From: Micromonospora sp. WMMA1947
GTDB taxonomy: Bacteria > Actinomycetota > Actinomycetes > Mycobacteriales > Micromonosporaceae
DNA: 64,000 bases
Reading direction: 5' to 3'
Assembly: GCF_027497355.1 (NCBI RefSeq)
Contig: NZ_CP114909.1
Span: 5,972,001-6,036,000, forward strand
Part shown: positions 1-64,000 of the stretch, in pieces
Position numbering within the stretch: the stretch's first letter is position 1
How the letters are laid out: each line of letters begins with the position of its first letter
Translations under genes and position numbers: made by a program
The notes under the pieces: model-generated
What the model saw: the letters and a program-made list of their open reading frames with translations, nothing else
What the model was told of the DNA's origin: nothing
The model's database searches: none

Positions 1-20
1 CCGCGATGAGGCGGTATGCC

Positions 21-40
21 GGGGCCGGAAGTGCAAGATC
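21..40. repeat. Family-1 palindromic repeat, half copy (window edge)
   Basis: This is one arm of a dispersed palindrome, ending in AAGTGCAAGATC. The same arm occurs at 35073-35095 and, as its reverse complement, at 63008-63026. The partner arm would lie before base 1. It sits downstream of the pyrD stop and next to a G-rich tract, as the other copies sit next to C-rich tracts. Confidence 0.7.
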
Positions 41-51
41 GGCGGGGTGCA

Positions 52-93
52 GGGGGGCGGGGGCGGGGGGCGGGGGGCGGGGTGGGTTGGGGT
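52..93. repeat. G-rich tract after pyrD
   Basis: Runs of four to six G separated by single C or T occur on the plus strand, directly after the pyrD stop. The tract could form a G-quadruplex on the plus strand or C-rich RNA in the pyrD 3' end. No function is shown. It flanks the family-1 palindrome half at 21-40. Confidence 0.6.
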
Positions 94-1106
94 CAGGGTC
101 GGGTGGTTCGGGTGATGGCTCGGGTCAGGGACGGGCCCCGGTAGATGAAGCCGGTGTAGAGCTGGAGCAGGGCGGCGCCGGCGTCGAACATGCGTGTCGC
201 GTCGTCCGGGTCGAGGATGCCGCCCACGCCGATCACCGGTAGCCGCCCGCCGGTCTCGCGGTGTACGAAGGCGACCATCTCCCGGGCCCGGGCGGTCAGC
301 GGCCGGCCGGACAGACCGCCGGCCTCGGCGGCCCGCGCCCGGTCGGCCGGGGCGAGTCCGTCGCGGGCGAGCGTGGTGTTCGTGGCGATGACCCCGGCCG
401 CACCCCGGTCGAGGCACACCTCCAGCAGCTCGGCCACGGCCGGCTCGGTCAGGTCGGGGGCGATCTTCACCAGCACCGGCTTCTCCCCCACCAGCGCGGC
501 GAGCAACGCGTCCAGGTGGGACCGGTCCTGAAGCGACCGCAGTCCGGGGGTGTTCGGTGAGGACACGTTCACCGCGAAGTAGTCGCCGTGCTCCTTGAGC
601 GCCCGGTAGGACGCGAGGTAGTCCTCGACCGCCTCGTCCAGCGGGGTGACCTTGGACTTGCCGAGCGAGATGCCCAGCGGCACGCCGAGCGGGCGCGGCA
701 GGGCGGCCAGCCGGTCCGCGAGCGCCGCCGCGCCCGCGTTGTTGAAGCCCATCCGGTTGATCACGGCTTCGCTGTCGCGCAGCCGGAACAGCCGGGGCCG
801 GGGGTTGCCCGGCTGGGGGTGCGCGGTGACGGTCCCGACCTCGACGAAACCGAAGCCGAGTGCCGGCCAGGCGGGCAACGCGAGTCCGTTCTTGTCCATG
901 CCGGCCGCCAGCCCGACCGGGTTGGGGAAGCGCACCCCGAACACCGTCCGCGGCGCCGCCCGGAAGTACGCCCGCCGCAGCGCCGCGAGGACCGCCGGCC
1001 GCCGCGACACCGCCGCGAGCCGTTCCAGCGTCCACTCGTGCGCGCCCTCGGCGTCCCCGCCCGCGAGCGAGAACAACCGGGGCCGCACCACCTTCTCGAA
1101 GATCAC
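93..1106 (-). CDS. pyrD: Dihydroorotate dehydrogenase (quinone), class 2
   Basis: PyrD oxidises dihydroorotate to orotate using FMN and passes electrons to quinone at the membrane; it is the fourth step of UMP synthesis. The 337-residue length is typical of class 2 enzymes. The N-terminal helical extension is followed by the barrel, with [14 protein letters not shown] near residue 60, the [10 protein letters not shown] catalytic-serine segment, and IGVGGI plus [13 protein letters not shown] at the FMN phosphate site. The start is GTG at 1106. It is the last gene of the minus-strand pyrimidine operon, separated from carB by a 103-bp gap holding a long palindrome (1136-1190). Confidence 0.98.
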
Positions 1107-1135
1107 GCCCCGGCCCCCTGCCCGGCCGGCCCGTT

Positions 1136-1190
1136 GATCATGAGGTTGGCGGCGATGTGGATCTCGATATCCGCCGCCAACCTCATGATC
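1136..1190. repeat. Family-2 palindromic repeat, copy A
   Basis: The arms are GATCATGAGGTTGGCGGCG (1136-1154) and its exact reverse complement (1172-1190), separated by a 17-nt loop. A second copy with the same 19-17-19 layout lies at 63100-63154. It occupies the carB-pyrD gap and would fold into a strong hairpin in the operon mRNA. It has no T-run, so simple intrinsic termination is doubtful. Confidence 0.85.
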
Positions 1191-1209
1191 GGCGCGTGGA
1201 GGCGCGCTG

Positions 1210-4549
<3,340 letters not shown>

Positions 4550-4557
<8 letters not shown>

Positions 4558-5722
4558 TGTCGCGCCCCTCAGTCTGCTTCCGGTCGGGGCCGCCGCCCTC
4601 GATCAGTTCGGCGAAACGGTCGAAGAGGTAGTCCGCGTCGTGCGGGCCGGCCGCCGCCTCGGGGTGGTACTGGACGGTGAAGGCGGGCACGTCCACGGCC
4701 CGCAGCCCCTCGACCACGTTGTCATTGAGGCAGACGTGCGACACCTGGACACCGCCGAACTCGGTCTGGATCACCTGATCCGGCACCACCGCACCGTCCC
4801 CGGCGCCCGGCACCTGCACCGCGAAGCCGTGGTTGTGGCTCGTCACCTCGACCTTGCCGGTGGCCCGGTCGAGCACCGGCTGGTTGATGCCGCGGTGGCC
4901 GTACCCCAGCTTGTAGGTGCCGAAGCCGAGCGCCCGGCCGAGGATCTGGCTGCCGAAGCAGATGCCGAACAGCGGGATCCGCCGGGTCAGCACCTCCCGG
5001 GCCAGCGCCACCGGGCCGTCGGCGGTCGCCGGGTCGCCCGGGCCGGGCGAGAAGAAGACAGCGTCCGCGCCGGTGGCGAGGAGATCCTTGATGGTCGACC
5101 CGGCGGGGAGCACGTGGGTGGTGACGCCGCGGGCGGCGAGCCGGCGGGGCACGTTGCGCTTGATGCCCAGGTCCACCGCGGCCACCGTGAACCGGTGCTC
5201 GCCCTGCGCCTCGACGACGTACGGCTTGGCGGTGGTCACCTCGTCGGACAGGTTCGCGCCGACCATCTGCGGCGAGCGGCGTACCCGCTCCAGCAGCGCG
5301 GCCGGGTCGTCCTCGACGCTGGAGATGCCGACCCGCATCGCGCCGCGCTCACGCAGGTGCCGGGTCAGCGCCCGGGTGTCCACGCCGCTGATGCCGACCA
5401 CGCCCTCGGCGGCGAGCCGGTCCTCCAGGCCGCCGGTGGCCCGCCAGTTGGAGCTGATCCGGGCCGGGTCGCGCACCACGTACCCGGCCACCCAGATCCG
5501 GTCGGACTCGTCGTCCTCGCCGTTGACGCCGGTGTTGCCGATGTGCGGCGCGGTCTGCACCACCACCTGCCGGTGGTACGAGGGGTCGGTGAGCGTCTCC
5601 TGGTAGCCGGTCATGCCGGTGTTGAAGACCGCCTCGCCGAAGGTCTCCCCGACGCTGCCGTACGCCTCGCCGTGGAACGTGCGCCCGTCCTCGAGGACGA
5701 GAATTGCAGGCCGTCGCTTCAC
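4550..5722 (-). CDS. carA: Carbamoyl-phosphate synthase small subunit
   Basis: CarA is the glutamine amidotransferase subunit that hydrolyses glutamine and delivers ammonia to CarB. The 390 residues comprise an N-terminal CPSase domain ([15 protein letters not shown]) and a C-terminal class I GATase with the nucleophile in [17 protein letters not shown] and the His/Glu pair in VQYHPEA. The GTG start at 5722 follows a GAAAGG ribosome binding site that belongs to a repeated 50-bp linker (5731-5780). It lies downstream of pyrC and overlaps carB. Confidence 0.99.
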
Positions 5723-5730
5723 TGTGCCCG

Positions 5731-5780
5731 CCTTTCGTTCGCGACTGCGGGACTCCGCTCCGCTGCGTTCCTCGCGCTCA
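5731..5780 (-). repeat. 50-bp intercistronic linker repeat, copy 1 (pyrC/carA)
   Basis: Read on the minus strand, it begins with the TGA stop of pyrC and ends with GAAAGG, the apparent ribosome binding site of carA. It matches 14214-14263 (aroC/aroK) at 48 of 50 positions, in the same orientation. Both gene pairs are exactly 55 nt apart. Confidence 0.85.
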
Positions 5781-7055
5781 CTTAACAGCCTTTCCGTCCA
5801 GGACCGTCGGCTCGCCGCGCAGGAAGGTCGCCACGATGCGACCCGGCAGCGTCATGCGGGCGTACGGGGTGTTGCGACTGCGACTGGCCAGTTCCGCCGG
5901 TTCGATGACGCGACGGACGGCCGGGTCGACAAGGGTCAGGTTGGCCGGTACGCCGGGCGCCGGGTCGAGGCCGTGCCCGGTCAGTCCGGCGATCCGGGCC
6001 GGGGTGCGGGACATCCGCTCGGCGATCAGGTCCCAGCGGGGGCCGAACACGTCGAGCGCGATGGACAGCGCGGTCTCCAGGCCGAGCATGCCCGGCCGGG
6101 CGTACGCCCACTCGCACTCCTTGTCCTCCACGGCGTGCGGCGCGTGGTCGGTGGCGATGATGTCGATCACGCCCTCGGCCAGCGCCTCCCGCAGCGCGGC
6201 GATGTCGGCGGCGGTGCGCAACGGCGGGTTGACCTTGAAGACCGGGTCGTAGCTCTCCGCCTTCTCATCCGTGAGCAGCAGGTGGTGCGGCGTCACCTCG
6301 GCGGTGACCCGTACCCCGCGGGCCTTGGCCTGGCGCAGCACCTCGACGCTGCCGGCGGTGGAGACGTGGCAGACGTGCAGGCGGCTGCCCACGTGCTCGG
6401 CGAGCAGCACGTCCCGGGCGATGATCGCCTCCTCGGCGACGGCCGGCCAGCCGGTCAGGCCGAGGCGGGTCGACACCTCGCCCTCGTGCATCTGCGCGCC
6501 CTCGGTCAGCCGGGGCTCCTCGGCGTGCTGGGCGATCACGCCGTCGAACGCCTTGACGTACTCCAGCGCCCGGCGCATCAGCCGCGGGTCGGACACGCAG
6601 TGCCCGTCGTCGGAGAAGATCCGCACCCCGGCGGCCGAGTCGGCCATCGCGCCCAGTTCGGCCAGGCGCTCGCCGGCCAGCCCGACGGTGACCGCGCCGA
6701 TCGGCTGCACGTCGACCAGGCCGGCCTCCCGGCCGAGCCGCCAGACCTGCTCGACCACGCCCGCGGTGTCCGCGACCGGCGAGGTGTTCGCCATCGCGCA
6801 CACCGCCGTGTAGCCGCCGAGCGCCGCCGCCCGGGAACCGGACTCGACGGTCTCGGCGTCCTCCCGGCCGGGCTCGCGCAGGTGGGTGTGCAGGTCGACC
6901 AGGCCGGGCAGCGCGACCAGGCCGCTCCCGTCGATGACAGTGGCGTCGTCCGCGACGAGCCCGCGGCCCGTCTCGGCCACCACGCCGTCGCGGATGAGCA
7001 GGTCGGTCGGCTCGCCGCCGACGATGCTGACGCTTCTGATGAGGTACGCGGTCAC
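5778..7055 (-). CDS. pyrC: Dihydroorotase (type I)
   Basis: PyrC cyclises carbamoyl-aspartate to dihydroorotate, the third pyrimidine step. The 425-residue amidohydrolase has the metal-binding [10 protein letters not shown] motif near residue 58, the substrate-loop [19 protein letters not shown] and the catalytic ATDHAPH region, as expected of long type I enzymes. The GTG start at 7055 overlaps the pyrB stop (GTGA), a sign of translational coupling. Its TGA stop is the first part of a repeated intercistronic linker shared with aroC. Confidence 0.98.
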
Positions 7056-7978
7056 CGGTTGTTCCCTCCGAGCAGCAGGTAGAGCACGGCCATCCGCACG
7101 GAGACCCCGTTGGCGACCTGTTCGACGATGGTGGAGCGGGGCGAGTCGGCCACCTCGGGCGTGATCTCCATCCCCCGGTTCATCGGGCCGGGGTGCATGA
7201 CGATCGCGTGCTCGGGCAGCCGGCGCATGCGCGGCCCGTCGAGCCCGTAGCGGCGGGCGTACTCGCGGGCCGACGGGAAGTAGGAGTCACCCATCCGCTC
7301 GCGCTGCACCCGTAGCATCATCACCACGTCCACATCTGGGAGAACGGCGTCGAGGTCGTAACAGACGTCGGTGCCGGGTGCCAGAGCGGCGGCGATGTCG
7401 ACCGGGATGAGCGTGGGCGGGCCGACCAGTGTGACCTTCGCGCCGAGCGTGGACAGCAGCAGCACGTTCGAGCGGGCCACCCGGGAGTGCAGCACGTCGC
7501 CGACGATCGCCACGTGCAGGCCGTCGAGCCGGCCCAGCCGGGACCGCATCGTGTACGCGTCGAGCAGCGCCTGGGTGGGGTGCTCGTGGGTGCCGTCACC
7601 GGCGTTTACGACCGACCCGTCCACCCACTCGGCGAGCCGGTGCGGGGCGCCGGAGGCGGGGTGCCGGACGACCACCGCGTCCGCGCCCATGGCCTGGAGC
7701 GTGAGCGCGGTGTCCTTCAGGCTCTCCCCCTTGGCCACGCTGGAGCCCTTGGCGGAGAAGTTGATCACGTCGGCGCTGAGCCGCTTGGCAGCCGCCTCGA
7801 ACGAGATCCGGGTCCGGGTGGAGTCCTCGTAGAAGAGGTTGACCACGGTGCGCCCGCGCAGCGCGGGCAGCTTCTTGACCTCGCGCCCGGCCACCGTCGC
7901 CATCTCCGCGGCGGTGTCCAGGACCAGGGTGGCGGTGCCGGCGTCCAGATCGGCGCCGGAGAGCAGGTGCCGGATCAT
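7052..7978 (-). CDS. pyrB: Aspartate carbamoyltransferase catalytic subunit
   Basis: PyrB transfers the carbamoyl group to aspartate, the committed pyrimidine step. The 308 residues show the carbamoyl-phosphate loop STRTRISFE near residue 52, the HPTQALLD motif and the [13 protein letters not shown] aspartate domain motif ([11 protein letters not shown]). No regulatory pyrI gene is adjacent, as usual in actinobacteria, where PyrR controls the operon. The ATG start overlaps the pyrR stop by ATGA, and the pyrC start overlaps its own stop. Confidence 0.99.
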
Positions 7979-8559
7979 GCGGATGTACCCCCGTACAACT
8001 TGACCTCGTCCGTGCCGTCGGTCTCGGCGAGGGTGACCTTGACGTTCTCGGCCAGCGCGGTGGGGATGTTCTTGCCGACGTAGTCGGCGCGGATCGGCAG
8101 CTGGCGGTGGCCGCGGTCGACCAGGACCGCGAGCTGCACGGACGCCGGGCGGCCGACGTCGCTGAGCGCGTCCAGCGCGGCCCGCACGGTGCGGCCGGAG
8201 AACAGCACGTCGTCGACGAGGATCACCCGCTTGCCGTCGATCCCGCCGGGCGGCAGGTCGGTCGGACCGACCGCGCGGGTGGCGTGCCGGCGCAGGTCGT
8301 CGCGGTAGAGCGTGATGTCGAGCACGCCGACCGGGACGGTGACGTCCTCGAAGGTGCTGATCCGGGCCGCCAGGCGGTGCGCCAGCGGCACGCCCCGGGT
8401 GGGGATGCCCAGCAGCACGGTGTCGGCGGCGCCCTGGGTCTTCTCCAGGATCTGGTGAGCGATGCGGTCGACCACCCGCGACACGTCCGCTGCGGTGAGG
8501 ATCACCTTCACCGAGGGTTGTCGCGGCGGCGACGAGTGGGCAGCCGGTGGGTAGGCCAC
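7975..8559 (-). CDS. pyrR: PyrR bifunctional regulator / uracil phosphoribosyltransferase
   Basis: PyrR binds pyr mRNA in a uridine-nucleotide-dependent way and represses the operon; many homologues also have weak UPRTase activity. With the GTG at 8559 the product is 194 residues, close to the family length. That start follows GGAAGGAGG; the frame continues 31 codons further upstream but that stretch has no ribosome binding site and runs through the leader hairpin. The PRPP motif [17 protein letters not shown] is near residue 115. It is the first gene of the operon, and its ribosome binding site abuts a PyrR-type RNA element (8566-8603). Confidence 0.96.
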
Positions 8560-8565
8560 GGCGGA

Positions 8566-8603
8566 CCTCCTTCCCCGCCTCACGGGACGGGTCGTTAAAG
8601 GAC
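8566..8603 (-). promoter_or_regulatory. PyrR-binding leader hairpin overlapping the pyrR ribosome binding site
   Basis: On the minus strand, GTCCTTTAACGAC is followed by TCCCGTGAGGCG and then AAGGAGG. The TCCnGnGAGG core matches the known PyrR binding loop, and the flanking CCCGTC/GCGGG bases can pair. Because the loop sits immediately before the ribosome binding site, control is probably translational, as described for mycobacterial pyrR, rather than by termination. A TAACGT -10-like hexamer lies at 8656-8661. Confidence 0.8.
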
Positions 8604-8764
8604 GTCTGGTCTGCTCCGGCAGGCCCGCGCGGGGCCCAGACCGGGGCTTCACGCCACGTTACCAGCGGTCACCGGGCCACCCGCCGCCGGTCCTGACCTG
8701 CTGGTCAGCCCGGAGAAATGCGGACAAGCCACACGTGGGTGCCGGACCTCGTGGACAGCAACAC

Positions 8765-8806
8765 TTGACCACTTGTCGCAATCCCCGTACCGTCACGCTC
8801 CGTAGC
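8765..8806 (+). promoter_or_regulatory. bldD promoter with candidate BldD autoregulatory box
   Basis: TTGACC (8765-8770) and TACCGT (8788-8793) are separated by 17 bp, a good housekeeping sigma promoter. Overlapping the -10 box and the likely start point, 8792-8806 matches seven of nine defined positions of the published BldD box nTnACnCWGnGTnAn. The leader to the ATG would be about 45 nt. Confidence 0.7.
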
Positions 8807-8845
8807 GATAGCTCGGAGAACCCGAACAGCACTGGGAGTGTCCGA

Positions 8846-9334
8846 ATGCCCTCTGAATACGCCAAGTCGCTGGGCGCCCGCCTGCGCTCCATCCGCCAGC
8901 AGCAGGGCCTGTCCCTGCAGGGGGTGGAGGAGAAGTCGAACGGGCGGTGGAAGGCCGTGGTGGTCGGCTCGTACGAGCGCGGCGACCGCGCCGTCACCGT
9001 GTCCCGCCTGGCGGAGCTGGCCGACTTCTACCGCGTTCCCGTCTCGGAGCTGCTGCCCGACGGCAGCGGGGTGCGTCACGAGCCCACCAGCAAGATCGTG
9101 CTGGACCTGGAGCGGCTCTACGACGAGGCCTCCGAGGACCTCGCGTACGTGGCCCGCTACGCGCGCGCCATCCAGCAGCAGCGCGGCGACTACAACGGCC
9201 GGGTGCTCTCCATCCGCGCCGACGACCTGCGCGCCCTCGCGATCGTGTACGACGCCTCGCCGTCGGGCCTGATCGAGCGGCTGACCGAGCACGGCGTGCT
9301 GGTCGCCGACCCGCGGGCGTTCTTCGCGTCCTGA
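8846..9334 (+). CDS. bldD: BldD, c-di-GMP-dependent developmental regulator
   Basis: BldD represses sporulation genes during vegetative growth when dimerised by tetrameric c-di-GMP. The 162-residue product has an N-terminal XRE-type HTH (SLGARLRSIRQQQGLSLQGVEE, roughly 8-70) and a C-terminal effector domain. The ligand signature RXD-X8-RXXD is intact as RGD (113-115) and RADD (124-127). The ATG at 8846 gives the family N-terminus MPSEYAKSLGARL; the frame extends upstream through the promoter, so the longer reading is rejected. It diverges from the pyr operon and converges on nusB across a shared terminator. Confidence 0.97.
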   Translation: MPSEYAKSLGARLRSIRQQQGLSLQGVEEKSNGRWKAVVVGSYERGDRAVTVSRLAELADFYRVPVSELLPDGSGVRHEPTSKIVLDLERLYDEASEDLAYVARYARAIQQQRGDYNGRVLSIRADDLRALAIVYDASPSGLIERLTEHGVLVADPRAFFAS

Positions 9335-9350
9335 CACCCCGTACGACAGA

Positions 9351-9380
9351 AAGGGCCCGTGCCTACCGGCACGGGCCCTT
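9351..9380. terminator. Bidirectional terminator between bldD and nusB
   Basis: Perfect 13-bp arms AAGGGCCCGTGCC and GGCACGGGCCCTT surround a 4-nt loop. The arms begin and end in A/T, so each strand gives a GC-rich hairpin ending in Ts. The genes on either side converge. Confidence 0.85.
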
Positions 9381-9395
9381 CGTCGTCGCGGCGCG

Positions 9396-9830
9396 TCAGC
9401 GCGTGGCGTACTCGGCGATCCGGCCGAGGATGCCGTTGAGGAAGCGGGGCGAGTCGTCGGTAGACATCTGCCGGGCCAGCTCCACGGCCTCGCTGATCGC
9501 CACCGCGTCGTCGATCTCATCGACGTAGAGCAGCTCGTACACGGCGATCCGGGCCAGGTTGCGGTCGACCACGGGCATCCGCTCCAGCGTCCACCCCTCG
9601 GCGTAGCTGGCGATCGTCTCGTCGATCCGGTCGAGGTGCGCCGCCACGCCCTCGACCAGCCCGACCGCGTAGCCGAGGTGGTCGGGGCGCGGCTGCTCGA
9701 TCCGTTCCAGGTAACCGGCGAGCACCTCGACCGGCGGGCGGTCCCGCAGGTCGGCCTCGAAGAGCACGTCCAGCGCCCGCTTGCGCGCCTTGCGGCGCGC
9801 CGGCATCTGCTGCTTGGGGCCCTCGGCCAT
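9396..9830 (-). CDS. nusB: Transcription antitermination protein NusB
   Basis: NusB binds boxA RNA with S10 (NusE) in the antitermination complex used for rRNA transcription. The 144-residue all-helical protein begins with ARRKARKRALDVLFEADLRDR and carries the family segments YAVGLVEGV and RNLARIAVYELLYVDEIDDAVAISEAVELAR. The ATG start shares its A with the efp TGA stop (TGATG), implying coupled translation. It is the last gene of the aro-efp-nusB run. Confidence 0.97.
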   Translation of the reverse strand: MAEGPKQQMPARRKARKRALDVLFEADLRDRPPVEVLAGYLERIEQPRPDHLGYAVGLVEGVAAHLDRIDETIASYAEGWTLERMPVVDRNLARIAVYELLYVDEIDDAVAISEAVELARQMSTDDSPRFLNGILGRIAEYATR

Positions 9831-10387
9831 CAGGCTCGGCCGAGGTAACGGCCGTCGCGGGTGTCGACCTTGATCTTCTCACCGGTGGTGATGAACAGCG
9901 GCACCTGCACTGTGGCGCCGGTCTCGACGGTGGCCGGCTTGTTGCCGCCGGTCGACCGGTCGCCCTGCAGGCCCGGCTCGGTGTAGGTGACCTCGAGCAC
10001 GACCGAGGTCGGCAGCTCGATGTACAGCGGCACGCTCTCGTGGGTGGCGACTGTCGCCTCGGCCTCGGGGAGGAGGTAGTTGGCGGCCTCGCCGACGGTG
10101 CCGCCGGGGACGGTGATCTGGTCGAACGTCTCCAGATCCATGAAGACGTAGTCCTCGCCGTCGGCGTACAGGTACTGCATGGTGCGCTTGTCCACGGTCG
10201 CGGTCTCGACCTTGGTGCCCGCGTTGAAGGTCTTGTCGACCACCTTGCCGGACAGCACGTTCTTCAGCGTGGTGCGCACGAAGGCACCACCCTTACCGGG
10301 CTTGACGTGCTGGAACTCGACGACGGCCCACAGCTCGCCGTCCAGGTTGAGTACCAGGCCGTTCTTCAGGTCGTTGGTGGTGGCCAT
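9830..10387 (-). CDS. efp: Elongation factor P
   Basis: EF-P binds between the ribosomal P and E sites and relieves stalling at polyproline stretches. The 185-residue protein has the three OB-like domains. The domain I loop reads [10 protein letters not shown], with Lys at the position modified or left bare in different lineages, and domain III ends in [26 protein letters not shown]. This is relevant to the proteome here: the window also encodes a 1,094-residue protein full of PP and PPP motifs (21761-25045). An 86-bp gap from aroQ holds a possible -10 TAGACT. Confidence 0.98.
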
Positions 10388-10473
10388 TTCCTGCCTTGAT
10401 CATCAATTGGCGGACAGACCGTCCAAGTCTACTCGCTCTGTCGAATCGGACTCGCGCCGCGCGACGGACCGGC

Positions 10474-10914
10474 TCAGGCGCCCGCGGCGAGCCGGGCGGC
10501 CAGATGCTGCAGCGCCAGCCGGTAGCCGTCCACGCCCAGGCCGCAGATCACCCCGGTGGCCACCGCGGACACCACCGAGTGGTGCCGGAACTCCTCCCGG
10601 GCGTGGATGTTCGAGATGTGCACCTCGACCAGCGGGCCGCGCAGCATGGCGCAGGCGTCCCGCACCGCGATCGAGTAGTGCGACCAGGCGGCCGGGTTGA
10701 GCACCACCGCCGCCGCCTCGTCGGCCGCCTCGTGCAGCCAGGCGAGCATCTCGTGCTCGGCGTCGGTCTGCCGGACCACCACGTCCAGGCCCAGCTCCCG
10801 GCCGTGCCGCTCGCAGTCGGCCACGAGCTGGGCGTAGCTGGTCACCCCGTACACGTCGACCTGGCGGGTGCCGAGGCGGCCCAGGTTCGGCCCGTTGAGC
10901 ACGTACACCCTCAC
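10474..10914 (-). CDS. aroQ: 3-Dehydroquinate dehydratase, type II
   Basis: AroQ removes water from 3-dehydroquinate, the third shikimate step. The 146 residues show type II hallmarks: [14 protein letters not shown] with the catalytic-loop region at the N-terminus, [34 protein letters not shown] and [15 protein letters not shown]. The GTG start at 10914 overlaps the aroB stop as GTGA; upstream in-frame codons belong to a shadow of aroB. It lies between aroB and efp. Confidence 0.97.
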
Positions 10915-11987
10915 GAGCTGATCTCCGCGTACGCGGCGGCGAGCAGGTCGTCCGACGGCGCCTCCAGGATCGCCGGGCGGGCCAGCCCGTCGAGCACCAC
11001 GAACCGCAGCCGGCTGCCACGGGCCTTCTTGTCCACCCGCATCGCGGCGAGCAGCTCCGGCCAGGCGTCGGCCCGGTAGCCGGTGGGCAGGTCGAGCGCG
11101 GTCAGCACCCGGCGGTGCCGCTCGGCGTCGGCCGCGTCGAGGCGCCCGGCGAGCCGGGCCAGCGTGGCCGCGTACACCAGGCCGACCGCGACCGCGTGGC
11201 CGTGCCGCCAGCGGTACCCCTCCACCTTCTCGATCGCGTGCGCCAGCGTGTGCCCGTAGTTGAGCACCTCGCGTACCCCGGATTCGCGCAGGTCCCCGCC
11301 GACCACGTCGGCCTTCACGCGGACCGCGCGCTCGACCAGTTCCCGCAGCACCGGCCCGGCCGGGTCGAGCGCGGCGGCCGGGTCCCGCTCGACCAGGTCG
11401 AGGATGACCGGGTCGGCGATGAACCCGCACTTGACCACCTCGGCCATCCCGGCGGCCAGGTCGGCCGGGGGCAGGCTGTCCAGCGTCGCCAGGTCGGCCA
11501 GCACGCCGGCCGGCGGGTGGAACGCGCCGACCAGGTTCTTGCCGGCGGCGGTGTTGATGCCGGTCTTGCCGCCCACGGCGGCGTCGACCATGCCGAGCAG
11601 CGACGTGGCGACCGGCACCCAGCGCACGCCGCGCAGCCAGGTGGCCGCGACGAAGCCGGCCAGGTCGGTGACCGCGCCGCCGCCCACGCCGACCACCGCG
11701 TCGGTACGGGTGAACCCGGCGTCGCCGAGCCGGTCCCAGCAGGCCGCCGCCACGTCGACGTGTTTGCCCGCCTCGGCGTCCGGCACCTCGATCAGCAGCG
11801 GCGTCACGCCGCCCTCGCGGACCGCGTCGGCGAGCCGGTCGGCGAGCGCCTTGAGCGGCGGCGCGTGCAGGAAGGCCACCCGCTCGGCGCCCGGCAGCAG
11901 CACCGGCGGCGGGTCCAGCAGGTCACGTCCCACCAGCACGTCGTACGGCCGCTCGCCGCCGACCGGGATCCGGGTCACCTCGTCCAT
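10911..11987 (-). CDS. aroB: 3-Dehydroquinate synthase
   Basis: AroB converts DAHP to 3-dehydroquinate using NAD and a divalent metal. The 358 residues contain [23 protein letters not shown] near 95, the [21 protein letters not shown] segment, the metal-site EVVKCGFI and [12 protein letters not shown]. The ATG at 11987 is preceded by TAGGCT 7 nt upstream and no clear ribosome binding site, so the mRNA is probably leaderless. It is cut off from aroK by two plus-strand genes, which fits the need for its own promoter. Confidence 0.97.
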
Positions 11988-11994
11988 CGCGGGC

Positions 11995-12000
11995 AGCCTA
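11995..12000 (-). promoter_or_regulatory. Leaderless -10 box for aroB
   Basis: TAGGCT on the minus strand ends 7 nt before the aroB ATG, with no Shine-Dalgarno sequence between them. No -35 hexamer is recognisable. Confidence 0.55.
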
Positions 12001-12079
12001 GTCCAGCGCGCCGCCCTCGCGCGGCCGTTGTCCACTGGCTGGGTGTTTGCCCGGCCGCACCGCGGGTAGGGCGGCCGGA

Positions 12080-12622
12080 ATGAGCGAGACGACGGCACAG
12101 GAGACCCGACAAGAGTCCGCGACGAGCATCCGGCTGCCCGCCACGATCCTCGGTGTCGGGCTGGGCGGCTTCGTCGACGGCATCGTCCTGCACCAGGTGC
12201 TCCAGTGGCACCACCTGCTCAGCAGCACCGGCAGTGACCGGGTCGGCATCCGCGAGTACCCGGTGGACACCGTGCCCGGGTTGCAGATGAACACGCTCTG
12301 GGACGGCCTGTTCCACGTGGTCACCTGGGTGGCGGTGCTGACCGGCCTGGCCCTGCTCTACTCCCGGGTGACCGGTTCCCGGGGCCGGCTGTGGCGCTCG
12401 CCGATGCTGTGGGGCTGGGCGCTGATCGGCTGGGGCCTGTTCAACCTGGTCGAGGGCATCATCGACCACCACCTGCTCGGCATCCACCACGTGCGCAGCG
12501 GCCCGAACCAGCTCTGGTGGGACCTCGGGTTCCTCGCCCTCGGCGTGGTGCTGATCGCCGTCGGCTGGGCGATCCAGCGCCGGGCCAAGGGCGTCGACCT
12601 CTGCGCGCCGGAGCGCCGGTGA
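12080..12622 (+). CDS. DUF2243 family multi-pass membrane protein
   Basis: The function is not established. The 180-residue protein starts [11 protein letters not shown] and has about four membrane segments (near 24-45, 70-92, 105-125 and 145-165). His-rich motifs flank them: [19 protein letters not shown] and [14 protein letters not shown]. The family occurs beside CtaG-like copper or oxidase-assembly genes, and here the stop overlaps the ctaG start as GTGA, so the two are almost certainly co-translated. The start was chosen at 12080 because the 11 upstream in-frame codons are arginine-glycine rich and overlap the divergent aroB promoter region. Confidence 0.85.
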
Positions 12623-13407
12623 CGCTCGCCCACGCCGGGCACGCCGACGGCGGCTTCCCGGCGACCGCGCTGGTCCCGGCGGCGCTGTTCTGGGCGTACC
12701 TGGCCGCCGCGCTGCGGCTGCGCGACCCGGGCGGGCCGGGCTGGCCGCACGCCCGGACGGCGAGCTTCGGGCTGGGCGCGCTGCTGCTCGCGGCGGGGCT
12801 GCTGTGGCCCGCCGGGGACTTCGTCGGGCACATGTGGCAGCACCTGCTGATCGGCATGCTCGCGCCGCTCGCGCTGGTGCTCGGCGCCCCGGTCACGCTG
12901 CTGCTGCGCACGCTGGACCGGCGTACCGGCCGGGCCCTGGTCCACCTGCTGCGGCATCCCGTCGCGCGGGTGTTCGGCCACCCGGTGACCGGCCTGCTGC
13001 TCACCGCGGGCGGGCTGTGGCTGCTCTACCTCACCCCGCTGTACCGGGCCACCCTGGACAACCCGGCCCTGCACACGCTGGTGAACCTGCACTTCCTGCT
13101 CAGCGGCTGCCTGTTCGCCTGGTCGATCGCCGGTCCCGATCCGGGACCGCACCGCCCGCGCGTACCGGTGCGGCTCGTGGTGATCGGGTTCGGGGTGGCC
13201 GCGCACGCCACGATCGCCCAGTTGCTCTATGCCGGGCTGTTCGTCGACGTGCCGGCCACCGCCGCCGAGCTGCGGGCCGGGGCCACGCTCATGTACTACC
13301 TGGGTGACCTGGCCGAGATCGCGCTGGCGCTCGCGCTGCTGGCCACCTGGCGACCGGAACCGGCCCGGCGCCGCCGCGCGGCCGGGACCGTCGCGGCCAA
13401 CGCCTGA
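12619..13407 (+). CDS. ctaG: CtaG-type cytochrome c oxidase assembly protein
   Basis: This is a caa3-type CtaG family member, a membrane protein linked to oxidase or copper-centre assembly. The 262 residues have about seven membrane helices and the family segments HMWQHLLIGMLAPLALVLGAPVTLLLR (near 75-100), HTLVNLHFLLSGCLFAW and MYYLGDLAEIALALAL. The GTG start at 12619 overlaps the DUF2243 stop. The pair runs opposite to the aro genes and is followed by a tandem of hairpins, suggesting insertion into the shikimate operon. Substrate and metal specificity cannot be read from sequence. Confidence 0.85.
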   Translation: MTLAHAGHADGGFPATALVPAALFWAYLAAALRLRDPGGPGWPHARTASFGLGALLLAAGLLWPAGDFVGHMWQHLLIGMLAPLALVLGAPVTLLLRTLDRRTGRALVHLLRHPVARVFGHPVTGLLLTAGGLWLLYLTPLYRATLDNPALHTLVNLHFLLSGCLFAWSIAGPDPGPHRPRVPVRLVVIGFGVAAHATIAQLLYAGLFVDVPATAAELRAGATLMYYLGDLAEIALALALLATWRPEPARRRRAAGTVAANA

Positions 13408-13434
13408 CCAGCGCGCCTTCCCACCCGCCCATGG

Positions 13435-13660
13435 CGTTCCACCCGCCGGCGTCATCCACGCCGAGTGGAACACCACGGGTGCCACAACCCTCGGGAGACA
13501 CCCACACCGTTCCACCCACCGACGTCATGCGCGCCGACTGGAACGCCACGGGTGCCACAACACCCCGAAGACACCCACCGCGTTCCACCCACCCACGTCA
13601 TCCACGCCGAGTGGAACACCACGGGTGCCACAACACCCCGAAGACACCCACCGCGTTCCA
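13435..13660. repeat. Tandem hairpin repeat, 73-bp period, about three copies
   Basis: Hairpin units open with TGGAAC at 13466, 13539 and 13612 and close with GTTCCA at 13514, 13587 and 13660, exactly 73 bp apart. A further GTTCCA ends at 13441, in register. Each unit holds CACGGGTGCC on one side and GACACCC on the other, an imperfect inverted repeat. The 24-bp interhairpin segment (CGTCATCCACGCCGAG type) also repeats. A solitary relative is at 27824-27872. It fills the gap between the converging ctaG and aroK genes. Confidence 0.9.
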
Positions 13661-13695
13661 CGGAGGGAGCCCGGAGCCGGCGGAGCGGGGCGGGC

Positions 13696-14205
13696 TCAGG
13701 GCTTGAGCAGGGCGGCGATCTCCGCGGCCAGATCCTCCGGCGTACGCCCGTCGGTGACCACCGTCGCGGTCGCCACCTCGGCGTAGAGCGGGCGGCGCTG
13801 ATCCATCAGGTGCTTGAGCGTGGCGCGCGGGTTCAGCGCGAGCAGCGGACGGCCCGCGCCCAAGCCAACCCGCTTGACCGCGTCTGGCAGCTCCACCGAC
13901 AGGTGCACGACGGTGTGGCCGATCAGCGCGGCCCGGTTCTCCTCGGCCAGGACCGCGCCGCCGCCGAGCGCGAGCACGCCCGCGTGCGACGCGAGCGCCG
14001 CCGCCACGGCGGCCCGTTCGAGGGTACGGAAGTGCTCCTCGCCCTCGTCCACGAAGATCTCCGGGATGGGCTTGCCGGCGAGGTTCTCGATGTCGGCGTC
14101 GGTGTCCCGGAAGTCGACGCCGAGCGCCTCGGCGAGCGCCGTACCGACAGTGGTCTTGCCGGACCCGGGCGCACCGACCAGCACGCAGACCGGCCGGGTG
14201 CTCAT
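13696..14205 (-). CDS. aroK: Shikimate kinase
   Basis: AroK phosphorylates shikimate with ATP. The 169-residue P-loop kinase has [11 protein letters not shown] near residue 11, the shikimate-binding DTDADIE and the LGGGAVL loop, then [24 protein letters not shown] in the lid region. The ATG at 14205 is used because AAAGG lies 8-10 nt upstream; a GTG nine bases earlier would sit on that site. It follows aroC through the 50-bp linker repeat. Confidence 0.96.
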
Positions 14206-14213
14206 CGTTGCCA

Positions 14214-14263
14214 CCTTTCGTTCGCGACTGCGGGACTCCGCTGCGCTGCCTTCCTCGCGCTCA
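14214..14263 (-). repeat. 50-bp intercistronic linker repeat, copy 2 (aroC/aroK)
   Basis: On the minus strand it starts with the TGA stop of aroC and ends in GAAAGG, the aroK ribosome binding site. It matches the pyrC/carA copy at 5731-5780 at 48 of 50 bases, in the same orientation and with the same 55-nt gene spacing. Confidence 0.85.
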
Positions 14264-15439
14264 CCGAACCACCAGGCTGTCGAGGTAGCCCGTCAGGTTG
14301 CGGCGCATTTCGGCGACCGAGTCGCCGCCGAACTTCTCCACCGCCGCCTCGGCCAGCACCAGCGCGACCATCGCCTCGGCCACCACCGCAGCGGCCGGGA
14401 CCGCGCACACGTCGGAGCGCTGGTTGATAGCGGTGGCCGGCTCGCCTGTGGTCACGTCGATCGTGGCGAGAGCCCGGTTCAGCGACGAGATCGGCTTCAT
14501 GGCCGCCTTCACCCGCAGCGGCTCACCGGTGGTGATGCCGCCCTCCAGGCCACCGGCCCGGTCGGTGATCCGCCGCACGCCGGTCGCGGTGGGCACGATC
14601 TCGTCGTGCGCCTCCGAGCCACGCGAGCGGGCCTGCTGCCAGCCGTCGCCAATCTCCACACCCTTGATCGCCTGGATCGACATGAGCGCGGTCGCGAGGC
14701 GGGCGTCGAGCTTGCGGTCCCACTGGACGTGGCTGCCCAGGCCCGGCGGCACCCCGTACGCGAGCACCTCGACCACGCCCCCGAGCGTGTCGGCGGCCTT
14801 CTTCGCGGCGTCGACCTCGGCGACCATCCGGGCGCTGGCCTCGGCGTCGAGGCAGCGCAGCGGGTCGGCGTCGATGCGCGCGGCGTCCTCCGGTGTGGGC
14901 CGCAGGCCCGGCTTGACCGCCACCGGGCCCAGCTCGACCACGTGGGAGACGATCTCGACGCCGAGCGCCTGGCGGACGAGTGCCTTGGCGACGGTGCCCA
15001 CCGCGACCCGGGCGGCGGTCTCCCGGGCGCTGGCACGCTCCAGGATCGGCCGGGCGTCGGTGTGCCCGTACTTCTGCATGCCGGCCAGGTCGGCATGGCC
15101 CGGCCGGGGCCGGGTCAGCGGCGCGTTGCGGGCCTGGCTCGCCAGTTCCTCCGGGTCGACCGGGTCGGCGGCCATCACGGTGCGCCACTTGGGCCACTCG
15201 GAGTTGCCGACCCGGATCGCGACCGGGCTGCCGAGCGTCACCCCGTGCCGGAGCCCACCGATGATCTCGACCTCGTCCTGCTCGAACGACATCCGGGCGC
15301 CCCGGCCGTAGCCGAGCCGGCGCCGGGCCAGCTCGCCGGAGATCTCCGCCGTGGTCACCTCGATGCCGGCGGGTACGCCCTCCAGCATCGCGACGAGGGC
15401 GGGTCCGTGCGATTCACCTGCAGTCAGCCAGCGCAACAC
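14261..15439 (-). CDS. aroC: Chorismate synthase
   Basis: AroC converts EPSP to chorismate with reduced FMN, the branch point for aromatic amino acids. At 392 residues it matches bacterial monofunctional enzymes. Signatures are [24 protein letters not shown] at the N-terminus, [37 protein letters not shown] near 110-150 and the C-terminal [23 protein letters not shown]. The GTG at 15439 gives the conserved [10 protein letters not shown] start; the same frame runs far upstream, antisense-free but through aroE sequence, and is rejected. Confidence 0.97.
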
Positions 15440-15547
15440 GACGGTCAGTGTGTCACGCCCGGTGGTCACCGGCGTACGCCGCCCGCCGCATCCCGCCCAC
15501 CGGACAGGCCACCTCCGCGTGCTGGTCTGCCGCCCGGCGGGTGAGGT

Positions 15548-15598
15548 GTTAACAGGGGGCCCTTCCTCTACCGGAGGCGTTAAGAAGGGGCCCTTCCT
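15548..15598. repeat. Duplicated GGGGCCCTT motif between aroE and aroC
   Basis: GTTAACAGGGGGCCCTTCCT (15548-15567) and GTTAAGAAGGGGCCCTTCCT (15579-15598) are direct repeats 31 bp apart, differing at two positions. Each contains a palindromic AGGGGCCCTT-type core. The second ends on the aroE stop codon (TAA on the minus strand). They could act as a pair of hairpins limiting read-through into aroC. Confidence 0.7.
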
Positions 15599-16410
15599 TA
15601 CACCGGCAGCGCGGCGCGCATCGCGGCGCGCGGGGCGGCTACGCCAGTGAACTGCTCGAACTGGCCGTACGCCTGGGCCAGCAGCAGGTCCAGCCCGGAA
15701 ACCACCCGGCACCCGGCGGCCAGCGCCGCCGCCGCGAGCGGCGTCGGCCACGGGTCGTAGACCACGTCGAAGAAGACCGACTCCGGCCGCCAGTCGAAGT
15801 TGTCGGCGAGCGGGTCGGCCACGCCCTTCGGCACCGTGGAGATCACCAGGTCGGCGCGGGCGTGCGCGGGCGCGCCGTCCCACTCGGCCCCGGCCAGCGG
15901 CACCCCGGCCGCCGCCGCGACCGGGCGCAGCTCGTCGACCGCCTCCGGGCGGCGGGCCACCACAGTCACCTCGGCCGCCCCGATCCGGGCCGCCGCCGCG
16001 ATCGCGGCCCGGGCGGTGCCACCCGCGCCGAGCACGGTGACCACCGCCCCGGCCACGCAGCCGGCGCCGGTGAGCACCTCGACCATGCCGGTGACGTCGG
16101 TGTTGTCCGCGTACCAGGTGCCGTCGGGCCGGCGTACCAGCGTGTTGGCGGCGCCGACGGCGGCGGCGACCGGCGAGACCTCGTCGGCCAGCGCGAGCGC
16201 CGCCTCCTTGCCCGGCATGGTCACCGACAGCCCGGCCCATTCCGGGCCGAGGCCCGCGACCAGGCCGGGCAGCTCGTCGGCGCCGGCTTCGATCCGGGTG
16301 TACGACCAGCCGGTCAGCCCGGCCGCCGCGTACCCGGCGGTGTGGATCACCGGGGAGAGCGAGTGGGCGATCGGCCTGCCGACCACCGCGGCGCGGCGGG
16401 GATCGGCCAT
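15598..16410 (-). CDS. aroE: Shikimate dehydrogenase
   Basis: AroE reduces 3-dehydroshikimate to shikimate with NADPH. The 270-residue protein carries the substrate motif [18 protein letters not shown] near residue 10, [11 protein letters not shown] with the catalytic Lys, NTDVTGM, and the Rossmann [13 protein letters not shown]. The ATG at 16410 shares one base with the mltG stop (TGATG), so the two are coupled; 36 in-frame codons upstream belong to a shadow of mltG. Its stop abuts the duplicated GGGGCCCTT repeat. Confidence 0.96.
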
Positions 16411-17609
16411 CAGATGATCCCGGCCTCCTTGGCCTTCCGCTCGTTGCGCAGTTGCTCGTCGTAGGTCTCGGCGAACGCGGAACGGCCGTCCTTGCTGATC
16501 GCCACGAAGTAGAGCCACTTGCCCGGCGGCGGGGTCAGCGCGCCCTCCAGCGCCTCCTTGCCCGGGTTGTTGATCGGCGACGGGACCAGCCCGCGCAGCT
16601 TGCGGTTGTACGGGTTCTTCGGGTCGTCCAGTTCGGCGGCGGTCATGTCCTTGGACGCCTTGGTCTTCTGCCCGGTCAGCTCCAGGTAGTAGTTGACGGT
16701 GACGTCCATCTCCAGGCAGTTGCAGGGGAACTCGCCGTAGACCCGGTTGTAGGCCACCCGGGCGACCTTGCCCAGGTCGGCCTTGTTACCGGCTTCCGCC
16801 TGGGCCAGCGAGGCGACGATCAGCGCCTCGTACGGGGTGATGCCGCCGCGTTCCTTCTGCACCTTCTCGGCGTACTGCATGCCGGAGGTGACGGTGAGGA
16901 AGTTGTCCACCATCAGCTTGAGCACCGTCTCGGCGGTGGCCTTCGGCGGGATCTCGTAGGTGTCCGGGAACAGGAAGCCCTCGATCGACGGATTGACCTT
17001 CTTGCCGTCGGAACGCTTGAACCACCAGTCCGGTACGCCGAGCGCCTCCGGGTCCTTCGCCGCCGCCTCGAAGTCCTTGACCGGGATGTCGGTCTTCTCG
17101 GAGAGCCGCTTGTAGACCGTCTTCGCGGTGAGGCCCTCGGGGATGGTGATCCCGTTGACGATCTTGTTCTTGAGGTCCAGCAGGGCCACGACCGCCGCGT
17201 CACCGCTCATCTGCTTGCGCAGCTTGTACGTGCCGGGCTGGATGTTCTTGCTGCGCGAGTTCTCCTCTGCGGCCTCGATGAACGCCTTGGTGCTCTTCAC
17301 CACGTCGGCGGCGACGAGCGCGTCGGCCATGTCGGCGATCAACGCGCCCTGCTTGATCTCGACGGTCACCTCGCCGGTGCCGGAGCCGTCGTAGTCGGGC
17401 GTGACGAAATAGTTCTGGACCCGGTCGAAGCCGTAGAAGGCACCGCCGCCGATGCCGCCGAGCAGGACCAGCGCGAGCGCGAGGGCGAGCAGGGTCTTGC
17501 CCCGGCCGCCGCCGGACTTGCCCTGGCGCCGGCGTACCGCGCCGCGCCGGTGCCGGCCCTTCTCCCCCCTGTCCTGCTCGTCGAAGCCCAGATCAAGGTC
17601 GTCGATCAT
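16410..17609 (-). CDS. mltG: Endolytic murein transglycosylase MltG
   Basis: MltG cleaves nascent glycan strands at the membrane and sets their length. The 399 residues have a basic cytoplasmic N-terminus ([14 protein letters not shown]), one membrane helix near 38-62 ([19 protein letters not shown]), a LysM-like stretch and the YceG catalytic domain with [11 protein letters not shown], whose Glu aligns with the catalytic residue of the family. The C-terminus carries [27 protein letters not shown]. The ATG overlaps the ruvX stop (ATGA). Confidence 0.95.
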
Positions 17610-18067
17610 TGCGTCCGCCTCCGCTGTGCGTCCAGCCAGCTCTGCAGAATCTCCACCGCGGCGGCCTGGTCGACCACCGCTCGTTGGCGCTTTCCCCGGA
17701 CGCCCCGTTCGGCCAGCCTACGACTCGCGACGACGGTAGACATCCTCTCGTCCGTCAGCGTCACCGGAATCGGCCTCATTACATCGGCCAATCGGCTGGC
17801 ATATGCTGATACGTTCGCCGCCGCGGGGCCGTGTTTTCCGGCGAGGTTGACCGGCAGCCCGACCACGATCCCCACCGCCTCGTGCTCGGCGGCGAGCCGG
17901 ACCAGCTCGGCCATGTCGGCGGGGACCGCGTCCGGTTCGGCGGTCAGATCACGGGCCAGCGTCACCAGCGGCGTGGCGAGGATGCCATGCGGATCACAGC
18001 GGGCCACCCCCACCCGGACCTGACCGACGTCGACACCCAGCCGGACGCCACGGGACAGCTCGGTCAC
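17606..18067 (-). CDS. ruvX: RuvX/YqgF-type Holliday junction resolvase-like nuclease
   Basis: This small RNase H-fold protein (153 residues) belongs to the YqgF family, linked to rRNA 5' processing and to junction resolution in different studies. Motifs are LGVDVGQVRVGVARCD with the first acidic residue, VVGLPVNLAGKHGPAA, LTDERMSTVVA with the catalytic Glu and VVDQAAAVEILQSWLD. The GTG start at 18067 follows GGGGAGG; an upstream in-frame extension lacks one. It sits between alaS (70-bp gap) and mltG (overlap), the usual actinobacterial order. Confidence 0.93.
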   Translation of the reverse strand: MTELSRGVRLGVDVGQVRVGVARCDPHGILATPLVTLARDLTAEPDAVPADMAELVRLAAEHEAVGIVVGLPVNLAGKHGPAAANVSAYASRLADVMRPIPVTLTDERMSTVVASRRLAERGVRGKRQRAVVDQAAAVEILQSWLDAQRRRTQ

Positions 18068-18137
18068 GAGCGGACACCTCCCCGCCGGTACGGGCCAGGG
18101 CGGACCGGGTGGTCCGCCCTGGCGTCGATCGTCGCGC

Positions 18138-20819
18138 TCATGCCGCGTCGGCGACCGCCCGCTCGACGGTGACCAGCAGGTTAGGTGCCTCCGCCGCGGG
18201 CAGCCCGCCGCCCTGGGCCAGGTCGTCGCTGCCGCCACCCCGGCCGGAGAACGCCGCCTTGACCAGGTCCTTCGCGCTCAGGTTCCGTCCTCGGGCGGCC
18301 TGGTTGACCGCCACCACGAGGGACGCCTTGCCGTTGGCCCGGGCGGCCACCGCGACCACCGCCGGGCGGGCCGCGTCGATCCGGCCCCGGATCTCCTGGG
18401 CGAGGGTCCGCACGTCGTTCGCCGCCGCGCCCTCCGGCGCCTCGGTGCCGACGTACGCGACGCCGCGCACGTCCTTCGCCTGCGCGGCCACGGCACCGGC
18501 CCCGCCGAGCACGAGCTGGGCGCGCAGCTTCTCCAGTTCCTTCTCCGCGTCGCGCAGCTGGGTGACGGTCTGCTCCACCCGGTCGGCGACCTGCTCGCCG
18601 GGCACCCGGAACAGCTCGGCCAGCCGGGACACCAGCAGGTGCTCGCGGGCCAGGAAGCCGAACGCGTCCATGCCGACGAGCGCCTCGATCCGCCGGACAC
18701 CGGAACCCACTGAGGCCTCGGAGAGGATCTTCACCAGGCCGAGCTGGGCGGAGCGGGCCACGTGGGTGCCGCCGCACAGCTCGCGGGCGTAGTCGCCGAC
18801 CTCGACGACCCGGACCCGCTCGCCGTACTTCTCGCCGAACAGGGCCATCGCCCCGATCCGGCGGGCCTCCTCCTGGCTGGTGACGAACGCGTGCACCTCC
18901 AGGTCGGCCAGCAGCACCTCGTTCACCTGCTGCTCGACGTCGTGCAGCACGCTGGGCGCCACACCCGTCGGGGTGTTGAAGTCGAACCGCAGCCGGCCCG
19001 GCGCGTTCAGCGAACCGGCCTGGGTCGCGGACTCGCCGAGGAAGTTGCGCATCGTCTGGTGCACCAGGTGCGTCGCGGTGTGCGAGCGGGAGATCGCCCG
19101 GCGGCGGGACACGTCAATCTCGGCGTACCCGGTCTCCCCGGAGCGGACCTCGCCACGCACCACCTTGGCCCGGTGCACGATCAGGCCGGGCACCGGCTGC
19201 TGCACGTCGAAGACCTCGACCTGGCCGCCGCCGACGGTGATGAGGCCCTGGTCGGGCTGCTGCCCGCCGCCCTCGGCGTAGAACGGGGTGGTGTCGAGCA
19301 CCAGCTCGATCGTGTCCCCCTCGACCGCCGCCGAGACGGCCGCGCCGCCGGACAGCAGCGCGCGGACCCGGGACTCGCGGCTCAACTCGGTGTAGCCGGT
19401 GAACTCGACCGGCCCGCCGCCGTCGAGCACCGACCGGTACGCCGACACGTCGGTGTGCCCGGTCTTGCGCGCCTGCGCGTCGGCCTTGGCCCGGCTGCGC
19501 TGGTCGGCCATCAGCCGGCGGAAACCCTCCGCGTCGACCTGCAACCCCTGCTCGGCGGCGATCTCCAGGGTCAGGTCGATCGGGAAGCCGTACGTGTCGT
19601 GCAGCTGGAACGCCTTGTCACCGGAGAGCGCCGCCTTGCCGGCCGACTTGGTCTCGGCGATGGCGGTGTCCAGGATCGTGGTGCCGGCACGCAGCGTGGC
19701 CAGGAACGCGTCCTCCTCGGCGTACGCGTACTGGGAGATCCGGCCGAAGTCCTCGGCCAGCTCCGGGTACGACGGCGCCATGCAGTCGCGGGCCACCGGC
19801 AGCAGCTCCGGCAGCGCGCGATCGGAGTAGCCGAGCAGCCGCACCGCCCGGATCGCCCGGCGCATGATCCGCCGCAGCACGTAGCCCCGGCCCTCGTTCG
19901 ACGGGGTCACGCCGTCGCCGATGAGCATCAGCGAGGTACGCACGTGGTCGGCGATGACCCGGAGGCGCACGTCGTCCGGGTGCGACTCGTTCGCCGCGTG
20001 ACCGGAGTGCACGCCGTAGCGCTTGCCGGTCAGCTCGGCGGCCTTGTCCAGGATCGGGCGGACCTCGTCGATCTCGTAGAGGTTGTCCACGCCTTGCAGC
20101 AGCGAGGCCATCCGCTCCAGGCCCATGCCGGTGTCGATGTTCTTCGCCGGCAGGTCGCCGAGGATCGGGAAGTCCTCCTTGCCGACGCCCGGACCCCGCT
20201 CGAACTGCATGAAGACGAGGTTCCAGAACTCCAGGTAGCGGTCCTCGTCGACCTCCGGGCCGCCCTCGCGGCCGTAGGCCGGGCCGCGGTCGTAGTACAG
20301 CTCGGAGCACGGGCCGCACGGGCCGGGGATGCCCATCGACCAGAAGTTGTCGGCCTTGCCCCGGCGCACGATCCGCTCGGCCGGCACGCCGGTGGCACGC
20401 CAGATGTCGTACGCCTCGTCGTCGTCCAGGTAGACGGTCGCCCAGATCCGCTCCGGGTCCAGCCCGAAGCCGCCCGCCTCGACCGACTTCGTCGCCAGGT
20501 CCCAGGCGAGCGGGATCGCCCCGGACTTGAAGTAGTCACCGAAGGAGAAGTTGCCGTTCATCTGGAAGAACGTGCCGTGCCGGCTGGTCTTGCCGACCTC
20601 GTCGATGTCGGGCGTACGGATGCACTTCTGCACGCTCGTCGCCCGCGCGTACGGCGGGGTCTGCTGGCCCAGGAAGTAGGGCACGAACTGCACCATGCCC
20701 GCGTTGATGAACAGCAGGTTCGGGTCGCTGATGGCGGGCAGCGGAGCGGACGGCACCACGGTGTGCCCGTTCGCCTCGAAGTGGGCGAGGAACCGCCGCT
20801 TGATCTCCGCCGTCTTCAT
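18138..20819 (-). CDS. alaS: Alanine--tRNA ligase
   Basis: AlaS charges tRNA-Ala and edits Ser/Gly mischarging. The 893 residues comprise the class II catalytic core ([19 protein letters not shown], motif with [15 protein letters not shown]), the tRNA-recognition region, the editing domain with HTATHLVH and CGGTH zinc ligands (near 575 and 675), and the C-Ala domain ending [12 protein letters not shown]. The ATG at 20819 follows GGAGG and overlaps the stop of the small upstream gene (ATGA). Confidence 0.99.
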
Positions 20820-21121
20820 CGCTGGTGGTCCTCCGGGAAAATCTCTCGATCACCGATGCGCGGGTCCTCCCGCAGCTCGGCGAACTGGTCGTCGTACACC
20901 TCGCCGCGGGCGAAGGCCTCGTGGATCTCCTGCTCACGCTCGGCCATGCCGACCCGGACGTCGTCCACGAACGCCCGGAGCGACTCGACCAGACCGCCGG
21001 CGGACTCGGACAGCCCGCTGGCGATGCCGGCCGGGGTGTACGCCTGCGCGGTCCGGGTGGCCTTGCGCACCACCAGGACGCCCACGGCCAGCCCGATGCC
21101 CAGCCAGAACAACCGCCTCAT
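20816..21121 (-). CDS. DUF6167-type small membrane protein
   Basis: The function is unknown. The 101 residues have one N-terminal membrane helix ([21 protein letters not shown]) followed by a charged helical tail containing [20 protein letters not shown]. Such proteins regularly sit directly upstream of alaS in actinobacteria, and the 4-nt ATGA overlap with alaS makes co-translation likely. The composition matches the neighbouring core genes. Confidence 0.85.
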
Positions 21122-21153
21122 GCTCTCATCCTTCCCGCGTACGCCGGCCGGGG

Positions 21154-21615
21154 TCAGCGGTTGCCGCGCTTGGCGGCGCGACGCTGCTGCTTGATCGTGT
21201 CGCGCACCTCGCGCTCGGTCTCGGCGTGCCGGCGGGCGGAGGCGGCCCGGCGCACGCCGTACCCGAACGCGGCCACCTTGACCAGGGGGTTCGCGGCTGC
21301 GGCGGAGACCACGGTGGCCAGGTTCGCCACGTTCGCCGTGACGTTCTGCGCGTGGCTGGTCATGGTGTCCACCTTGGCGAGCTGCAGGTTCACCCCGTCC
21401 AGCGAGGTCTGCACCTGCTCCAGCGCCACGTTGACGTTCTTCACCGTGGTGTTCACGTCGCCGAGCAGCGGCGCGGTGCGCTCGTTCACGTCGGTGATCA
21501 TGCGGGTCGTCGCGTCCACGGTGTGCCGCAGCCGCAGGATCGGCACCGCCAGCACGAGCACCAGCATCAGGAACGCGCCGGCCGCGATCAGCGCAGCGAT
21601 CTCTCCACCACTCAC
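21154..21615 (-). CDS. DUF948 membrane protein
   Basis: This 153-residue protein has an N-terminal membrane helix (EIAALIAAGAFLMLVLVLAVPIL) and a long amphipathic helical region rich in heptads (NTTVKNVNVALEQVQTSLDGVNLQLAKVDTMTSHAQNVTANVANL), typical of DUF948, then a basic tail. The GTG at 21615 follows GAGGAGG with 8-nt spacing; the longer frame upstream has no such signal. It precedes the DUF6167 gene and alaS, the standard neighbourhood. A role in a membrane scaffold is a guess only. Confidence 0.85.
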   Translation of the reverse strand: MSGGEIAALIAAGAFLMLVLVLAVPILRLRHTVDATTRMITDVNERTAPLLGDVNTTVKNVNVALEQVQTSLDGVNLQLAKVDTMTSHAQNVTANVANLATVVSAAAANPLVKVAAFGYGVRRAASARRHAETEREVRDTIKQQRRAAKRGNR

Positions 21616-21760
21616 GCGAAAGTCCTCCTCAAGCAGTGTCCCGGAACCCGACGCCCCGGAACGCGCGACCGTACCTACCCATTCGCGCCACGCCGACCCG
21701 GTCACCGGGCACGGACGGGCGTGCCAGCCCCAGACCCTACCGTCCGTGATGAAAGTCGGC

Positions 21761-24700
21761 TCACGACGGTGAGGGGGTCGCCTCGCCCAACGGGTCGTCG
21801 GTCAGGGTCGGGTACGGATCCTCACCGGTGAGTGACGGATCGGTGGTCGGTGTCGGTCCGGTGCGCTCGTCGTCGATCGCGTTGCGCACCTTCACCGAAA
21901 TCAACGAGCCGGTGCAGTCCGCCGCTGCGGGCGCGGCCGGCGCGGTCGGCGCGGGCGCCCCGTCCACCGGCGGAGGGGTGCAGGTGCGGTCGCGTACCCA
22001 CAGATCGAGCGTGAGTTCGTCCCGTCGCCAGCAGGTGTAGCTACCGGGGACCTTCTCGTCCGGGCAGCGGTCGACCTTCCAGCGCTGCCACCCGTCCCCG
22101 GCCAGCGCCGTCTCGTAGACCTCGACGGTCTTCTCCCACCCCTGCTCCGACTCGACGGAACGTTCGCGCAGCCGGCAGTCCTGCAGGCACCAGCGGCTGC
22201 CGCTGACGTTGTCGACGGTGTTGCTCTGCGCCCAGGCGGGCACCTTGAGCTCGTCGAGGCTGTCGAAGACCGGGTCGCGGCTGAGCGTCCGCATGCCGAA
22301 GTAGAGCGGCACCGCCCCCAGCAGCACGAGGCTGACCAGAGCGAGGATGCCCAGCCGCAGCCGGGTGCGCTCGCGCATCTGCCGGCGCAGCTCGGACCGG
22401 GCACCGCGCAGACCCCCGGCCTCCGCGCCGCTGTCGGCCGGTCCGGGACCGCCGGGCCGTGGCCCCGCGGGCTCCCCCGGGGGTACGACCACAGCCGCCC
22501 GGGCCGCCGCCGGAGCACCCGGTCCGGGCCGGTCCGCCTCCGGCCCGGGTGGTGTCGCCCGGCCGGCGGTCCGCTCGTCCGGCGCGACCGGGCGGGCCAC
22601 ACCGGCCGCCGCGCGGGCGGTCACCGGCGCGCCCGGCGGCACCGGGCCGTCGCCTGCCGGTCCCCGGACGCCGGGCGCTACCGGCGGGCGAGGCCCGGCA
22701 CCGGGCCGGGCCGTGTCGTCGGGGCGTGCCACGCGTCCGTCGCCACCGGGTCCGGCCGGGCCGCCACCGGGGCGGCCGGCGCCCGCCGGAATCCCGCCCG
22801 TGCGGTCGAGGTCGCCGCGCGGGCCGGGTCCGGCCGGGCCGCCGCCGGGAACGGGCGCGACACCGGGCCGGGCCGCGCCGCGGGCCGGACCGGGCGCCGG
22901 TTCGGACGGCTGGGACCGGGCCGGGGGCACGACCGGGCCGGTCTGGTCGGGGCGGACCGGCGGGCCCGGCGGTTCGGCACGCGCCGGCACGTCGGGGCCG
23001 GGCTGTCCGGGGCGCCGGGGCGGCGTACCCGGCTCGGAACGCGTCGGCGGGACGGCGACACCGGCCCGGCCCGCGGCGCCACCGGAGCGGCCGGGCGGCT
23101 CGTCGGCCGGAGGACCGGCCGGGCGGCGGGTGACCGGCATGGCCGGATCGGTGTGCGGCGAGCGACCGGCCTGCCGCAACCAGTCGGCGGGCCGCTCGGG
23201 CCGTTGCGGCCGCGGCTCGGCGGCGTCGTCACGGGCGGCTCGGCGGCCGGGCGTCTCGGCGGCGACGCCGGGACCCGGTTCGCCGGGCGCGGCCCGCCTG
23301 CCGCCGGCTACGTCGGCACTCCGGTCGCCGGGCGCACCACGACGGCCGGCCTGCGGGCCGGTCGCCGGCCCGCCGGACACGGGCGCGCCGGGCAGGTCCG
23401 GCGCGTTTCCGCTGCGCGGTACGGCAGGGGCACCGTCCGGCGCGGCGCGACGGCCGGCGCCGGAGACCGGCCGGGTGCCGGGCGGAACGTCGTCGGCACG
23501 GGCCCGGCGGCCCGCCCCCGAGACCGGCCGGGTGCCGGGTGCCACGTCGTCGGGCCGCGCCCGGCGCGCTCCCCCGGGCATCGGCACCACGGCGCCGGTG
23601 TCGTCGGTACGGGCCCGGCGAGCGCCGCCGGACACCGGCTGGATGCCGGCGGTGTCGTCCGGCCGGGCTCGTCGGCCGCCGGGCTGCGGCGGGACCGTCG
23701 GGTCGACCGGGTGCGGGCCCTCGGGTCCGGCGGCTCCGTGCCGGCCGCGAGGCGTCGGCGGTACGCGGGTGTCACCGTCGACGGCCGGGCGGCCCGGGTC
23801 GACGGCTGCCCGGCCGGGCGACGGCGGGCCGGACGGGACGCGGGTGCCGGTGACGGGTGGCTGCTGACCGGTGGGGCCGTCCGTGCGGCGGCGGTACGGC
23901 GCGTCCGGCGGCCGGGGCGCCTCGGGCACGCCGGGCCAGGGGCCGTCGACGGGGCGGCGTGGAGCACCGGCTTCGGGGCCGCCCGGCCAGGGACCGTCGG
24001 CGCCCCGGTGCGGGGCACCGGTCTCGGGACCGCCGGGGCGTACCGGCGGCGCGGCCGGACCGGGCGCGCCGGGGCGACGCATGACCGGAGGGTGCGGACC
24101 GGGCCGGCCGCCGGGCGGCGTCTCCGGGGCGGGCCGGCCACGGCCGGCGGGCGTGTCCGCCACCGGCGGGCGGACCCCCGGCGGAACGTCAGCGGCCGGA
24201 CGCCCGGGCGACGGGGGCATGCCCACGCCGGGCCGGCCGGACGGCGGGGCGGTGTCCACGCCGGACCGTCCCGGTGGCGCAGGTGTGTCCACGCCCGGGC
24301 GACCGGGGCCCGGGGGCAGGTCGGCACCGGGGCGGCCGGCAACCGGTCCGCCGGGACGACCGGCAGCGGAGGGCGTCGCCGGGCCGGGACGGCCGGTCGC
24401 GGGCGGCAACGTCGGGTCGGTGCGGCCACCCGGAGCGGGCGCGCCCGGATGAGCCCGGCCGGGCCCCTGCGGCGCGGCGGCCGGCGGTACGGGCCGGCCG
24501 GGAGCCTGCGGCCCGGCGGCCGAGGGGGGCACGGACCGGCCCGGAGCCTGCGGCGCGGTGGGCGAAGGCGGCACGGGGCGGGCCGGAGCCTGCGGCGCGG
24601 CGGCCGACGGCGGCACGGGCCGGCCCGGAGCCTGCGGCGCGCCCGCTGCCGGAGTACCGGGCCGGCCGGTGGGCGGAGGCGGCGGTTGAGCGGCCGGGGG

Positions 24701-25045
24701 GTGCTGCGGGCCCGGTGCCGGGTTCCGCGGATCCTGGCGACCGGCGGGCGGCGGCATGCCGGGGCCCGGACCCGGCGCGCCGGCCGGGCGGGGCGCCCGG
24801 GACGGGTCGGCACCCGGCCGGGACGGGCCGGCGTCGGAGCGCGGTGCCGGGAGGTCCCCGTCCGGTCCGAGTTCACCGCCCTGCTGCTTGGCGGTCCGCA
24901 GGTCGTCGATCCAGCCGAGGTCCTCGCCGCCGGCTGTCGGATCCGGCTCGGGCTCGGCCCGGCCGCGTCCCCACCGGCGGCCCTTGGCCCGCGGGTCGCG
25001 CCGCTCGTCGGGGCCGTCGGCCGGCCGCTCCGGACCACGCGCCAT
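21761..25045 (-). CDS. Giant proline-rich single-pass membrane protein
   Basis: No function is recognised. Residues 1 to about 890 are low-complexity Pro/Gly/Ala/Arg, predicted disordered. They include four 14-residue APQAPGRPVPPSA-like repeats (DNA 24501-24668, exact 42-bp period) and four RRARxDD repeats of 18-19 residues (DNA about 23490-23710). A basic stretch (RSELRRQMRERTRLR) leads into a membrane helix (LGILALVSLVLLGAVPLYFGM), then an outside domain of about 170 residues with seven Cys (WCLQDC, RCPDE, YTCW, RTCTPP, DCTGS) and a Pro/Thr tail. The ATG shares a base with the rarA stop and has GGAG before it. Heavy PPP content makes it a likely EF-P client. Long opposite-strand frames are compositional shadows. 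Confidence 0.8.
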   Translation of the reverse strand: MARGPERPADGPDERRDPRAKGRRWGRGRAEPEPDPTAGGEDLGWIDDLRTAKQQGGELGPDGDLPAPRSDAGPSRPGADPSRAPRPAGAPGPGPGMPPPAGRQDPRNPAPGPQHPPAAQPPPPPTGRPGTPAAGAPQAPGRPVPPSAAAPQAPARPVPPSPTAPQAPGRSVPPSAAGPQAPGRPVPPAAAPQGPGRAHPGAPAPGGRTDPTLPPATGRPGPATPSAAGRPGGPVAGRPGADLPPGPGRPGVDTPAPPGRSGVDTAPPSGRPGVGMPPSPGRPAADVPPGVRPPVADTPAGRGRPAPETPPGGRPGPHPPVMRRPGAPGPAAPPVRPGGPETGAPHRGADGPWPGGPEAGAPRRPVDGPWPGVPEAPRPPDAPYRRRTDGPTGQQPPVTGTRVPSGPPSPGRAAVDPGRPAVDGDTRVPPTPRGRHGAAGPEGPHPVDPTVPPQPGGRRARPDDTAGIQPVSGGARRARTDDTGAVVPMPGGARRARPDDVAPGTRPVSGAGRRARADDVPPGTRPVSGAGRRAAPDGAPAVPRSGNAPDLPGAPVSGGPATGPQAGRRGAPGDRSADVAGGRRAAPGEPGPGVAAETPGRRAARDDAAEPRPQRPERPADWLRQAGRSPHTDPAMPVTRRPAGPPADEPPGRSGGAAGRAGVAVPPTRSEPGTPPRRPGQPGPDVPARAEPPGPPVRPDQTGPVVPPARSQPSEPAPGPARGAARPGVAPVPGGGPAGPGPRGDLDRTGGIPAGAGRPGGGPAGPGGDGRVARPDDTARPGAGPRPPVAPGVRGPAGDGPVPPGAPVTARAAAGVARPVAPDERTAGRATPPGPEADRPGPGAPAAARAAVVVPPGEPAGPRPGGPGPADSGAEAGGLRGARSELRRQMRERTRLRLGILALVSLVLLGAVPLYFGMRTLSRDPVFDSLDELKVPAWAQSNTVDNVSGSRWCLQDCRLRERSVESEQGWEKTVEVYETALAGDGWQRWKVDRCPDEKVPGSYTCWRRDELTLDLWVRDRTCTPPPVDGAPAPTAPAAPAAADCTGSLISVKVRNAIDDERTGPTPTTDPSLTGEDPYPTLTDDPLGEATPSPS
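24501..24668 (-). repeat. Four 42-bp tandem repeats inside the proline-rich gene
   Basis: GGAGCCTGCG recurs at 24501, 24543, 24585 and 24627 on the plus strand, an exact 42-bp period coding for 14 residues around APQAPGRPVPP. The in-frame period allows copy-number change without a frameshift. Confidence 0.85.
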
Positions 25046-26538
25046 CACTCCTGACCCCCCTCGGCGGCGTCGCTGCCGCCCTCACTCGCCCCGCTGGCCT
25101 GATCTCCGCCCCCCACCCGGGCCCCGTTCGCGGTGGCCGGGGCGCCGGCCTCCGCCCGGGTCGCCGGAGCCGGCAGTCCGCGGACGATCCGGCGCAGCAG
25201 CGGCAGCCGGGTGGCCACCGCCCGCTCCGCGCCGTGCCCGCTGGGCTGGTAGTAGTCGGTGCCGACGAGGTCGTCCGGAGCGTACTGCTGGGTGACCACC
25301 CCCCGGTGGTCGTCGTGCGGGTAGCGGTAGCCGCGGCCGTGACCGAGGCCCCGCGCGCCGGAGTAGTGGGCGTCGCGCAAACCGCGTGGCACCGGGCCGC
25401 CGCGACCGGCGCGGACGTCGGCGACGGCGGCGCCGATCGCTGTGGTGGCCGAGTTCGACTTCGGCGCGGTGGCCAGGTGGATGACCGCCTGGGCCAGGTT
25501 GAGCTGTGCCTCCGGCAGGCCCACGTACTCGACCGCGTGCGCGGCGGCGGTGGCCACTGTCAGCGCGGTCGGATCGGCCATGCCGACGTCCTCGCTGGCG
25601 AAGATCACCAGCCGGCGGGCGATGAACCGGGCGTCCTCCCCGGCCACCAGCATCCGGGCCAGCCAGTGCAGTGCCGCGTCCACGTCCGAGCCGCGCATGC
25701 TCTTGATGAACGCGCTCGTCACGTCGTAGTGGGCGTCGCCGTCCCGGTCGTAGCGCACCGCCGCCACGTCGACCGCCTGCTCGGCCACGGCCAGGTCGAT
25801 GCGGCCGGTGCCCAGCGCGGTCGCGGTGGCGGCTGCCGCCTCCAGCGCGGTGAGCGCCTTGCGCACGTCGCCTCCGGCCAGGCGGACCAGGTGGTCCTCC
25901 GCCTCCTCGGCCAGCACCAGCGCGCCGCCGAGCCCGCGCTCGTCGGCCACCGCGCGGCGCAGCAGGCCGCGTACGTCGTCGTCGTCCAAGGCCTGGAGGG
26001 TGAGCAGCACGCAGCGCGACAGCAGGGGCGAGATGACCGAGAAGTACGGGTTCTCGGTGGTCGCCGCGAGCAGCGTGACCGTCCGGTCCTCGACGGCGGC
26101 GAGAAGCGAATCCTGCTGGGTCTTGCTGAACCGGTGCACCTCGTCGATGAACAGCACCGTCGGCGGGCCGCCGGACCGGCGTTGCCGCCGGGCGGTGTCG
26201 ATCACCGCGCGGACGTCCTTGACGCCCGCGGTCAGCGCGGACATCGCGACGAACCGCCGGTCGGTGGCCCGGGCCACGAGGTGGGCGATGGTGGTCTTGC
26301 CGCTGCCGGGCGGACCCCAGAGGATCACCGACATCGGCGCCGCGCCCTCGACCAGCTGACGCAGCGGCGCTCCCGGTGCGAGCAGGTGCTCCTGCCCGAC
26401 CAGCTCGTCGATGCCCGCCGGTCGCATCCGCACCGGCAGGGGCGAGTCCGCCCGAGCGTCGGTGAAGCCGTCGGCGCCGCCCGCGCCCGCGGGTGCGCCG
26501 GCCGGCTCGCCGAGGGTGAAGAGGGCGTCCGATTCCAT
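25045..26538 (-). CDS. rarA: Replication-associated recombination protein A (RarA/MgsA)
   Basis: RarA is an AAA+ ATPase related to clamp loaders that acts at stalled forks. The 497 residues hold the conserved core [23 protein letters not shown], Walker [15 protein letters not shown] near 76, Walker [17 protein letters not shown], sensor 1 ATTENPYF and the tetramerisation region ([25 protein letters not shown]). The extra C-terminal tail ([21 protein letters not shown]) is low complexity. The ATG at 26538 is chosen; a TACTGT -10 box ends 7 nt before it and no ribosome binding site is seen, so the mRNA is probably leaderless. Confidence 0.96.
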
Positions 26539-26545
26539 CACGAGA

Positions 26546-26551
26546 ACAGTA
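26546..26551 (-). promoter_or_regulatory. Leaderless -10 box for rarA
   Basis: TACTGT on the minus strand ends 7 nt before the rarA ATG. There is no Shine-Dalgarno sequence in between, and the in-frame codons upstream do not align with family members. Confidence 0.5.
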
Positions 26552-26612
26552 CCGGGCCGGGCCGACGACGCCGGAATCGCGCCGCCGCCCCGACCCGGGT
26601 GGTCTTTTCCGG

Positions 26613-26825
26613 TCAGCCGCGACCCGGCCGCCGGCCCCGGTACCACCGGCCGCCACCGCCGCCGCGCGGGCCGGAGCCGACGCCGGCCAGGTAGAGCGAG
26701 AGCAGCAGGAAGCCGATGAGCATGAGGGTCGTGGTGCTGAACAGATCGGGCGCGCCGAGGTCGGTGTTCATGAAGTCGAGCAGCAGCGCGAAGCCGAACA
26801 CGATGGCCGCGAGAATGGCGAGCAT
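26613..26825 (-). CDS. Small two-helix membrane protein
   Basis: This is a 70-residue hypothetical protein with two hydrophobic segments ([18 protein letters not shown] and [19 protein letters not shown]) and a Gly/Arg-rich tail ([16 protein letters not shown]). The ATG at 26825 follows GGAGGAACGAC, a strong ribosome binding site that settles the start against the long frame running upstream. It resembles short actinobacterial membrane proteins of unknown role. It is probably its own transcription unit upstream of rarA. Confidence 0.75.
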
Positions 26826-26945
26826 GTCGTTCCTCCGGTGGGGGTTCCCAGCAGGTCGGCGACGGATGTACCCAATCGGTCTGTTCGTCAATCTCCACCG
26901 TGGAACAGGCGGTGGTCCGGCCCTCGGTACCGGCCGGGATGCTCG

Positions 26946-26951
26946 TAGGCT
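26946..26951 (+). promoter_or_regulatory. Leaderless -10 box for the GNAT gene
   Basis: TAGGCT ends 6 nt before the ATG at 26958, and no Shine-Dalgarno sequence intervenes. Confidence 0.5.
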
Positions 26952-26957
26952 GGCGGA

Positions 26958-27698
26958 ATGATCACGGTCGACGAGGCACTGTCCGGGCGGTACGCGCTGC
27001 TCGAGGCGACCGGTGGTCACCCGTACGCCCGGCACGCGCTGCGGCACGACCAGGCCGTACGGGGGTGGCGGCGCGGCGGCGCGGTCGGGTGGCTGCTGCC
27101 GCCGGGTGAGTGGTCGGTCGGCGGGGCGGTCGGCGCCCCCGGCCCGGCACTCGACGTCTTCGCCGCCCAGCGCGCGGACGGCTCGCTGCGGCCGGGCCAG
27201 TCGATCAACCTGCCCCACGCCGATCCGGAGGAGGTGGCCGCGCGGCTGCCGGTGGCCCGGCTGGTCGAGTGGGACCTCCTCTGGACGAGCGGCCCGCCGC
27301 CGCGCCGGCCGGAGCAGGAGCGGGTGGTCCGGCTCACCGAGGCCGACCACCCCGCGCTGGCCGCGCTGATCGAGGAGGCGTTCCCGAGCACCACCTCCCG
27401 GCCGGGCGAACCGGGCATCGTCGACTGGTACGGCATCCGCGACGGTGACCGCCTGCTCGCCTGCGGCGCCGACCGCAGCCGCGGCGACATCGGCTTCCTG
27501 GCCGGGTTGACGGTCCTGCCCGGGCAGCGCGGCCGAGGGCTGGGCGCGGCGCTGACCGCCGGGATGACGGAGGCCCTGTTCGGCCGGTACGACACTGTGG
27601 CGCTGGGCGTCTACCCGGACAACGTGGGCGCGGTCCGGCTCTACCGCCGGCTCGGTTTCACCGCCACCGAACGCCGCACCTCGATCAAGCTGGCCTGA
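26958..27698 (+). CDS. GNAT family N-acetyltransferase
   Basis: This 246-residue protein has a C-terminal GNAT fold. Motif A is [18 protein letters not shown] near residue 190, which binds the acetyl-CoA pyrophosphate, followed by [27 protein letters not shown], the typical motif B with the Tyr-Arg-Leu-Gly-Phe ending. The first 110 residues resemble the non-catalytic half seen in two-domain GNATs. The substrate is unknown. It stands alone between minus-strand genes and its start lies 6 nt after a TAGGCT box. Confidence 0.85.
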
Positions 27699-27823
27699 CG
27701 GCGCCGGCCAGGGCTCCGACCGGACGGCCGGCACCCCGCCACCCGAGGCACGCCGCACGCGATCTTGGTACGGAACGGCCCCTTCCGGGGCGCCCGACGT
27801 AGCGGGCGCGTCGAACCGGTGAT

Positions 27824-27872
27824 TGGAACGTCATGGGTGTCAAACGGGAGCCGAGACACCCATGCCGTTCCA
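27824..27872. repeat. Solitary copy of the TGGAAC...GTTCCA hairpin
   Basis: This is a 49-bp inverted repeat: TGGAACG-T-CATGGGTGTC pairs with GACACCCATG-C-CGTTCCA at 17 of 18 positions, around a 13-nt loop. It has the same length and ends as the units of the 13435-13660 tandem, and the same CCCACC/CCCGCC-type right flank. It lies in the 252-bp gap between the converging GNAT and MFS genes; no gene is seen in that gap. Confidence 0.85.
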
Positions 27873-27950
27873 CCCGCGGCGGGAGCGGGCAACGCTCAGG
27901 TCGCCGGGCGACGTCGGCAACACCGCCGCCCGGGCAACGTCCCGCCGAAC

Positions 27951-29336
27951 TCAGTTCCGGCCGGGTGACACCGGAACGACCACCGGCCCGGGCCCGCCCG
28001 TGGCGGCAGCCGCGCCCGTGTCGAGGGGCGGCTCGGACGCCAAACCGGCGTGGCCGGGGCCGCCGCCCGTCGCCTCCGGCTCCACGGTGACGTCCGGCGG
28101 GGTACGGCGGGCGGCGCGCCAGGCCGGCAGGTAGAGCGGCGCGGCCACGGCGAGCACCACCCCGCCGACGATCATGGCGACGCTGACGCTCGTGGCGTCG
28201 GCCAGCGCGGTGAGCGCGACCGCGCCGAGCGCGCCGGCCGGCTGGGCGGCCATCGAGTTCAGCGAGAGCACGCTGGTCCGGTACGGGCCGTCGACCTGCC
28301 GATGCAGCAGCCCCATGTGCAGCGGGTTCGACGCGCCGTGCACGGCGTAGCAGGCGAGGTACGCGATGAGGATGCCGACCGGGCCGGCCAGCAGGCCCAT
28401 GCCGACCACAGTCACGCCCTGGAGGATCCGCATCAGCGCGGCGGCCGGTGCGGCGCCGAGGCGGCGCAGCAGGAACGGGGTGAGCGCGGCGCCGGCGGCG
28501 TTGGCGAGCCAGGCCGCCGTGCCGGCGGGGCCGAGCAGCGCCGCGGCGCGGGCCGGGTCGTCGAGCACCTCGGCGAGGCGTACCGGGAGCAGCGACTCGA
28601 AGGTGACCATGCCGAAGCCCCAGAACAGCTCGACGGCGACCAGGGCCGCCAGCACCCGGTTGCGGCGCAGCAGCCCGACGGCCTGCCCGACCATGCGGGG
28701 CGCGTCGATGACCGAGGCGCGCAGCGCGGCCGGGCCGGATGCCGGCCGCCGCTCCGCCATCAGCGCGAGCAGCGCCACGATGGAGACGGCCTGGAGCACG
28801 GCGGCGACGATCACCGGCAGGGCCAGTGCGCTGACCGGGCCGACCGGGCCGAGCGCGACCAGGCCGCCGCTGATCAGCGCGCCCGCACCGATCGCGACAC
28901 CGATCACGGTGCCGGCCCAGCCGAGGCCGCGCTCGTACTCGGCCTTCGGGTCGGCGGCGAGCGTGGCGTCGACGTACCAGGACTCCAGCGGGCCGCTGTC
29001 GAGCGCCCGGTAGACACCCTGCAACGCCCAGACCAGGAAGAACATCCAGAACGAGTCGGCCACCGCCATCAGCGCCAGCGAGGCGAGGCAGACCACCCAG
29101 GCGGCCAGCAGCACCGGCTTGCGGCCGAGCGCGTCGGCGAACCCGCCGGTGGGCAGCTCCAGCGCCAGCACCACCAGGCCCTGCGCGGTGGCGACCAGGC
29201 CGATCTGGGACAGCGAGAGCCCGCGCTCCTGCATGAGCAGGATCATCACCGGCATGAGCAGGCCGCTGGGTAACCAGCGCAGGCCGTACAGCGTGAGGTA
29301 GCGGATCCGGATCTGGCGTACGGACAGCGCGGTCAC
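27951..29336 (-). CDS. MFS transporter
   Basis: This is a 461-residue major facilitator with about 12 membrane helices. The loop 2-3 signature reads LPTGGFADALGRKPVLL near residue 63 and SGPLESWYVDATLAADPKAEYERGLGW follows, which resembles MFS members related to tetracycline or macrolide export. The substrate cannot be read from sequence. The GTG start overlaps the stop of the ArsR-type regulator gene as GTGA, so the pump is co-translated with, and probably controlled by, that regulator. Confidence 0.88.
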   Translation of the reverse strand: MTALSVRQIRIRYLTLYGLRWLPSGLLMPVMILLMQERGLSLSQIGLVATAQGLVVLALELPTGGFADALGRKPVLLAAWVVCLASLALMAVADSFWMFFLVWALQGVYRALDSGPLESWYVDATLAADPKAEYERGLGWAGTVIGVAIGAGALISGGLVALGPVGPVSALALPVIVAAVLQAVSIVALLALMAERRPASGPAALRASVIDAPRMVGQAVGLLRRNRVLAALVAVELFWGFGMVTFESLLPVRLAEVLDDPARAAALLGPAGTAAWLANAAGAALTPFLLRRLGAAPAAALMRILQGVTVVGMGLLAGPVGILIAYLACYAVHGASNPLHMGLLHRQVDGPYRTSVLSLNSMAAQPAGALGAVALTALADATSVSVAMIVGGVVLAVAAPLYLPAWRAARRTPPDVTVEPEATGGGPGHAGLASEPPLDTGAAAATGGPGPVVVPVSPGRN

Positions 29337-29947
29337 GGCTTCTCCTCGGCGGGTGGCGGGGTGGACCGCGGGTAGGCCGCGTCCATCGGGAGGGCGGCGA
29401 GGTAGAGCTGGACGGTCTCGGCGTCGGGGTCGTCGGGGTCGGTGGCGTCGCGATGCCGCTCGAAGACCGCGAAGACCTCCTCCTGGATCGCCTTGAGGCG
29501 GTCGACCGGGATCCGCATGAAGAAGTCACCCATGCCGAACGCGTCACGCCAGGCCGGCGACCACTGGTGCCGCTGGGCGAACCAGCGTTCGGCGTGCTGG
29601 GCGAAGAAGCGGACGTAGTCCGCCTCGATCCATTCGATGGCTGCCCGCGCGTCGGGGTCGTCGTCGAAGTCGCTGGATTCCCAGTTGGTGACGTCGTGCG
29701 CGGCCCGCCAGTAGCGCTGGCGGCCGGTGCCCAGGTTCGGGTCCTCCACCACGAGGCCCACCTCGGCGAGTTGGCGCAGGTGGTAACTGGTCGCGCCGCT
29801 GTTGGTGCCGAGCGCCTCGGCGAGGGCGGTGGCGGTGGCCGGGCCGCCCACGCGCAGCGCCCCGACCAGCCGCATGCGCAGCGGTTGGGCCAGGGCACGA
29901 ACCTGGCGGTGGTCGATGTGTACGGTGCGCTCGGTCTTCTCCTCCAT
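29333..29947 (-). CDS. ArsR-type winged-helix regulator
   Basis: This 204-residue protein has an N-terminal winged helix ([53 protein letters not shown], about 12-65) of the ArsR/HTH_20 kind and a longer helical C-terminal domain (VRFFAQHAERWFAQRHQW). No metal-binding Cys pair is seen, so it is more likely to sense a drug-like ligand. The ATG at 29947 lies 7 nt after a TATTGT -10 box and there is no ribosome binding site. Palindromes overlap that promoter (29952-29983), indicating autoregulation of regulator and pump. Confidence 0.88.
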   Translation of the reverse strand: MEEKTERTVHIDHRQVRALAQPLRMRLVGALRVGGPATATALAEALGTNSGATSYHLRQLAEVGLVVEDPNLGTGRQRYWRAAHDVTNWESSDFDDDPDARAAIEWIEADYVRFFAQHAERWFAQRHQWSPAWRDAFGMGDFFMRIPVDRLKAIQEEVFAVFERHRDATDPDDPDAETVQLYLAALPMDAAYPRSTPPPAEEKP

Positions 29948-29951
29948 GCGA

Positions 29952-29983
29952 TGCACAATATCTGTGCACACTTACTGTGCACA
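29952..29983 (-). promoter_or_regulatory. Promoter and operators of the ArsR-MFS operon
   Basis: On the minus strand, TTGTGC (-35) and TATTGT (-10, 29955-29960) are 18 bp apart, and the -10 ends 7 nt before the ATG. Two perfect TGTGCACA palindromes start at 29963 and 29976 on the plus strand, and TGCACA at 29952 forms TGCACA-N5-TGTGCA with the first. CTTTGCAAAG lies just beyond, at 29988-29997. The sites cover the whole promoter. Confidence 0.8.
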
Positions 29984-30008
29984 AGCTCTTTGCAAAGGAT
30001 CTGTGCGT

Positions 30009-30818
30009 CTAGCCGTACAGCTCGGTGATCCCCCGCAGGCGGGTCCGCAGCAGCCCGGCGGCCCGGGTGGAGTCCAGCACCACCTCGCCCGGCCGGTGCA
30101 GCCCAGCGGCGGCGATGGTGGTCGTCCGCAGCCCGCCCGCGTCCACCCCGTCGTGCCGGGCCACCAGCAGCCCCAGCTCGGCCCGGCTCACCGCGTCCGG
30201 CCCGGCCACGTTGAGCAGCCCGGCGTAGTCGCCCGGCACCAGCTCCAGCACCGCGGCGGCGAGGTCGGCGACGTGCACCGGGCAGCGCAGCTCGTCTCTG
30301 AACAGCGTCGCCCGCCCGGCCAGCGCGTCCCGGCAGAGCTGGATCTGCTTGCTGCCCTCCCCCACGATCAGCGAGGTGCGCACGAGCGCCGCGCCCGGAT
30401 CGACCGCCCGCACTGCCGTCTCCGCTGCCGCCTTCGCCGCCCCATACGGGTGCAGCGGTGTGGGCACGTCCTCGTCCGCGTACGGCGCCGGACGGCCGGC
30501 GTGCAGCGCGTCGCTGGACAGGTGCACCAGCCGGGCACCCAGCTCGGCGGCGGCCACCGCGATGTGGGCCGCCCCGTCCGCGGTGACCGCCCAGTCGTCG
30601 TACCGGTAGGGGGTGGCGACGACGGCGTCGGGGCGTACCCGGGTCAGCAGCTCACGCACGGCCGCGCGGTCGGTCACGTCGAGCCGGTGCGGCGCGACGC
30701 CGGGCACCGCGACGGCGGTCGAGTGGTACGTGCCGGCGACCCGGTGCCCGGCGGCGACCGCCTGCCGGCACACCTCGGCGCCGAGGAACCCGCTGGCCCC
30801 CACCACGAGCAGTTCCAT
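30009..30818 (-). CDS. RmlD-like NAD(P)-dependent sugar reductase / SDR
   Basis: This 269-residue extended SDR has the glycine motif LLVVGASGFLGAEVCRQA at the N-terminus, a catalytic Ser in LVHLSSDALHAG and YGAAKAAAE as the YxxxK pair (near 135-140). The layout matches RmlD-type dTDP-4-dehydrorhamnose reductases, but no other rhamnose gene is nearby, so the substrate is unknown. The ATG at 30818 follows AGGGGG; the longer reading runs into the aspS terminator. It lies 17 nt downstream of that terminator. Confidence 0.8.
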   Translation of the reverse strand: MELLVVGASGFLGAEVCRQAVAAGHRVAGTYHSTAVAVPGVAPHRLDVTDRAAVRELLTRVRPDAVVATPYRYDDWAVTADGAAHIAVAAAELGARLVHLSSDALHAGRPAPYADEDVPTPLHPYGAAKAAAETAVRAVDPGAALVRTSLIVGEGSKQIQLCRDALAGRATLFRDELRCPVHVADLAAAVLELVPGDYAGLLNVAGPDAVSRAELGLLVARHDGVDAGGLRTTTIAAAGLHRPGEVVLDSTRAAGLLRTRLRGITELYG

Positions 30819-30834
30819 CAATCCCCCTGAAGAT

Positions 30835-30869
30835 CGAAAGGCCCGCGTCATCATGACGCGGGCCTTTCG
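30835..30869 (-). terminator. aspS terminator
   Basis: Perfect 16-bp arms CGAAAGGCCCGCGTCA and its complement surround a 3-nt loop, 12 nt after the aspS stop and just before the SDR gene. The stem ends in CCTTTCG rather than a separate T-run. Confidence 0.85.
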
Positions 30870-30881
30870 ACGAGGCGAGGA

Positions 30882-32687
30882 TCAGGTGGGGTCGGCCACC
30901 GGGGCGGCCGGGCCGGCGGTGCCGGCGTGCGCACCGGCCGGCGCCTTCGGCTTGGCGTCGATGCCGGCCTCGGCGCGCTGCTGCCCGGTGATCGGGGTGG
31001 GCGCGCCGGTCAGGGGGTCGAAGCCGCCCCGGGTCTTCGGGAACGCGATCACCTCGCGGATCGAGTCCGCGCCGGCCAGCAGCATGCAGACCCGGTCCCA
31101 GCCGAACGCGATGCCGCCGTGCGGCGGGGCGCCGTACTTGAACGCCTCCAGCAGGAAGCCGAACTTGTCCTGCGCCTCGTCGACGGTGATGCCGAGCAGG
31201 TCGAACACCCGCTGCTGCACGTCGCCGCGGTGGATACGGATCGAGCCGCCACCGATCTCGTTGCCGTTGCAGACGATGTCGTACGCGTAGGCCAGCGCCC
31301 GGTCCGGCGCGTCCTCGAACCGGTCCACCCACTCGGCGTTCGGCGAGGTGAACGGGTGGTGCACGGCCGTCCAGCCGCCCTCGTCCGTGCGCTCGAACAT
31401 CGGCGCGTCGACCACCCAGCAGAACGCCCAGGCGCTCTCGTCGACCAGGTTCGACCGCTTGGCGATCTCGATCCGGGCCGCGCCGAGCAGCTCCTGCGCC
31501 TCGCGGATGTTCGTGCTCGCGGCGAAGAAGATCGCGTCGCCGGGCTTCGCGCCGACCGCGTCGGCCAGGCCGGACAGGTGCGCCTCGGACAGGTTCTTCG
31601 CCACCGGGCCGCGCGGCTCGCCGGTCTCGGCGTCCAGCACCACGTACGCCAGGCCGCGCGCGCCGCGCGCCTTGGCCCAGTCCTGCCATCCGTCCAGCTC
31701 CTTGCGGGTCTGGGACGCGCCACCGGGCATGACCACCGCGCCGACGTAGCCGCCCGCGTCGATCGCGCCGGCGAACACCCGGAACTCGGTGCCGCGCAGG
31801 TAGTCGGTCAGCTCGGTCAGCTCCACGCCATAGCGCAGGTCCGGCTTGTCCGAGCCGTACCGGGACATCGCGTCGTGCCAGGTGATGCGCGGGATCGGCC
31901 GGGCGATCTCGTAGCCGGCGAGGTCCTTCCACAGCGCCGAGACGATCGCCTCGCCGAGGTCGATCACGTCGTCCTCGGTGACGAACGACATCTCGATGTC
32001 GAGCTGGGTGAACTCCGGCTGCCGGTCGGCGCGGAAGTCCTCGTCGCGGTAGCAGCGGGCGATCTGGTAGTACCGCTCCATGCCGCCGACCATCAGCAGC
32101 TGCTTGAACAGCTGCGGCGACTGCGGCAGCGCGTACCAGCTGCCCGGCTGCAGCCGCACCGGCACCAGGAAGTCGCGGGCGCCCTCCGGGGTGGAGCGGG
32201 TCAGCGTCGGCGTCTCGATCTCCAGGAAGTCCCGCTCGTGCAGCACGCCGCGGGCGATCTGGTTGGCCCGCGAGCGCAACCGCATGGCCTTCGCCGGGCC
32301 GCCCCGGCGCAGGTCCAGGTAGCGGTACTTGAGCCGGATGTCGTCGCCGGCCTCGATCTGGTCGTCCACCGGCAGCGGCAGCGGCGCGGCCTCGGACAGC
32401 ACCTCCAGTTCGGACGCGGTCACCTCGACCTCACCGGTCGGCAGGTCCGGGTTCTCGTTGCCCTCCGGGCGGCGGGTCACCTCGCCGGTGACCTTGACAC
32501 AGAACTCGTTGCGCAGCGCGTGCGCGTCCTCCTCGCGGAAGACCACCTGCACGACACCGGAGGCGTCGCGCAGGTCGACGAAGATGACACCGCCGTGGTC
32601 GCGCCGGCGGGCCACCCACCCGGCGAGCGTCACCGTCGAGCCGGCGTCCGCGGCGCGCAGGCTTCCGGCATTGTGGGTACGGATCAC
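30882..32687 (-). CDS. aspS: Aspartate--tRNA ligase
   Basis: AspS charges tRNA-Asp, and possibly tRNA-Asn in organisms using the transamidation route. The 601 residues hold the OB anticodon domain ([24 protein letters not shown]), class II motif 2 ([25 protein letters not shown]), the bacterial GAD insertion and motif 3 ([15 protein letters not shown]). The GTG at 32687 is preferred because it gives the usual [12 protein letters not shown]-terminus and follows GAGGAG; a GTG nine codons earlier is possible. It has its own strong terminator. Confidence 0.97.
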
Positions 32688-32823
32688 GGCTGGCGTCTCC
32701 TCAATCTGGTCCACTCACTGCTCCCCCGCATTCTGTCAGGACGGGCGGGCCCGCTCCCGGGCACCCGTCGAGCCGGTCCGCCCCGGTGGCGGCGAAACGC
32801 CGTGCGGGCCGGGTCCGGCGGTC

Positions 32824-32829
32824 TACCGT
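32824..32829 (+). promoter_or_regulatory. Leaderless -10 box for the DUF998 gene
   Basis: TACCGT ends 6 nt before the GTG at 32836, with no Shine-Dalgarno sequence between them. Confidence 0.5.
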
Positions 32830-32835
32830 GACCGG

Positions 32836-33534
32836 GTGCGTGCCGTACCGAGCTGGGCCGTGGCCACCGCGGCCGCCGCGCCCGCGCTGCTGGTGGCGGG
32901 CTGGACGGTGGCGGGCGCCCGCCAGGGCCCGGGGTACGACCCGGTGCGGGACACGATCAGCGAGCTGGCCGGCGAGGGTGCCACCGATCCGTGGCTGATG
33001 GCCGGCGCGCTGGTGCTGCTCGGCTGCTGCTACTGCGCCACCGCCGCCGCGCTGCACGCCGCCGGGCTGCCCAGCCGCTTCCTGCTCGCGGTCGGCGGGC
33101 TGGCCACCGTCGCGCTCATCGCGTTCCCCCGCCCGCAGGTGGGGGGCTCCCCGGCGCACGGCGTGGTGGCCACGGTGGCGGTGCTCGCGCTGTCGCTCTG
33201 GCCGGCCGGGACGGCGCTGCGCCTGCCCCGCAGGGTGCCGCGCGAGGTGGCCGCCTCCCCGGCGGGCCGGCCGCCGTGGGCGTTCCGCCGGCCGGTGGCG
33301 CTGGCCGTCACGGCCGTGTTGCTGGCGTTGTTCGGCTGGTCGGTGGCCGAGGTGACCGGCGGCTCCCGGACCGGGCTGGCCGAGCGGGTGGCAGCGCTCG
33401 CGGTGACGCTCTGGCCGCTGGCCGCGGTGCTGTCCGCCCGGCGGGCCCACCGGCACTGGACGGCCCGGCCGGCGGAGCCGCCGCGCCCGGACGGGCCGCC
33501 GGTCGGTCCGGGCCGCCTCGGGGCAGGCACCTGA
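32836..33534 (+). CDS. DUF998 family membrane protein
   Basis: The function is unknown. The 232-residue protein has about six membrane segments and the DUF998 opening: a first helix (AVATAAAAPALLVAGWTVAGA), then GYDPVRDTISELAGEGATDPWLM, which resembles the family loop with DPxxxTISxL. The C-terminus is a Pro/Arg-rich tail. The GTG at 32836 follows a TACCGT box by 6 nt and so looks leaderless. It diverges from aspS and converges on the S1 protease across a hairpin. Confidence 0.8.
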   Translation: MRAVPSWAVATAAAAPALLVAGWTVAGARQGPGYDPVRDTISELAGEGATDPWLMAGALVLLGCCYCATAAALHAAGLPSRFLLAVGGLATVALIAFPRPQVGGSPAHGVVATVAVLALSLWPAGTALRLPRRVPREVAASPAGRPPWAFRRPVALAVTAVLLALFGWSVAEVTGGSRTGLAERVAALAVTLWPLAAVLSARRAHRHWTARPAEPPRPDGPPVGPGRLGAGT

Positions 33535-33546
33535 GACGGGTACGCG

Positions 33547-33578
33547 GAACGGGCCGCCGGTCACCCGGCGGCCCGTTC
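33547..33578. terminator. Bidirectional terminator between DUF998 and S1 protease genes
   Basis: Perfect 14-bp arms GAACGGGCCGCCGG and CCGGCGGCCCGTTC with a 4-nt loop, placed between converging gene ends. Confidence 0.85.
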
Positions 33579-33593
33579 GTGGGAGTGCGTGGA

Positions 33594-34643
33594 TCAGAAG
33601 ACGCTCACGCCGTAGCGGCTGAGGGCCTCGGTGACCGGCTGGAAGAAGGTGGTGCCACCGGTGCGGCAGTTGCCGCTACCGCCGGAGGTGAGGCCGAGCG
33701 CGGTGGTGCCGGCGAACAGCGAGCCGCCGCTGTCGCCCGGCTCGGCGCAGACGTTGGTGCGGATGAGGCCGGAGACGCTGCCCTCGGCGTAGTTCACGGT
33801 CGCGTTCAGCGCGGTGACGCTGCCGCTGCGCAGGCCGGTGGTGCTGCCGGAACGACGCACGGACTGGCCGACGTAGGCGTTGCCGGCCGAGGTGATGTCC
33901 TGGAAGCTGCCGTTGTACAGCGACACGTTGCCGGCCGCGTTGGCCGAGTTGTTGTGCCGGACGATGCCGTAGTCGTTGCCCGGGAAGCTGGTGCCGGTCC
34001 GGGTGCCGAGCAGGTTGGACTGCGCGGAGTTGCTGTACCAGCTCGACGAGATGTTGGTGCAGTGGCCCGCAGTGAGGAAGTAGTAGGTCGAGCCGCTACG
34101 GACGTTGAACCCGAGCGAGCAGCGGCCACCGCCGCCGGCGTAGATCGCCTGGCCGCCGGAGATCCGGGTGCTCAGCACGCCGGCCTCGGCCTCGATACGG
34201 ATCGCGCCGTTGTGGCGGGCGGCGGCGGCCTTGACCCGCTCCAGCTTGGCGCCGGTGACGGTGCTGTCGACGGAGACGACGACCTGGTTCGTGGCCGGGT
34301 CGGTCCACCAGGCGGTGCCGGGGATCTTGGCGGAGCGCTCCAGCTCGCCGGTGGCGGCGTTGAGCTTGTCCGCGCCGCGGGCCACGATCTTCGGGATGGC
34401 GCCGGCGTCGCGCACCTGGCGGGCGGTCGCGGTGTCGGTCACCGTGACGATCATCTTGCCGCTGGCGTCGGCGTACGTGCCGGCCGCGCGGGCGCCGAGC
34501 TTCTCGACGAGGGTGGCGGCGGCGTCCGGCGAGAGGGCCGTGGGGGCGGCCTGCGCGGGTGCGCCGAGCAGCGAGCCGGTGACCAGGGTGCCGGCGACGG
34601 CGACTGCGGCGGCGCGGCGGAGCGTGGACCTCGTGGGTCGCAT
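33594..34643 (-). CDS. Secreted S1-family serine protease (alpha-lytic/streptogrisin type)
   Basis: This extracellular chymotrypsin-fold protease is made as a prepro-protein of 349 residues. The signal peptide is about 1-32 (ending APAQA). The pro-region contains [18 protein letters not shown], typical of alpha-lytic-type propeptides. The mature enzyme probably starts near 166 ([14 protein letters not shown]). The triad is His194 in TAGHC, Asp224 in GNDYGIV and Ser305 in EPGDSGGS; Cys175/195 and Cys299/326 are the expected disulfides. The ATG at 34643 follows GGAGG. The leader is about 85 nt if the promoter at 34735-34765 is right. Confidence 0.93.
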
Positions 34644-34734
34644 GTAACAACCTCCGGATGGGGGTGAACGGGCGCTGTCATGGGGGCGCGCCCGAGGGCA
34701 ACCCGGGCGACCTGGGGAAACCGCCCGGGTGCCC

Positions 34735-34765
34735 AAAGTATTCACACATTTAAGATCGTAAGCAA
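34735..34765 (-). promoter_or_regulatory. Candidate promoter of the S1 protease gene
   Basis: In an unusually AT-rich island on the minus strand, TTGCTT and TACTTT are 19 bp apart. The spacer is long, so the assignment is tentative. Confidence 0.35.
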
Positions 34766-34856
34766 GACATGGCTTTGCCCTAATTCGCACCCGCGCCCGA
34801 TGTAACGCTCCAGCAACAACATCGACTCAAGGTGTCAGAGCCGGGGATCGACCCGC

Positions 34857-35000
34857 GTCGACACCGGCCTGCTGCGCTGCGAGGGCACGGTGCTGCAGCG
34901 GGGCCGCCGTACCGCCCTGGCCGAGGCCCGCCTCACGGACCCGGCCAACCGCCTGGCAGCCCACGCCACCTCGACCTGCCTGATCTTCCCCCTCCCCTAA
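34857..35000 (+). pseudogene. 3' fragment of a PaaI-type thioesterase gene
   Basis: An open frame without a start codon encodes about 47 residues: VDTGLLRCEGTVLQRGRR, TALAEARLTDPANRLAAH, then ATSTCLIFPLP and TAA. The order GTVLxRGRRTALAEARLTD...RLxAHATSTCLIF is that of the last third of hotdog-fold PaaI/acyl-CoA thioesterases. The upstream 200 bp is AT-rich, non-coding promoter DNA for the divergent protease, so the rest of the gene is missing. It reads as a deletion remnant; a C-rich tract and a family-1 palindrome follow directly. Confidence 0.65.
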
Positions 35001-35095
35001 CCCTCTCCCCCGCCCCCCTGAGCTCGACGATCTTGCAGTTACGGCCCCCGCAGTGCCGGTTTCGCGGCATTCGCGGGGGCCGTAAGTGCAAGATC
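34987..35095. repeat. Family-1 palindromic repeat, copy 2, with C-rich tract
   Basis: The left arm (35029-35051) starts GATCTTGCAGTTACGG and the right arm (35073-35095) ends CCGTAAGTGCAAGATC; 22 of 23 positions pair, with one mismatch at the tenth base. A C-rich tract (34987-35020) precedes the left arm. It lies 22 nt past the desaturase stop. With the thioesterase remnant and the protease promoter it accounts for the gap 34644-35117. Confidence 0.85.
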
Positions 35096-35117
35096 GCGCG
35101 GGAGAGGGAGCGGTCTG

Positions 35118-36053
35118 TCAGGCCTTGGCAGCGGTGCGGGCGGCTCGGGCGGCGCGGCGCTCCTCGAAGCGGGACGCCTGGGTCTCCAGCGTGTCCAGGT
35201 GGGCGGCGATCTGGTCGCGGGCGGCCTCGCCGTCGGCGTTCAGGCCGGTCACGTCGAACAGGTTCCACTGGCGCAGCACCGGCATCACCACCTCGTCGCG
35301 GTGCTGGCGCAGGTCGTAGATGCCGGCCAGCGCGATCGCCACCGACTTGCGGGCGAAGCCCTCGATGCCCACGCCCGGCATCTGGAAGTTGGCGAGCACG
35401 TCGGCGACGGCCCGCATCGCCTGCGACGGCGCCAGCTCGAACGCCGCGCCGAGCAGGTTGCGGTAGAAGACCATGTGCAGGTTCTCGTCCGCGGCCACCC
35501 GGGCCAGCAGCGCCTCGCACGTCGGGTCGCCGGTGGCCCGGCCGGTGTTGCGGTGCGAGATGCGGGTGGCCAGTTCCTGGAACGACACGTACGCCAGCGA
35601 GTGCAGCATCTCCTGGTCGTGCACGTTCTGGTAGCCCGCCGACATGTGCACCATCCGGGCCCGCTCCAGCGCCACCGGGTCCACCGCCCGGGTCACCGTG
35701 AGGTAGTCGCGGATCGCCGTGCCGTGCCGCCCCTCCTCGGCGGTCCACCGGTGCACCCAGGTGCCCCACGCGCCGTCGCGCCCGAACAGCGTGGCGATCT
35801 CGTGGTGGTACGAGGGCAGGTTGTCCTCGGTGAGCAGGTTGACGATCAGCGCGGTCCGCGCCACCTCGGGCAGCGTCGAGTCCTCCGGCGACCACGCGTC
35901 GCCACCCAGCGGGCCGTCGAAGGTGCGGCCCTCGCTCCACGGCACGTACTCGTGCGGGAACCACTCCTTGGCCAGCGACAGATGGCGGTCGAGGTTCTTC
36001 TCGACCACCGGCTCGAGTTCGGTGAGCAGAGCGGTCTGGCTGAGCACGGTCAC
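35118..36053 (-). CDS. Acyl-ACP desaturase (soluble di-iron)
   Basis: This 311-residue ferritin-like enzyme of the FA_desaturase_2 family resembles mycobacterial DesA-type proteins and would put a double bond into acyl-ACP. Di-iron ligands are all visible: Glu76 (LLTEDNLPSYHHE), Glu107xxHis110 (EEGRHG), Glu160 (SFQELATRISH) and Glu190xxHis193 (DENLHM). The tail is Ala/Arg-rich. The GTG at 36053 follows AGGGAG. A 31-bp perfect palindrome covers the region immediately upstream, pointing to tight repression. It lies 51 bp after hisS but probably has its own promoter. Confidence 0.92.
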   Translation of the reverse strand: MTVLSQTALLTELEPVVEKNLDRHLSLAKEWFPHEYVPWSEGRTFDGPLGGDAWSPEDSTLPEVARTALIVNLLTEDNLPSYHHEIATLFGRDGAWGTWVHRWTAEEGRHGTAIRDYLTVTRAVDPVALERARMVHMSAGYQNVHDQEMLHSLAYVSFQELATRISHRNTGRATGDPTCEALLARVAADENLHMVFYRNLLGAAFELAPSQAMRAVADVLANFQMPGVGIEGFARKSVAIALAGIYDLRQHRDEVVMPVLRQWNLFDVTGLNADGEAARDQIAAHLDTLETQASRFEERRAARAARTAAKA

Positions 36054-36062
36054 GACGTTCTC

Positions 36063-36093
36063 CCTACGGTGGCGTAACTTACGCCACCGTAGG
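36063..36093 (-). promoter_or_regulatory. 31-bp perfect palindrome, candidate desaturase operator
   Basis: The arms CCTACGGTGGCGTAA (36063-36077) and TTACGCCACCGTAGG (36079-36093) are exact complements around one base. It ends 9 nt before the desaturase GTG and overlaps its ribosome binding site. TAAGTT at its centre on the minus strand fits a -10 box. The TTACG...CGTAA-type symmetry resembles TetR-family lipid-gene operators. It could also act as a hisS read-through hairpin, but has no T-run. Confidence 0.75.
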
Positions 36094-36104
36094 TCGAAAC
36101 GTCT

Positions 36105-37445
36105 TCAGACGCCAGTGCCGGCCGCGCCGACCAGCGGCTTCAGGTCCGCCCGGGGCGGCGTCCACTCGCCCGCCGCGGCCGGCACCTGCTCGCCGGAACG
36201 GATGTCCTTGACCTCGTCGCCGTCGGCGCCGGGGAACCAGACGTACGGGATGCCGCGCCGCTCGGCGTACCGGATCTGCTTGCCGAACTTGGCCGCCGAC
36301 GGGGACACCTCGGTCGGCACGCCACGCGACCGCAGCGCCGCCGCGACCGCGTCGCTGGCCGCCCGGTCCTCCTCGGCGGTGACCGCCACCAGCACGCAGG
36401 TCGGCACCGACCGGGACACCGACAGCGCCTCGGCGCCGAACAGCAGGCCGAGCAGCCGGGTCACCCCGATCGAGATGCCCACCCCGGGGAACCGCATGGC
36501 CCCCGAGCTGGCCAGGTTGTCGTACCGGCCGCCGGAGCAGATCGAGCCGAACCGCTCGTAGCCGATCATCTGCGTCTCGTAGACCGTGCCCGTGTAGTAG
36601 TCCAGGCCCCGCGCGATGCGCAGGTCGGCCACGCAGAGGCCGGGCGCGTGCGCGGCGGCGGTCTCCACCACGGCGGTCAGTTCCGCGACGCCCTCGTCCA
36701 GCAGCGGGTCGCTCACCCCGAGGCCGCGCACCGCGTCGGCGAACGAGGCGTCCGGCGCGGAGATCTCGGCCAGCGCGAGCACGGCCTTGGCCTGCGCCTC
36801 GCTCGCCCCGGCGGTGCTCGCCAGCAGCTCCGTCACACCGGCCGGGCCGATCTTGTCGAGCTTGTCGACGGCGCGCAGCGCCGCCTCCACGTCGGTCAGC
36901 CCGATGCCCCGGTAGAACCCCTCGCAGATCTTGCGGTTGTTGACCTGGATGCGCACCGGCGGGATCGGCAGGGACCGCAGCGCGTCGCCGATGACCAGCG
37001 GCATCTCGGCCTCGTAGTGCGCCGGCAGCGTGTCCCGGTCGACGATGTCGATGTCGGCCTGGAGGAACTCCCGGTAGCGGCCCTCCTGCGGGCGCTCGCC
37101 CCGCCACACCTTCTGGATCTGGTAGCGGCGGAACGGGAACTGCAGCTTGCCGGCGTTCTCCAGCACGTAGCGGGCGAACGGCACGGTCAGGTCGAAGTGC
37201 AGGCCGAGCGCGTCGTCACCGGCCGGGCCGTCGGTGTCGGCCTGCAACCGGCGCAGCAGGTAGACCTCCTTTGCGGTATCCCCCTTCCGCAGCAACTGAT
37301 CCAGCGGCTCCACCGAGCGGGTCTCCAGCGGCGCGAAGCCGTACAGCTCGAACGTGGTGCGAATGCGATCGAGCACGAACTGCTCGATCGTCCGCTGCGC
37401 CGGCGTCCACTCGGGGAAGCCGGAGATGGGCGTGGGCTTGCTCAT
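36105..37445 (-). CDS. hisS: Histidine--tRNA ligase
   Basis: HisS charges tRNA-His. The 446 residues are a class II synthetase with FDLTVPFARYVLEN (near 105), motif 2 region RYQIQKVWRGERPQEGRYREFLQADIDI, the histidine-specific ARGLDYYTGTVYE and motif 3 CSGGRYDNL, followed by the anticodon-binding domain (CVLVAVTAEEDRAASDAVAAALRSRGV). The ATG at 37445 follows GAGGAGT; the long upstream extension is a shadow of the MBL gene. It is 55 bp downstream of that gene and probably in one operon with it. Confidence 0.97.
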   Translation of the reverse strand: MSKPTPISGFPEWTPAQRTIEQFVLDRIRTTFELYGFAPLETRSVEPLDQLLRKGDTAKEVYLLRRLQADTDGPAGDDALGLHFDLTVPFARYVLENAGKLQFPFRRYQIQKVWRGERPQEGRYREFLQADIDIVDRDTLPAHYEAEMPLVIGDALRSLPIPPVRIQVNNRKICEGFYRGIGLTDVEAALRAVDKLDKIGPAGVTELLASTAGASEAQAKAVLALAEISAPDASFADAVRGLGVSDPLLDEGVAELTAVVETAAAHAPGLCVADLRIARGLDYYTGTVYETQMIGYERFGSICSGGRYDNLASSGAMRFPGVGISIGVTRLLGLLFGAEALSVSRSVPTCVLVAVTAEEDRAASDAVAAALRSRGVPTEVSPSAAKFGKQIRYAERRGIPYVWFPGADGDEVKDIRSGEQVPAAAGEWTPPRADLKPLVGAAGTGV

Positions 37446-37500
37446 GGCGTACTCCTCGATCCCGCGCGTCCGGCGCGGGCGATGTCGTGGGTCGCGGCCG

Positions 37501-38220
37501 TCAGAGGCCTCGGGTGGGCGCGGCCGGGCGCGCGCCGCCGGTGCCCGCCACCTCGAGGAGGTACGGGTTGGTCGCGCGCTCGCGGCCGATCGTGGTCCGG
37601 GGGCCGTGGCCGGGCAGGACGACGGTGTCGTCGGCCAGCGGGAGAACCTTGTCCCGCAGGCTGGACAGCATGCGGGGCATGCTGCCGCCCGGCAGGTCGG
37701 TGCGGCCGATCGAGCCGGCGAACAGCACGTCACCGGAGAGGCAGATCTGGTCCGCCTCCCAGGGCGAGCCGGCGCCGGGCAACCGGAACAGCACCGACCC
37801 GCCGGTATGGCCGGGAGCGTGGTCGACGGTGATCTCCAACCCGGCCAGCGACAGCGTCGCGCCGTCGGTCAGCTCGGCCACGTCGTCCGGCTCGGTGTAC
37901 GGCAGCCGCCCGCCGAACAGCTGGGTCAGGTCCATCGAGAGCGCCTTGCTCGGGTCGGCCAGCAGCTCCCGGTCGTCCGGGTGGACGTAGGCGGGGATGC
38001 CGCGCGCGCCGCAGACCGGGGCGACGGAGAACGTGTGGTCGAGGTGGCCGTGGGTGAGCAGCACGGCGGCCGGGTGCAGGCGGTGCTCGGCGAGCACGGC
38101 GTCGAGCCGGTCGAGCACCCCGATGCCGGGGTCGACCACCACGCACTGCTCCCCCGGCCCGGTCGCCACCACGTAGCAGTTGGTGCCGAAGGCGTCCGCG
38201 GGAAAGCCGGCCACGAGCAC
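37501..38220 (-). CDS. MBL-fold metallo-hydrolase (glyoxalase II-like)
   Basis: This 239-residue metallo-beta-lactamase-fold hydrolase has the zinc motif LLTHGHLDHTFS near residue 56, then APGHTGGSVLF, LSGDVLFAGSIGRTDLPGG and VVLPGHGPRTTIGRERATNPYL, the C-terminal His and substrate loop of the hydroxyacylglutathione hydrolase-like group. The gene is regularly found beside hisS and relA in actinobacteria. Because actinobacteria use mycothiol, the thioester substrate is probably not glutathione. The GTG at 38220 follows GGGGAG. A TAGGCT box lies at 38258-38263. Confidence 0.9.
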   Translation of the reverse strand: MLVAGFPADAFGTNCYVVATGPGEQCVVVDPGIGVLDRLDAVLAEHRLHPAAVLLTHGHLDHTFSVAPVCGARGIPAYVHPDDRELLADPSKALSMDLTQLFGGRLPYTEPDDVAELTDGATLSLAGLEITVDHAPGHTGGSVLFRLPGAGSPWEADQICLSGDVLFAGSIGRTDLPGGSMPRMLSSLRDKVLPLADDTVVLPGHGPRTTIGRERATNPYLLEVAGTGGARPAAPTRGL

Positions 38221-38456
38221 GTCGCTCCCCTTTCCGTCCGGTCGTCGTCTGCCTGCAGCCTAGTCGTAGCGGCCAGCGAGTTCCGTCCGCCACCGCCCTC
38301 GTCCGCACCGGCCGGGCTGAGACGGCGGGACCTCGTACACCACATTCCCAGTCGCTACCCGTACACTCTGGCGGGCGTGTGGCGTGGCGCACCCCGATCG
38401 GAACGGCGGACGGCGCCCGACGCCGGCGGCGATCAGGCAGAGGAAGGGGAGCGCAC

Positions 38457-39326
38457 GTGGCTTCCAGCAGGGACCGGCAGCGCAAACTGGCGCGCGCCAA
38501 GCTCGACCGGCAGCTCGCCCGGCGGGCGGCGGCCGCGAAGCGCCGCCGCCAGATCCGGGCCGGTGTGGGCGCCGCGGTGGTGCTCGTGCTGATCGTGGCC
38601 GGCTCCGCCTGGGCGCTCGGCGCGTTCGACTCCGAGCCGGAGAAGAAGGCCGCCGAGGACGTCTGCCTCTGGACCGCGGAGGACGGCGCCGTCAACACCA
38701 ACCTCAAGGACGTCGGCGAGCCGCCCACCACGGGCCTGCCCACCTCGGGCACCCGTCCGATGACGATCACCACCAATCAGGGTGGGCCGATCACCGTGGA
38801 GCTGGACCAGACCGACGCGCCCTGCGGCGCGGCGAGCCTGAGCTACCTGGCCGGCCGGTCGTTCTTCGACAACACCACGTGCCACGAGATCACCACCGAG
38901 GGCGCGCTGCGCTGCGGCGACCCGACCGGCACCGGGCTCGGCGGCCCGACCTACTCGTTCTACGACGAGAACGTCCCGGCCGCGCCGGAGCCCAGCCCGT
39001 CGGCCTCGCCGGCGCCCGGGCAGCCGGCGACGTACCCGAAGGGCACGGTCGCCATGATCGGCAACCCGCCCGGCAGCAACAGCAGCCAGTTCCTGATCTT
39101 CTTCAAGGACGCCAGCCCGGCCAAGCCGGCCTACTCGGTGGTCGGCAAGGTCACCGGTGGGCTCGACGTGGTGGAGAAGATCGGTGCCCTGCCGACGGTG
39201 GACAATGGCAACGGCGCCAAGGTCAAGCCGAAGACGCAGGTGCTGGTTCAGAGCGTGACCGTCGGCGAGCCCGGCGCGGCGCCGGCCGGCAGTCCCGCGC
39301 CCTCGCCGAGCGCCAGCGCGGGCTGA
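38457..39326 (+). CDS. Membrane-anchored cyclophilin-like protein, altered active site
   Basis: This is a 289-residue protein with a basic N-terminus, a membrane helix near 36-55, and an extracytoplasmic cyclophilin domain from about 100 to 275. The canonical FHR active-site motif reads TCHEITT, so the catalytic Arg is Glu144; the GDPTGTGLGGP and SSQFLIFF segments are kept. A Pro/Ser/Ala linker (about 174-192) is inserted in the domain and the C-terminus is another such tail. Prolyl isomerase activity is doubtful. The GTG follows GGGGAG; TACACT at 38362-38367 is a possible -10. It is followed by a paralogue with Arg retained. Confidence 0.87.
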   Translation: MASSRDRQRKLARAKLDRQLARRAAAAKRRRQIRAGVGAAVVLVLIVAGSAWALGAFDSEPEKKAAEDVCLWTAEDGAVNTNLKDVGEPPTTGLPTSGTRPMTITTNQGGPITVELDQTDAPCGAASLSYLAGRSFFDNTTCHEITTEGALRCGDPTGTGLGGPTYSFYDENVPAAPEPSPSASPAPGQPATYPKGTVAMIGNPPGSNSSQFLIFFKDASPAKPAYSVVGKVTGGLDVVEKIGALPTVDNGNGAKVKPKTQVLVQSVTVGEPGAAPAGSPAPSPSASAG

Positions 39327-39417
39327 GCACACACGCCACCGGCGGCGTGCCGCCGGTGCGATCCAGACGTGACCCGGCGCGCGCGCCGACCCCATACGCA
39401 GCAGGTGAGGAGTGACC

Positions 39418-40260
39418 GTGACGTCCACCAGAGACCGCCAGCGCGCGGCGGCGCGAGCCAAGCTCGAGCGGGAGATGGCGGAACGGGCCGGTCGGGCCCG
39501 CAAGCGCCGGCAGACCCAGGCGATCGTCGGGGCCGCGGCGGTGCTGGTGCTCGTCGTGGCCGGCACGGTGTGGCTCGTCGCCGCGCTCGGCGACGACGAC
39601 GAGAAGCAGGGCGGCACGGCCGCCGGGGCCGACGCTGTGCAGTGCGCGTACACGGAGGTGCCCAAGGAGGGCCGTCCGGCGCAGATCAAGGACGTCGGCC
39701 TCCCGCCGGCCCAGCAGTCCGGCAAGGGCACCCAGACGATGACCATCGACACCAACCTGGGCCCGATCACCGCCAAGATCGACCGCACCAAGGTGCCGTG
39801 CACCGCCGGCAGCTTCACGCACCTGGCCAGTAAGGGCTTCTTCGACAACACCAAGTGCCACCGGCTGGTCACCGAAGGCATCAAGGTGCTCCAGTGCGGC
39901 GACCCGAGCGCCACCGGCAAGGGCTGGCGGGACACCGACGGCACCGGCGGTCCGTCGTACAACCTGGCCGAGGAGAACCTGCCCACCGACAAGCGCCCGC
40001 CGTACCCGGAGGGTGTCATCGCGATGGCCAACTCCGGCCAGCCGGGCAGCACCGGCAGCCAGTTCTTCATCGTGTACGGCGACTCGCCGCTCGACCCGAA
40101 CTACACCGTGCTGGGCACCATCACCGGCGGCATGGACGTGGTGAAGCAGGTCGCCGCGGCCGGTGACGACGGCGCGTTCGCCAAGCAGGCCGGCGGTGGT
40201 CACCCGAAGAAGGAGATCACCATGACCAAGGTGACGATGAGCCCGGTCGAGGGCGGCTGA
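39418..40260 (+). CDS. Membrane-anchored cyclophilin-type peptidyl-prolyl isomerase
   Basis: This 280-residue paralogue of the preceding gene has the same start (TSTRDRQRAAARAKLERE) and one membrane helix near 36-56. Its cyclophilin domain keeps the catalytic Arg149 in KCHRLVTEG, with LQCGDPSATGKGW, and GSQFFIVYGDSPLDPNYTVLG at the peptide groove. Two Cys (147, 160) flank the site as in the paralogue (142, 153), possibly a disulfide. Two GTGs are available; 39418 is chosen because GTGAGGAG is well spaced before it, while 39412 lies on top of that site. It probably folds secreted proteins. It ends at a bidirectional terminator facing relA. Confidence 0.92.
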   Translation: MTSTRDRQRAAARAKLEREMAERAGRARKRRQTQAIVGAAAVLVLVVAGTVWLVAALGDDDEKQGGTAAGADAVQCAYTEVPKEGRPAQIKDVGLPPAQQSGKGTQTMTIDTNLGPITAKIDRTKVPCTAGSFTHLASKGFFDNTKCHRLVTEGIKVLQCGDPSATGKGWRDTDGTGGPSYNLAEENLPTDKRPPYPEGVIAMANSGQPGSTGSQFFIVYGDSPLDPNYTVLGTITGGMDVVKQVAAAGDDGAFAKQAGGGHPKKEITMTKVTMSPVEGG

Positions 40261-40279
40261 CCGCACCCGCGCGACGACG

Positions 40280-40315
40280 AAGCGCCCGCCGGCTGATCGC
40301 AGCCGGCGGGCGCTT
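40280..40315. terminator. Bidirectional terminator between cyclophilin and relA genes
   Basis: Perfect 15-bp arms AAGCGCCCGCCGGCT and AGCCGGCGGGCGCTT around a 6-nt loop, with T-ended arms on both strands, between converging genes. Confidence 0.88.
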
Positions 40316-40332
40316 TCGCGTGCGTGGGCGGC

Positions 40333-42804
<2,472 letters not shown>

Positions 42805-43032
42805 CGGCCTCCTCACCGCTCGCCGGGATGCGCCGGCCGTCCGGCCGACGTCTGGTTCAACCGGCCCGGGGGCCGGTCTTGTTCCACGCGGTCGCCGGGG
42901 CCGGGCCCCGGCGCCTTCGCCGCCCCGGACACACCTCGGCCGGGTCGGGCAAAGGGCAATGCTACCCGTACGCAGGGTACGCCACCGCTCCCCCGGACGG
43001 TCGGCGCCGACCGGCCCGACGGGCCGGCCTGG

Positions 43033-43611
43033 TCAAACGGTCAACAGGGCATGGACCGGTCGCTGTGCCAGCCGCTTACGGCCCTCGAGGAAGCCCAGCT
43101 CCAGCAGCACGGTGAACCCGGCCACCGTCCCACCGGCGCGTTCCACGAGGTCGAGCGTGGCCTCGGCGGTGCCGCCGGTGGCGAGCACGTCGTCGAGCAC
43201 CAGCACCCGGTGGCCGGCGGTGAAGGCGTCCTGGTGCACCTCCAGCGTCGCCTCGCCGTACTCCAGCGCGTAGGAGGCCGAGTGGGTGGCCCGGGGCAGC
43301 TTGCCGGCCTTGCGCACCGGCACCACGCCGACCCCGGTGGCGTACGCGACCGCCGCCGCCAGCACGAACCCGCGCGCCTCGATGCCGGCGACGGTGTCGA
43401 ACGAGTCCCGCCCGTGGTACGCGATGATGCCGTCGATCACCGCCCGGAACGCCTCACCGTCGGCGAACAGGGGCATCAGGTCCTTGAACACGACACCCGG
43501 CTTGGGGAAGTCCGGCACGTCCAGCAACCGGCTGGCGACGAGCTGGGCGACCTCCGGGCCGCTGTCTCCGCGTACCCCTGCGGTGTGGGTCTCCGTCACG
43601 GTGCGTCCCAT
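43033..43611 (-). CDS. apt: Adenine phosphoribosyltransferase
   Basis: Apt salvages adenine to AMP using PRPP. The 192 residues have PDFPKPGVVFKDLMPLFAD near 33, GIEARGFVLAAAVAYATG, the RKAGKLPR loop and the PRPP-binding VLVLDDVLATGGTAEA. It lies between secF and relA, the conserved actinobacterial order (secD-secF-apt-relA), but a strong hairpin separates it from secF. The 228 bp to relA hold no gene; a TAGCAT hexamer at 42959-42964 on the minus strand is a weak candidate relA -10 box. Confidence 0.97.
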   Translation of the reverse strand: MGRTVTETHTAGVRGDSGPEVAQLVASRLLDVPDFPKPGVVFKDLMPLFADGEAFRAVIDGIIAYHGRDSFDTVAGIEARGFVLAAAVAYATGVGVVPVRKAGKLPRATHSASYALEYGEATLEVHQDAFTAGHRVLVLDDVLATGGTAEATLDLVERAGGTVAGFTVLLELGFLEGRKRLAQRPVHALLTV

Positions 43612-43626
43612 GTCCTCTCGAAACGA

Positions 43627-43672
43627 CGACGGCGTCCGTCATGCCGTGAGTCCAGCATGACGGACGCCGTCG
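43627..43672 (-). terminator. Hairpin between secF and apt
   Basis: Perfect 18-bp arms CGACGGCGTCCGTCATGC and its complement surround a 10-nt loop, located 24 nt after the secF stop and 15 nt before the apt ATG. It is probably a secF terminator; no T-run follows, so it may instead attenuate apt. Confidence 0.75.
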
Positions 43673-43696
43673 GACCGATTCCGTCCGGCCCTACGG

Positions 43697-44884
43697 TCAG
43701 CGGCGCTTGCCGCCGGGCCGGTTGCCGCCGCCCCCGGCGGGACGCCCGCCGCGGGCGCCGCTGGGACGCTTGCCGGCCGGCCGGGCGCCCACCTTGGGTG
43801 CGGCGCCGGCCAGCGCGGCCGCCTCCGGGTCGATCGGCGCGTCGGCGGCCGGTGCGGCGGTACGCGGGCCCTTCGGCGTGATCTCGCCCTTGGCGATCGC
43901 GGCCCGGCGGGCGGCGACCCGCTTGTTGTGCGCGCTGATCCGCGGGTCCATGTTCTTCAGCAGCACCAGCAGCGGCGTGGCCAGCAGGATCGAGGTCAGG
44001 AACGCCACCGCCATACCGACGAACAGCACCAGGCCGAGGTCCTTCAGCGTGCCCGCCCCGAGCAGGCCGGCGCCGATGAAGAGCAGGCCGCCGACCGGCA
44101 GCAGCGCCACGACCGAGGTGTTCAGCGACCGCATGAGGCTCTGGTTGAGCGCCAGGTTGGACGCCTCGCCGTAGGTGACGTTGTTGTTCGCGGTGATGCC
44201 GCGTGTGTTCTCCTGCACCTTGTCGAAGACCACCACCACGTCGTAGAGCGCGAAGCCCAGGATCGTGAGGAAGCCGATGATCGTCGACGGGGTGACCTCG
44301 AAACCGACGAGCGAGTAGATGCCGGCGGTGAGGATCAGGTTGGTCAGCAGCGAGATGATGGCGGCGACCGCCATTCGCCACTCGAAGCGCAGCACCAGGT
44401 AGATCGACACCACCGCGATGAAGATCACCAGACCGAGGAAGGCGCGCGAGGTGACCTGGCTGCCCCACGCCTCGGAGACCTGGCTGCCGCTGATCTGGTC
44501 GGCCTGGATGCCGAACTCCTGCGCCATCGCGGCCTTGGCCGCGTTGGCCTGCTCGGCGCTGAGCTGCCCGGTGCGCATCTCGTAGAACTCGCCGCTGGTG
44601 CTGCCGACCTTCTGCGCGCTGACCACCTCGACGCCGGGCGCCTCGTCGGCCAGCACCTCGTCGACGGTCTGCTCGGCCCGGTCCAGCGTGCCGACGCTGG
44701 CCGGCACCTGGAACGTGTTGCCGCCGGCGAACTCGATGCCGAGCTTGAAGCCGCTGATCGCGAAGCTGAGTACCGCGATCAGGACCAGGACACCCGCCAC
44801 ACCGAACCACAGGTTCCGGCGGCCGACGATGTTGAGATCCGCCTCGCCCCGGTAGAGCCGCGCGGCCAGACCGTTCTTAGCCAT
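43697..44884 (-). CDS. secF: Protein translocase subunit SecF
   Basis: SecF works with SecD and YajC to drive late steps of Sec export using the proton gradient. The 395 residues have six membrane helices, with FKLGIEFAGGNTFQVP after the first, the large outside loop, and the conserved FGMAVAFLTSILLATP-type end. The C-terminal 75 residues are Ala/Gly/Arg-rich (RPSGARGGRPAGGGGNRPGGKRR), an actinobacterial-style basic tail. The ATG at 44884 follows AGGAGG and overlaps the end of secD by position (1 nt gap); the codons upstream are secD shadow. Confidence 0.97.
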   Translation of the reverse strand: MAKNGLAARLYRGEADLNIVGRRNLWFGVAGVLVLIAVLSFAISGFKLGIEFAGGNTFQVPASVGTLDRAEQTVDEVLADEAPGVEVVSAQKVGSTSGEFYEMRTGQLSAEQANAAKAAMAQEFGIQADQISGSQVSEAWGSQVTSRAFLGLVIFIAVVSIYLVLRFEWRMAVAAIISLLTNLILTAGIYSLVGFEVTPSTIIGFLTILGFALYDVVVVFDKVQENTRGITANNNVTYGEASNLALNQSLMRSLNTSVVALLPVGGLLFIGAGLLGAGTLKDLGLVLFVGMAVAFLTSILLATPLLVLLKNMDPRISAHNKRVAARRAAIAKGEITPKGPRTAAPAADAPIDPEAAALAGAAPKVGARPAGKRPSGARGGRPAGGGGNRPGGKRR

Positions 44885-44885
44885 C

Positions 44886-46781
44886 TCAGGCCTCCTTGAC
44901 ACGCGGGTTGCGGGCGGTGCCCGGCTCGGTCGACCGGGCCGGCAGCGCCCGGCCCAGACCGCTGACCCGCGGCGACAGGAACGCCCGGGTACGGGCGAAC
45001 ATCGTCATGATCGGGTGGCGGAAGAGGAAAACGACGACCAGGTCGAGCACTGTGGCCAGGCCGAGCGCGAAGGCGAAGCCCTTCACCGCGCCGACCGACA
45101 CGATGTAGAGCACCACCGCCGACATCAGCGTGATCGCGTTCGCCGAGATGATCGTCCGGCGAGCCCGGATCCAGGCGCGCGGCACCGCGCTCCGTGGACT
45201 CCGGCCCTCCCGGATCTCGTCCTTCAATCGTTCGAAGTAGATGACGAACGAGTCCGCCGCGACGCCCAGCGAGACGATCATGCCGGCGATGCCGGCGAGC
45301 GTGAGCGTGAAGCCGATCGACCGGCCGAGCACCACCAGCGCGCCGAACACCAGCAGCGCGGAGAGCACCAGGCTCAGGAAGATGACCGAGCCGAGCAGAC
45401 GGTAGTAGAAGAACGAGTAGATGATGACCAGCAGCATGCCGATGCCGGCCGCCAGCAGACCCGCCTTGAGGTGGCTGTCGCCGAGCGTCGCGGTGACGTT
45501 CTGCTGCTCCTGCGGCTCGAAGGTCACCGGCAGCGCGCCGTAGCGCAGCTGGCTGGCGAGCGCGTTCGCGGCCTTGTTGTCGAAGCTGCCGGTGATCTGC
45601 GAGTCACCGGTCAGCACGCCCTGGATCTCCGGGGACGAGACGATCTCGTTGTCCAGCACCACGGCGACCCGGCACTTGCCGTCCTGGCCGAGCGCGGTCT
45701 GGTCGCAGGCCTGGCCCTCGTTGTTGAACGCCTCGCGGGTCAGCGCGGTCCACTTCTCCTGGCCCTTGCCGGTGAAGTTCAGGCTGACCACCCAGGAGCT
45801 GGTCTGGTCGAGCTGGGCGGAGGCGTTCTTGACGTCGGTGCCGAGCACCTTCGCGACGTCGAGCAGATACTTCGCGCCGGACTCGCAGGCGACCGCCTTC
45901 TGCTTCTCGTCCTTGATCGAGGCGGCGGGCCGCGTGTCGAGCTGGGTGCAGGTGATGGTCGGGACGTTGAACTGCATCTCGACCGGCAGGACGGCGACCT
46001 CCTGCGGGGTGAGCGTCCCGAACGGCTTGAGCTTGTCGGCCAGCGACGGGTCGGTGGTCAGGTCCGCCGGGGCCTGGAGACCGGAGGCGGCGGCCCAGGC
46101 GGCCGCGCCGACCTTCTGCTCGACGGCCTTGCGCTGCTGCTCGATGCTCTGCGCCACCGGCTCGGCGCTGGCGCTCGGGCTCGGCGCGGCGGCGCTCGGC
46201 GAGGCCGAGGCGCTGGCGCTCGGCGTCGGGGCCATGCCGCCCTGCCCGCCGGCGCTCGGCGAGCCGCTCACCTTGGGGCTCGTGGTCGCCTGCGGCGACG
46301 CGCTGCCCGACGGGGTCGGGGTGGCGGCGCCGGACGGCGAGGCGCTCGGGGTCGGCGCGGGCGCGGCCGCGGCACCACTGCCGTCGGTGGCCTTGAGCAC
46401 CTTGCGGAAGCGCAGCTCGGCGGCCTCACCGACGTCGGTGAGGTCGCGGTTCTGGCCGGGCAGGGAGATGACGATGTTGCGGTTGCCCTCGGTGACCACC
46501 TCGGCCTCGGCCACGCCGTAGGCGTTGACCCGGCTCTCGATGATCTGGCGGGCCTCCTCGAGGTTGTCGGCGGTCGGGGGCTTGCCGTCCACCGTGTTGG
46601 TGGCCTCGAGCGTCAGCCGGGTGCCGCCGACGAGGTCCAGGCCGAGCCGCGGCTCCAACCGGTCCTTCCAGCCACCGCTGGCGCCGCCCGAGAAGAACAC
46701 CAAAAGATAGAGGACGACGAAGATGAGCCCGAGCACGGCGAGCTGCCGTCCGGGCCGCATCTGTCCCTGAGGTGGTGCCAC
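44886..46781 (-). CDS. secD: Protein translocase subunit SecD
   Basis: SecD is the large partner of SecF. The 631 residues start with a membrane helix (LAVLGLIFVVLYLLVFF), then GLDLVGGTRLTLEA, the P1 head region and five C-terminal helices with LGVAADSFVIYFERLKDEIREG. The P1 region carries a Ser/Ala/Pro/Thr low-complexity insert of about 75 residues (PTPSASPSGAATPTPSGSAS and onward, near 135-210), common in Micromonosporaceae secreted proteins. The GTG at 46781 has AGGA before it. The 223-bp gap to yajC has imperfect hairpins but no gene. Confidence 0.97.
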   Translation of the reverse strand: MAPPQGQMRPGRQLAVLGLIFVVLYLLVFFSGGASGGWKDRLEPRLGLDLVGGTRLTLEATNTVDGKPPTADNLEEARQIIESRVNAYGVAEAEVVTEGNRNIVISLPGQNRDLTDVGEAAELRFRKVLKATDGSGAAAAPAPTPSASPSGAATPTPSGSASPQATTSPKVSGSPSAGGQGGMAPTPSASASASPSAAAPSPSASAEPVAQSIEQQRKAVEQKVGAAAWAAASGLQAPADLTTDPSLADKLKPFGTLTPQEVAVLPVEMQFNVPTITCTQLDTRPAASIKDEKQKAVACESGAKYLLDVAKVLGTDVKNASAQLDQTSSWVVSLNFTGKGQEKWTALTREAFNNEGQACDQTALGQDGKCRVAVVLDNEIVSSPEIQGVLTGDSQITGSFDNKAANALASQLRYGALPVTFEPQEQQNVTATLGDSHLKAGLLAAGIGMLLVIIYSFFYYRLLGSVIFLSLVLSALLVFGALVVLGRSIGFTLTLAGIAGMIVSLGVAADSFVIYFERLKDEIREGRSPRSAVPRAWIRARRTIISANAITLMSAVVLYIVSVGAVKGFAFALGLATVLDLVVVFLFRHPIMTMFARTRAFLSPRVSGLGRALPARSTEPGTARNPRVKEA

Positions 46782-47004
46782 GGCTGTCCTGTCTCCCTGT
46801 ACGGTCGCGCCGCTTCCGCGGCGGCGACAACTGTCGGGCCGGGGGTGTCCGCCCGACTGCTCCGGCGGGTCGGCACCGGAGGACGGCACGCCGGCTGGTG
46901 CGCGGCGCGGGGGCGCCGCACGGCCCGGCCGGGTGCCGGCGCCGGGCGCCGACCCCAACTATCCACTTGTACCGATGATTCCGCTGCCCCGTCCGGGGCG
47001 GCAG

Positions 47005-47349
47005 TCACTCCTTGACCGGCTCGGCTTCCTCGGTGATCGTCTCGGCCGCCGGCGCCTCGGCGCGCTTGATCACGCGGGCCACGGCGGGGCGGGCGTACCG
47101 GGTCTGCACGCCCGGCGCGACCTCGAGCAGGACCGTCTCGTCCTCGACCGCGGTGACCGTGCCGTGCAGGCCGCCGATGGTGACCACCTCGTCGCCGGGG
47201 GCGAGGGCGGACTGCATCTGCTCGGCCTCGCGGCGGCGCTTCTGCTGCGGACGGATCATCATGAAGTACATGACGACGAAGAGCAGAGCGATCATGAGGA
47301 TCGGCGTCAGACTGCCGGCTCCCCCGCCACTCGCTGCTGCGTAAAGCAC
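47005..47349 (-). CDS. yajC: YajC, Sec translocase accessory subunit
   Basis: This 114-residue single-span protein has GSLTPILMIALLFVVMYFMMIRPQQKRRREAEQMQ near the N-terminus and the YajC domain (LAPGDEVVTIGGLHGTVTAVEDETVLLEVAPGV). The C-terminal tail is acidic (ETITEEAEPVKE). It binds SecDF-type complexes at the membrane. The GTG start at 47349 gives the helix close to the N-terminus as in the family. It lies between ruvB and secD, the usual order. Confidence 0.96.
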   Translation of the reverse strand: MLYAAASGGGAGSLTPILMIALLFVVMYFMMIRPQQKRRREAEQMQSALAPGDEVVTIGGLHGTVTAVEDETVLLEVAPGVQTRYARPAVARVIKRAEAPAAETITEEAEPVKE

Positions 47350-47489
47350 GGTGTAGACCTTCCGGTTGGCCTCCGTCCCGGCGCCGGAGGGCGCCGCAGC
47401 GGAAGCGGATTCTCACGTCCTGTACAAACCGCGGCGAAGTCTAGTCCCTGCTCCTGAGAAGACCGAATGCGGCACAGATCACGAACGGA

Positions 47490-48554
47490 TCACGGCTGAT
47501 CGGTCTGCACCGAGAACAGATCGGGCCCCGGAGGGGCATCCACACCAAATGTACCATTCGGGGGCGTACGCCCCAGATGGCGCCAGGCGGCCTCGGTCGC
47601 CACCCGCCCGCGCGGCGTACGGGCCAGCAGCCCGGCCCGGACCAGGAACGGCTCGCAGACCTCCTCGACCGTGTCCGGCTGCTCCCCCACCGTCACGGCG
47701 AGGGTGGACAGGCCCACCGGACCGCCCCGGAACGAGTCGACCAACGCGGTCAGCACCGCCCGGTCGAGCCGGTCCAGGCCCAGCGCGTCCACGTCGTAGA
47801 CGGTCAGCGCCGCCCGTGCGGTCTCCAGCGTGACCACGCCCTCGGCGCGCACCTCGGCGTAGTCGCGCACCCGGCGCAGCAGCCGGTTGGCGATGCGCGG
47901 GGTGCCCCGGGACCGGCCGGCGATCTCCGCCGCCCCCTCGGGGGTGATCGGCACGCCGAGGATCCGGGCCGACCGGTGCAGCAGCACCTCCAGGTCGGCC
48001 GGGGCGTAGAAGTCGAGGTGCGCGACGAAACCGAACCGGTCGCGCATCGGGCCGGTCAGCAGGCCGGACCGGGTGGTGGCGCCGACGAGCGTGAACGGCT
48101 CCACGTCGAGCGGGATGGCCGTGGCGCCCGGCCCCTTGCCCACCACCACGTCGACGCGGAAGTCCTCCATGGCGCTGTAGAGCAGTTCCTCGGCCGGCTT
48201 GGCGATCCGGTGGATCTCGTCGATGAACAGCACGTCGCCCTCGGCGAGGCTGGTCAGGATCGCGGCCAGGTCGCCGGAGCGCTCGATGGCCGGGCCGCTG
48301 GTCACCCGGATCCCGGTGCCCAGCTCGGCGGCGACGATGTTGGCAAGGCTGGTCTTGCCGAGGCCGGGCGGCCCGGACAGCAGGATGTGGTCCGGCGGGG
48401 AGCCGCGCCGCATCGCGCCCTGCAACAGCAGGTCGAGCTGGTCGCGGACCCGGTCCTGGGCGATGAACTCGGAGAGCCGCTTCGGGCGGACGCTCGCCTC
48501 GGCGTCCCGCTCGGCGTCGTCGACGTACGCCGAGACCAGGTTGTCCCCGCTCAT
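47490..48554 (-). CDS. ruvB: Holliday junction branch-migration ATPase RuvB
   Basis: RuvB hexamers pump DNA through RuvA-bound junctions. The 354 residues show the AAA+ core: [19 protein letters not shown], Walker [19 protein letters not shown] near 55, Walker [10 protein letters not shown], sensor 1 [19 protein letters not shown], the arginine-finger region and the winged-helix tail ([19 protein letters not shown]). The ATG overlaps the ruvA stop as ATGA. It is the last gene of ruvC-ruvA-ruvB. Confidence 0.98.
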
Positions 48555-49153
48555 CGGGTCCGGCCCAGGAGGCGGATCGCCTGCTTGAGCAGGACCGGCA
48601 CCGGCGGCGTCTCACCGTCCACGGTCTCCGCGACCGCGGCCACCGCCTGCTCGGCCTGGGCGGCCGTCCAGCCCAGCCCGACGAGGGCCTGGCGGACCTG
48701 CTCCGGCCAGGCGCCGGCGGTCACCCCGGCCGCGCCGTCGGCGCCCACCGGCACCGGGCCGATCCGGTCGCGCAGCTCCAGCACCAGCCGCTCGGCGCCC
48801 TTCTTGCCGATGCCCGGCACCCGGGTCAGCGCCGCGGTGTCGGCGTTGGCGATGGCCTTGCGGACCGCGTCCGGCGTGTGCACGGCGAGCACCGCCTGGG
48901 CCAGCCGGGGACCGACCCCGCTGGCGGTCTGGAGCAGCTCGAACAGCTGCTTGGCGTCGTCGTCGGCGAAGCCGTAGAGGGTGAGCGAGTCCTCCCGGAC
49001 CACCAGGCTGGTGGCCAGCCGGGCCGGCTGGCCCACGCGCAGCTCGGCGAGCGTGCCGGGGGCGCACTGCACGGCCAGGCCGATGCCGCCCACCTCCACC
49101 ACCGCGTGATCCGGGCCGGTGGCGGTCACCGTGCCGCGTACGCTCGCGATCAT
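48551..49153 (-). CDS. ruvA: Holliday junction DNA-binding protein RuvA
   Basis: RuvA tetramers hold the four-way junction and load RuvB. The 200 residues comprise the OB domain ([23 protein letters not shown]), tandem HhH motifs ([13 protein letters not shown] and [19 protein letters not shown] near 75-125), a flexible linker and domain III ([21 protein letters not shown]), which contacts RuvB. The ATG at 49153 follows GAGGAGGGA and overlaps the ruvC stop. Confidence 0.98.
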
Positions 49154-49677
49154 CGCGTCCCTCCTCGTCGGGCCCGTTGCGCGGCCGCGGCCAGCTTGGA
49201 CCGGGTGCCGCCGCGCCACACGTGACAGATGGCCAGCGCCAGGGCGTCGGCGGCGTCGGCCGGCTTCGGCGGCTCGGGCAGCCGCAGCAGCCGGGTGACC
49301 ATCGCCGTCATCTGCGCCTTGTCGGCCTGGCCGGAGCCGGTCACCGCCGCCTTCACCTCGCTCGGCGTGTACGTCGTCACCGGCAACCCGGCCCGGGCCC
49401 CGGCGAGCACCGCGACGCCGCTGGCCTGCGCGGTGCCCATCACGGTGCGGACGTTGTGCTGGCTGAACACGCGCTCCACGGCGACCGCGTCCGGCCGGTG
49501 CTCGACGACCAGGTCGGTGAGCGAGCGGTCCAGGTGCAGCAGGCGCAGCGCGAGGTCGTCGGCCGGGTCGGTGTAGACCACGTAGTAGGCCACGAGCGTG
49601 CAGGGACGGCCCGGCACGCCCTCGACCACGCCGACCCCGCACCGGGTCAGCCCCGGGTCGACGCCCAGCACGCGCAC
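49150..49677 (-). CDS. ruvC: Crossover junction endodeoxyribonuclease RuvC
   Basis: RuvC resolves Holliday junctions by paired nicks. The 175 residues have the RNase H fold with the first catalytic Asp in [14 protein letters not shown], Glu in [20 protein letters not shown] and the C-terminal acidic pair in [12 protein letters not shown]. The GTG at 49677 follows GGGGAGGAGG. A candidate LexA box and -10 sequence lie 25-50 bp upstream, so the ruvC-ruvA-ruvB operon is probably damage-inducible. Confidence 0.97.
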
Positions 49678-49701
49678 GCCGCCTCCTCCCCGAGCCGCCA
49701 G

Positions 49702-49726
49702 CAGTACGTGTGTTCGACACACCCTA
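49702..49726 (-). promoter_or_regulatory. Candidate LexA (SOS) box and -10 of ruvC
   Basis: On the minus strand, TAGGGT (49721-49726) is followed by TCGAACACACGTACTG (49702-49717). The actinobacterial LexA consensus is TCGAAC-N4-GTTCGA; the left half matches six of six and the right half three of six. It covers the expected transcription start. Confidence 0.65.
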
Positions 49727-49847
49727 CTGGTGCCCGCCGACGCCGGGGCGGCCGGACACGCCGGGCCCCGGCGGTGACGCGGCGCACCACACAGGCGGGC
49801 GGTGGAGTATGTGTCGCCACCCCATGTGCCAGGGGACACCCGGCTCG

Positions 49848-49853
49848 TACGTT
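49848..49853 (+). promoter_or_regulatory. Leaderless -10 box for the SDR gene
   Basis: TACGTT ends 8 nt before the ATG at 49862, without a Shine-Dalgarno sequence. Confidence 0.45.
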
Positions 49854-49861
49854 CATGCGCC

Positions 49862-50644
49862 ATGACGGCAGAACCCGTGGCGGTCCCCCACGTCGTACAC
49901 GTCGACCTGACCGGTCGCACCGCGCTGGTGACAGGTGGTGGCGGCGGCATCGGACGGGCCTGCGCGCTGCGCCTGGCGGCGGCCGGCGCGACGGTGGTGG
50001 TGCTGGACCGCGACGTGGCGGCGGCCGAGGCGGTGGCCGGCGAGGCCGGCGGCCGGGCGGTGGGGATCGACCTGGCCGACCCGGCGGCGGTGGACCGGCT
50101 CGACGTCGACGCCGACATCGTGGTCAACAACGCCGGGCTGCAACACGTCGCGCCGGTGCAGGACTTCCCGGTCGAGCGCTTCGAGTACATCCAGCGGGTG
50201 ATGGTGGAGGCGCCGTTCCTGCTGATCCGCCGGGCGCTGCCCCGGATGTACGCGTCCGGCTGGGGCCGGATCGTGAACATCTCCTCGGTGCACGGGCTGC
50301 GCGCCTCGCCGTTCAAGTCGGCGTACGTCTCGGCGAAGCACGCGCTGGAGGGCCTGTCCAAGGTGGTCGCGCTGGAGGGCGCCGCGCACGGCGTCACCGC
50401 CAACTGCATCAACCCGGCGTACGTGCGCACCGCGCTGGTGGAGAGCCAGATCGCCGACCAGGCGGCCACCCACGGCATCGGCGAGGACGAGGTGGTCGAG
50501 AAGATCATGCTGGCCCGGGCGGCGATCAAGCGGCTGATCGAGCCGGAGGAGGTGGCCGAACTGGTGGCGTACCTGTGCTCCCCGCCGGCCGCGTTCCTCA
50601 CCGGCACCTCGATCGCCCTCGACGGGGGCTGGACGGCGAACTAG
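49862..50644 (+). CDS. 3-Hydroxybutyrate dehydrogenase-like SDR
   Basis: This 260-residue classical SDR has the NAD motif [21 protein letters not shown] near residue 21, NNAGLQHV, catalytic Ser in [21 protein letters not shown] (YxxxK) and [13 protein letters not shown]. The [11 protein letters not shown] and INPAYVxTxLVExQI segments resemble D-3-hydroxybutyrate dehydrogenases, which interconvert 3-hydroxybutyrate and acetoacetate. The ATG at 49862 is chosen over a 20-codon longer reading that crosses the TACGTT box. A PucR-type regulator gene follows after 14 bp. Confidence 0.88.
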
Positions 50645-50658
50645 TGGCCCCGCGCACA

Positions 50659-52578
50659 ATGTCGGTCATGTCGTCGCCGGTCGAGTTCCTGGAGCTGCTG
50701 GCGCGCGAGGCCGCCGCGGTCGAGTTCGAGGGCCCGCTGGTCGCCGCGCGCGCCGCCGGCCTGCCCGCCGAACGGCTCGCCGAGCTGGAACAGGCCAAGG
50801 TGGTGGCGCTGCGGGTCCGGGCGCTGCTGGCGCGGCGGCGTCGCCGGGAGACCGAGCTGTCCGGCCTGTACGACACCGCGAGCGACCTGGCCGGGCTGCG
50901 CGACCTGGACGACGTGCTGCGCGCGATCGTGCACCGGGCGCGGATCCTGCTCGGCACCGACGTGGCGTACATGACGCTCAACGACGACGAGCGCGGCGAC
51001 ACGTACATGCGGGTCACCGACGGCTCGATCTCGGCCCGGTTCCAGCGGCTGCGGCTGGAACTGGGCGACGGCCTGGGCGGCCTGGTGGCGCAGACCGGCA
51101 CCCCGTACGTCACCTCGAACTACCAGGAGGACGAGCGGTTCCGGCACACCGGGGAGATCGACGGCGGGGTGGGCGAGGAGGGCCTGGTGGCCATCCTCGG
51201 CGTGCCGCTGCGGCTCGGCTCCAGCGTGATCGGCGTGCTGTACGCGGCGAACCGCTCGGCCCGGCCGTTCGCCCGCGAGGAGGTGTCGCTGCTGGTGTCG
51301 CTGGCGGCGCACGCGGCGGTGGCGATCGACACCGCGCGGCTGCTCGCCGAGACCCGGGCGGCGCTGGCGGAGCTGTCGGCGGCGAACAGCACCATCCGGG
51401 CGCACAGCAGTTCGGTGGAGCGCGCCGCCGCCGCGCACGACCGGATGACCGCGCTGGTGGTGCGCGGCGGAGGCATGGAGGACGTGGCGGCGGCGGTCAC
51501 CGAGGTGCTCGGCGGGGCGCTGCTGGCGCTGGACGCCGAGGGCCGGCGGCTGGCCCGGGTCGGCGAGATCGAGGAGCCGGACCGGGCCGACATCGTGGAG
51601 GCGGTGGCCGCCTCCCGTACCGAGGGGCGCAGCGTGCGCCGGGGCCCGCTCTGGTACGCCGCGGTGGTGGCCGGCGCGGAGAACCTGGGCGCGCTGGTGC
51701 TGCGCCCGGACGACGAGCTGGTCGACGCCGACCAGCGCATCCTGGAGCGCGCCGCGCTGGTGACCGCGTTGCTGCTGCTGTTCCGCCGGACCGTGGCCGA
51801 GGCGGAGGGGCGGGTCCGCGGCGAGCTGCTGGACGACCTGATCGCCCGGCCGCTGCGCGACGCCGACGCGCTGCGCGCGCGGGCCCGCCGGATCGCTGTG
51901 GACCTGGACGCCCCGCACGTGCTGGTGGCGGTCGGCGACGACGCGTTCGCCGAGACCGGCTCGGCCCGGCAGCGGGTGCTGTCCTGGGCCACCACGTACG
52001 CCTCGACACGGGGTGGCCTGGCCGCGGCGCGCGACGGGCGGGTGGTGCTGATGCTGCCCGGCCGGGACGCGGGCGGCGCGGCCCGCTCGGTGGCCCGGGA
52101 CCTGTCCCGGCTGACCGGCCGCCCGGTGACCGCCGGGGCGAGCGGGCCGTCGACCGGGCCGGCGTCGCTGGCCGTCACGTTCGCCGAGGCGGAGCGCTGC
52201 CTGTCCGCGCTGGGTGCGCTGGGCCGGGCCGGGCAGGGGGCGAGCACCGCCGAGCTGGGTTTCGTCGGGCTGCTGCTGGGCGCTGTCGGCGACGCCGGGG
52301 ACCGGGACGTGGCCCGGTTCCTCGCCACCACTGTGGGGCCGGTGCTGGACTACGACGCCCGGCGGGGCACCGCGCTGGTGAAGACGCTGGAGGCGTACTT
52401 CGGGGTGGGCGGCAGCCTGGCCCGGGCCGCCGAGCAGCTGCACGTGCACGTCAACACGGTCACGCAGCGGCTGGAGCGGGTCGGTCACCTGCTGGGCGCG
52501 GACTGGCAGCGGCCGGAGCGGGCGCTGGAGGTGCAGCTCGCGCTGCGTCTGCACCGGCTGCGCACGCCCGCCCGCTGA
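50659..52578 (+). CDS. PucR-type transcriptional regulator with GAF domain
   Basis: This 639-residue regulator has an N-terminal helical region, a GAF domain (about 70-220, LGDGLGGLVAQTGTPYVTSNYQEDERFRHTGEID), a central GGDEF-like regulator segment typical of PucR/CdaR proteins and a C-terminal HTH (YFGVGGSLARAAEQLHVHVNTVTQRLERVGHLLG). Such proteins often activate catabolic genes next door, here the hydroxybutyrate dehydrogenase-like gene 14 bp upstream. The start is ATG 50659 or 50668. It converges on the TetR gene across a hairpin. Confidence 0.9.
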   Translation: MSVMSSPVEFLELLAREAAAVEFEGPLVAARAAGLPAERLAELEQAKVVALRVRALLARRRRRETELSGLYDTASDLAGLRDLDDVLRAIVHRARILLGTDVAYMTLNDDERGDTYMRVTDGSISARFQRLRLELGDGLGGLVAQTGTPYVTSNYQEDERFRHTGEIDGGVGEEGLVAILGVPLRLGSSVIGVLYAANRSARPFAREEVSLLVSLAAHAAVAIDTARLLAETRAALAELSAANSTIRAHSSSVERAAAAHDRMTALVVRGGGMEDVAAAVTEVLGGALLALDAEGRRLARVGEIEEPDRADIVEAVAASRTEGRSVRRGPLWYAAVVAGAENLGALVLRPDDELVDADQRILERAALVTALLLLFRRTVAEAEGRVRGELLDDLIARPLRDADALRARARRIAVDLDAPHVLVAVGDDAFAETGSARQRVLSWATTYASTRGGLAAARDGRVVLMLPGRDAGGAARSVARDLSRLTGRPVTAGASGPSTGPASLAVTFAEAERCLSALGALGRAGQGASTAELGFVGLLLGAVGDAGDRDVARFLATTVGPVLDYDARRGTALVKTLEAYFGVGGSLARAAEQLHVHVNTVTQRLERVGHLLGADWQRPERALEVQLALRLHRLRTPAR

Positions 52579-52581
52579 GCG

Positions 52582-52606
52582 GCCGGACCGCGCCGGGCGG
52601 TCCGGC
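52582..52606. terminator. Hairpin between converging PucR and TetR genes
   Basis: Perfect 9-bp arms GCCGGACCG and CGGTCCGGC with a 7-nt loop, between the two gene ends. Confidence 0.65.
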
Positions 52607-52610
52607 GCGG

Positions 52611-53219
52611 TCAGCGCACGCGCAGGCCGTCCAGGACCGTGTCCACGATCCGCTCGGGCAGCATCCGCTCGTCGCGCTCGGGGTGCCAGCGCAGCATTCG
52701 CTGGGTGAGCATCGGCGCGGTGAGCAGCGACATGGTCACCTCGACGTCGAGGTCGGCGCGCAGCTCGCCCCGGTCGATCCCGCGGTGCAGCACCTCGCGC
52801 ATCGCCGCGCGCCGGGGCTCGATGATCGCCTCGTACGCCTGCCGGTGGGACGAGCTGCGGTTCACCTCGGGCACCAGGCAGGGCATGATCTTGCGGACCC
52901 GGGGGTCGGCGTGCTGGCCCACGGCGCCGACCAGCAGCACCAGGTCGTCGCGGACGGAGCGACCGGCGGTGCGGGGCGCGGGGCCCTTGAGCGTGCGCAA
53001 CGCGTCCAGCAGCAGCGCGTCCTTGCCCGGCCAGCGGCGGTAGATGGTGGCCTTGCCGACACCTGCGCGGTTGGCGATCGCCTCGATGGACAGCGACTCG
53101 ACGGTGCTGCCCTCGGCCAGCAGGTCGAGGGTGGCGTCGATGATCGCCTCGTCCGCGCGGGTACTCCGCGGTCGCCCGGGCGACCGCGGAGCATCCGCCG
53201 TGGAAGTCATGTCAGACAT
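52611..53219 (-). CDS. TetR-family regulator of the DHA2 exporter
   Basis: This 202-residue TetR protein has an N-terminal HTH (ADEAIIDATLDLLAEGSTVESLSIEAIANRAGVGKATIYRRWPGKDALLLDAL, about 22-75) and a TetR_C_16-like ligand domain. It is encoded directly behind the exporter and probably binds the two GATACG-N9-CGTA operators upstream of that gene. The ATG at 53219 lies 8 nt after TAGGTT, whose first three bases are the exporter stop codon; it may therefore have a second, leaderless promoter of its own. Confidence 0.9.
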   Translation of the reverse strand: MSDMTSTADAPRSPGRPRSTRADEAIIDATLDLLAEGSTVESLSIEAIANRAGVGKATIYRRWPGKDALLLDALRTLKGPAPRTAGRSVRDDLVLLVGAVGQHADPRVRKIMPCLVPEVNRSSSHRQAYEAIIEPRRAAMREVLHRGIDRGELRADLDVEVTMSLLTAPMLTQRMLRWHPERDERMLPERIVDTVLDGLRVR

Positions 53220-53227
53220 TGTCCACG

Positions 53228-53233
53228 AACCTA
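53228..53233 (-). promoter_or_regulatory. Leaderless -10 box for tetR inside the exporter stop
   Basis: TAGGTT on the minus strand ends 8 nt before the tetR ATG. Its TAG is the exporter's stop codon. Confidence 0.4.
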
Positions 53234-54796
53234 CGCGGTACCGGCCAGCTCCCGGTCGGTGACCGGCGCCGCGTCGGGGGCGACGACCGGCCGCCCCGGC
53301 ATCCAGCGCAGCACGATCACGATGCCGAGCGCGGCCACCACCGCGGAGGCGCCCGCCGCCCAGTGCATGGCCGAGACGAACGAGTCGTTCGCGGCGTCGA
53401 TCAGTCGCGGCGCGTCGGGGCCGAGCCGGCCGGCGACGGCGTACGCCCCGGAGATCGACTCCCGGGCCGCGTCGCGTACCGGGGCGGGCAGGGCGGCCAC
53501 CGCCGGGCCGACCTGGTCGCGGTAGACGCCGGAGAGCACCGAGCCGAGCACCGCCACGCCGAGCGCGCCGGCCACCTGCCGCACGGTGTTGCTCACCGCG
53601 GAACCGACACCGGCCTTCTCCCGGGGCAGCGACGACATGATCGACTCGGTGGCCGGGGGCATGATGTTCGCCATTCCGGCGCCCTGGAGGAAGCCCAGCG
53701 CCGAAAAGATCCAGATCGGGGTGTCCGCGTCGATGAAGACGAACGCGGCGAGCGCCACGGTGGTGAGCAGCAGCCCGGCGGCCGCGACCGCCCGGCCGCC
53801 GTAGCGGCGGACCATCGCGGCGCTGCGCGGCGCGAAGATGAGCTGGGCGGCGGCGAACGGCAGGAACAGCAGGCCGCTCTCCAGCGGGCTGTAGCCGCGG
53901 ACGAGCTGGAGGTAGAACGCGCCGAAGAACATCACGCCCATGGCGGCGAAGAAGACCAGCCCGACCAGGGCCACCGGGGCGGCGAACCGGGGCACCCGGA
54001 ACAGCCGTACGTCCAGCGACGGGTGGTCGCTGCGCAGCTCGTGGGCGACGAACCAGCCGAGCACCGCGAGGCCGCCGAGCACCGCGATCCACACCTGCGG
54101 GCGGTCGAAGCCGTGCTCGCCGCCGTCGATGATGCCGTAGGTGAGCGCGACCAGGCCGACCACCGACAGCAGCACGCCGAGCAGGTCGACCCGGCCGGGC
54201 TTCGGGTCGCGGGACTCCGGGACCAGGGCCGCGACCAGCACCACGCCGAGCACCACCACCGGCACGTTGATCAGGAAGACCGAGCCCCACCAGAAGTGCT
54301 CCAGCAGCGCGCCGCCGAGCACCGGGCCGATCGCCACCGCGAGGCCGACCGCGCCGGCCCAGACGCCGATCGCCTTGGCGCGCTCACGCGGGTCGAAGAC
54401 GTTGGAGATGATCGAGAGCGTCACCGGCATGATGGCCGCGCCGCCGACGCCCATCAGCGCGCGGGCCGCGATGAGCTGGCCCGGGTCCTGCGCGTACGCG
54501 GACAGCAGCGAGGACAGGCCGAACAGCGCCAGCCCGAGGATCAGGAAGCGGCGGCGGCCGAGCCGGTCACCGAGCACGCCGAAGGTGAACAGCAGCCCGG
54601 CGAAGACGAGCGTGTAGGAGTTGATCGCCCATTCCAGCTCGCCCTGGGTGGCGCCGAGGCCGTGCACCGGGTCGGCCAGGGTGCGCAGGGCGACGTTGAG
54701 GATGGTGTTGTCGAGGACGACCACGAGGAGGCTGATCACCAGCACCCCGAGGATCGCCCACCTCCTCGGGTGTCCGGTGTTCTCGTGTGGTTCCAC
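53231..54796 (-). CDS. DHA2-family MFS drug exporter (14 membrane helices)
   Basis: This 521-residue proton-driven efflux protein is of the EmrB/QacA type. Motifs are the DHA2 loop [27 protein letters not shown] (near 75), [35 protein letters not shown], and [26 protein letters not shown], motif C at helix 5. The substrate is probably a cationic or lipophilic drug, not definable here. The GTG at 54796 follows GGGGGGAG. Two similar operators (54830-54904) lie upstream, and the cognate TetR gene follows. Confidence 0.92.
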
Positions 54797-54829
54797 GTCC
54801 GTGCTCCCCCCGGTTTCCCCGCGTCGGAA

Positions 54830-54904
54830 TACGATACGGGTCAGACTCGTAACGGAGCCGAGCGTAGGTGAGCGGGTTTCGATACGGAACTGGTTCGTAT
54901 CGAA
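54830..54904 (-). promoter_or_regulatory. Two TetR operators upstream of the DHA2 exporter
   Basis: Site 1 (54878-54904) is TTCGATACG-N9-CGTATCGAA, perfectly symmetric. Site 2 (54830-54856) is TACGATACG-N9-CGTAACGGA. Both share CGATACG-N9-CGTA with the same spacer, and their centres are 48 bp apart. They lie between the exporter GTG and the monooxygenase stop. Site 2 is nearer the start and probably overlaps the promoter. Confidence 0.82.
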
Positions 54905-54915
54905 TGTGTCTCAGG

Positions 54916-55977
54916 TCACGCGGGCGGCCCGGCCGCCAGCGCCAGCCGCAGCACCGCGTCCCGCACCGGCAGCAGCCGCCGCGCGCCGGACAACCGCCCC
55001 GCCCACCGCGCGCCCGCCGCGATCCGCTGCGTGGGCCGCCGGCGACGCCTGTCGTACGCCCGCAGCCCGGCGGGCAGGTCGTCGGCGTCGCGGACGCAGC
55101 CGGCGAGCGCGACCGCGTCGATGAGCGCCTGGCAGGCGCCCTGCCCGAGATCCGGGGTCATCGCGTGCGCGGCGTCGCCGAGCAGCACCGTCCGGCCGGA
55201 CACGTACGACGGCAGCGGCGTCAGGTCGTGGATCTCGTGCCGCAGGATCCCCTCCGGGGTGAGCGCGTCGAGCACCCGCGGCACCGGCTGATGCCAGTCG
55301 CCGAAGAGACGGCGCAGCTCGGCAGCGTCGTCGGGCGGCGCCGGGTGCCCCTCGGGCAGCCGCACCGCGGCGTACCAGTTGGTGCGGCCCGGCCCGGCCG
55401 GGGTCAGCCCGAACTTGCGCCCCCGCCCCCAGGTCTCGCCACCCTCGGCCAGGTCCAGGTCGACCACACCGCGCCAGGCCACCGCGCCCGCGTAGCGCAG
55501 CGGGTACCGCCGGCCGTACATCGCCTCGCGCACCACGCTGTTGATCCCGTCCGCGCCCACCACCAGGTCGTACGCCTCGCGCAGCGGCCCCGGGTCGGCC
55601 ACCGGGGCGTCCAGGCGCAGCACCGGGCCGGGCAGCGCGCCGGCCAGGACGGCGAGCAGCACCGGCCGGGTGACCAGGTACACCGGCTCGCCGTGGCGGC
55701 GCTCCAGCCGGTCGACGTCGATGCCGGCGATCCGGCTGCCGTCCGGGCGCCGGATCGACCCGCCGCCCTGGCGGCTGCCCCGGCGGCGCACCTCGGCACC
55801 GACGCCGAGCGCGTCCAGGGCGCGCATCGCGGCGGGCCAGATGCCGAGCCCGGTGCCGCTGTCCGGCAACGCGGCGGACCGCTCCAGGACCGTCACCTCC
55901 CAGCCCGCCGCCCGCAGGCCGATGCCCGCCGCGAGCCCGCCGATCCCGCCCCCGACCACGACCGCGCGTCCGCCCAT
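54916..55977 (-). CDS. FAD-dependent aromatic-type monooxygenase
   Basis: This 353-residue group A flavoprotein hydroxylase has GGRAVVVGGGIGGLAAGIGLRAAGWEVTVLER at the N-terminus (FAD dinucleotide fold), LVVGADGINSVVR near 150 and VLLGDAAHAMTPDLGQGACQALIDAVAL near 280. It is at the short end for the family, like TetX/PgaE-related or salicylate-type enzymes. The substrate is unknown. It diverges from a TetR gene, and the 54-bp gap holds two operators and both -10 boxes; the ATG lies 6 nt after TACGGT, so translation is probably leaderless. Confidence 0.9.
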   Translation of the reverse strand: MGGRAVVVGGGIGGLAAGIGLRAAGWEVTVLERSAALPDSGTGLGIWPAAMRALDALGVGAEVRRRGSRQGGGSIRRPDGSRIAGIDVDRLERRHGEPVYLVTRPVLLAVLAGALPGPVLRLDAPVADPGPLREAYDLVVGADGINSVVREAMYGRRYPLRYAGAVAWRGVVDLDLAEGGETWGRGRKFGLTPAGPGRTNWYAAVRLPEGHPAPPDDAAELRRLFGDWHQPVPRVLDALTPEGILRHEIHDLTPLPSYVSGRTVLLGDAAHAMTPDLGQGACQALIDAVALAGCVRDADDLPAGLRAYDRRRRRPTQRIAAGARWAGRLSGARRLLPVRDAVLRLALAAGPPA

Positions 55978-55983
55978 GGCGTC

Positions 55984-56025
55984 ACCGTACTACAGGTGTA
56001 GTCACCCGCACTACGGCTGTAGTCT
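55984..56025. promoter_or_regulatory. Divergent leaderless promoters with two operators (monooxygenase/TetR)
   Basis: The operators ACTACAGGTGTAGT (55989-56002) and ACTACGGCTGTAGT (56010-56023) have centres 21 bp apart, two helical turns. TACGGT on the minus strand (55984-55989) ends 6 nt before the monooxygenase ATG, and TAGTCT on the plus strand (56020-56025) ends 6 nt before the tetR GTG. Each -10 box overlaps one operator. Confidence 0.85.
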
Positions 56026-56031
56026 GCCCCG

Positions 56032-56598
56032 GTGACCGATCGCCGCACGCTCCTGCTCGACGCCGCCATCCGGGTGCTCGGCACCGGCGGGCCGCGACAG
56101 CTCACCCACCGGGCTGTGGACGCCGAGGCGGGCCTGCCCGAGGGTTCCGCCTCGAACCGGTTCCGCACCCGGGAGGCGCTGGTCACCGGCGTCTTCGACC
56201 GGCTCGTCGAGGTGGAGACGGCGGCCTGGCAACGGCTCGCCGCGGACCTGCCGGCGGGCGACGTCGCCGCGTTCGCCGCCGTCGTCGGCCGGCTGATCCG
56301 GGAGTTCACCGACCAGCAGCGGGTGGTCACGCTGGCCCGGTACGCGCTGTTCGTCGAAGCGGCCGTGCGACCCGACCTGCGCCCGGCGATCGAGGCCGCC
56401 CGGGCACGGCTGGCCGGCTGGGGGGAGCCACTGCTCGCCACGCTCGGCTCGACCGACCCGCCGGCCCACTTCCGGATGCTGCTGGCACTCGTCGACGGGC
56501 TGCTCAGCAACCAGCTCGCCGCCCCGGACGACGACGTCGACCCGGAGGCCGCCGTCGCCACGCTGCTGCACGGCTTCCGCGCCGGCCCGTCCGCCTAG
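56032..56598 (+). CDS. TetR-family regulator divergent from the monooxygenase
   Basis: This 188-residue regulator has an N-terminal HTH (RRTLLLDAAIRVLGTGGPRQLTHRAVDAEAGLPEGSASNRFRTREALV, about 4-52) with the less common LPEGSASNRF recognition helix seen in TetR_C_17/C_31-like proteins, and a helical ligand domain. It probably represses itself and the monooxygenase through the two ACTAC...GTAGT operators. The GTG start is 6 nt after TAGTCT. Its stop TAG and the stop of the opposite gene share a CTAG tetranucleotide. Confidence 0.9.
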   Translation: MTDRRTLLLDAAIRVLGTGGPRQLTHRAVDAEAGLPEGSASNRFRTREALVTGVFDRLVEVETAAWQRLAADLPAGDVAAFAAVVGRLIREFTDQQRVVTLARYALFVEAAVRPDLRPAIEAARARLAGWGEPLLATLGSTDPPAHFRMLLALVDGLLSNQLAAPDDDVDPEAAVATLLHGFRAGPSA

Positions 56599-57230
56599 CT
56601 CCCGCCGGCGCGGCGCCCGGCCGCGGCGCGGCAGGTGCGCAGCGCGTCGGACAGGGTCGTCAGGTGCCCGGCCGGTGGCATGATCCAGCCCGGTCCGGCG
56701 CTGAGCACCCCCACCGACGGGAACTCCCGCGCGAACCGGGCCATCCGGTACGCCCGGCCGGTCACCGGGGTCTGCGACCACACCACCACCGTGTGCGGCC
56801 GGCTGCGGCGCACGGCGCTGGCCAGCGCGGGCCAGGGCAGGGCGGCGCCCAGCAGCAGGCTGCCCAGGTTCGCCTCCCGCAGCGCGGCGGCGAGCGCGTG
56901 CAGGCCGAGACAGTGCAGTTCCTGTTCCGCCGCGGCGAGCAGGATGCCGCCGCCCGGCGACCTCCGTCCCGGCTCCCGCAGCAGGGCGTCCAGGCCGGAC
57001 CGGATCCCCTCGGCGAAGGCGTGCTCCACCGCCACCTCGACGGCGCTGTGCCCGGGCAGCGCGGCCAGCATCGGCGCGCAGACCCGCTCCCACACCGCCG
57101 TCACGCCCCACCGGCCCGCGGCCTCGACGACAAGCGCGGCGACCCGGTTGCCGTCCAGGTCCTCCGCGGCGAGCGTGAGGTGCTTGCGGACGTCCTCGAC
57201 GGCGTCGCCCGGCATCGCCTCGGCCACCAC
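56595..57230 (-). CDS. B12-binding-domain protein without an HTH
   Basis: This protein of about 211 residues resembles the C-terminal half of MerR-type cobalamin photoreceptors (CarH/LitR). A helical cap region with VAVEHAFAEGIRSGL is followed by a Rossmann-like B12 domain. LAAAEQELHCLGLHALAAALREANL matches the EQHxLGL segment that carries the cobalt-ligating His, and VVVWSQTP and PSVGVLSAGPGW follow. There is no DNA-binding domain, and no MerR HTH is found just upstream. The GTG at 57230 follows GGGAGG; two other GTGs lie within nine bases. Light or B12 sensing is inference. Confidence 0.6.
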   Translation of the reverse strand: MVAEAMPGDAVEDVRKHLTLAAEDLDGNRVAALVVEAAGRWGVTAVWERVCAPMLAALPGHSAVEVAVEHAFAEGIRSGLDALLREPGRRSPGGGILLAAAEQELHCLGLHALAAALREANLGSLLLGAALPWPALASAVRRSRPHTVVVWSQTPVTGRAYRMARFAREFPSVGVLSAGPGWIMPPAGHLTTLSDALRTCRAAAGRRAGGS

Positions 57231-57328
57231 CAGAAGCACCTCCCGGGTAGACGGTCACTACCCGGGGTTCGGCCCGACTGCACGGTTTGGATGCGCCCGG
57301 ACCGGACCGGTCCGGGCGGGATGCGATC

Positions 57329-57372
57329 CCGGCACCGGGCCGGTGGGCCGGATCACACCGGCCCGGTGCCGG
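57329..57372 (-). terminator. Terminator of the aldehyde/alcohol dehydrogenase operon
   Basis: Perfect 17-bp arms CCGGCACCGGGCCGGTG and CACCGGCCCGGTGCCGG with a 10-nt loop, 5 nt after the alcohol dehydrogenase stop. It is very stable, with no T-run. Confidence 0.75.
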
Positions 57373-57377
57373 AGGGG

Positions 57378-58454
57378 TCACTCGGGGAACGTGACCACCC
57401 AGCGCGCGCCCTCGCCGCGAGCCAGCCGCTCCAGCGCCGCGGGCGCCTCGGTCAGCGGCACCGTGCCACTCACCAGCGGCGCCAGGTCCAGGTCACCGGC
57501 GGCAAGCGCGGCGGCCAGCTCCGGCACCTCCCGGTCCGGGTCGGTCGAGCCGTACACCGAGGAGCGCAGCGTGCGCGCGGAGTGGAAGATGTCCAGCGCG
57601 GAGAGGCTGAGCATGTCGTCGCGGGCGCCCATGCCGACCACGGTGACCGCTCCCCCGCGCCGCGTCGCCCGCCAGGCGGCGCGGATGGTGGCGGACCGGC
57701 CGACGCACTCGAACGCGTGGTCCACACCGCGTCCCTCGGTGCGAACCCGGATCTCCTTGCCGAGCCGGTCGTCGGAACGGAGGAAGTCGGTCGCCCCGGC
57801 GGCGAGTGCCAGGTCCCGCTTGGCCTCCACCACGTCCACGGCGAGGATCGGCGACGCCCCCGCCCGCCGGGCGGCGGTCAGCACGGCCAGGCCCACCCCG
57901 CCGAGCCCGATCACCGCGACCGACTCACCGGCCGCGACCCGTGCGGTGTTGCGGACCGCGCCGACGCCGGTGAGCACCGCGCAGCCCAGCACCGCGGCCT
58001 GCTCCGGCGGCAGTCCGGCCGGCACCGGTACGGCGGCGTGCTGCGGCACCACCACCTCCTCGGCGAGCGCGCCGAGCCCGAGCGTGACCTGAAGGGGCTC
58101 ACCGGCGGCCGTCTGGCCCCGGGGTGTGGACGGGTTGGGGTTGGCGGCGCAGAGCCACGGTTCGCCGTGCCGGCAGTGCCAGCAGTCCCGGCAGGCCGGG
58201 GCCCAGTTGAGCACCACGGGTGTGCCGACCGCGAGCGTCGTGCCGGGCCCGGCCTCGGCCACCACGCCGGTCGCCTCGTGCCCCAGCACCAGCGGGTACG
58301 CGGGCGCCAGCGTGCCGTCCACCATGGCCAGGTCGGAGTGGCAGATGCCGGCGGCGCGGATGCGTACCCGCAGCTCACCCGGGCCGGGCGCGGGCAGGCG
58401 TACGTCCTCGACCGCCGGTGTCTCGCCCCGGCCGCGCACCACGAGCGCCCTCAT
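57378..58454 (-). CDS. Zinc-dependent alcohol dehydrogenase (MDR)
   Basis: This 358-residue medium-chain dehydrogenase has the catalytic zinc ligands in GICHSDLAMVDG (Cys38) and LGHEATG (His/Glu), the structural zinc lobe CRDCWHCRHGEPWLC, and the NAD motif VIGLGGVGLAVL near 190. The layout resembles class III-like/Adh enzymes acting on aliphatic alcohols and sometimes mycothiol adducts. The ATG overlaps the aldehyde dehydrogenase stop as ATGA, so alcohol and aldehyde oxidation are coupled. It is the last gene of the operon. Confidence 0.92.
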   Translation of the reverse strand: MRALVVRGRGETPAVEDVRLPAPGPGELRVRIRAAGICHSDLAMVDGTLAPAYPLVLGHEATGVVAEAGPGTTLAVGTPVVLNWAPACRDCWHCRHGEPWLCAANPNPSTPRGQTAAGEPLQVTLGLGALAEEVVVPQHAAVPVPAGLPPEQAAVLGCAVLTGVGAVRNTARVAAGESVAVIGLGGVGLAVLTAARRAGASPILAVDVVEAKRDLALAAGATDFLRSDDRLGKEIRVRTEGRGVDHAFECVGRSATIRAAWRATRRGGAVTVVGMGARDDMLSLSALDIFHSARTLRSSVYGSTDPDREVPELAAALAAGDLDLAPLVSGTVPLTEAPAALERLARGEGARWVVTFPE

Positions 58455-59893
58455 CGCTGGATCGCCTTCACCTCGGTGAACTCCTCCACGCCGTACGCGC
58501 CGAGTTCCCGGCCGAGGCCGGACTGCTTGTAGCCGCCGAACGGGGCGAGCGGGTTGAACGCGCCGCCGTTGACGTCCACCTGGCCGGTACGCATCCGCCG
58601 GGCCACCGCCAGCGCCGCGTCGGAGTCGGCGGACCAGACCGCGCCGGCCAGCCCGTACCGGGAGTTGTTGGCGATGGCGACCGCCTCGTCGGTGTCGGCG
58701 AACGGGATCACCGCGAGCACCGGCCCGAACACCTCCTCCTGCGCGAGGGCGCTGTCCGGGTGGACGTCGGCGAAGACGGTGGGCGCCACGAAGTGGCCCC
58801 GCGGCGGCAGTGGCGTGTCCGGGCCACCGGCGACGAGCCGGGCGCCGTCGGCGAGCGCGCGGTCCACGTGGTCGCGTACCCGCTGGGCCTGCGCGGCGGA
58901 GGCCAGCGGGCCGAGCCGGGTGGCCGGGTCGAAGGGGTCGCCGAGCCGGTAGCCGGCCACCGCCGCCGCGACCAGGTCCAGCGCCTCGGCGTAGCGGTCG
59001 CGGTGCACGAGCATCCGGGTCCAGGCGGTGCAGGTCTGCCCGGAGTTGAGCAGCGCGTTGCCGACGCCGACCTTGACCGCGGTGGGCAGGTCGGCGTCGG
59101 CCAGGACGACGTTCGCCGACTTGCCGCCGAGTTCCAGCGACACCCGGGCGATCCGCTCGGCGGCCAGGTGCGCGATGCGCCGGCCGGTGGCGGTGGAGCC
59201 GGTGAACGAGACCAGGTCGACGTCGGGGTGGGCGGCGAGGGCCTCGCCGACCACCGGGCCGGTGCCGGGCACGAGGTTCACCACGCCGGGCGGCAGGCCG
59301 GCGTCGGTGATCGCGTCGAACAGCAGGTACGCGGTGAGCGGGGTCAGCTCGCTGGGCTTGAGCACCACGGTGCACCCGGCGGCGAGCGCGGGCGCGACCT
59401 TGGCGACCACCTGGTGCAGCGGGTAGTTCCACGGGGTGATCGCGCCGACCACGCCGACCGGCTCGCGGACGACGAGGGAGTTGCCCACCGTCTGCTCGGC
59501 GGCCGGCCGGGCGGCCAGGTCGACCATGCTCCGCAGCACGGTGAGCGGCAGGCCGGTCTGGACGCGGGTGGCGAGCTTGAGCGGGGTGCCCAGTTCGGTC
59601 GCCACGGTGCGGGCGATCTCGTCGGCGCGGGCGGCGAGCGCGGTGTGCAGCCGGTCCAGGTGCGCGGCGCGCTCGGCGGGTGCGGTGTCGGCCCAGCCGG
59701 GGAACGCGGCGCGGGCGGCGGCGACCGCGCGGTCCACGTCGGCCGGTGTGCCGGCGGGCACCTCGCCGACGATGCCGCCGGTGGCCGGGTTCTCCACCGG
59801 GACGGTGTCGCCCGAGGAGGGGTCGACCCAGTCACCGGCGATGTGCAGGTGGCGGCGCGTCAGCAGGGCGGGAGGGGCGTCGGCGAGATCCAT
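58451..59893 (-). CDS. Aldehyde dehydrogenase
   Basis: This 480-residue NAD(P)-dependent aldehyde dehydrogenase has GVVGAITPWNYPLHQVVAKVAPALAAGCTVVLKPSE (near 140-175), SFTGSTATGRRI, catalytic Glu in LELGGKSANVV and Cys in NSGQTCTAWTRM, then QEEVFGPVLAV and APFGGYKQSGLGRELG. The substrate is probably an aliphatic or aromatic aldehyde. The ATG at 59893 follows GAAGGAC. A 19-bp operator shared with the acyl-CoA dehydrogenase promoter lies 20 bp upstream. Confidence 0.95.
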   Translation of the reverse strand: MDLADAPPALLTRRHLHIAGDWVDPSSGDTVPVENPATGGIVGEVPAGTPADVDRAVAAARAAFPGWADTAPAERAAHLDRLHTALAARADEIARTVATELGTPLKLATRVQTGLPLTVLRSMVDLAARPAAEQTVGNSLVVREPVGVVGAITPWNYPLHQVVAKVAPALAAGCTVVLKPSELTPLTAYLLFDAITDAGLPPGVVNLVPGTGPVVGEALAAHPDVDLVSFTGSTATGRRIAHLAAERIARVSLELGGKSANVVLADADLPTAVKVGVGNALLNSGQTCTAWTRMLVHRDRYAEALDLVAAAVAGYRLGDPFDPATRLGPLASAAQAQRVRDHVDRALADGARLVAGGPDTPLPPRGHFVAPTVFADVHPDSALAQEEVFGPVLAVIPFADTDEAVAIANNSRYGLAGAVWSADSDAALAVARRMRTGQVDVNGGAFNPLAPFGGYKQSGLGRELGAYGVEEFTEVKAIQR

Positions 59894-59913
59894 GGCGTCC
59901 TTCGGGGGTGTGG

Positions 59914-59932
59914 AAACTAGCGGTGGGAGTTT
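59914..59932 (-). promoter_or_regulatory. TetR operator A with -10 box (aldehyde dehydrogenase)
   Basis: On the minus strand the site is AAACTCCCACCGCTAGTTT, 17 of 19 identical to the site at 60634-60652 and in the same orientation relative to the gene it precedes. Its TAGTTT fits a -10 box for the aldehyde dehydrogenase operon, with a leader of about 14 nt. Confidence 0.78.
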
Positions 59933-59937
59933 CGACG

Positions 59938-60591
59938 CTACTCCGGACCGCCGACCCGTTCCAGCGGGGCGACGGTGGCGGCGTACTCGGCGGCGAGTCC
60001 GTGCAGCAGCGCGTCCAGGCCGAGCGCGAACGCGCCCTCGTCCACGCTGCGCTGGTGGCCGGCGAGCCGGTGCGCCTGGTTGAGGTGCGGGTGCGCGGCG
60101 TACAGCGAGGGGTCCTCGACGAAGCCGCGGGCGAACGAGCCGAGCGCGGAACCGGCCACGAAGTAGCGCATCGCGGCGCCGATGTGGGTGGCGCGCGCGG
60201 GCGGCCAGCCGGCCCGGACCAGCGCGCCGTAGACCGCGTCGGCCATGGCGAGCGCGGCCGGACGGCGGCCCGGCCCCTGCGCCAGGTACGGCACGATGTT
60301 CGGGTGCGCGGCCAGCGCGGCCCGGTACGAACGCGCCCAGCGGCCGAGCGCGTCGAGCCACTCGTACTCGTCGAAGACGCTGATGTCGACCGTCGCCGCG
60401 ACGCCGTCGGCCACCGCGTCGAGGATCTCCTCCTTGGTGGCGAAGTGGTTGTAGAGCGAGGGGCCGCGGACGCCGAGCGCGGCGGCGAGCCGCCGGGTCG
60501 AGAGCGCGTCCAGCCCGTCGGCGTCGATCAGCGCCAGCGCGGTCTCGACGATCCGGTCGCGGGTGAGCAGGGTCTGTCGGGGTCGGGGCAC
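59938..60591 (-). CDS. TetR-family regulator (TetR_C type)
   Basis: This 217-residue regulator has an N-terminal HTH (TRDRIVETALALIDADGLDALSTRRLAAALGVRGPSLYNHFATKEEILDAV, about 10-60) and a TetR_C-like domain ending GLDALLHGLAAEYAATVAPLERV. The GTG at 60591 has GAAGGAGG 10 nt upstream; nearby ATGs are out of frame. It lies between, and presumably controls, the aldehyde/alcohol dehydrogenase operon and the divergent acyl-CoA dehydrogenase, because the same 19-bp operator occurs in front of both. The operator next to its own start implies autoregulation. Confidence 0.92.
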   Translation of the reverse strand: MPRPRQTLLTRDRIVETALALIDADGLDALSTRRLAAALGVRGPSLYNHFATKEEILDAVADGVAATVDISVFDEYEWLDALGRWARSYRAALAAHPNIVPYLAQGPGRRPAALAMADAVYGALVRAGWPPARATHIGAAMRYFVAGSALGSFARGFVEDPSLYAAHPHLNQAHRLAGHQRSVDEGAFALGLDALLHGLAAEYAATVAPLERVGGPE

Positions 60592-60633
60592 CTGGTCATC
60601 ATCCTCCTTCCGGCCCGGGGTCTGGACGCGGGA

Positions 60634-60652
60634 AAACTTCCAGCGCTAGTTT
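60634..60652 (+). promoter_or_regulatory. TetR operator B with -10 box (acyl-CoA dehydrogenase)
   Basis: AAACTTCCAGCGCTAGTTT lies in the tetR/acyl-CoA dehydrogenase gap. TAGTTT (60647-60652) fits a plus-strand -10 box with TGGACG 18 bp upstream, and TAAACT on the minus strand could serve tetR. It matches operator A at 17 of 19 positions. Confidence 0.78.
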
Positions 60653-60678
60653 AGAGCCAGTCGACCTGAGGGGGCACC

Positions 60679-61851
60679 GTGGACTTCGCACTGTCCGACG
60701 AGGAACGCGCGATCCGGGACACCGTTCGCACGTTCGTCACCCGCGAGGTGATGCCGCTGGAGGCGGAGGTGCTGCGCCGCGAGCGCGCCCACCAGCCCGG
60801 CCTGGACCGCTCCGAGCTGCGCGAACTCCAGCTCAAGGCGAAGAAGTTCGGCTTCTGGGGGCTGGCCACGCCGGAGGAGTACGGCGGCATGGCCCTGCCG
60901 GCGGTCATGCAGTCCCTGATCTGGACCGAACTGGGCCGCACCTTCGTGCCGTTCCGCTTCGGCGGCGAGGCCGACAACATCCTGTTCCACGCCACCGAGG
61001 AGCAGAAGCGCGAGTTCCTGATCCCCACCATCGAGGGGGAACGGATCTCCTGCTTCGCCATCACCGAGCCCGGCGCGGGCTCCGACGCGGCGAACATCAA
61101 GCTGCGCGCCCGCCGCGACGGCGACGACTGGGTCCTCGACGGCGAGAAGACGTTCATCACCAACGGCAACGACGCCGACTTCGCCATCGTGGTCGCGGTG
61201 ACCGACCCGGAGAAGGGCGCCCGCCGTGGCGGCGCGACCGCCTTCCTGGTGGACCGCGCGATGGGCTGGCGGTCGGAGTTCATCCAGACCATGGGCGAGG
61301 GCGGCCCGGCCTCCCTGATCTTCGACGGCGTACGGGTGCCGCACCGCAACATCCTCGGCGAGATCGGGCAGGGCTTCACGCTCGGCATGGAGTGGATCGG
61401 CAAGGGCCGCTACACCATCCCGTCGCACGCCATCGGCATCGCCGAACGAGTCCTCCAGATGGCGATCGACTACGCCAACACGCGGGAGACGTTCGGCGCG
61501 CCGATCGCCACCAACCAGGCCATCCAGTGGATGATCGCCGACTCGGAGACCGAGCTGGAGGCGGCCCGCTGGCTGATCCTGCGCTCGGCGTGGACGGTCG
61601 ACCAGGGCCTCGACCCGCGGCACGCCTCCTCGATGGGCAAGCTCTACGGCGCCGGCATGGTCAACCGGGTGGTGGACCGGGCGCTGCAGATCCACGGCGG
61701 CATGGGCTACACCCGGGAGCTGCCGATCGAACGCTGGTACCGGCAGGTCCGGCTCTACCGGATCTTCGAGGGCACCGACGAGATGCAGCGGCTGATCATC
61801 TCCCGGGACCTGCTGCGCGGATACACGAAGATCGGCGGCCACCTGGCCTGA
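60679..61851 (+). CDS. Acyl-CoA dehydrogenase
   Basis: This 390-residue FAD enzyme introduces the alpha-beta double bond in acyl-CoA. Motifs are VDFALSDEERAIRDTVRTFVTREV at the N-terminus, CFAITEPGAGSDAANIKLRARRDG (FAD/substrate), the GFTLGMEWIGKGRYTIPSHAIGIAERVL helix, QIHGGMGYTRELPIERWYRQVR and the catalytic Glu in YRIFEGTDEMQRLII (near 367). The chain-length preference is unknown. The GTG at 60679 follows GAGGGGGC. It is divergent from the TetR gene and shares its operator with the aldehyde dehydrogenase operon. Confidence 0.95.
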   Translation: MDFALSDEERAIRDTVRTFVTREVMPLEAEVLRRERAHQPGLDRSELRELQLKAKKFGFWGLATPEEYGGMALPAVMQSLIWTELGRTFVPFRFGGEADNILFHATEEQKREFLIPTIEGERISCFAITEPGAGSDAANIKLRARRDGDDWVLDGEKTFITNGNDADFAIVVAVTDPEKGARRGGATAFLVDRAMGWRSEFIQTMGEGGPASLIFDGVRVPHRNILGEIGQGFTLGMEWIGKGRYTIPSHAIGIAERVLQMAIDYANTRETFGAPIATNQAIQWMIADSETELEAARWLILRSAWTVDQGLDPRHASSMGKLYGAGMVNRVVDRALQIHGGMGYTRELPIERWYRQVRLYRIFEGTDEMQRLIISRDLLRGYTKIGGHLA

Positions 61852-61872
61852 TCGGTCACCCGGCCCGAGCCG

Positions 61873-62910
61873 TCAGCCGGTCAGCGCCTCGACCGCCCGG
61901 TCCACGTCCTCCTCGGTCGTGTACAGGTGGAACGAGGCGCGGACCCGGCCGGCCCGGACCGCGGCGCGCACCCCGGCGCGGGCCAGCCGCTCGTGCGCGT
62001 CCGGCACGTCGACGGAGACGATCGCGCTGTCGCCCGGCGGGCGGCCCAGCCCGGCCAGGAACCGGTTGGCCAGCCCCACGTCGTACGCGCGCACCGCCTC
62101 CGGATCGAGGTCGGCGAGCAGCTCCAGCGCCGGGGCGGCCCCGACGTAGCACAGCCAGGACGGGGAGATGTCGAACCGCCGGGCGTCGTCGGCCAGGCGC
62201 AGCGGCATGCCGTAGTAGGAGGCGTGCGGGTCCTGGCCGGCGTACCACCCGGCCGCGTCCGGGCGCATCCGCTCGCGCAGTTCCGGCGCCAAGTAGGCGA
62301 AGGCCGCGCCGCGCGGCGCCATCAGCCACTTGTACGCCCCCACCACCACCGCGTCCGCCCGGTCCGCGGCGAACGGCAGCCACCCGCACGCCTGCGTGGC
62401 GTCGACCACCACGAACGCGCCGTGCGCGCGGGCCGCCGCGACGATCTCGTCGTACGCGGTGACGGTGCCGTCGGCGGACTGCACCACGCTGAACGCCACC
62501 AGGTCGGTGTCGGCGTCGATCGCGTCGACCAGCCCCTCCAGCGGGACGGTGCGGACCCGCACCCCACGCTCCCGCTGGACCAGCCACGGAAACAGGTTCG
62601 AGGTGAACTCGACCTCGGGCACCACCACGGTGGCCCCCGCCGGCAGGCCGGCCGCGATCGGCGCGACGAGCTGCGACACGGCGGAGCCGATGCTCACGTC
62701 GGCGACGTCCACACCGGCCAGCCGGGCGAACGCGGCCCGGGACCGCCCGACCGACTCGTCCCACACCTCGAACGACACCCGCCCGGTCCGCCAGTCGGCG
62801 AGCACCCGCTGCACGGCGTCCCACACCGGCTCGGGCGGCAGCCCGTAGGTGGCGGTGTTCAACCAGCCCGGTTCCGGCTGCCACAACTTCCGCGCCTGCT
62901 CAAGCTCCAT
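61873..62910 (-). CDS. Class V PLP aminotransferase / cysteine desulfurase-like
   Basis: This 345-residue fold-type I PLP enzyme has WLNTATYGLPP at the N-terminus, VVVPEVEFTSNLFPW (near 95), the PLP Asp in FVVVDATQACGWLPF, the Schiff-base Lys in VVVGAYKWLMAPRGAAF (near 202), and a C-terminal small domain ending RASFHLYTTEEDVDRAVEAL. It groups with class V enzymes of mixed function; the substrate is unknown. The ATG at 62910 is 7 nt after TAGCGT; the frame upstream is (GGGGGT)n repeat and is rejected. It converges on the acyl-CoA dehydrogenase. Confidence 0.9.
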   Translation of the reverse strand: MELEQARKLWQPEPGWLNTATYGLPPEPVWDAVQRVLADWRTGRVSFEVWDESVGRSRAAFARLAGVDVADVSIGSAVSQLVAPIAAGLPAGATVVVPEVEFTSNLFPWLVQRERGVRVRTVPLEGLVDAIDADTDLVAFSVVQSADGTVTAYDEIVAAARAHGAFVVVDATQACGWLPFAADRADAVVVGAYKWLMAPRGAAFAYLAPELRERMRPDAAGWYAGQDPHASYYGMPLRLADDARRFDISPSWLCYVGAAPALELLADLDPEAVRAYDVGLANRFLAGLGRPPGDSAIVSVDVPDAHERLARAGVRAAVRAGRVRASFHLYTTEEDVDRAVEALTG

Positions 62911-62917
62911 GCTCCCG

Positions 62918-62923
62918 ACGCTA
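62918..62923 (-). promoter_or_regulatory. Leaderless -10 box for the class V aminotransferase
   Basis: TAGCGT on the minus strand ends 7 nt before the ATG. A (GGGGGT)n tract lies where a -35 box and upstream elements would be. Confidence 0.5.
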
Positions 62924-62968
62924 ACCACCCCCACCCCAACCCCAACACCGCCAATCCCACCCCCGTGG

Positions 62969-63004
62969 CCCCCCACCCCCACCCCCACCCCCACCCCCAC
63001 CCCC
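62969..63004. repeat. (CCCCCA)n hexanucleotide microsatellite
   Basis: A residues recur every 6 bp at 62975, 62981, 62987, 62993 and 62999 in a pure C background. On the minus strand, the coding strand of the aminotransferase, this is (GGGGGT)n, able to form a G-quadruplex. It adjoins family-1 palindrome copy 3. Confidence 0.85.
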
Positions 63005-63007
63005 GCC

Positions 63008-63074
63008 GATCTTGCACTTTCAGCCCCGACAAAAGGTGCAAACTCACCAACCGCAGGGCCGAAACTGCAAGATC
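63008..63074. repeat. Family-1 palindromic repeat, copy 3
   Basis: The left arm GATCTTGCACTTTCAGCCC (63008-63026) and the right arm GGGCCGAAACTGCAAGATC (63056-63074) pair at 17 of 19 positions. One mismatch is at the tenth base, the same position as in copy 2. The flanking GATCGCGCG is also shared with copy 2. Confidence 0.85.
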
Positions 63075-63099
63075 GCGCGACGGGGGCACCCGCCCTGTC

Positions 63100-63154
63100 G
63101 ATCATGAAGTTGGCGCCGTCGGCGGTCCGATTTGTCGCCGCCAAGTTCATGATC
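63100..63154. repeat. Family-2 palindromic repeat, copy B
   Basis: The arms are GATCATGAAGTTGGCGCCG (63100-63118) and CGCCGCCAAGTTCATGATC (63136-63154) around a 17-nt loop. Compared with copy A, position 9 has changed on both arms so that pairing is kept (G-C to A-T). Confidence 0.85.
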
Positions 63155-63344
63155 GTCGCGCTGAGGGTGGGGGGAGGTGGGGCAGCGCTGCGGCGATCTC
63201 TGCGCGGATCCGGGGCAGGGGCCAGGTGGCCAGGTCAGGCAGGGAGTGGTGGCGGCGCAGCTGCCCGGCCGCGGCGCGCCGGGCAACACCACGACGGTAC
63301 GGGGACAGTGCGCCCCGGTCGTCCCGCAGTCGTGAAGGAAGTCT
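63147..63344 (-). pseudogene. Possible gene remnant, unidentified
   Basis: A stop-to-stop frame of 65 codons without a good start reads SRLRDDRGALSPYRRGVARR, then AAAGQLRRHHSLPDLATW and PLPRIRAEIAAALPHLPPP, with G/C-rich third positions in its middle. The stop falls inside family-2 palindrome copy B. It looks more like coding sequence than its surroundings, but I do not recognise the family. With the repeats it accounts for the gap 62911-63458. Confidence 0.3.
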
Positions 63345-63357
63345 TCAGCAAAGACCC

Positions 63358-63401
63358 ATGTCGATGCAAGGTATCGACATAGATGAACGTCACGCTATAG
63401 G
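63358..63401 (+). promoter_or_regulatory. Candidate promoter and operator of the cell-wall hydrolase gene
   Basis: The inverted repeat ATGTCGAT-N7-ATCGACAT (63358-63380) overlaps TCGACA (63374-63379), which lies 16 bp before TATAGG (63396-63401). The leader to the GTG is about 50 nt. A smaller GTCTT-N5-AAGAC repeat lies at 63341-63355. Confidence 0.5.
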
Positions 63402-63458
63402 GTGCGGCGAACCGGCGACGTGAGCCCAGTCGCCCCCTGCAGTGGACGAGGAGTGCCT

Positions 63459-64000
63459 GTGACGATTCGGAGACCGTCGCGTCGGGTGAGCCTGCTCGGC
63501 GGCGCCATGATCCTCATGCTCGGTTTGACCGGCCAGCCGGCCCAGGCCGCGCCGGAGCACCGCGCGCAGCCTCTCGCCGCCGCCTTCGCGCAGGCCGCAG
63601 CCGATTCCGACGTGCCGCGCGACCTGCTCGCCGCACTCGGGTACGCCGAGACCCGCCTGGACGGCCACGGCGGCGCGCCCAGCGCCTCCGGCGGATACGG
63701 CGTGATGCACCTGACCAGCAACCCGAAGGTGCGCACCCTCGACGAGGCCGCGCGCCGGACCCGGCTGGACCGCGCCGACCTGCGTACCCGGGACGCGGCG
63801 AACGTGGCCGGCGCGGCGGCGGTGCTGCGTTCCTACGCCGACGAGGCCGGGCTCAGCGCGGCGCAGCGCGACGACGTCAACCAGTGGTACGGCCCGATCG
63901 CCCGCTACGGCGGCGCGACCGACGCGGCCACCGCCCGGCTGTACGCCGACTCCGTGTACGACCTGCTCGCCCGGGGCTTCATCGCGACCACCGCCGGCGG
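63459..64000 (+). CDS. Secreted cell-wall hydrolase, N-terminal part (cut by window end)
   Basis: An open frame of 180 codons runs off the window. A signal peptide (RRPSRRVSLLGGAMILMLGLTGQPAQAAP, cleavage near 31) is followed by a lytic-transglycosylase-like helical domain: DSDVPRDLLAALGYAETRLDGHGGAPSASGGYGVMHLTSN, where ETR aligns with the catalytic Glu segment and GYGVMHLT with the GxMQLT motif, then RDAANVAGAAAVLRSYA and VNQWYGPIARYGGA. In actinobacteria such a domain often precedes an amidase domain, which would lie beyond the window. The GTG at 63459 follows GAGGAG. Confidence 0.8.
   Translation, partial: MTIRRPSRRVSLLGGAMILMLGLTGQPAQAAPEHRAQPLAAAFAQAAADSDVPRDLLAALGYAETRLDGHGGAPSASGGYGVMHLTSNPKVRTLDEAARRTRLDRADLRTRDAANVAGAAAVLRSYADEAGLSAAQRDDVNQWYGPIARYGGATDAATARLYADSVYDLLARGFIATTAG

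Follow-up and report, generated by a model that had tools for sequence, protein, structure and literature searches.

Two gene pairs on the minus strand of the 64-kb window, the whole stretch of DNA analyzed, are joined by nearly the same short sequence. In the first, pyrC (dihydroorotase, 5778..7055) precedes carA (carbamoyl-phosphate synthase small subunit, 4550..5722, GTG start), and copy 1 of the element, a 59-bp unit, lies between them at 5723..5781 with a covariance model score of 76.3 bits (E 2.3e-18). The left end is a GTGA carrying the pyrC stop (TGA, 5780-5778), and carA begins immediately beyond the unit with a GTGA of its own (5722-5719). A mini-ORF of 20 codons plus TGA (5719..5781) spans the unit, its GTG overlapping the pyrC stop and its TGA overlapping the carA start, and a Shine-Dalgarno-like GAAAGG (5731..5736) is located 8 nt ahead of the carA GTG.

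The second pair is aroC (chorismate synthase, 14261..15439, with the start at 15439 inferred) and aroK (shikimate kinase, 13696..14205). Copy 2, also a 59-bp unit (14206..14264; 68.4 bits, E 3e-16), has the same arrangement. The left GTGA contains the aroC stop (TGA, 14263-14261), aroK begins just past the unit with an ATGA (14205-14202), and GAAAGG (14214..14219) is again 8 nt ahead of the downstream start. The mini-ORF, 20 codons plus TGA (14202..14264), overlaps the aroC stop with its GTG and the aroK start with its TGA. The aroK ATG was inferred from relatives, the ORF listing having a GTG 9 nt earlier, and the best matches of the protein were to shikimate kinase, below the cut-offs of those models.

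The initial annotation reported that 48 of 50 bases were identical in the two spacers, a value reproduced on recomparison; on the minus strand 5731-5781 and 14214-14264 agree at 49 of 51 bases, and 100 dinucleotide shuffles gave 0 matches at ≤3 mismatches. The gene names, the TGA stop at the beginning of the element, the GAAAGG at its end and the equal stop-to-start gaps of 55 nt (5777-5723 and 14260-14206) were likewise confirmed. However, the spacer is not shared completely, as had been stated, because the final 8 nt ahead of the start differ (CGGGCACA and TGGCAACG), the likeness stopping at the left GTGA and just past the Shine-Dalgarno sequence. The gaps are identical because both copies are the common 59-bp unit; a special role for 55 nt was rejected, since unit lengths of 53, 56, 60, 62 and others also occur. 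The element does supply stop codon and Shine-Dalgarno sequence, as proposed, but the frame-preserved mini-ORF that bridges both genes had been overlooked. These were the only strong copies that the covariance model found in the window. Three further matches there were weak (E 0.19-2.1).

Copy number, placement and empty sites

The covariance model found 30 copies in the genome at E<1e-3 and a relaxed pattern found 20. A strict core motif was present in 157 of 160 genomes of the genus, one genome per species, with up to 57 copies each, and in 190 of 354 genomes of the family, those of the genus included; the reversed pattern used as a control had 0 matches in all 354. Among the matches listed, units measured 53-86 bp, mostly 56-62, and were arranged in tandem arrays of 1 to 6, the units of one array often being near-identical. 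In 25 genomes from other families of the order, where 150 candidates were scored per genome, two sequences matched model R1 weakly, with E 0.0036 and 0.0078. These matches, in G356 and G556, were set aside as neither has the element layout by eye. Five element loci had no Rfam family at gathering score, the literature matches listed described no such element for Micromonosporaceae, and three element stretches of 14 to 16 bases were absent from the literature searched.

Of 177 arrays among the matches listed, 130 had an upstream coding frame that closed on the TGA of the element, 146 had a downstream start at an in-frame NTGA 4-31 nt beyond the core, and 106 had both. The same three tests applied to 2768 random GTGA sites gave 138, 137 and 12, the first two being 5% each. 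Coding frames were called from codon-position GC and stops, not from annotation, and many of the copies counted share ancestry. The arrays pool loci from four chosen sites with the remaining loci, and since a flank of 350-400 bp was required, copies near locus ends were uncounted. Duplicates were removed copy by copy, a procedure that could split arrays of identical units, but removal array by array changed the counts little (130, 145 and 106 of 176 arrays among the matches listed). The element is thus neither limited to the two copies first noticed nor randomly located, as the genome has about 30 copies and their placement is stereotyped compared with random GTGA sites.

No upstream coding frame ended at the element in 47 of the 177 arrays among the matches listed; some arrays of this kind are remnants and others precede genes that have no overlapping upstream gene. 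In the genome itself, the upstream frame coincided in only 14 of the 30 model matches, tandem and degenerate copies included. The overlaps at the element ends were of several types: 4-nt GTGA/ATGA, 1-nt TAATG and even the 8-nt GTGGCTGA.

Precise empty sites were found in related genomes, where the same GTGA/ATGA forms the overlap of the two genes. The carA site in G158 is a bare gene overlap, and bare overlaps also occupy the aroK site in G151 and G158, the nuoD site in G151, G158, G147 and G208, and the helicase site (gene of L016) in G158. The helicase site was covered in 24 of 30 genomes (all but G075, G002, G083, G003, G110 and G132). On a 31-genome tree the distribution was patchy, with subtypes assigned by regular expressions, so that decayed copies may read as empty; the pattern could also partly reflect loss or recombination. 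At the nuoD junction, subtype B was present in the genome under study, G152 and G145, and A2 in G144 and throughout one clade made up of small genomes.

The genus-wide copies, the precise empty sites and the different subtypes at a single junction support the portable element of the initial annotation. Its alternative, in which intercistronic spacers exchange short homologous tracts by gene conversion or recombination and nothing transposes, would fit the patchy distribution and the near-identity common among tandem units, and such exchange could help one copy to replace another. Nevertheless, the flanking genes are unrelated, the likeness of the window copies has sharp ends, and a bare overlap offers no element sequence to convert; conversion alone fails to account for such insertions and is highly improbable as the general explanation.

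Frame preservation, ribosome binding and RNA folding

Between the two NTGAs there is a short open frame, with its GTG on the upstream stop and its TGA on the downstream start. Among the matches listed, the length of 112 single units was 2 mod 3 in 100, 0 in 12 and 1 in none, and the mini-ORF stop fell exactly at the right NTGA in 95. A premature stop was present in 6 of the 112, while in 11 of the 12 units of 0 mod 3 the mini-ORF continued in frame into gene 2. Cores of 1 mod 3 were paired with tails of 1 mod 3 (56/58), cores of 0 with tails of 2 (42/52) and cores of 2 with tails of 0 (2/2), again among the matches listed. Core and tail lengths compensate, and the sum alone is preserved.

Recounts of the matches listed gave similar values. 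Array-wise, 99 of 111 single units were 2 mod 3 and 12 of 111 were 0, and all 202 units were divided by length mod 3 into 163, 34 and 5. When one array was taken per downstream-protein cluster, clusters being formed by likeness such that paralogues may be joined, 52 of 62 were 2 mod 3 and 10 were 0. A length of 1 mod 3 was seen in 5 of 203 units, every one in an array. In a three-unit 58-bp array with the 8-nt overlaps GTGGCTGA and GTGGGTGA, every mini-ORF still closes in the next overlap. A conserved peptide was considered and rejected because the conserved CGCAGTCGCGAAC stretch falls in different frames in different subtypes.

The median anti-Shine-Dalgarno energy ahead of the downstream start was -8.7 kcal/mol for elements compared with -7.35 for ordinary 4-nt overlaps, with a usual spacing of 7-8 nt. 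A strong, well-spaced Shine-Dalgarno sequence is also what a selected, non-mobile regulatory spacer would have, an intercistronic ribosome-binding site optimized by convergence or vertical descent. This explanation is scarcely credible, however, since near-identity extends far past the Shine-Dalgarno sequence, the closest relatives in the set lack the element at the same junction and one junction holds different subtypes; the empty sites already argue against it.

Another possibility is a structural intercistronic repeat comparable to REP/BIME sequences, in which the reading frame is incidental. A Y1 (RAYT/IS200-like) transposase would have spread it, and its role would be that of a hairpin in the mRNA or a binding site for a protein. 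The element is short, with many copies and tandem arrays, a similar hairpin was folded by 4 of 5 copies, and one variant has a paired GATCCG/CGGATC base. Moreover, one pair covaries (G-C 160, A-T 23, others 4 in 187 units), with 14 two-sided changes in a 67-row alignment (67 of 72 reference units, five long units being left out). On the other hand, folding was no better than that of shuffles (z -1.66 to +0.58), and in the structure tested, hand-drawn from these same sequences, only 2 of 10 pairs had two-sided changes, a number reached by 49 of 500 shuffles. Stable RNA structure is kept as a minor possibility, because the one pair covaries well. Y1_Tnp (PF01797) had no match in the genome, so Y1/RAYT mobilization was rejected, and matched in only 45 of the 160 genus genomes, compared with 157 for the element; no moving enzyme was found. 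Together with the fixed orientation and register relative to genes and the length preserved mod 3, these results make the REP/BIME explanation unlikely.

Proposed mechanism and comparison with known systems

The element looks like an apparently mobile, translation-coupling mini-ORF that brings a Shine-Dalgarno sequence for the next gene. The favored interpretation, to which we assign a probability of about 0.8, is a small non-autonomous mobile element that targets stop/start overlaps ([A/G]TGA) in one orientation. A unit, usually of 56, 59 or 62 bp, would insert where the upstream stop overlaps the downstream start and rebuild the overlap at both of its ends, with the short reading frame between. 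Ribosomes ending gene 1 at the element TGA would restart at the overlapping GTG, aided by the old Shine-Dalgarno sequence in the end of gene 1, read the mini-ORF of about 20 codons and terminate where its TGA overlaps the gene 2 start; there the element's own Shine-Dalgarno sequence, 7-8 nt upstream, would promote a further restart. With stop and restart at both ends, insertion should cost the operon little, and since the element has its own reading frame and ribosome-binding site, the flanking genes probably remain linked in translation. Copy number, location, empty sites, frame preservation and the Shine-Dalgarno sequence are read directly from the DNA, whereas translation of the mini-ORF, its coupling of both genes and spread of the element by transposition are what we infer.

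More speculatively, and with considerable doubt, the element may represent a distinct class of selfish elements that targets the translation signal itself, enters stop/start overlaps in one fixed orientation and keeps the overlap at both ends, its putative mover perhaps acting via mRNA or host processes linked to translation. If so, each copy would be nearly invisible to the operon.

With natural pairs of alleles, with and without the element, in housekeeping operons (pyrC-carA, aroC-aroK and nuoC-nuoD), plus the tandem copy series, the system lends itself to testing termination-reinitiation coupling and may supply a portable linker for bicistronic constructs.

REP/REPIN-RAYT sequences are palindromes that lie outside genes and depend on a Y1 transposase. 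The present element is similarly short and dispersed, probably non-autonomous and possibly hairpin-capable, but enters gene overlaps in a genome lacking a Y1 match. Enterobacterial RU, as described in PMC2759123, are small mobile sequences of 103-168 bp that carry ORFs and are MITE-like. Like the present element, RU are small repeats able to contribute reading frames, although the 56/59/62-bp units found here differ from RU in size and from their MITE-like character.

The element appears to work like the MIRUs (mycobacterial interspersed repetitive units), as judged from descriptions of MIRUs. MIRUs were reportedly described by Supply et al. in 1997. The term DTGA for the target was not met together with MIRU in the literature searched. 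PMC12548453 and PMC2734929 describe MIRUs as dispersed repeats of 40-100 bp, some variable in tandem copy number, that are thought to be mobile and, on insertion at a start codon, place an internal ORF at a -4 nt spacing from the following gene and so couple the two. Compared with these descriptions, the element has a similar size and array range, its copies are dispersed with empty sites that suggest mobility, it is located at start codons and overlaps inside operons and, in layout only, its ORF TGA overlaps the downstream NTG in the 95 of 112 single units noted above. It differs in occurring in another bacterial family and in its typical unit of 56, 59 or 62 bp. Outside mycobacteria, and on the scale of a genus, it would represent small mobile DNA inside operons with the frame-preserved mini-ORF kept, and would turn the little-studied MIRU idea into a system of more than 150 species. 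Further differences from the MIRU descriptions are the empty sites, the core/tail frame compensation, the presence of a Shine-Dalgarno module and the existence of several subtypes of the loop.

Position and range of a linker repeated in the window

The initial annotation had described a near-identical linker in two gene pairs, and pairwise matching in the window confirmed it. The stretch between pyrC and carA (copy 1, GTGAGCGCGAGGAACGCAGCGGAGCGGAGTCCCGCAGTCGCGAACGAAAGG, 5781-5731, minus strand) had two differences from that between aroC and aroK (copy 2, 14264-14214, minus strand), and no such matching pair was found in 100 shuffles of the window. The gap from stop to start, also said to be equal, measured 55 nt at both junctions. 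The claim that both operons have the same complete spacer held for the stop codon together with 47 of 55 spacer bases, but not for the final 8, which were unlike. In both copies, a 20-codon open frame starts at a GTG whose last two bases open the upstream stop (GTGA), and ends in a TGA that overlaps the following gene's start (GTGA at carA, ATGA at aroK). Since this mini-ORF runs from the upstream stop overlap to the downstream start overlap, the unit was taken as 59 bp, from GTGA to the next NTGA, and one or more units in tandem as an array.

A relaxed pattern found 20 copies in the source genome (6.31 Mb, one contig; G000). The model matched at 32 places with E≤1, and at 30 of these E was below 1e-3. 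A strict core pattern was found in 190 of 354 family genomes (157 of 160 in the same genus, with a maximum of 57 copies per genome, and 33 of 194 others), while the reversed pattern, a control, was found in 0 of 354. A near-identical pattern occurred in 3 of 296 genomes of a class-wide sample, all of the same genus. The named loci listed (at least 80) were mostly from Micromonospora, with a few from Plantactinospora, Verrucosispora and Phytohabitans and one from an unclassified Micromonosporaceae strain; on this ground the window, too, would be of Micromonospora origin. G149, G180 and G205, the three genus genomes that lack the strict pattern, still have derived copies at nuoD, and more distant relatives that keep the GTGA-to-GTGA layout were found in G075 and G083; a model search of five further family genomes gave no match at E≤0.01. 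G075, from another genus, has a tandem array (C2:3201326-3201674, L359) in which a 60-bp unit from a distant subfamily (GTGAAGCGCGAGGAGTGGAGCGAAGCGGAGCCCCGCAAGCGCGAACG...) is repeated nearly unchanged five to six times, its length being 0 mod 3.

Position was counted for 177 arrays holding 234 copies. The upstream coding frame stopped at the element TGA in 130, the downstream frame began at an NTGA 4-31 nt beyond the core in 146, and both coincided in 106; removing duplicates array by array gave 130, 145 and 106 of 176. At 2768 GTGA sites drawn at random from the named loci, the corresponding counts were 138, 137 and 12; the initial annotation had proposed such a tabulation, and its refuting outcome, most copies at random positions, was clearly not borne out. 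With one array per downstream-protein cluster, the upstream stop coincided in 56 of 80 clusters. At the 30 model matches in the source genome, tandem and degenerate ones counted, the upstream frame coincided at 14 and a downstream frame was flagged at the match end in 21, or 18 once matches not ending in NTGA (L342, L343 and L347) were removed. The flanking genes were varied (nuoC/nuoD, aminotransferase/oxidoreductase, nuclease/helicase, globin-reductase/DivIVA-like and others).

Empty sites and the ends of the element

At the carA junction, the relative G158 has a bare overlap (GCAGTCAA-GTGAAG) and the source genome has the element (GCTGTTAA-GTGAGCGC...CACA-GTGAAG). The aroK junction is empty in G158 (ATCAA-GTGAGCACC) and G151 (ATCAA-ATGAGCACC) and filled in the source genome (GTTCG-GTGAGCGC...CAACG-ATGAGCACC). 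The nuoD junction is a bare GTGA or ATGA in several relatives, and the helicase site a bare ATGA in G158. With many copies genome- and genus-wide and these precise empty sites, the earlier reading of the two linkers as a portable element was right; the feature that it left out is the mini-ORF. The sequences point to a large, genuine and apparently mobile family.

In a tree of 31 genomes, built from the coding DNA of the three genes at the carA, aroK and nuoD sites, regular-expression classes gave 7, 3 and 12 filled sites, with one more unclear at nuoD. The source genome is filled at all three, its neighbours G151 at one and G158 at none. The nuoD junction carries one subtype in G000, G152 and G145 and a different one in G144 and in a small-genome clade, and six downstream-protein clusters (each with at least three arrays) mix core lengths. 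One junction must have gained the element repeatedly or had its copy replaced. Loss and recombination may have added to the patchiness.

The small-genome clade, which we take to be Salinispora-like, has at its pyrC-carA junction a 62-bp spacer quite unlike the element in sequence and alike in layout in 8 of 8 genomes checked (L209, L210, L211, L212, L213, L215, L222 and L226, from G292, G297, G205, G165, G210, G180, G214 and G149, respectively). It has a GTG at the pyrC stop, a 21-codon open frame and a TGA overlapping the carA start, and may be either a member that has decayed heavily or a second, separate family of like design.

The left end of the arrays was GTGA in 174 of 177, and the right end GTGA in 114, ATGA in 31, TTGA in 1 and not found in 31. 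By the same calling method, ordinary 4-nt overlaps in the window and the named loci began with A in 67, G in 60 and T in 5. The right ends differed in composition from the left ends (Fisher p 1.9e-9) and from the ordinary overlaps (p 8e-8), kinship among arrays being ignored in both comparisons. On the simplest reading, the element would bring its left GTGA along, and the NTGA on the right would be the original start of gene 2. In agreement with this reading, G151, G145 and G150 hold the element at carA ahead of a GTAATG that is bare in G144. An array of three tandem 58-bp units ahead of a beta-eliminating-lyase gene (G000 C1:3730496-3730673, L347-L349) has an 8-nt start/stop overlap, GTGGCTGA, at its joints and ends in GTGGGTGA, register being kept with the longer overlap. 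Because its flanking overlap looks duplicated, unlike the simplest reading, more than one insertion mechanism is possible. The Y1 transposase (PF01797), mover of REP/RAYT-type repeats, had no match in the source genome and none in 115 of 160 genus genomes.

Register of the mini-ORF

The 112 single units with a start were 53 (2), 54, 56 (22), 57, 59 (59), 60 (9), 62 (13), 63, 65 (2), 68 and 86 bp long, that is, 2 mod 3 in 100, 0 in 12 and 1 in none. For the mini-ORF to end at the following 4-nt overlap, the length has to be 2 mod 3; at 0 it would be joined in frame to gene 2, and at 1 ribosomes would enter gene 2 in a wrong frame. Of the 112 mini-ORFs, 95 stopped precisely on the right NTGA, 11 continued in frame into gene 2, and 6 stopped early. 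With arrays counted too (n=203), 164 units were 2, 34 were 0 and 5 were 1 mod 3. In an array-wise recount, 163 units had a length of 2 mod 3, and 158 of these were open as far as the next NTGA. When each protein cluster was represented by a single array (n=62), the counts were 52 at 2 and 10 at 0. A shortened 38-bp copy ahead of a 451-codon gene (G000 C1:1608388-1608429, L351) falls short of 59 bp by 21 nt, which is divisible by three, and its mini-ORF is still open on reading by eye.

The two parts of the unit, core and tail, each vary in length, but with their sum preserved: cores of 40 or 43 occur mostly with tails of 16, 19 or 22, 45 with 11, 14 or 17 (and 15 or 18 in 10), 50 with 18 and 56 with 30. 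The 19 distinct pairs comprised 15 at 2 mod 3, 4 at 0 and none at 1 (with one third expected, P 6e-5 for at least 15 at 2 and 5e-4 for none at 1). A conserved peptide was ruled out, as the subtypes translate the conserved stretch of the element in different frames; the property preserved is thus openness and register, not the peptide. Translation of the mini-ORF, coupling the two genes, is putative.

Ribosome binding, RNA structure and comparison with MIRUs

The anti-Shine-Dalgarno energy over the 18 nt ahead of the start had a median of -8.7 kcal/mol at 138 distinct right ends. The median was -7.35 at 132 ordinary overlaps (p 2e-5) and -5.8 when the right ends were shuffled. Shine-Dalgarno spacing was most frequently 8 nt (51), then 7 (27), and 15 of the 138 lacked a Shine-Dalgarno-like 4-mer. 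Since left ends (median -7.85) were not distinguishable in this from the ordinary overlaps (p 0.64), a pre-existing Shine-Dalgarno left of the element would now serve the mini-ORF.

One purine-pyrimidine pair covaries in several loop backgrounds (G-C 160, A-T 23, others 4; n=187), with two-sided change in 14 of 67 aligned rows. Four of the other nine pairs were invariant and one had a two-sided change, in a single row; the number of pairs so changed was matched by 49 of 500 shuffles. Folding of the element RNA was no better than that of shuffles in five copies (z -1.02, -0.48, 0.24, 0.58 and -1.66), and no Rfam family matched in five element loci. A hairpin role is possible. A variant subfamily, GTGATCCGAG...CAGTCCGGATCGGAGG, has a paired basal stem and forms three tandem units at carA in G147 (L219:1314-1495); L224 and L225 have something similar at their carA junctions.

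In a 2025 review, mycobacterial interspersed repetitive units (MIRUs) are described as apparently mobile and inserted at start codons (PMC12548453, citing Supply 1997), with an internal ORF coupled to the next gene at -4 nt spacing and little effect on that gene (PMC12548453); another account reports sizes of 40-100 bp, with 41 locations in a single genome and a varying copy number (PMC2734929). The element shows all the MIRU layout features from these accounts that were testable. Because the likeness seen is one of layout, it was treated as MIRU-like and not filed as a MIRU.
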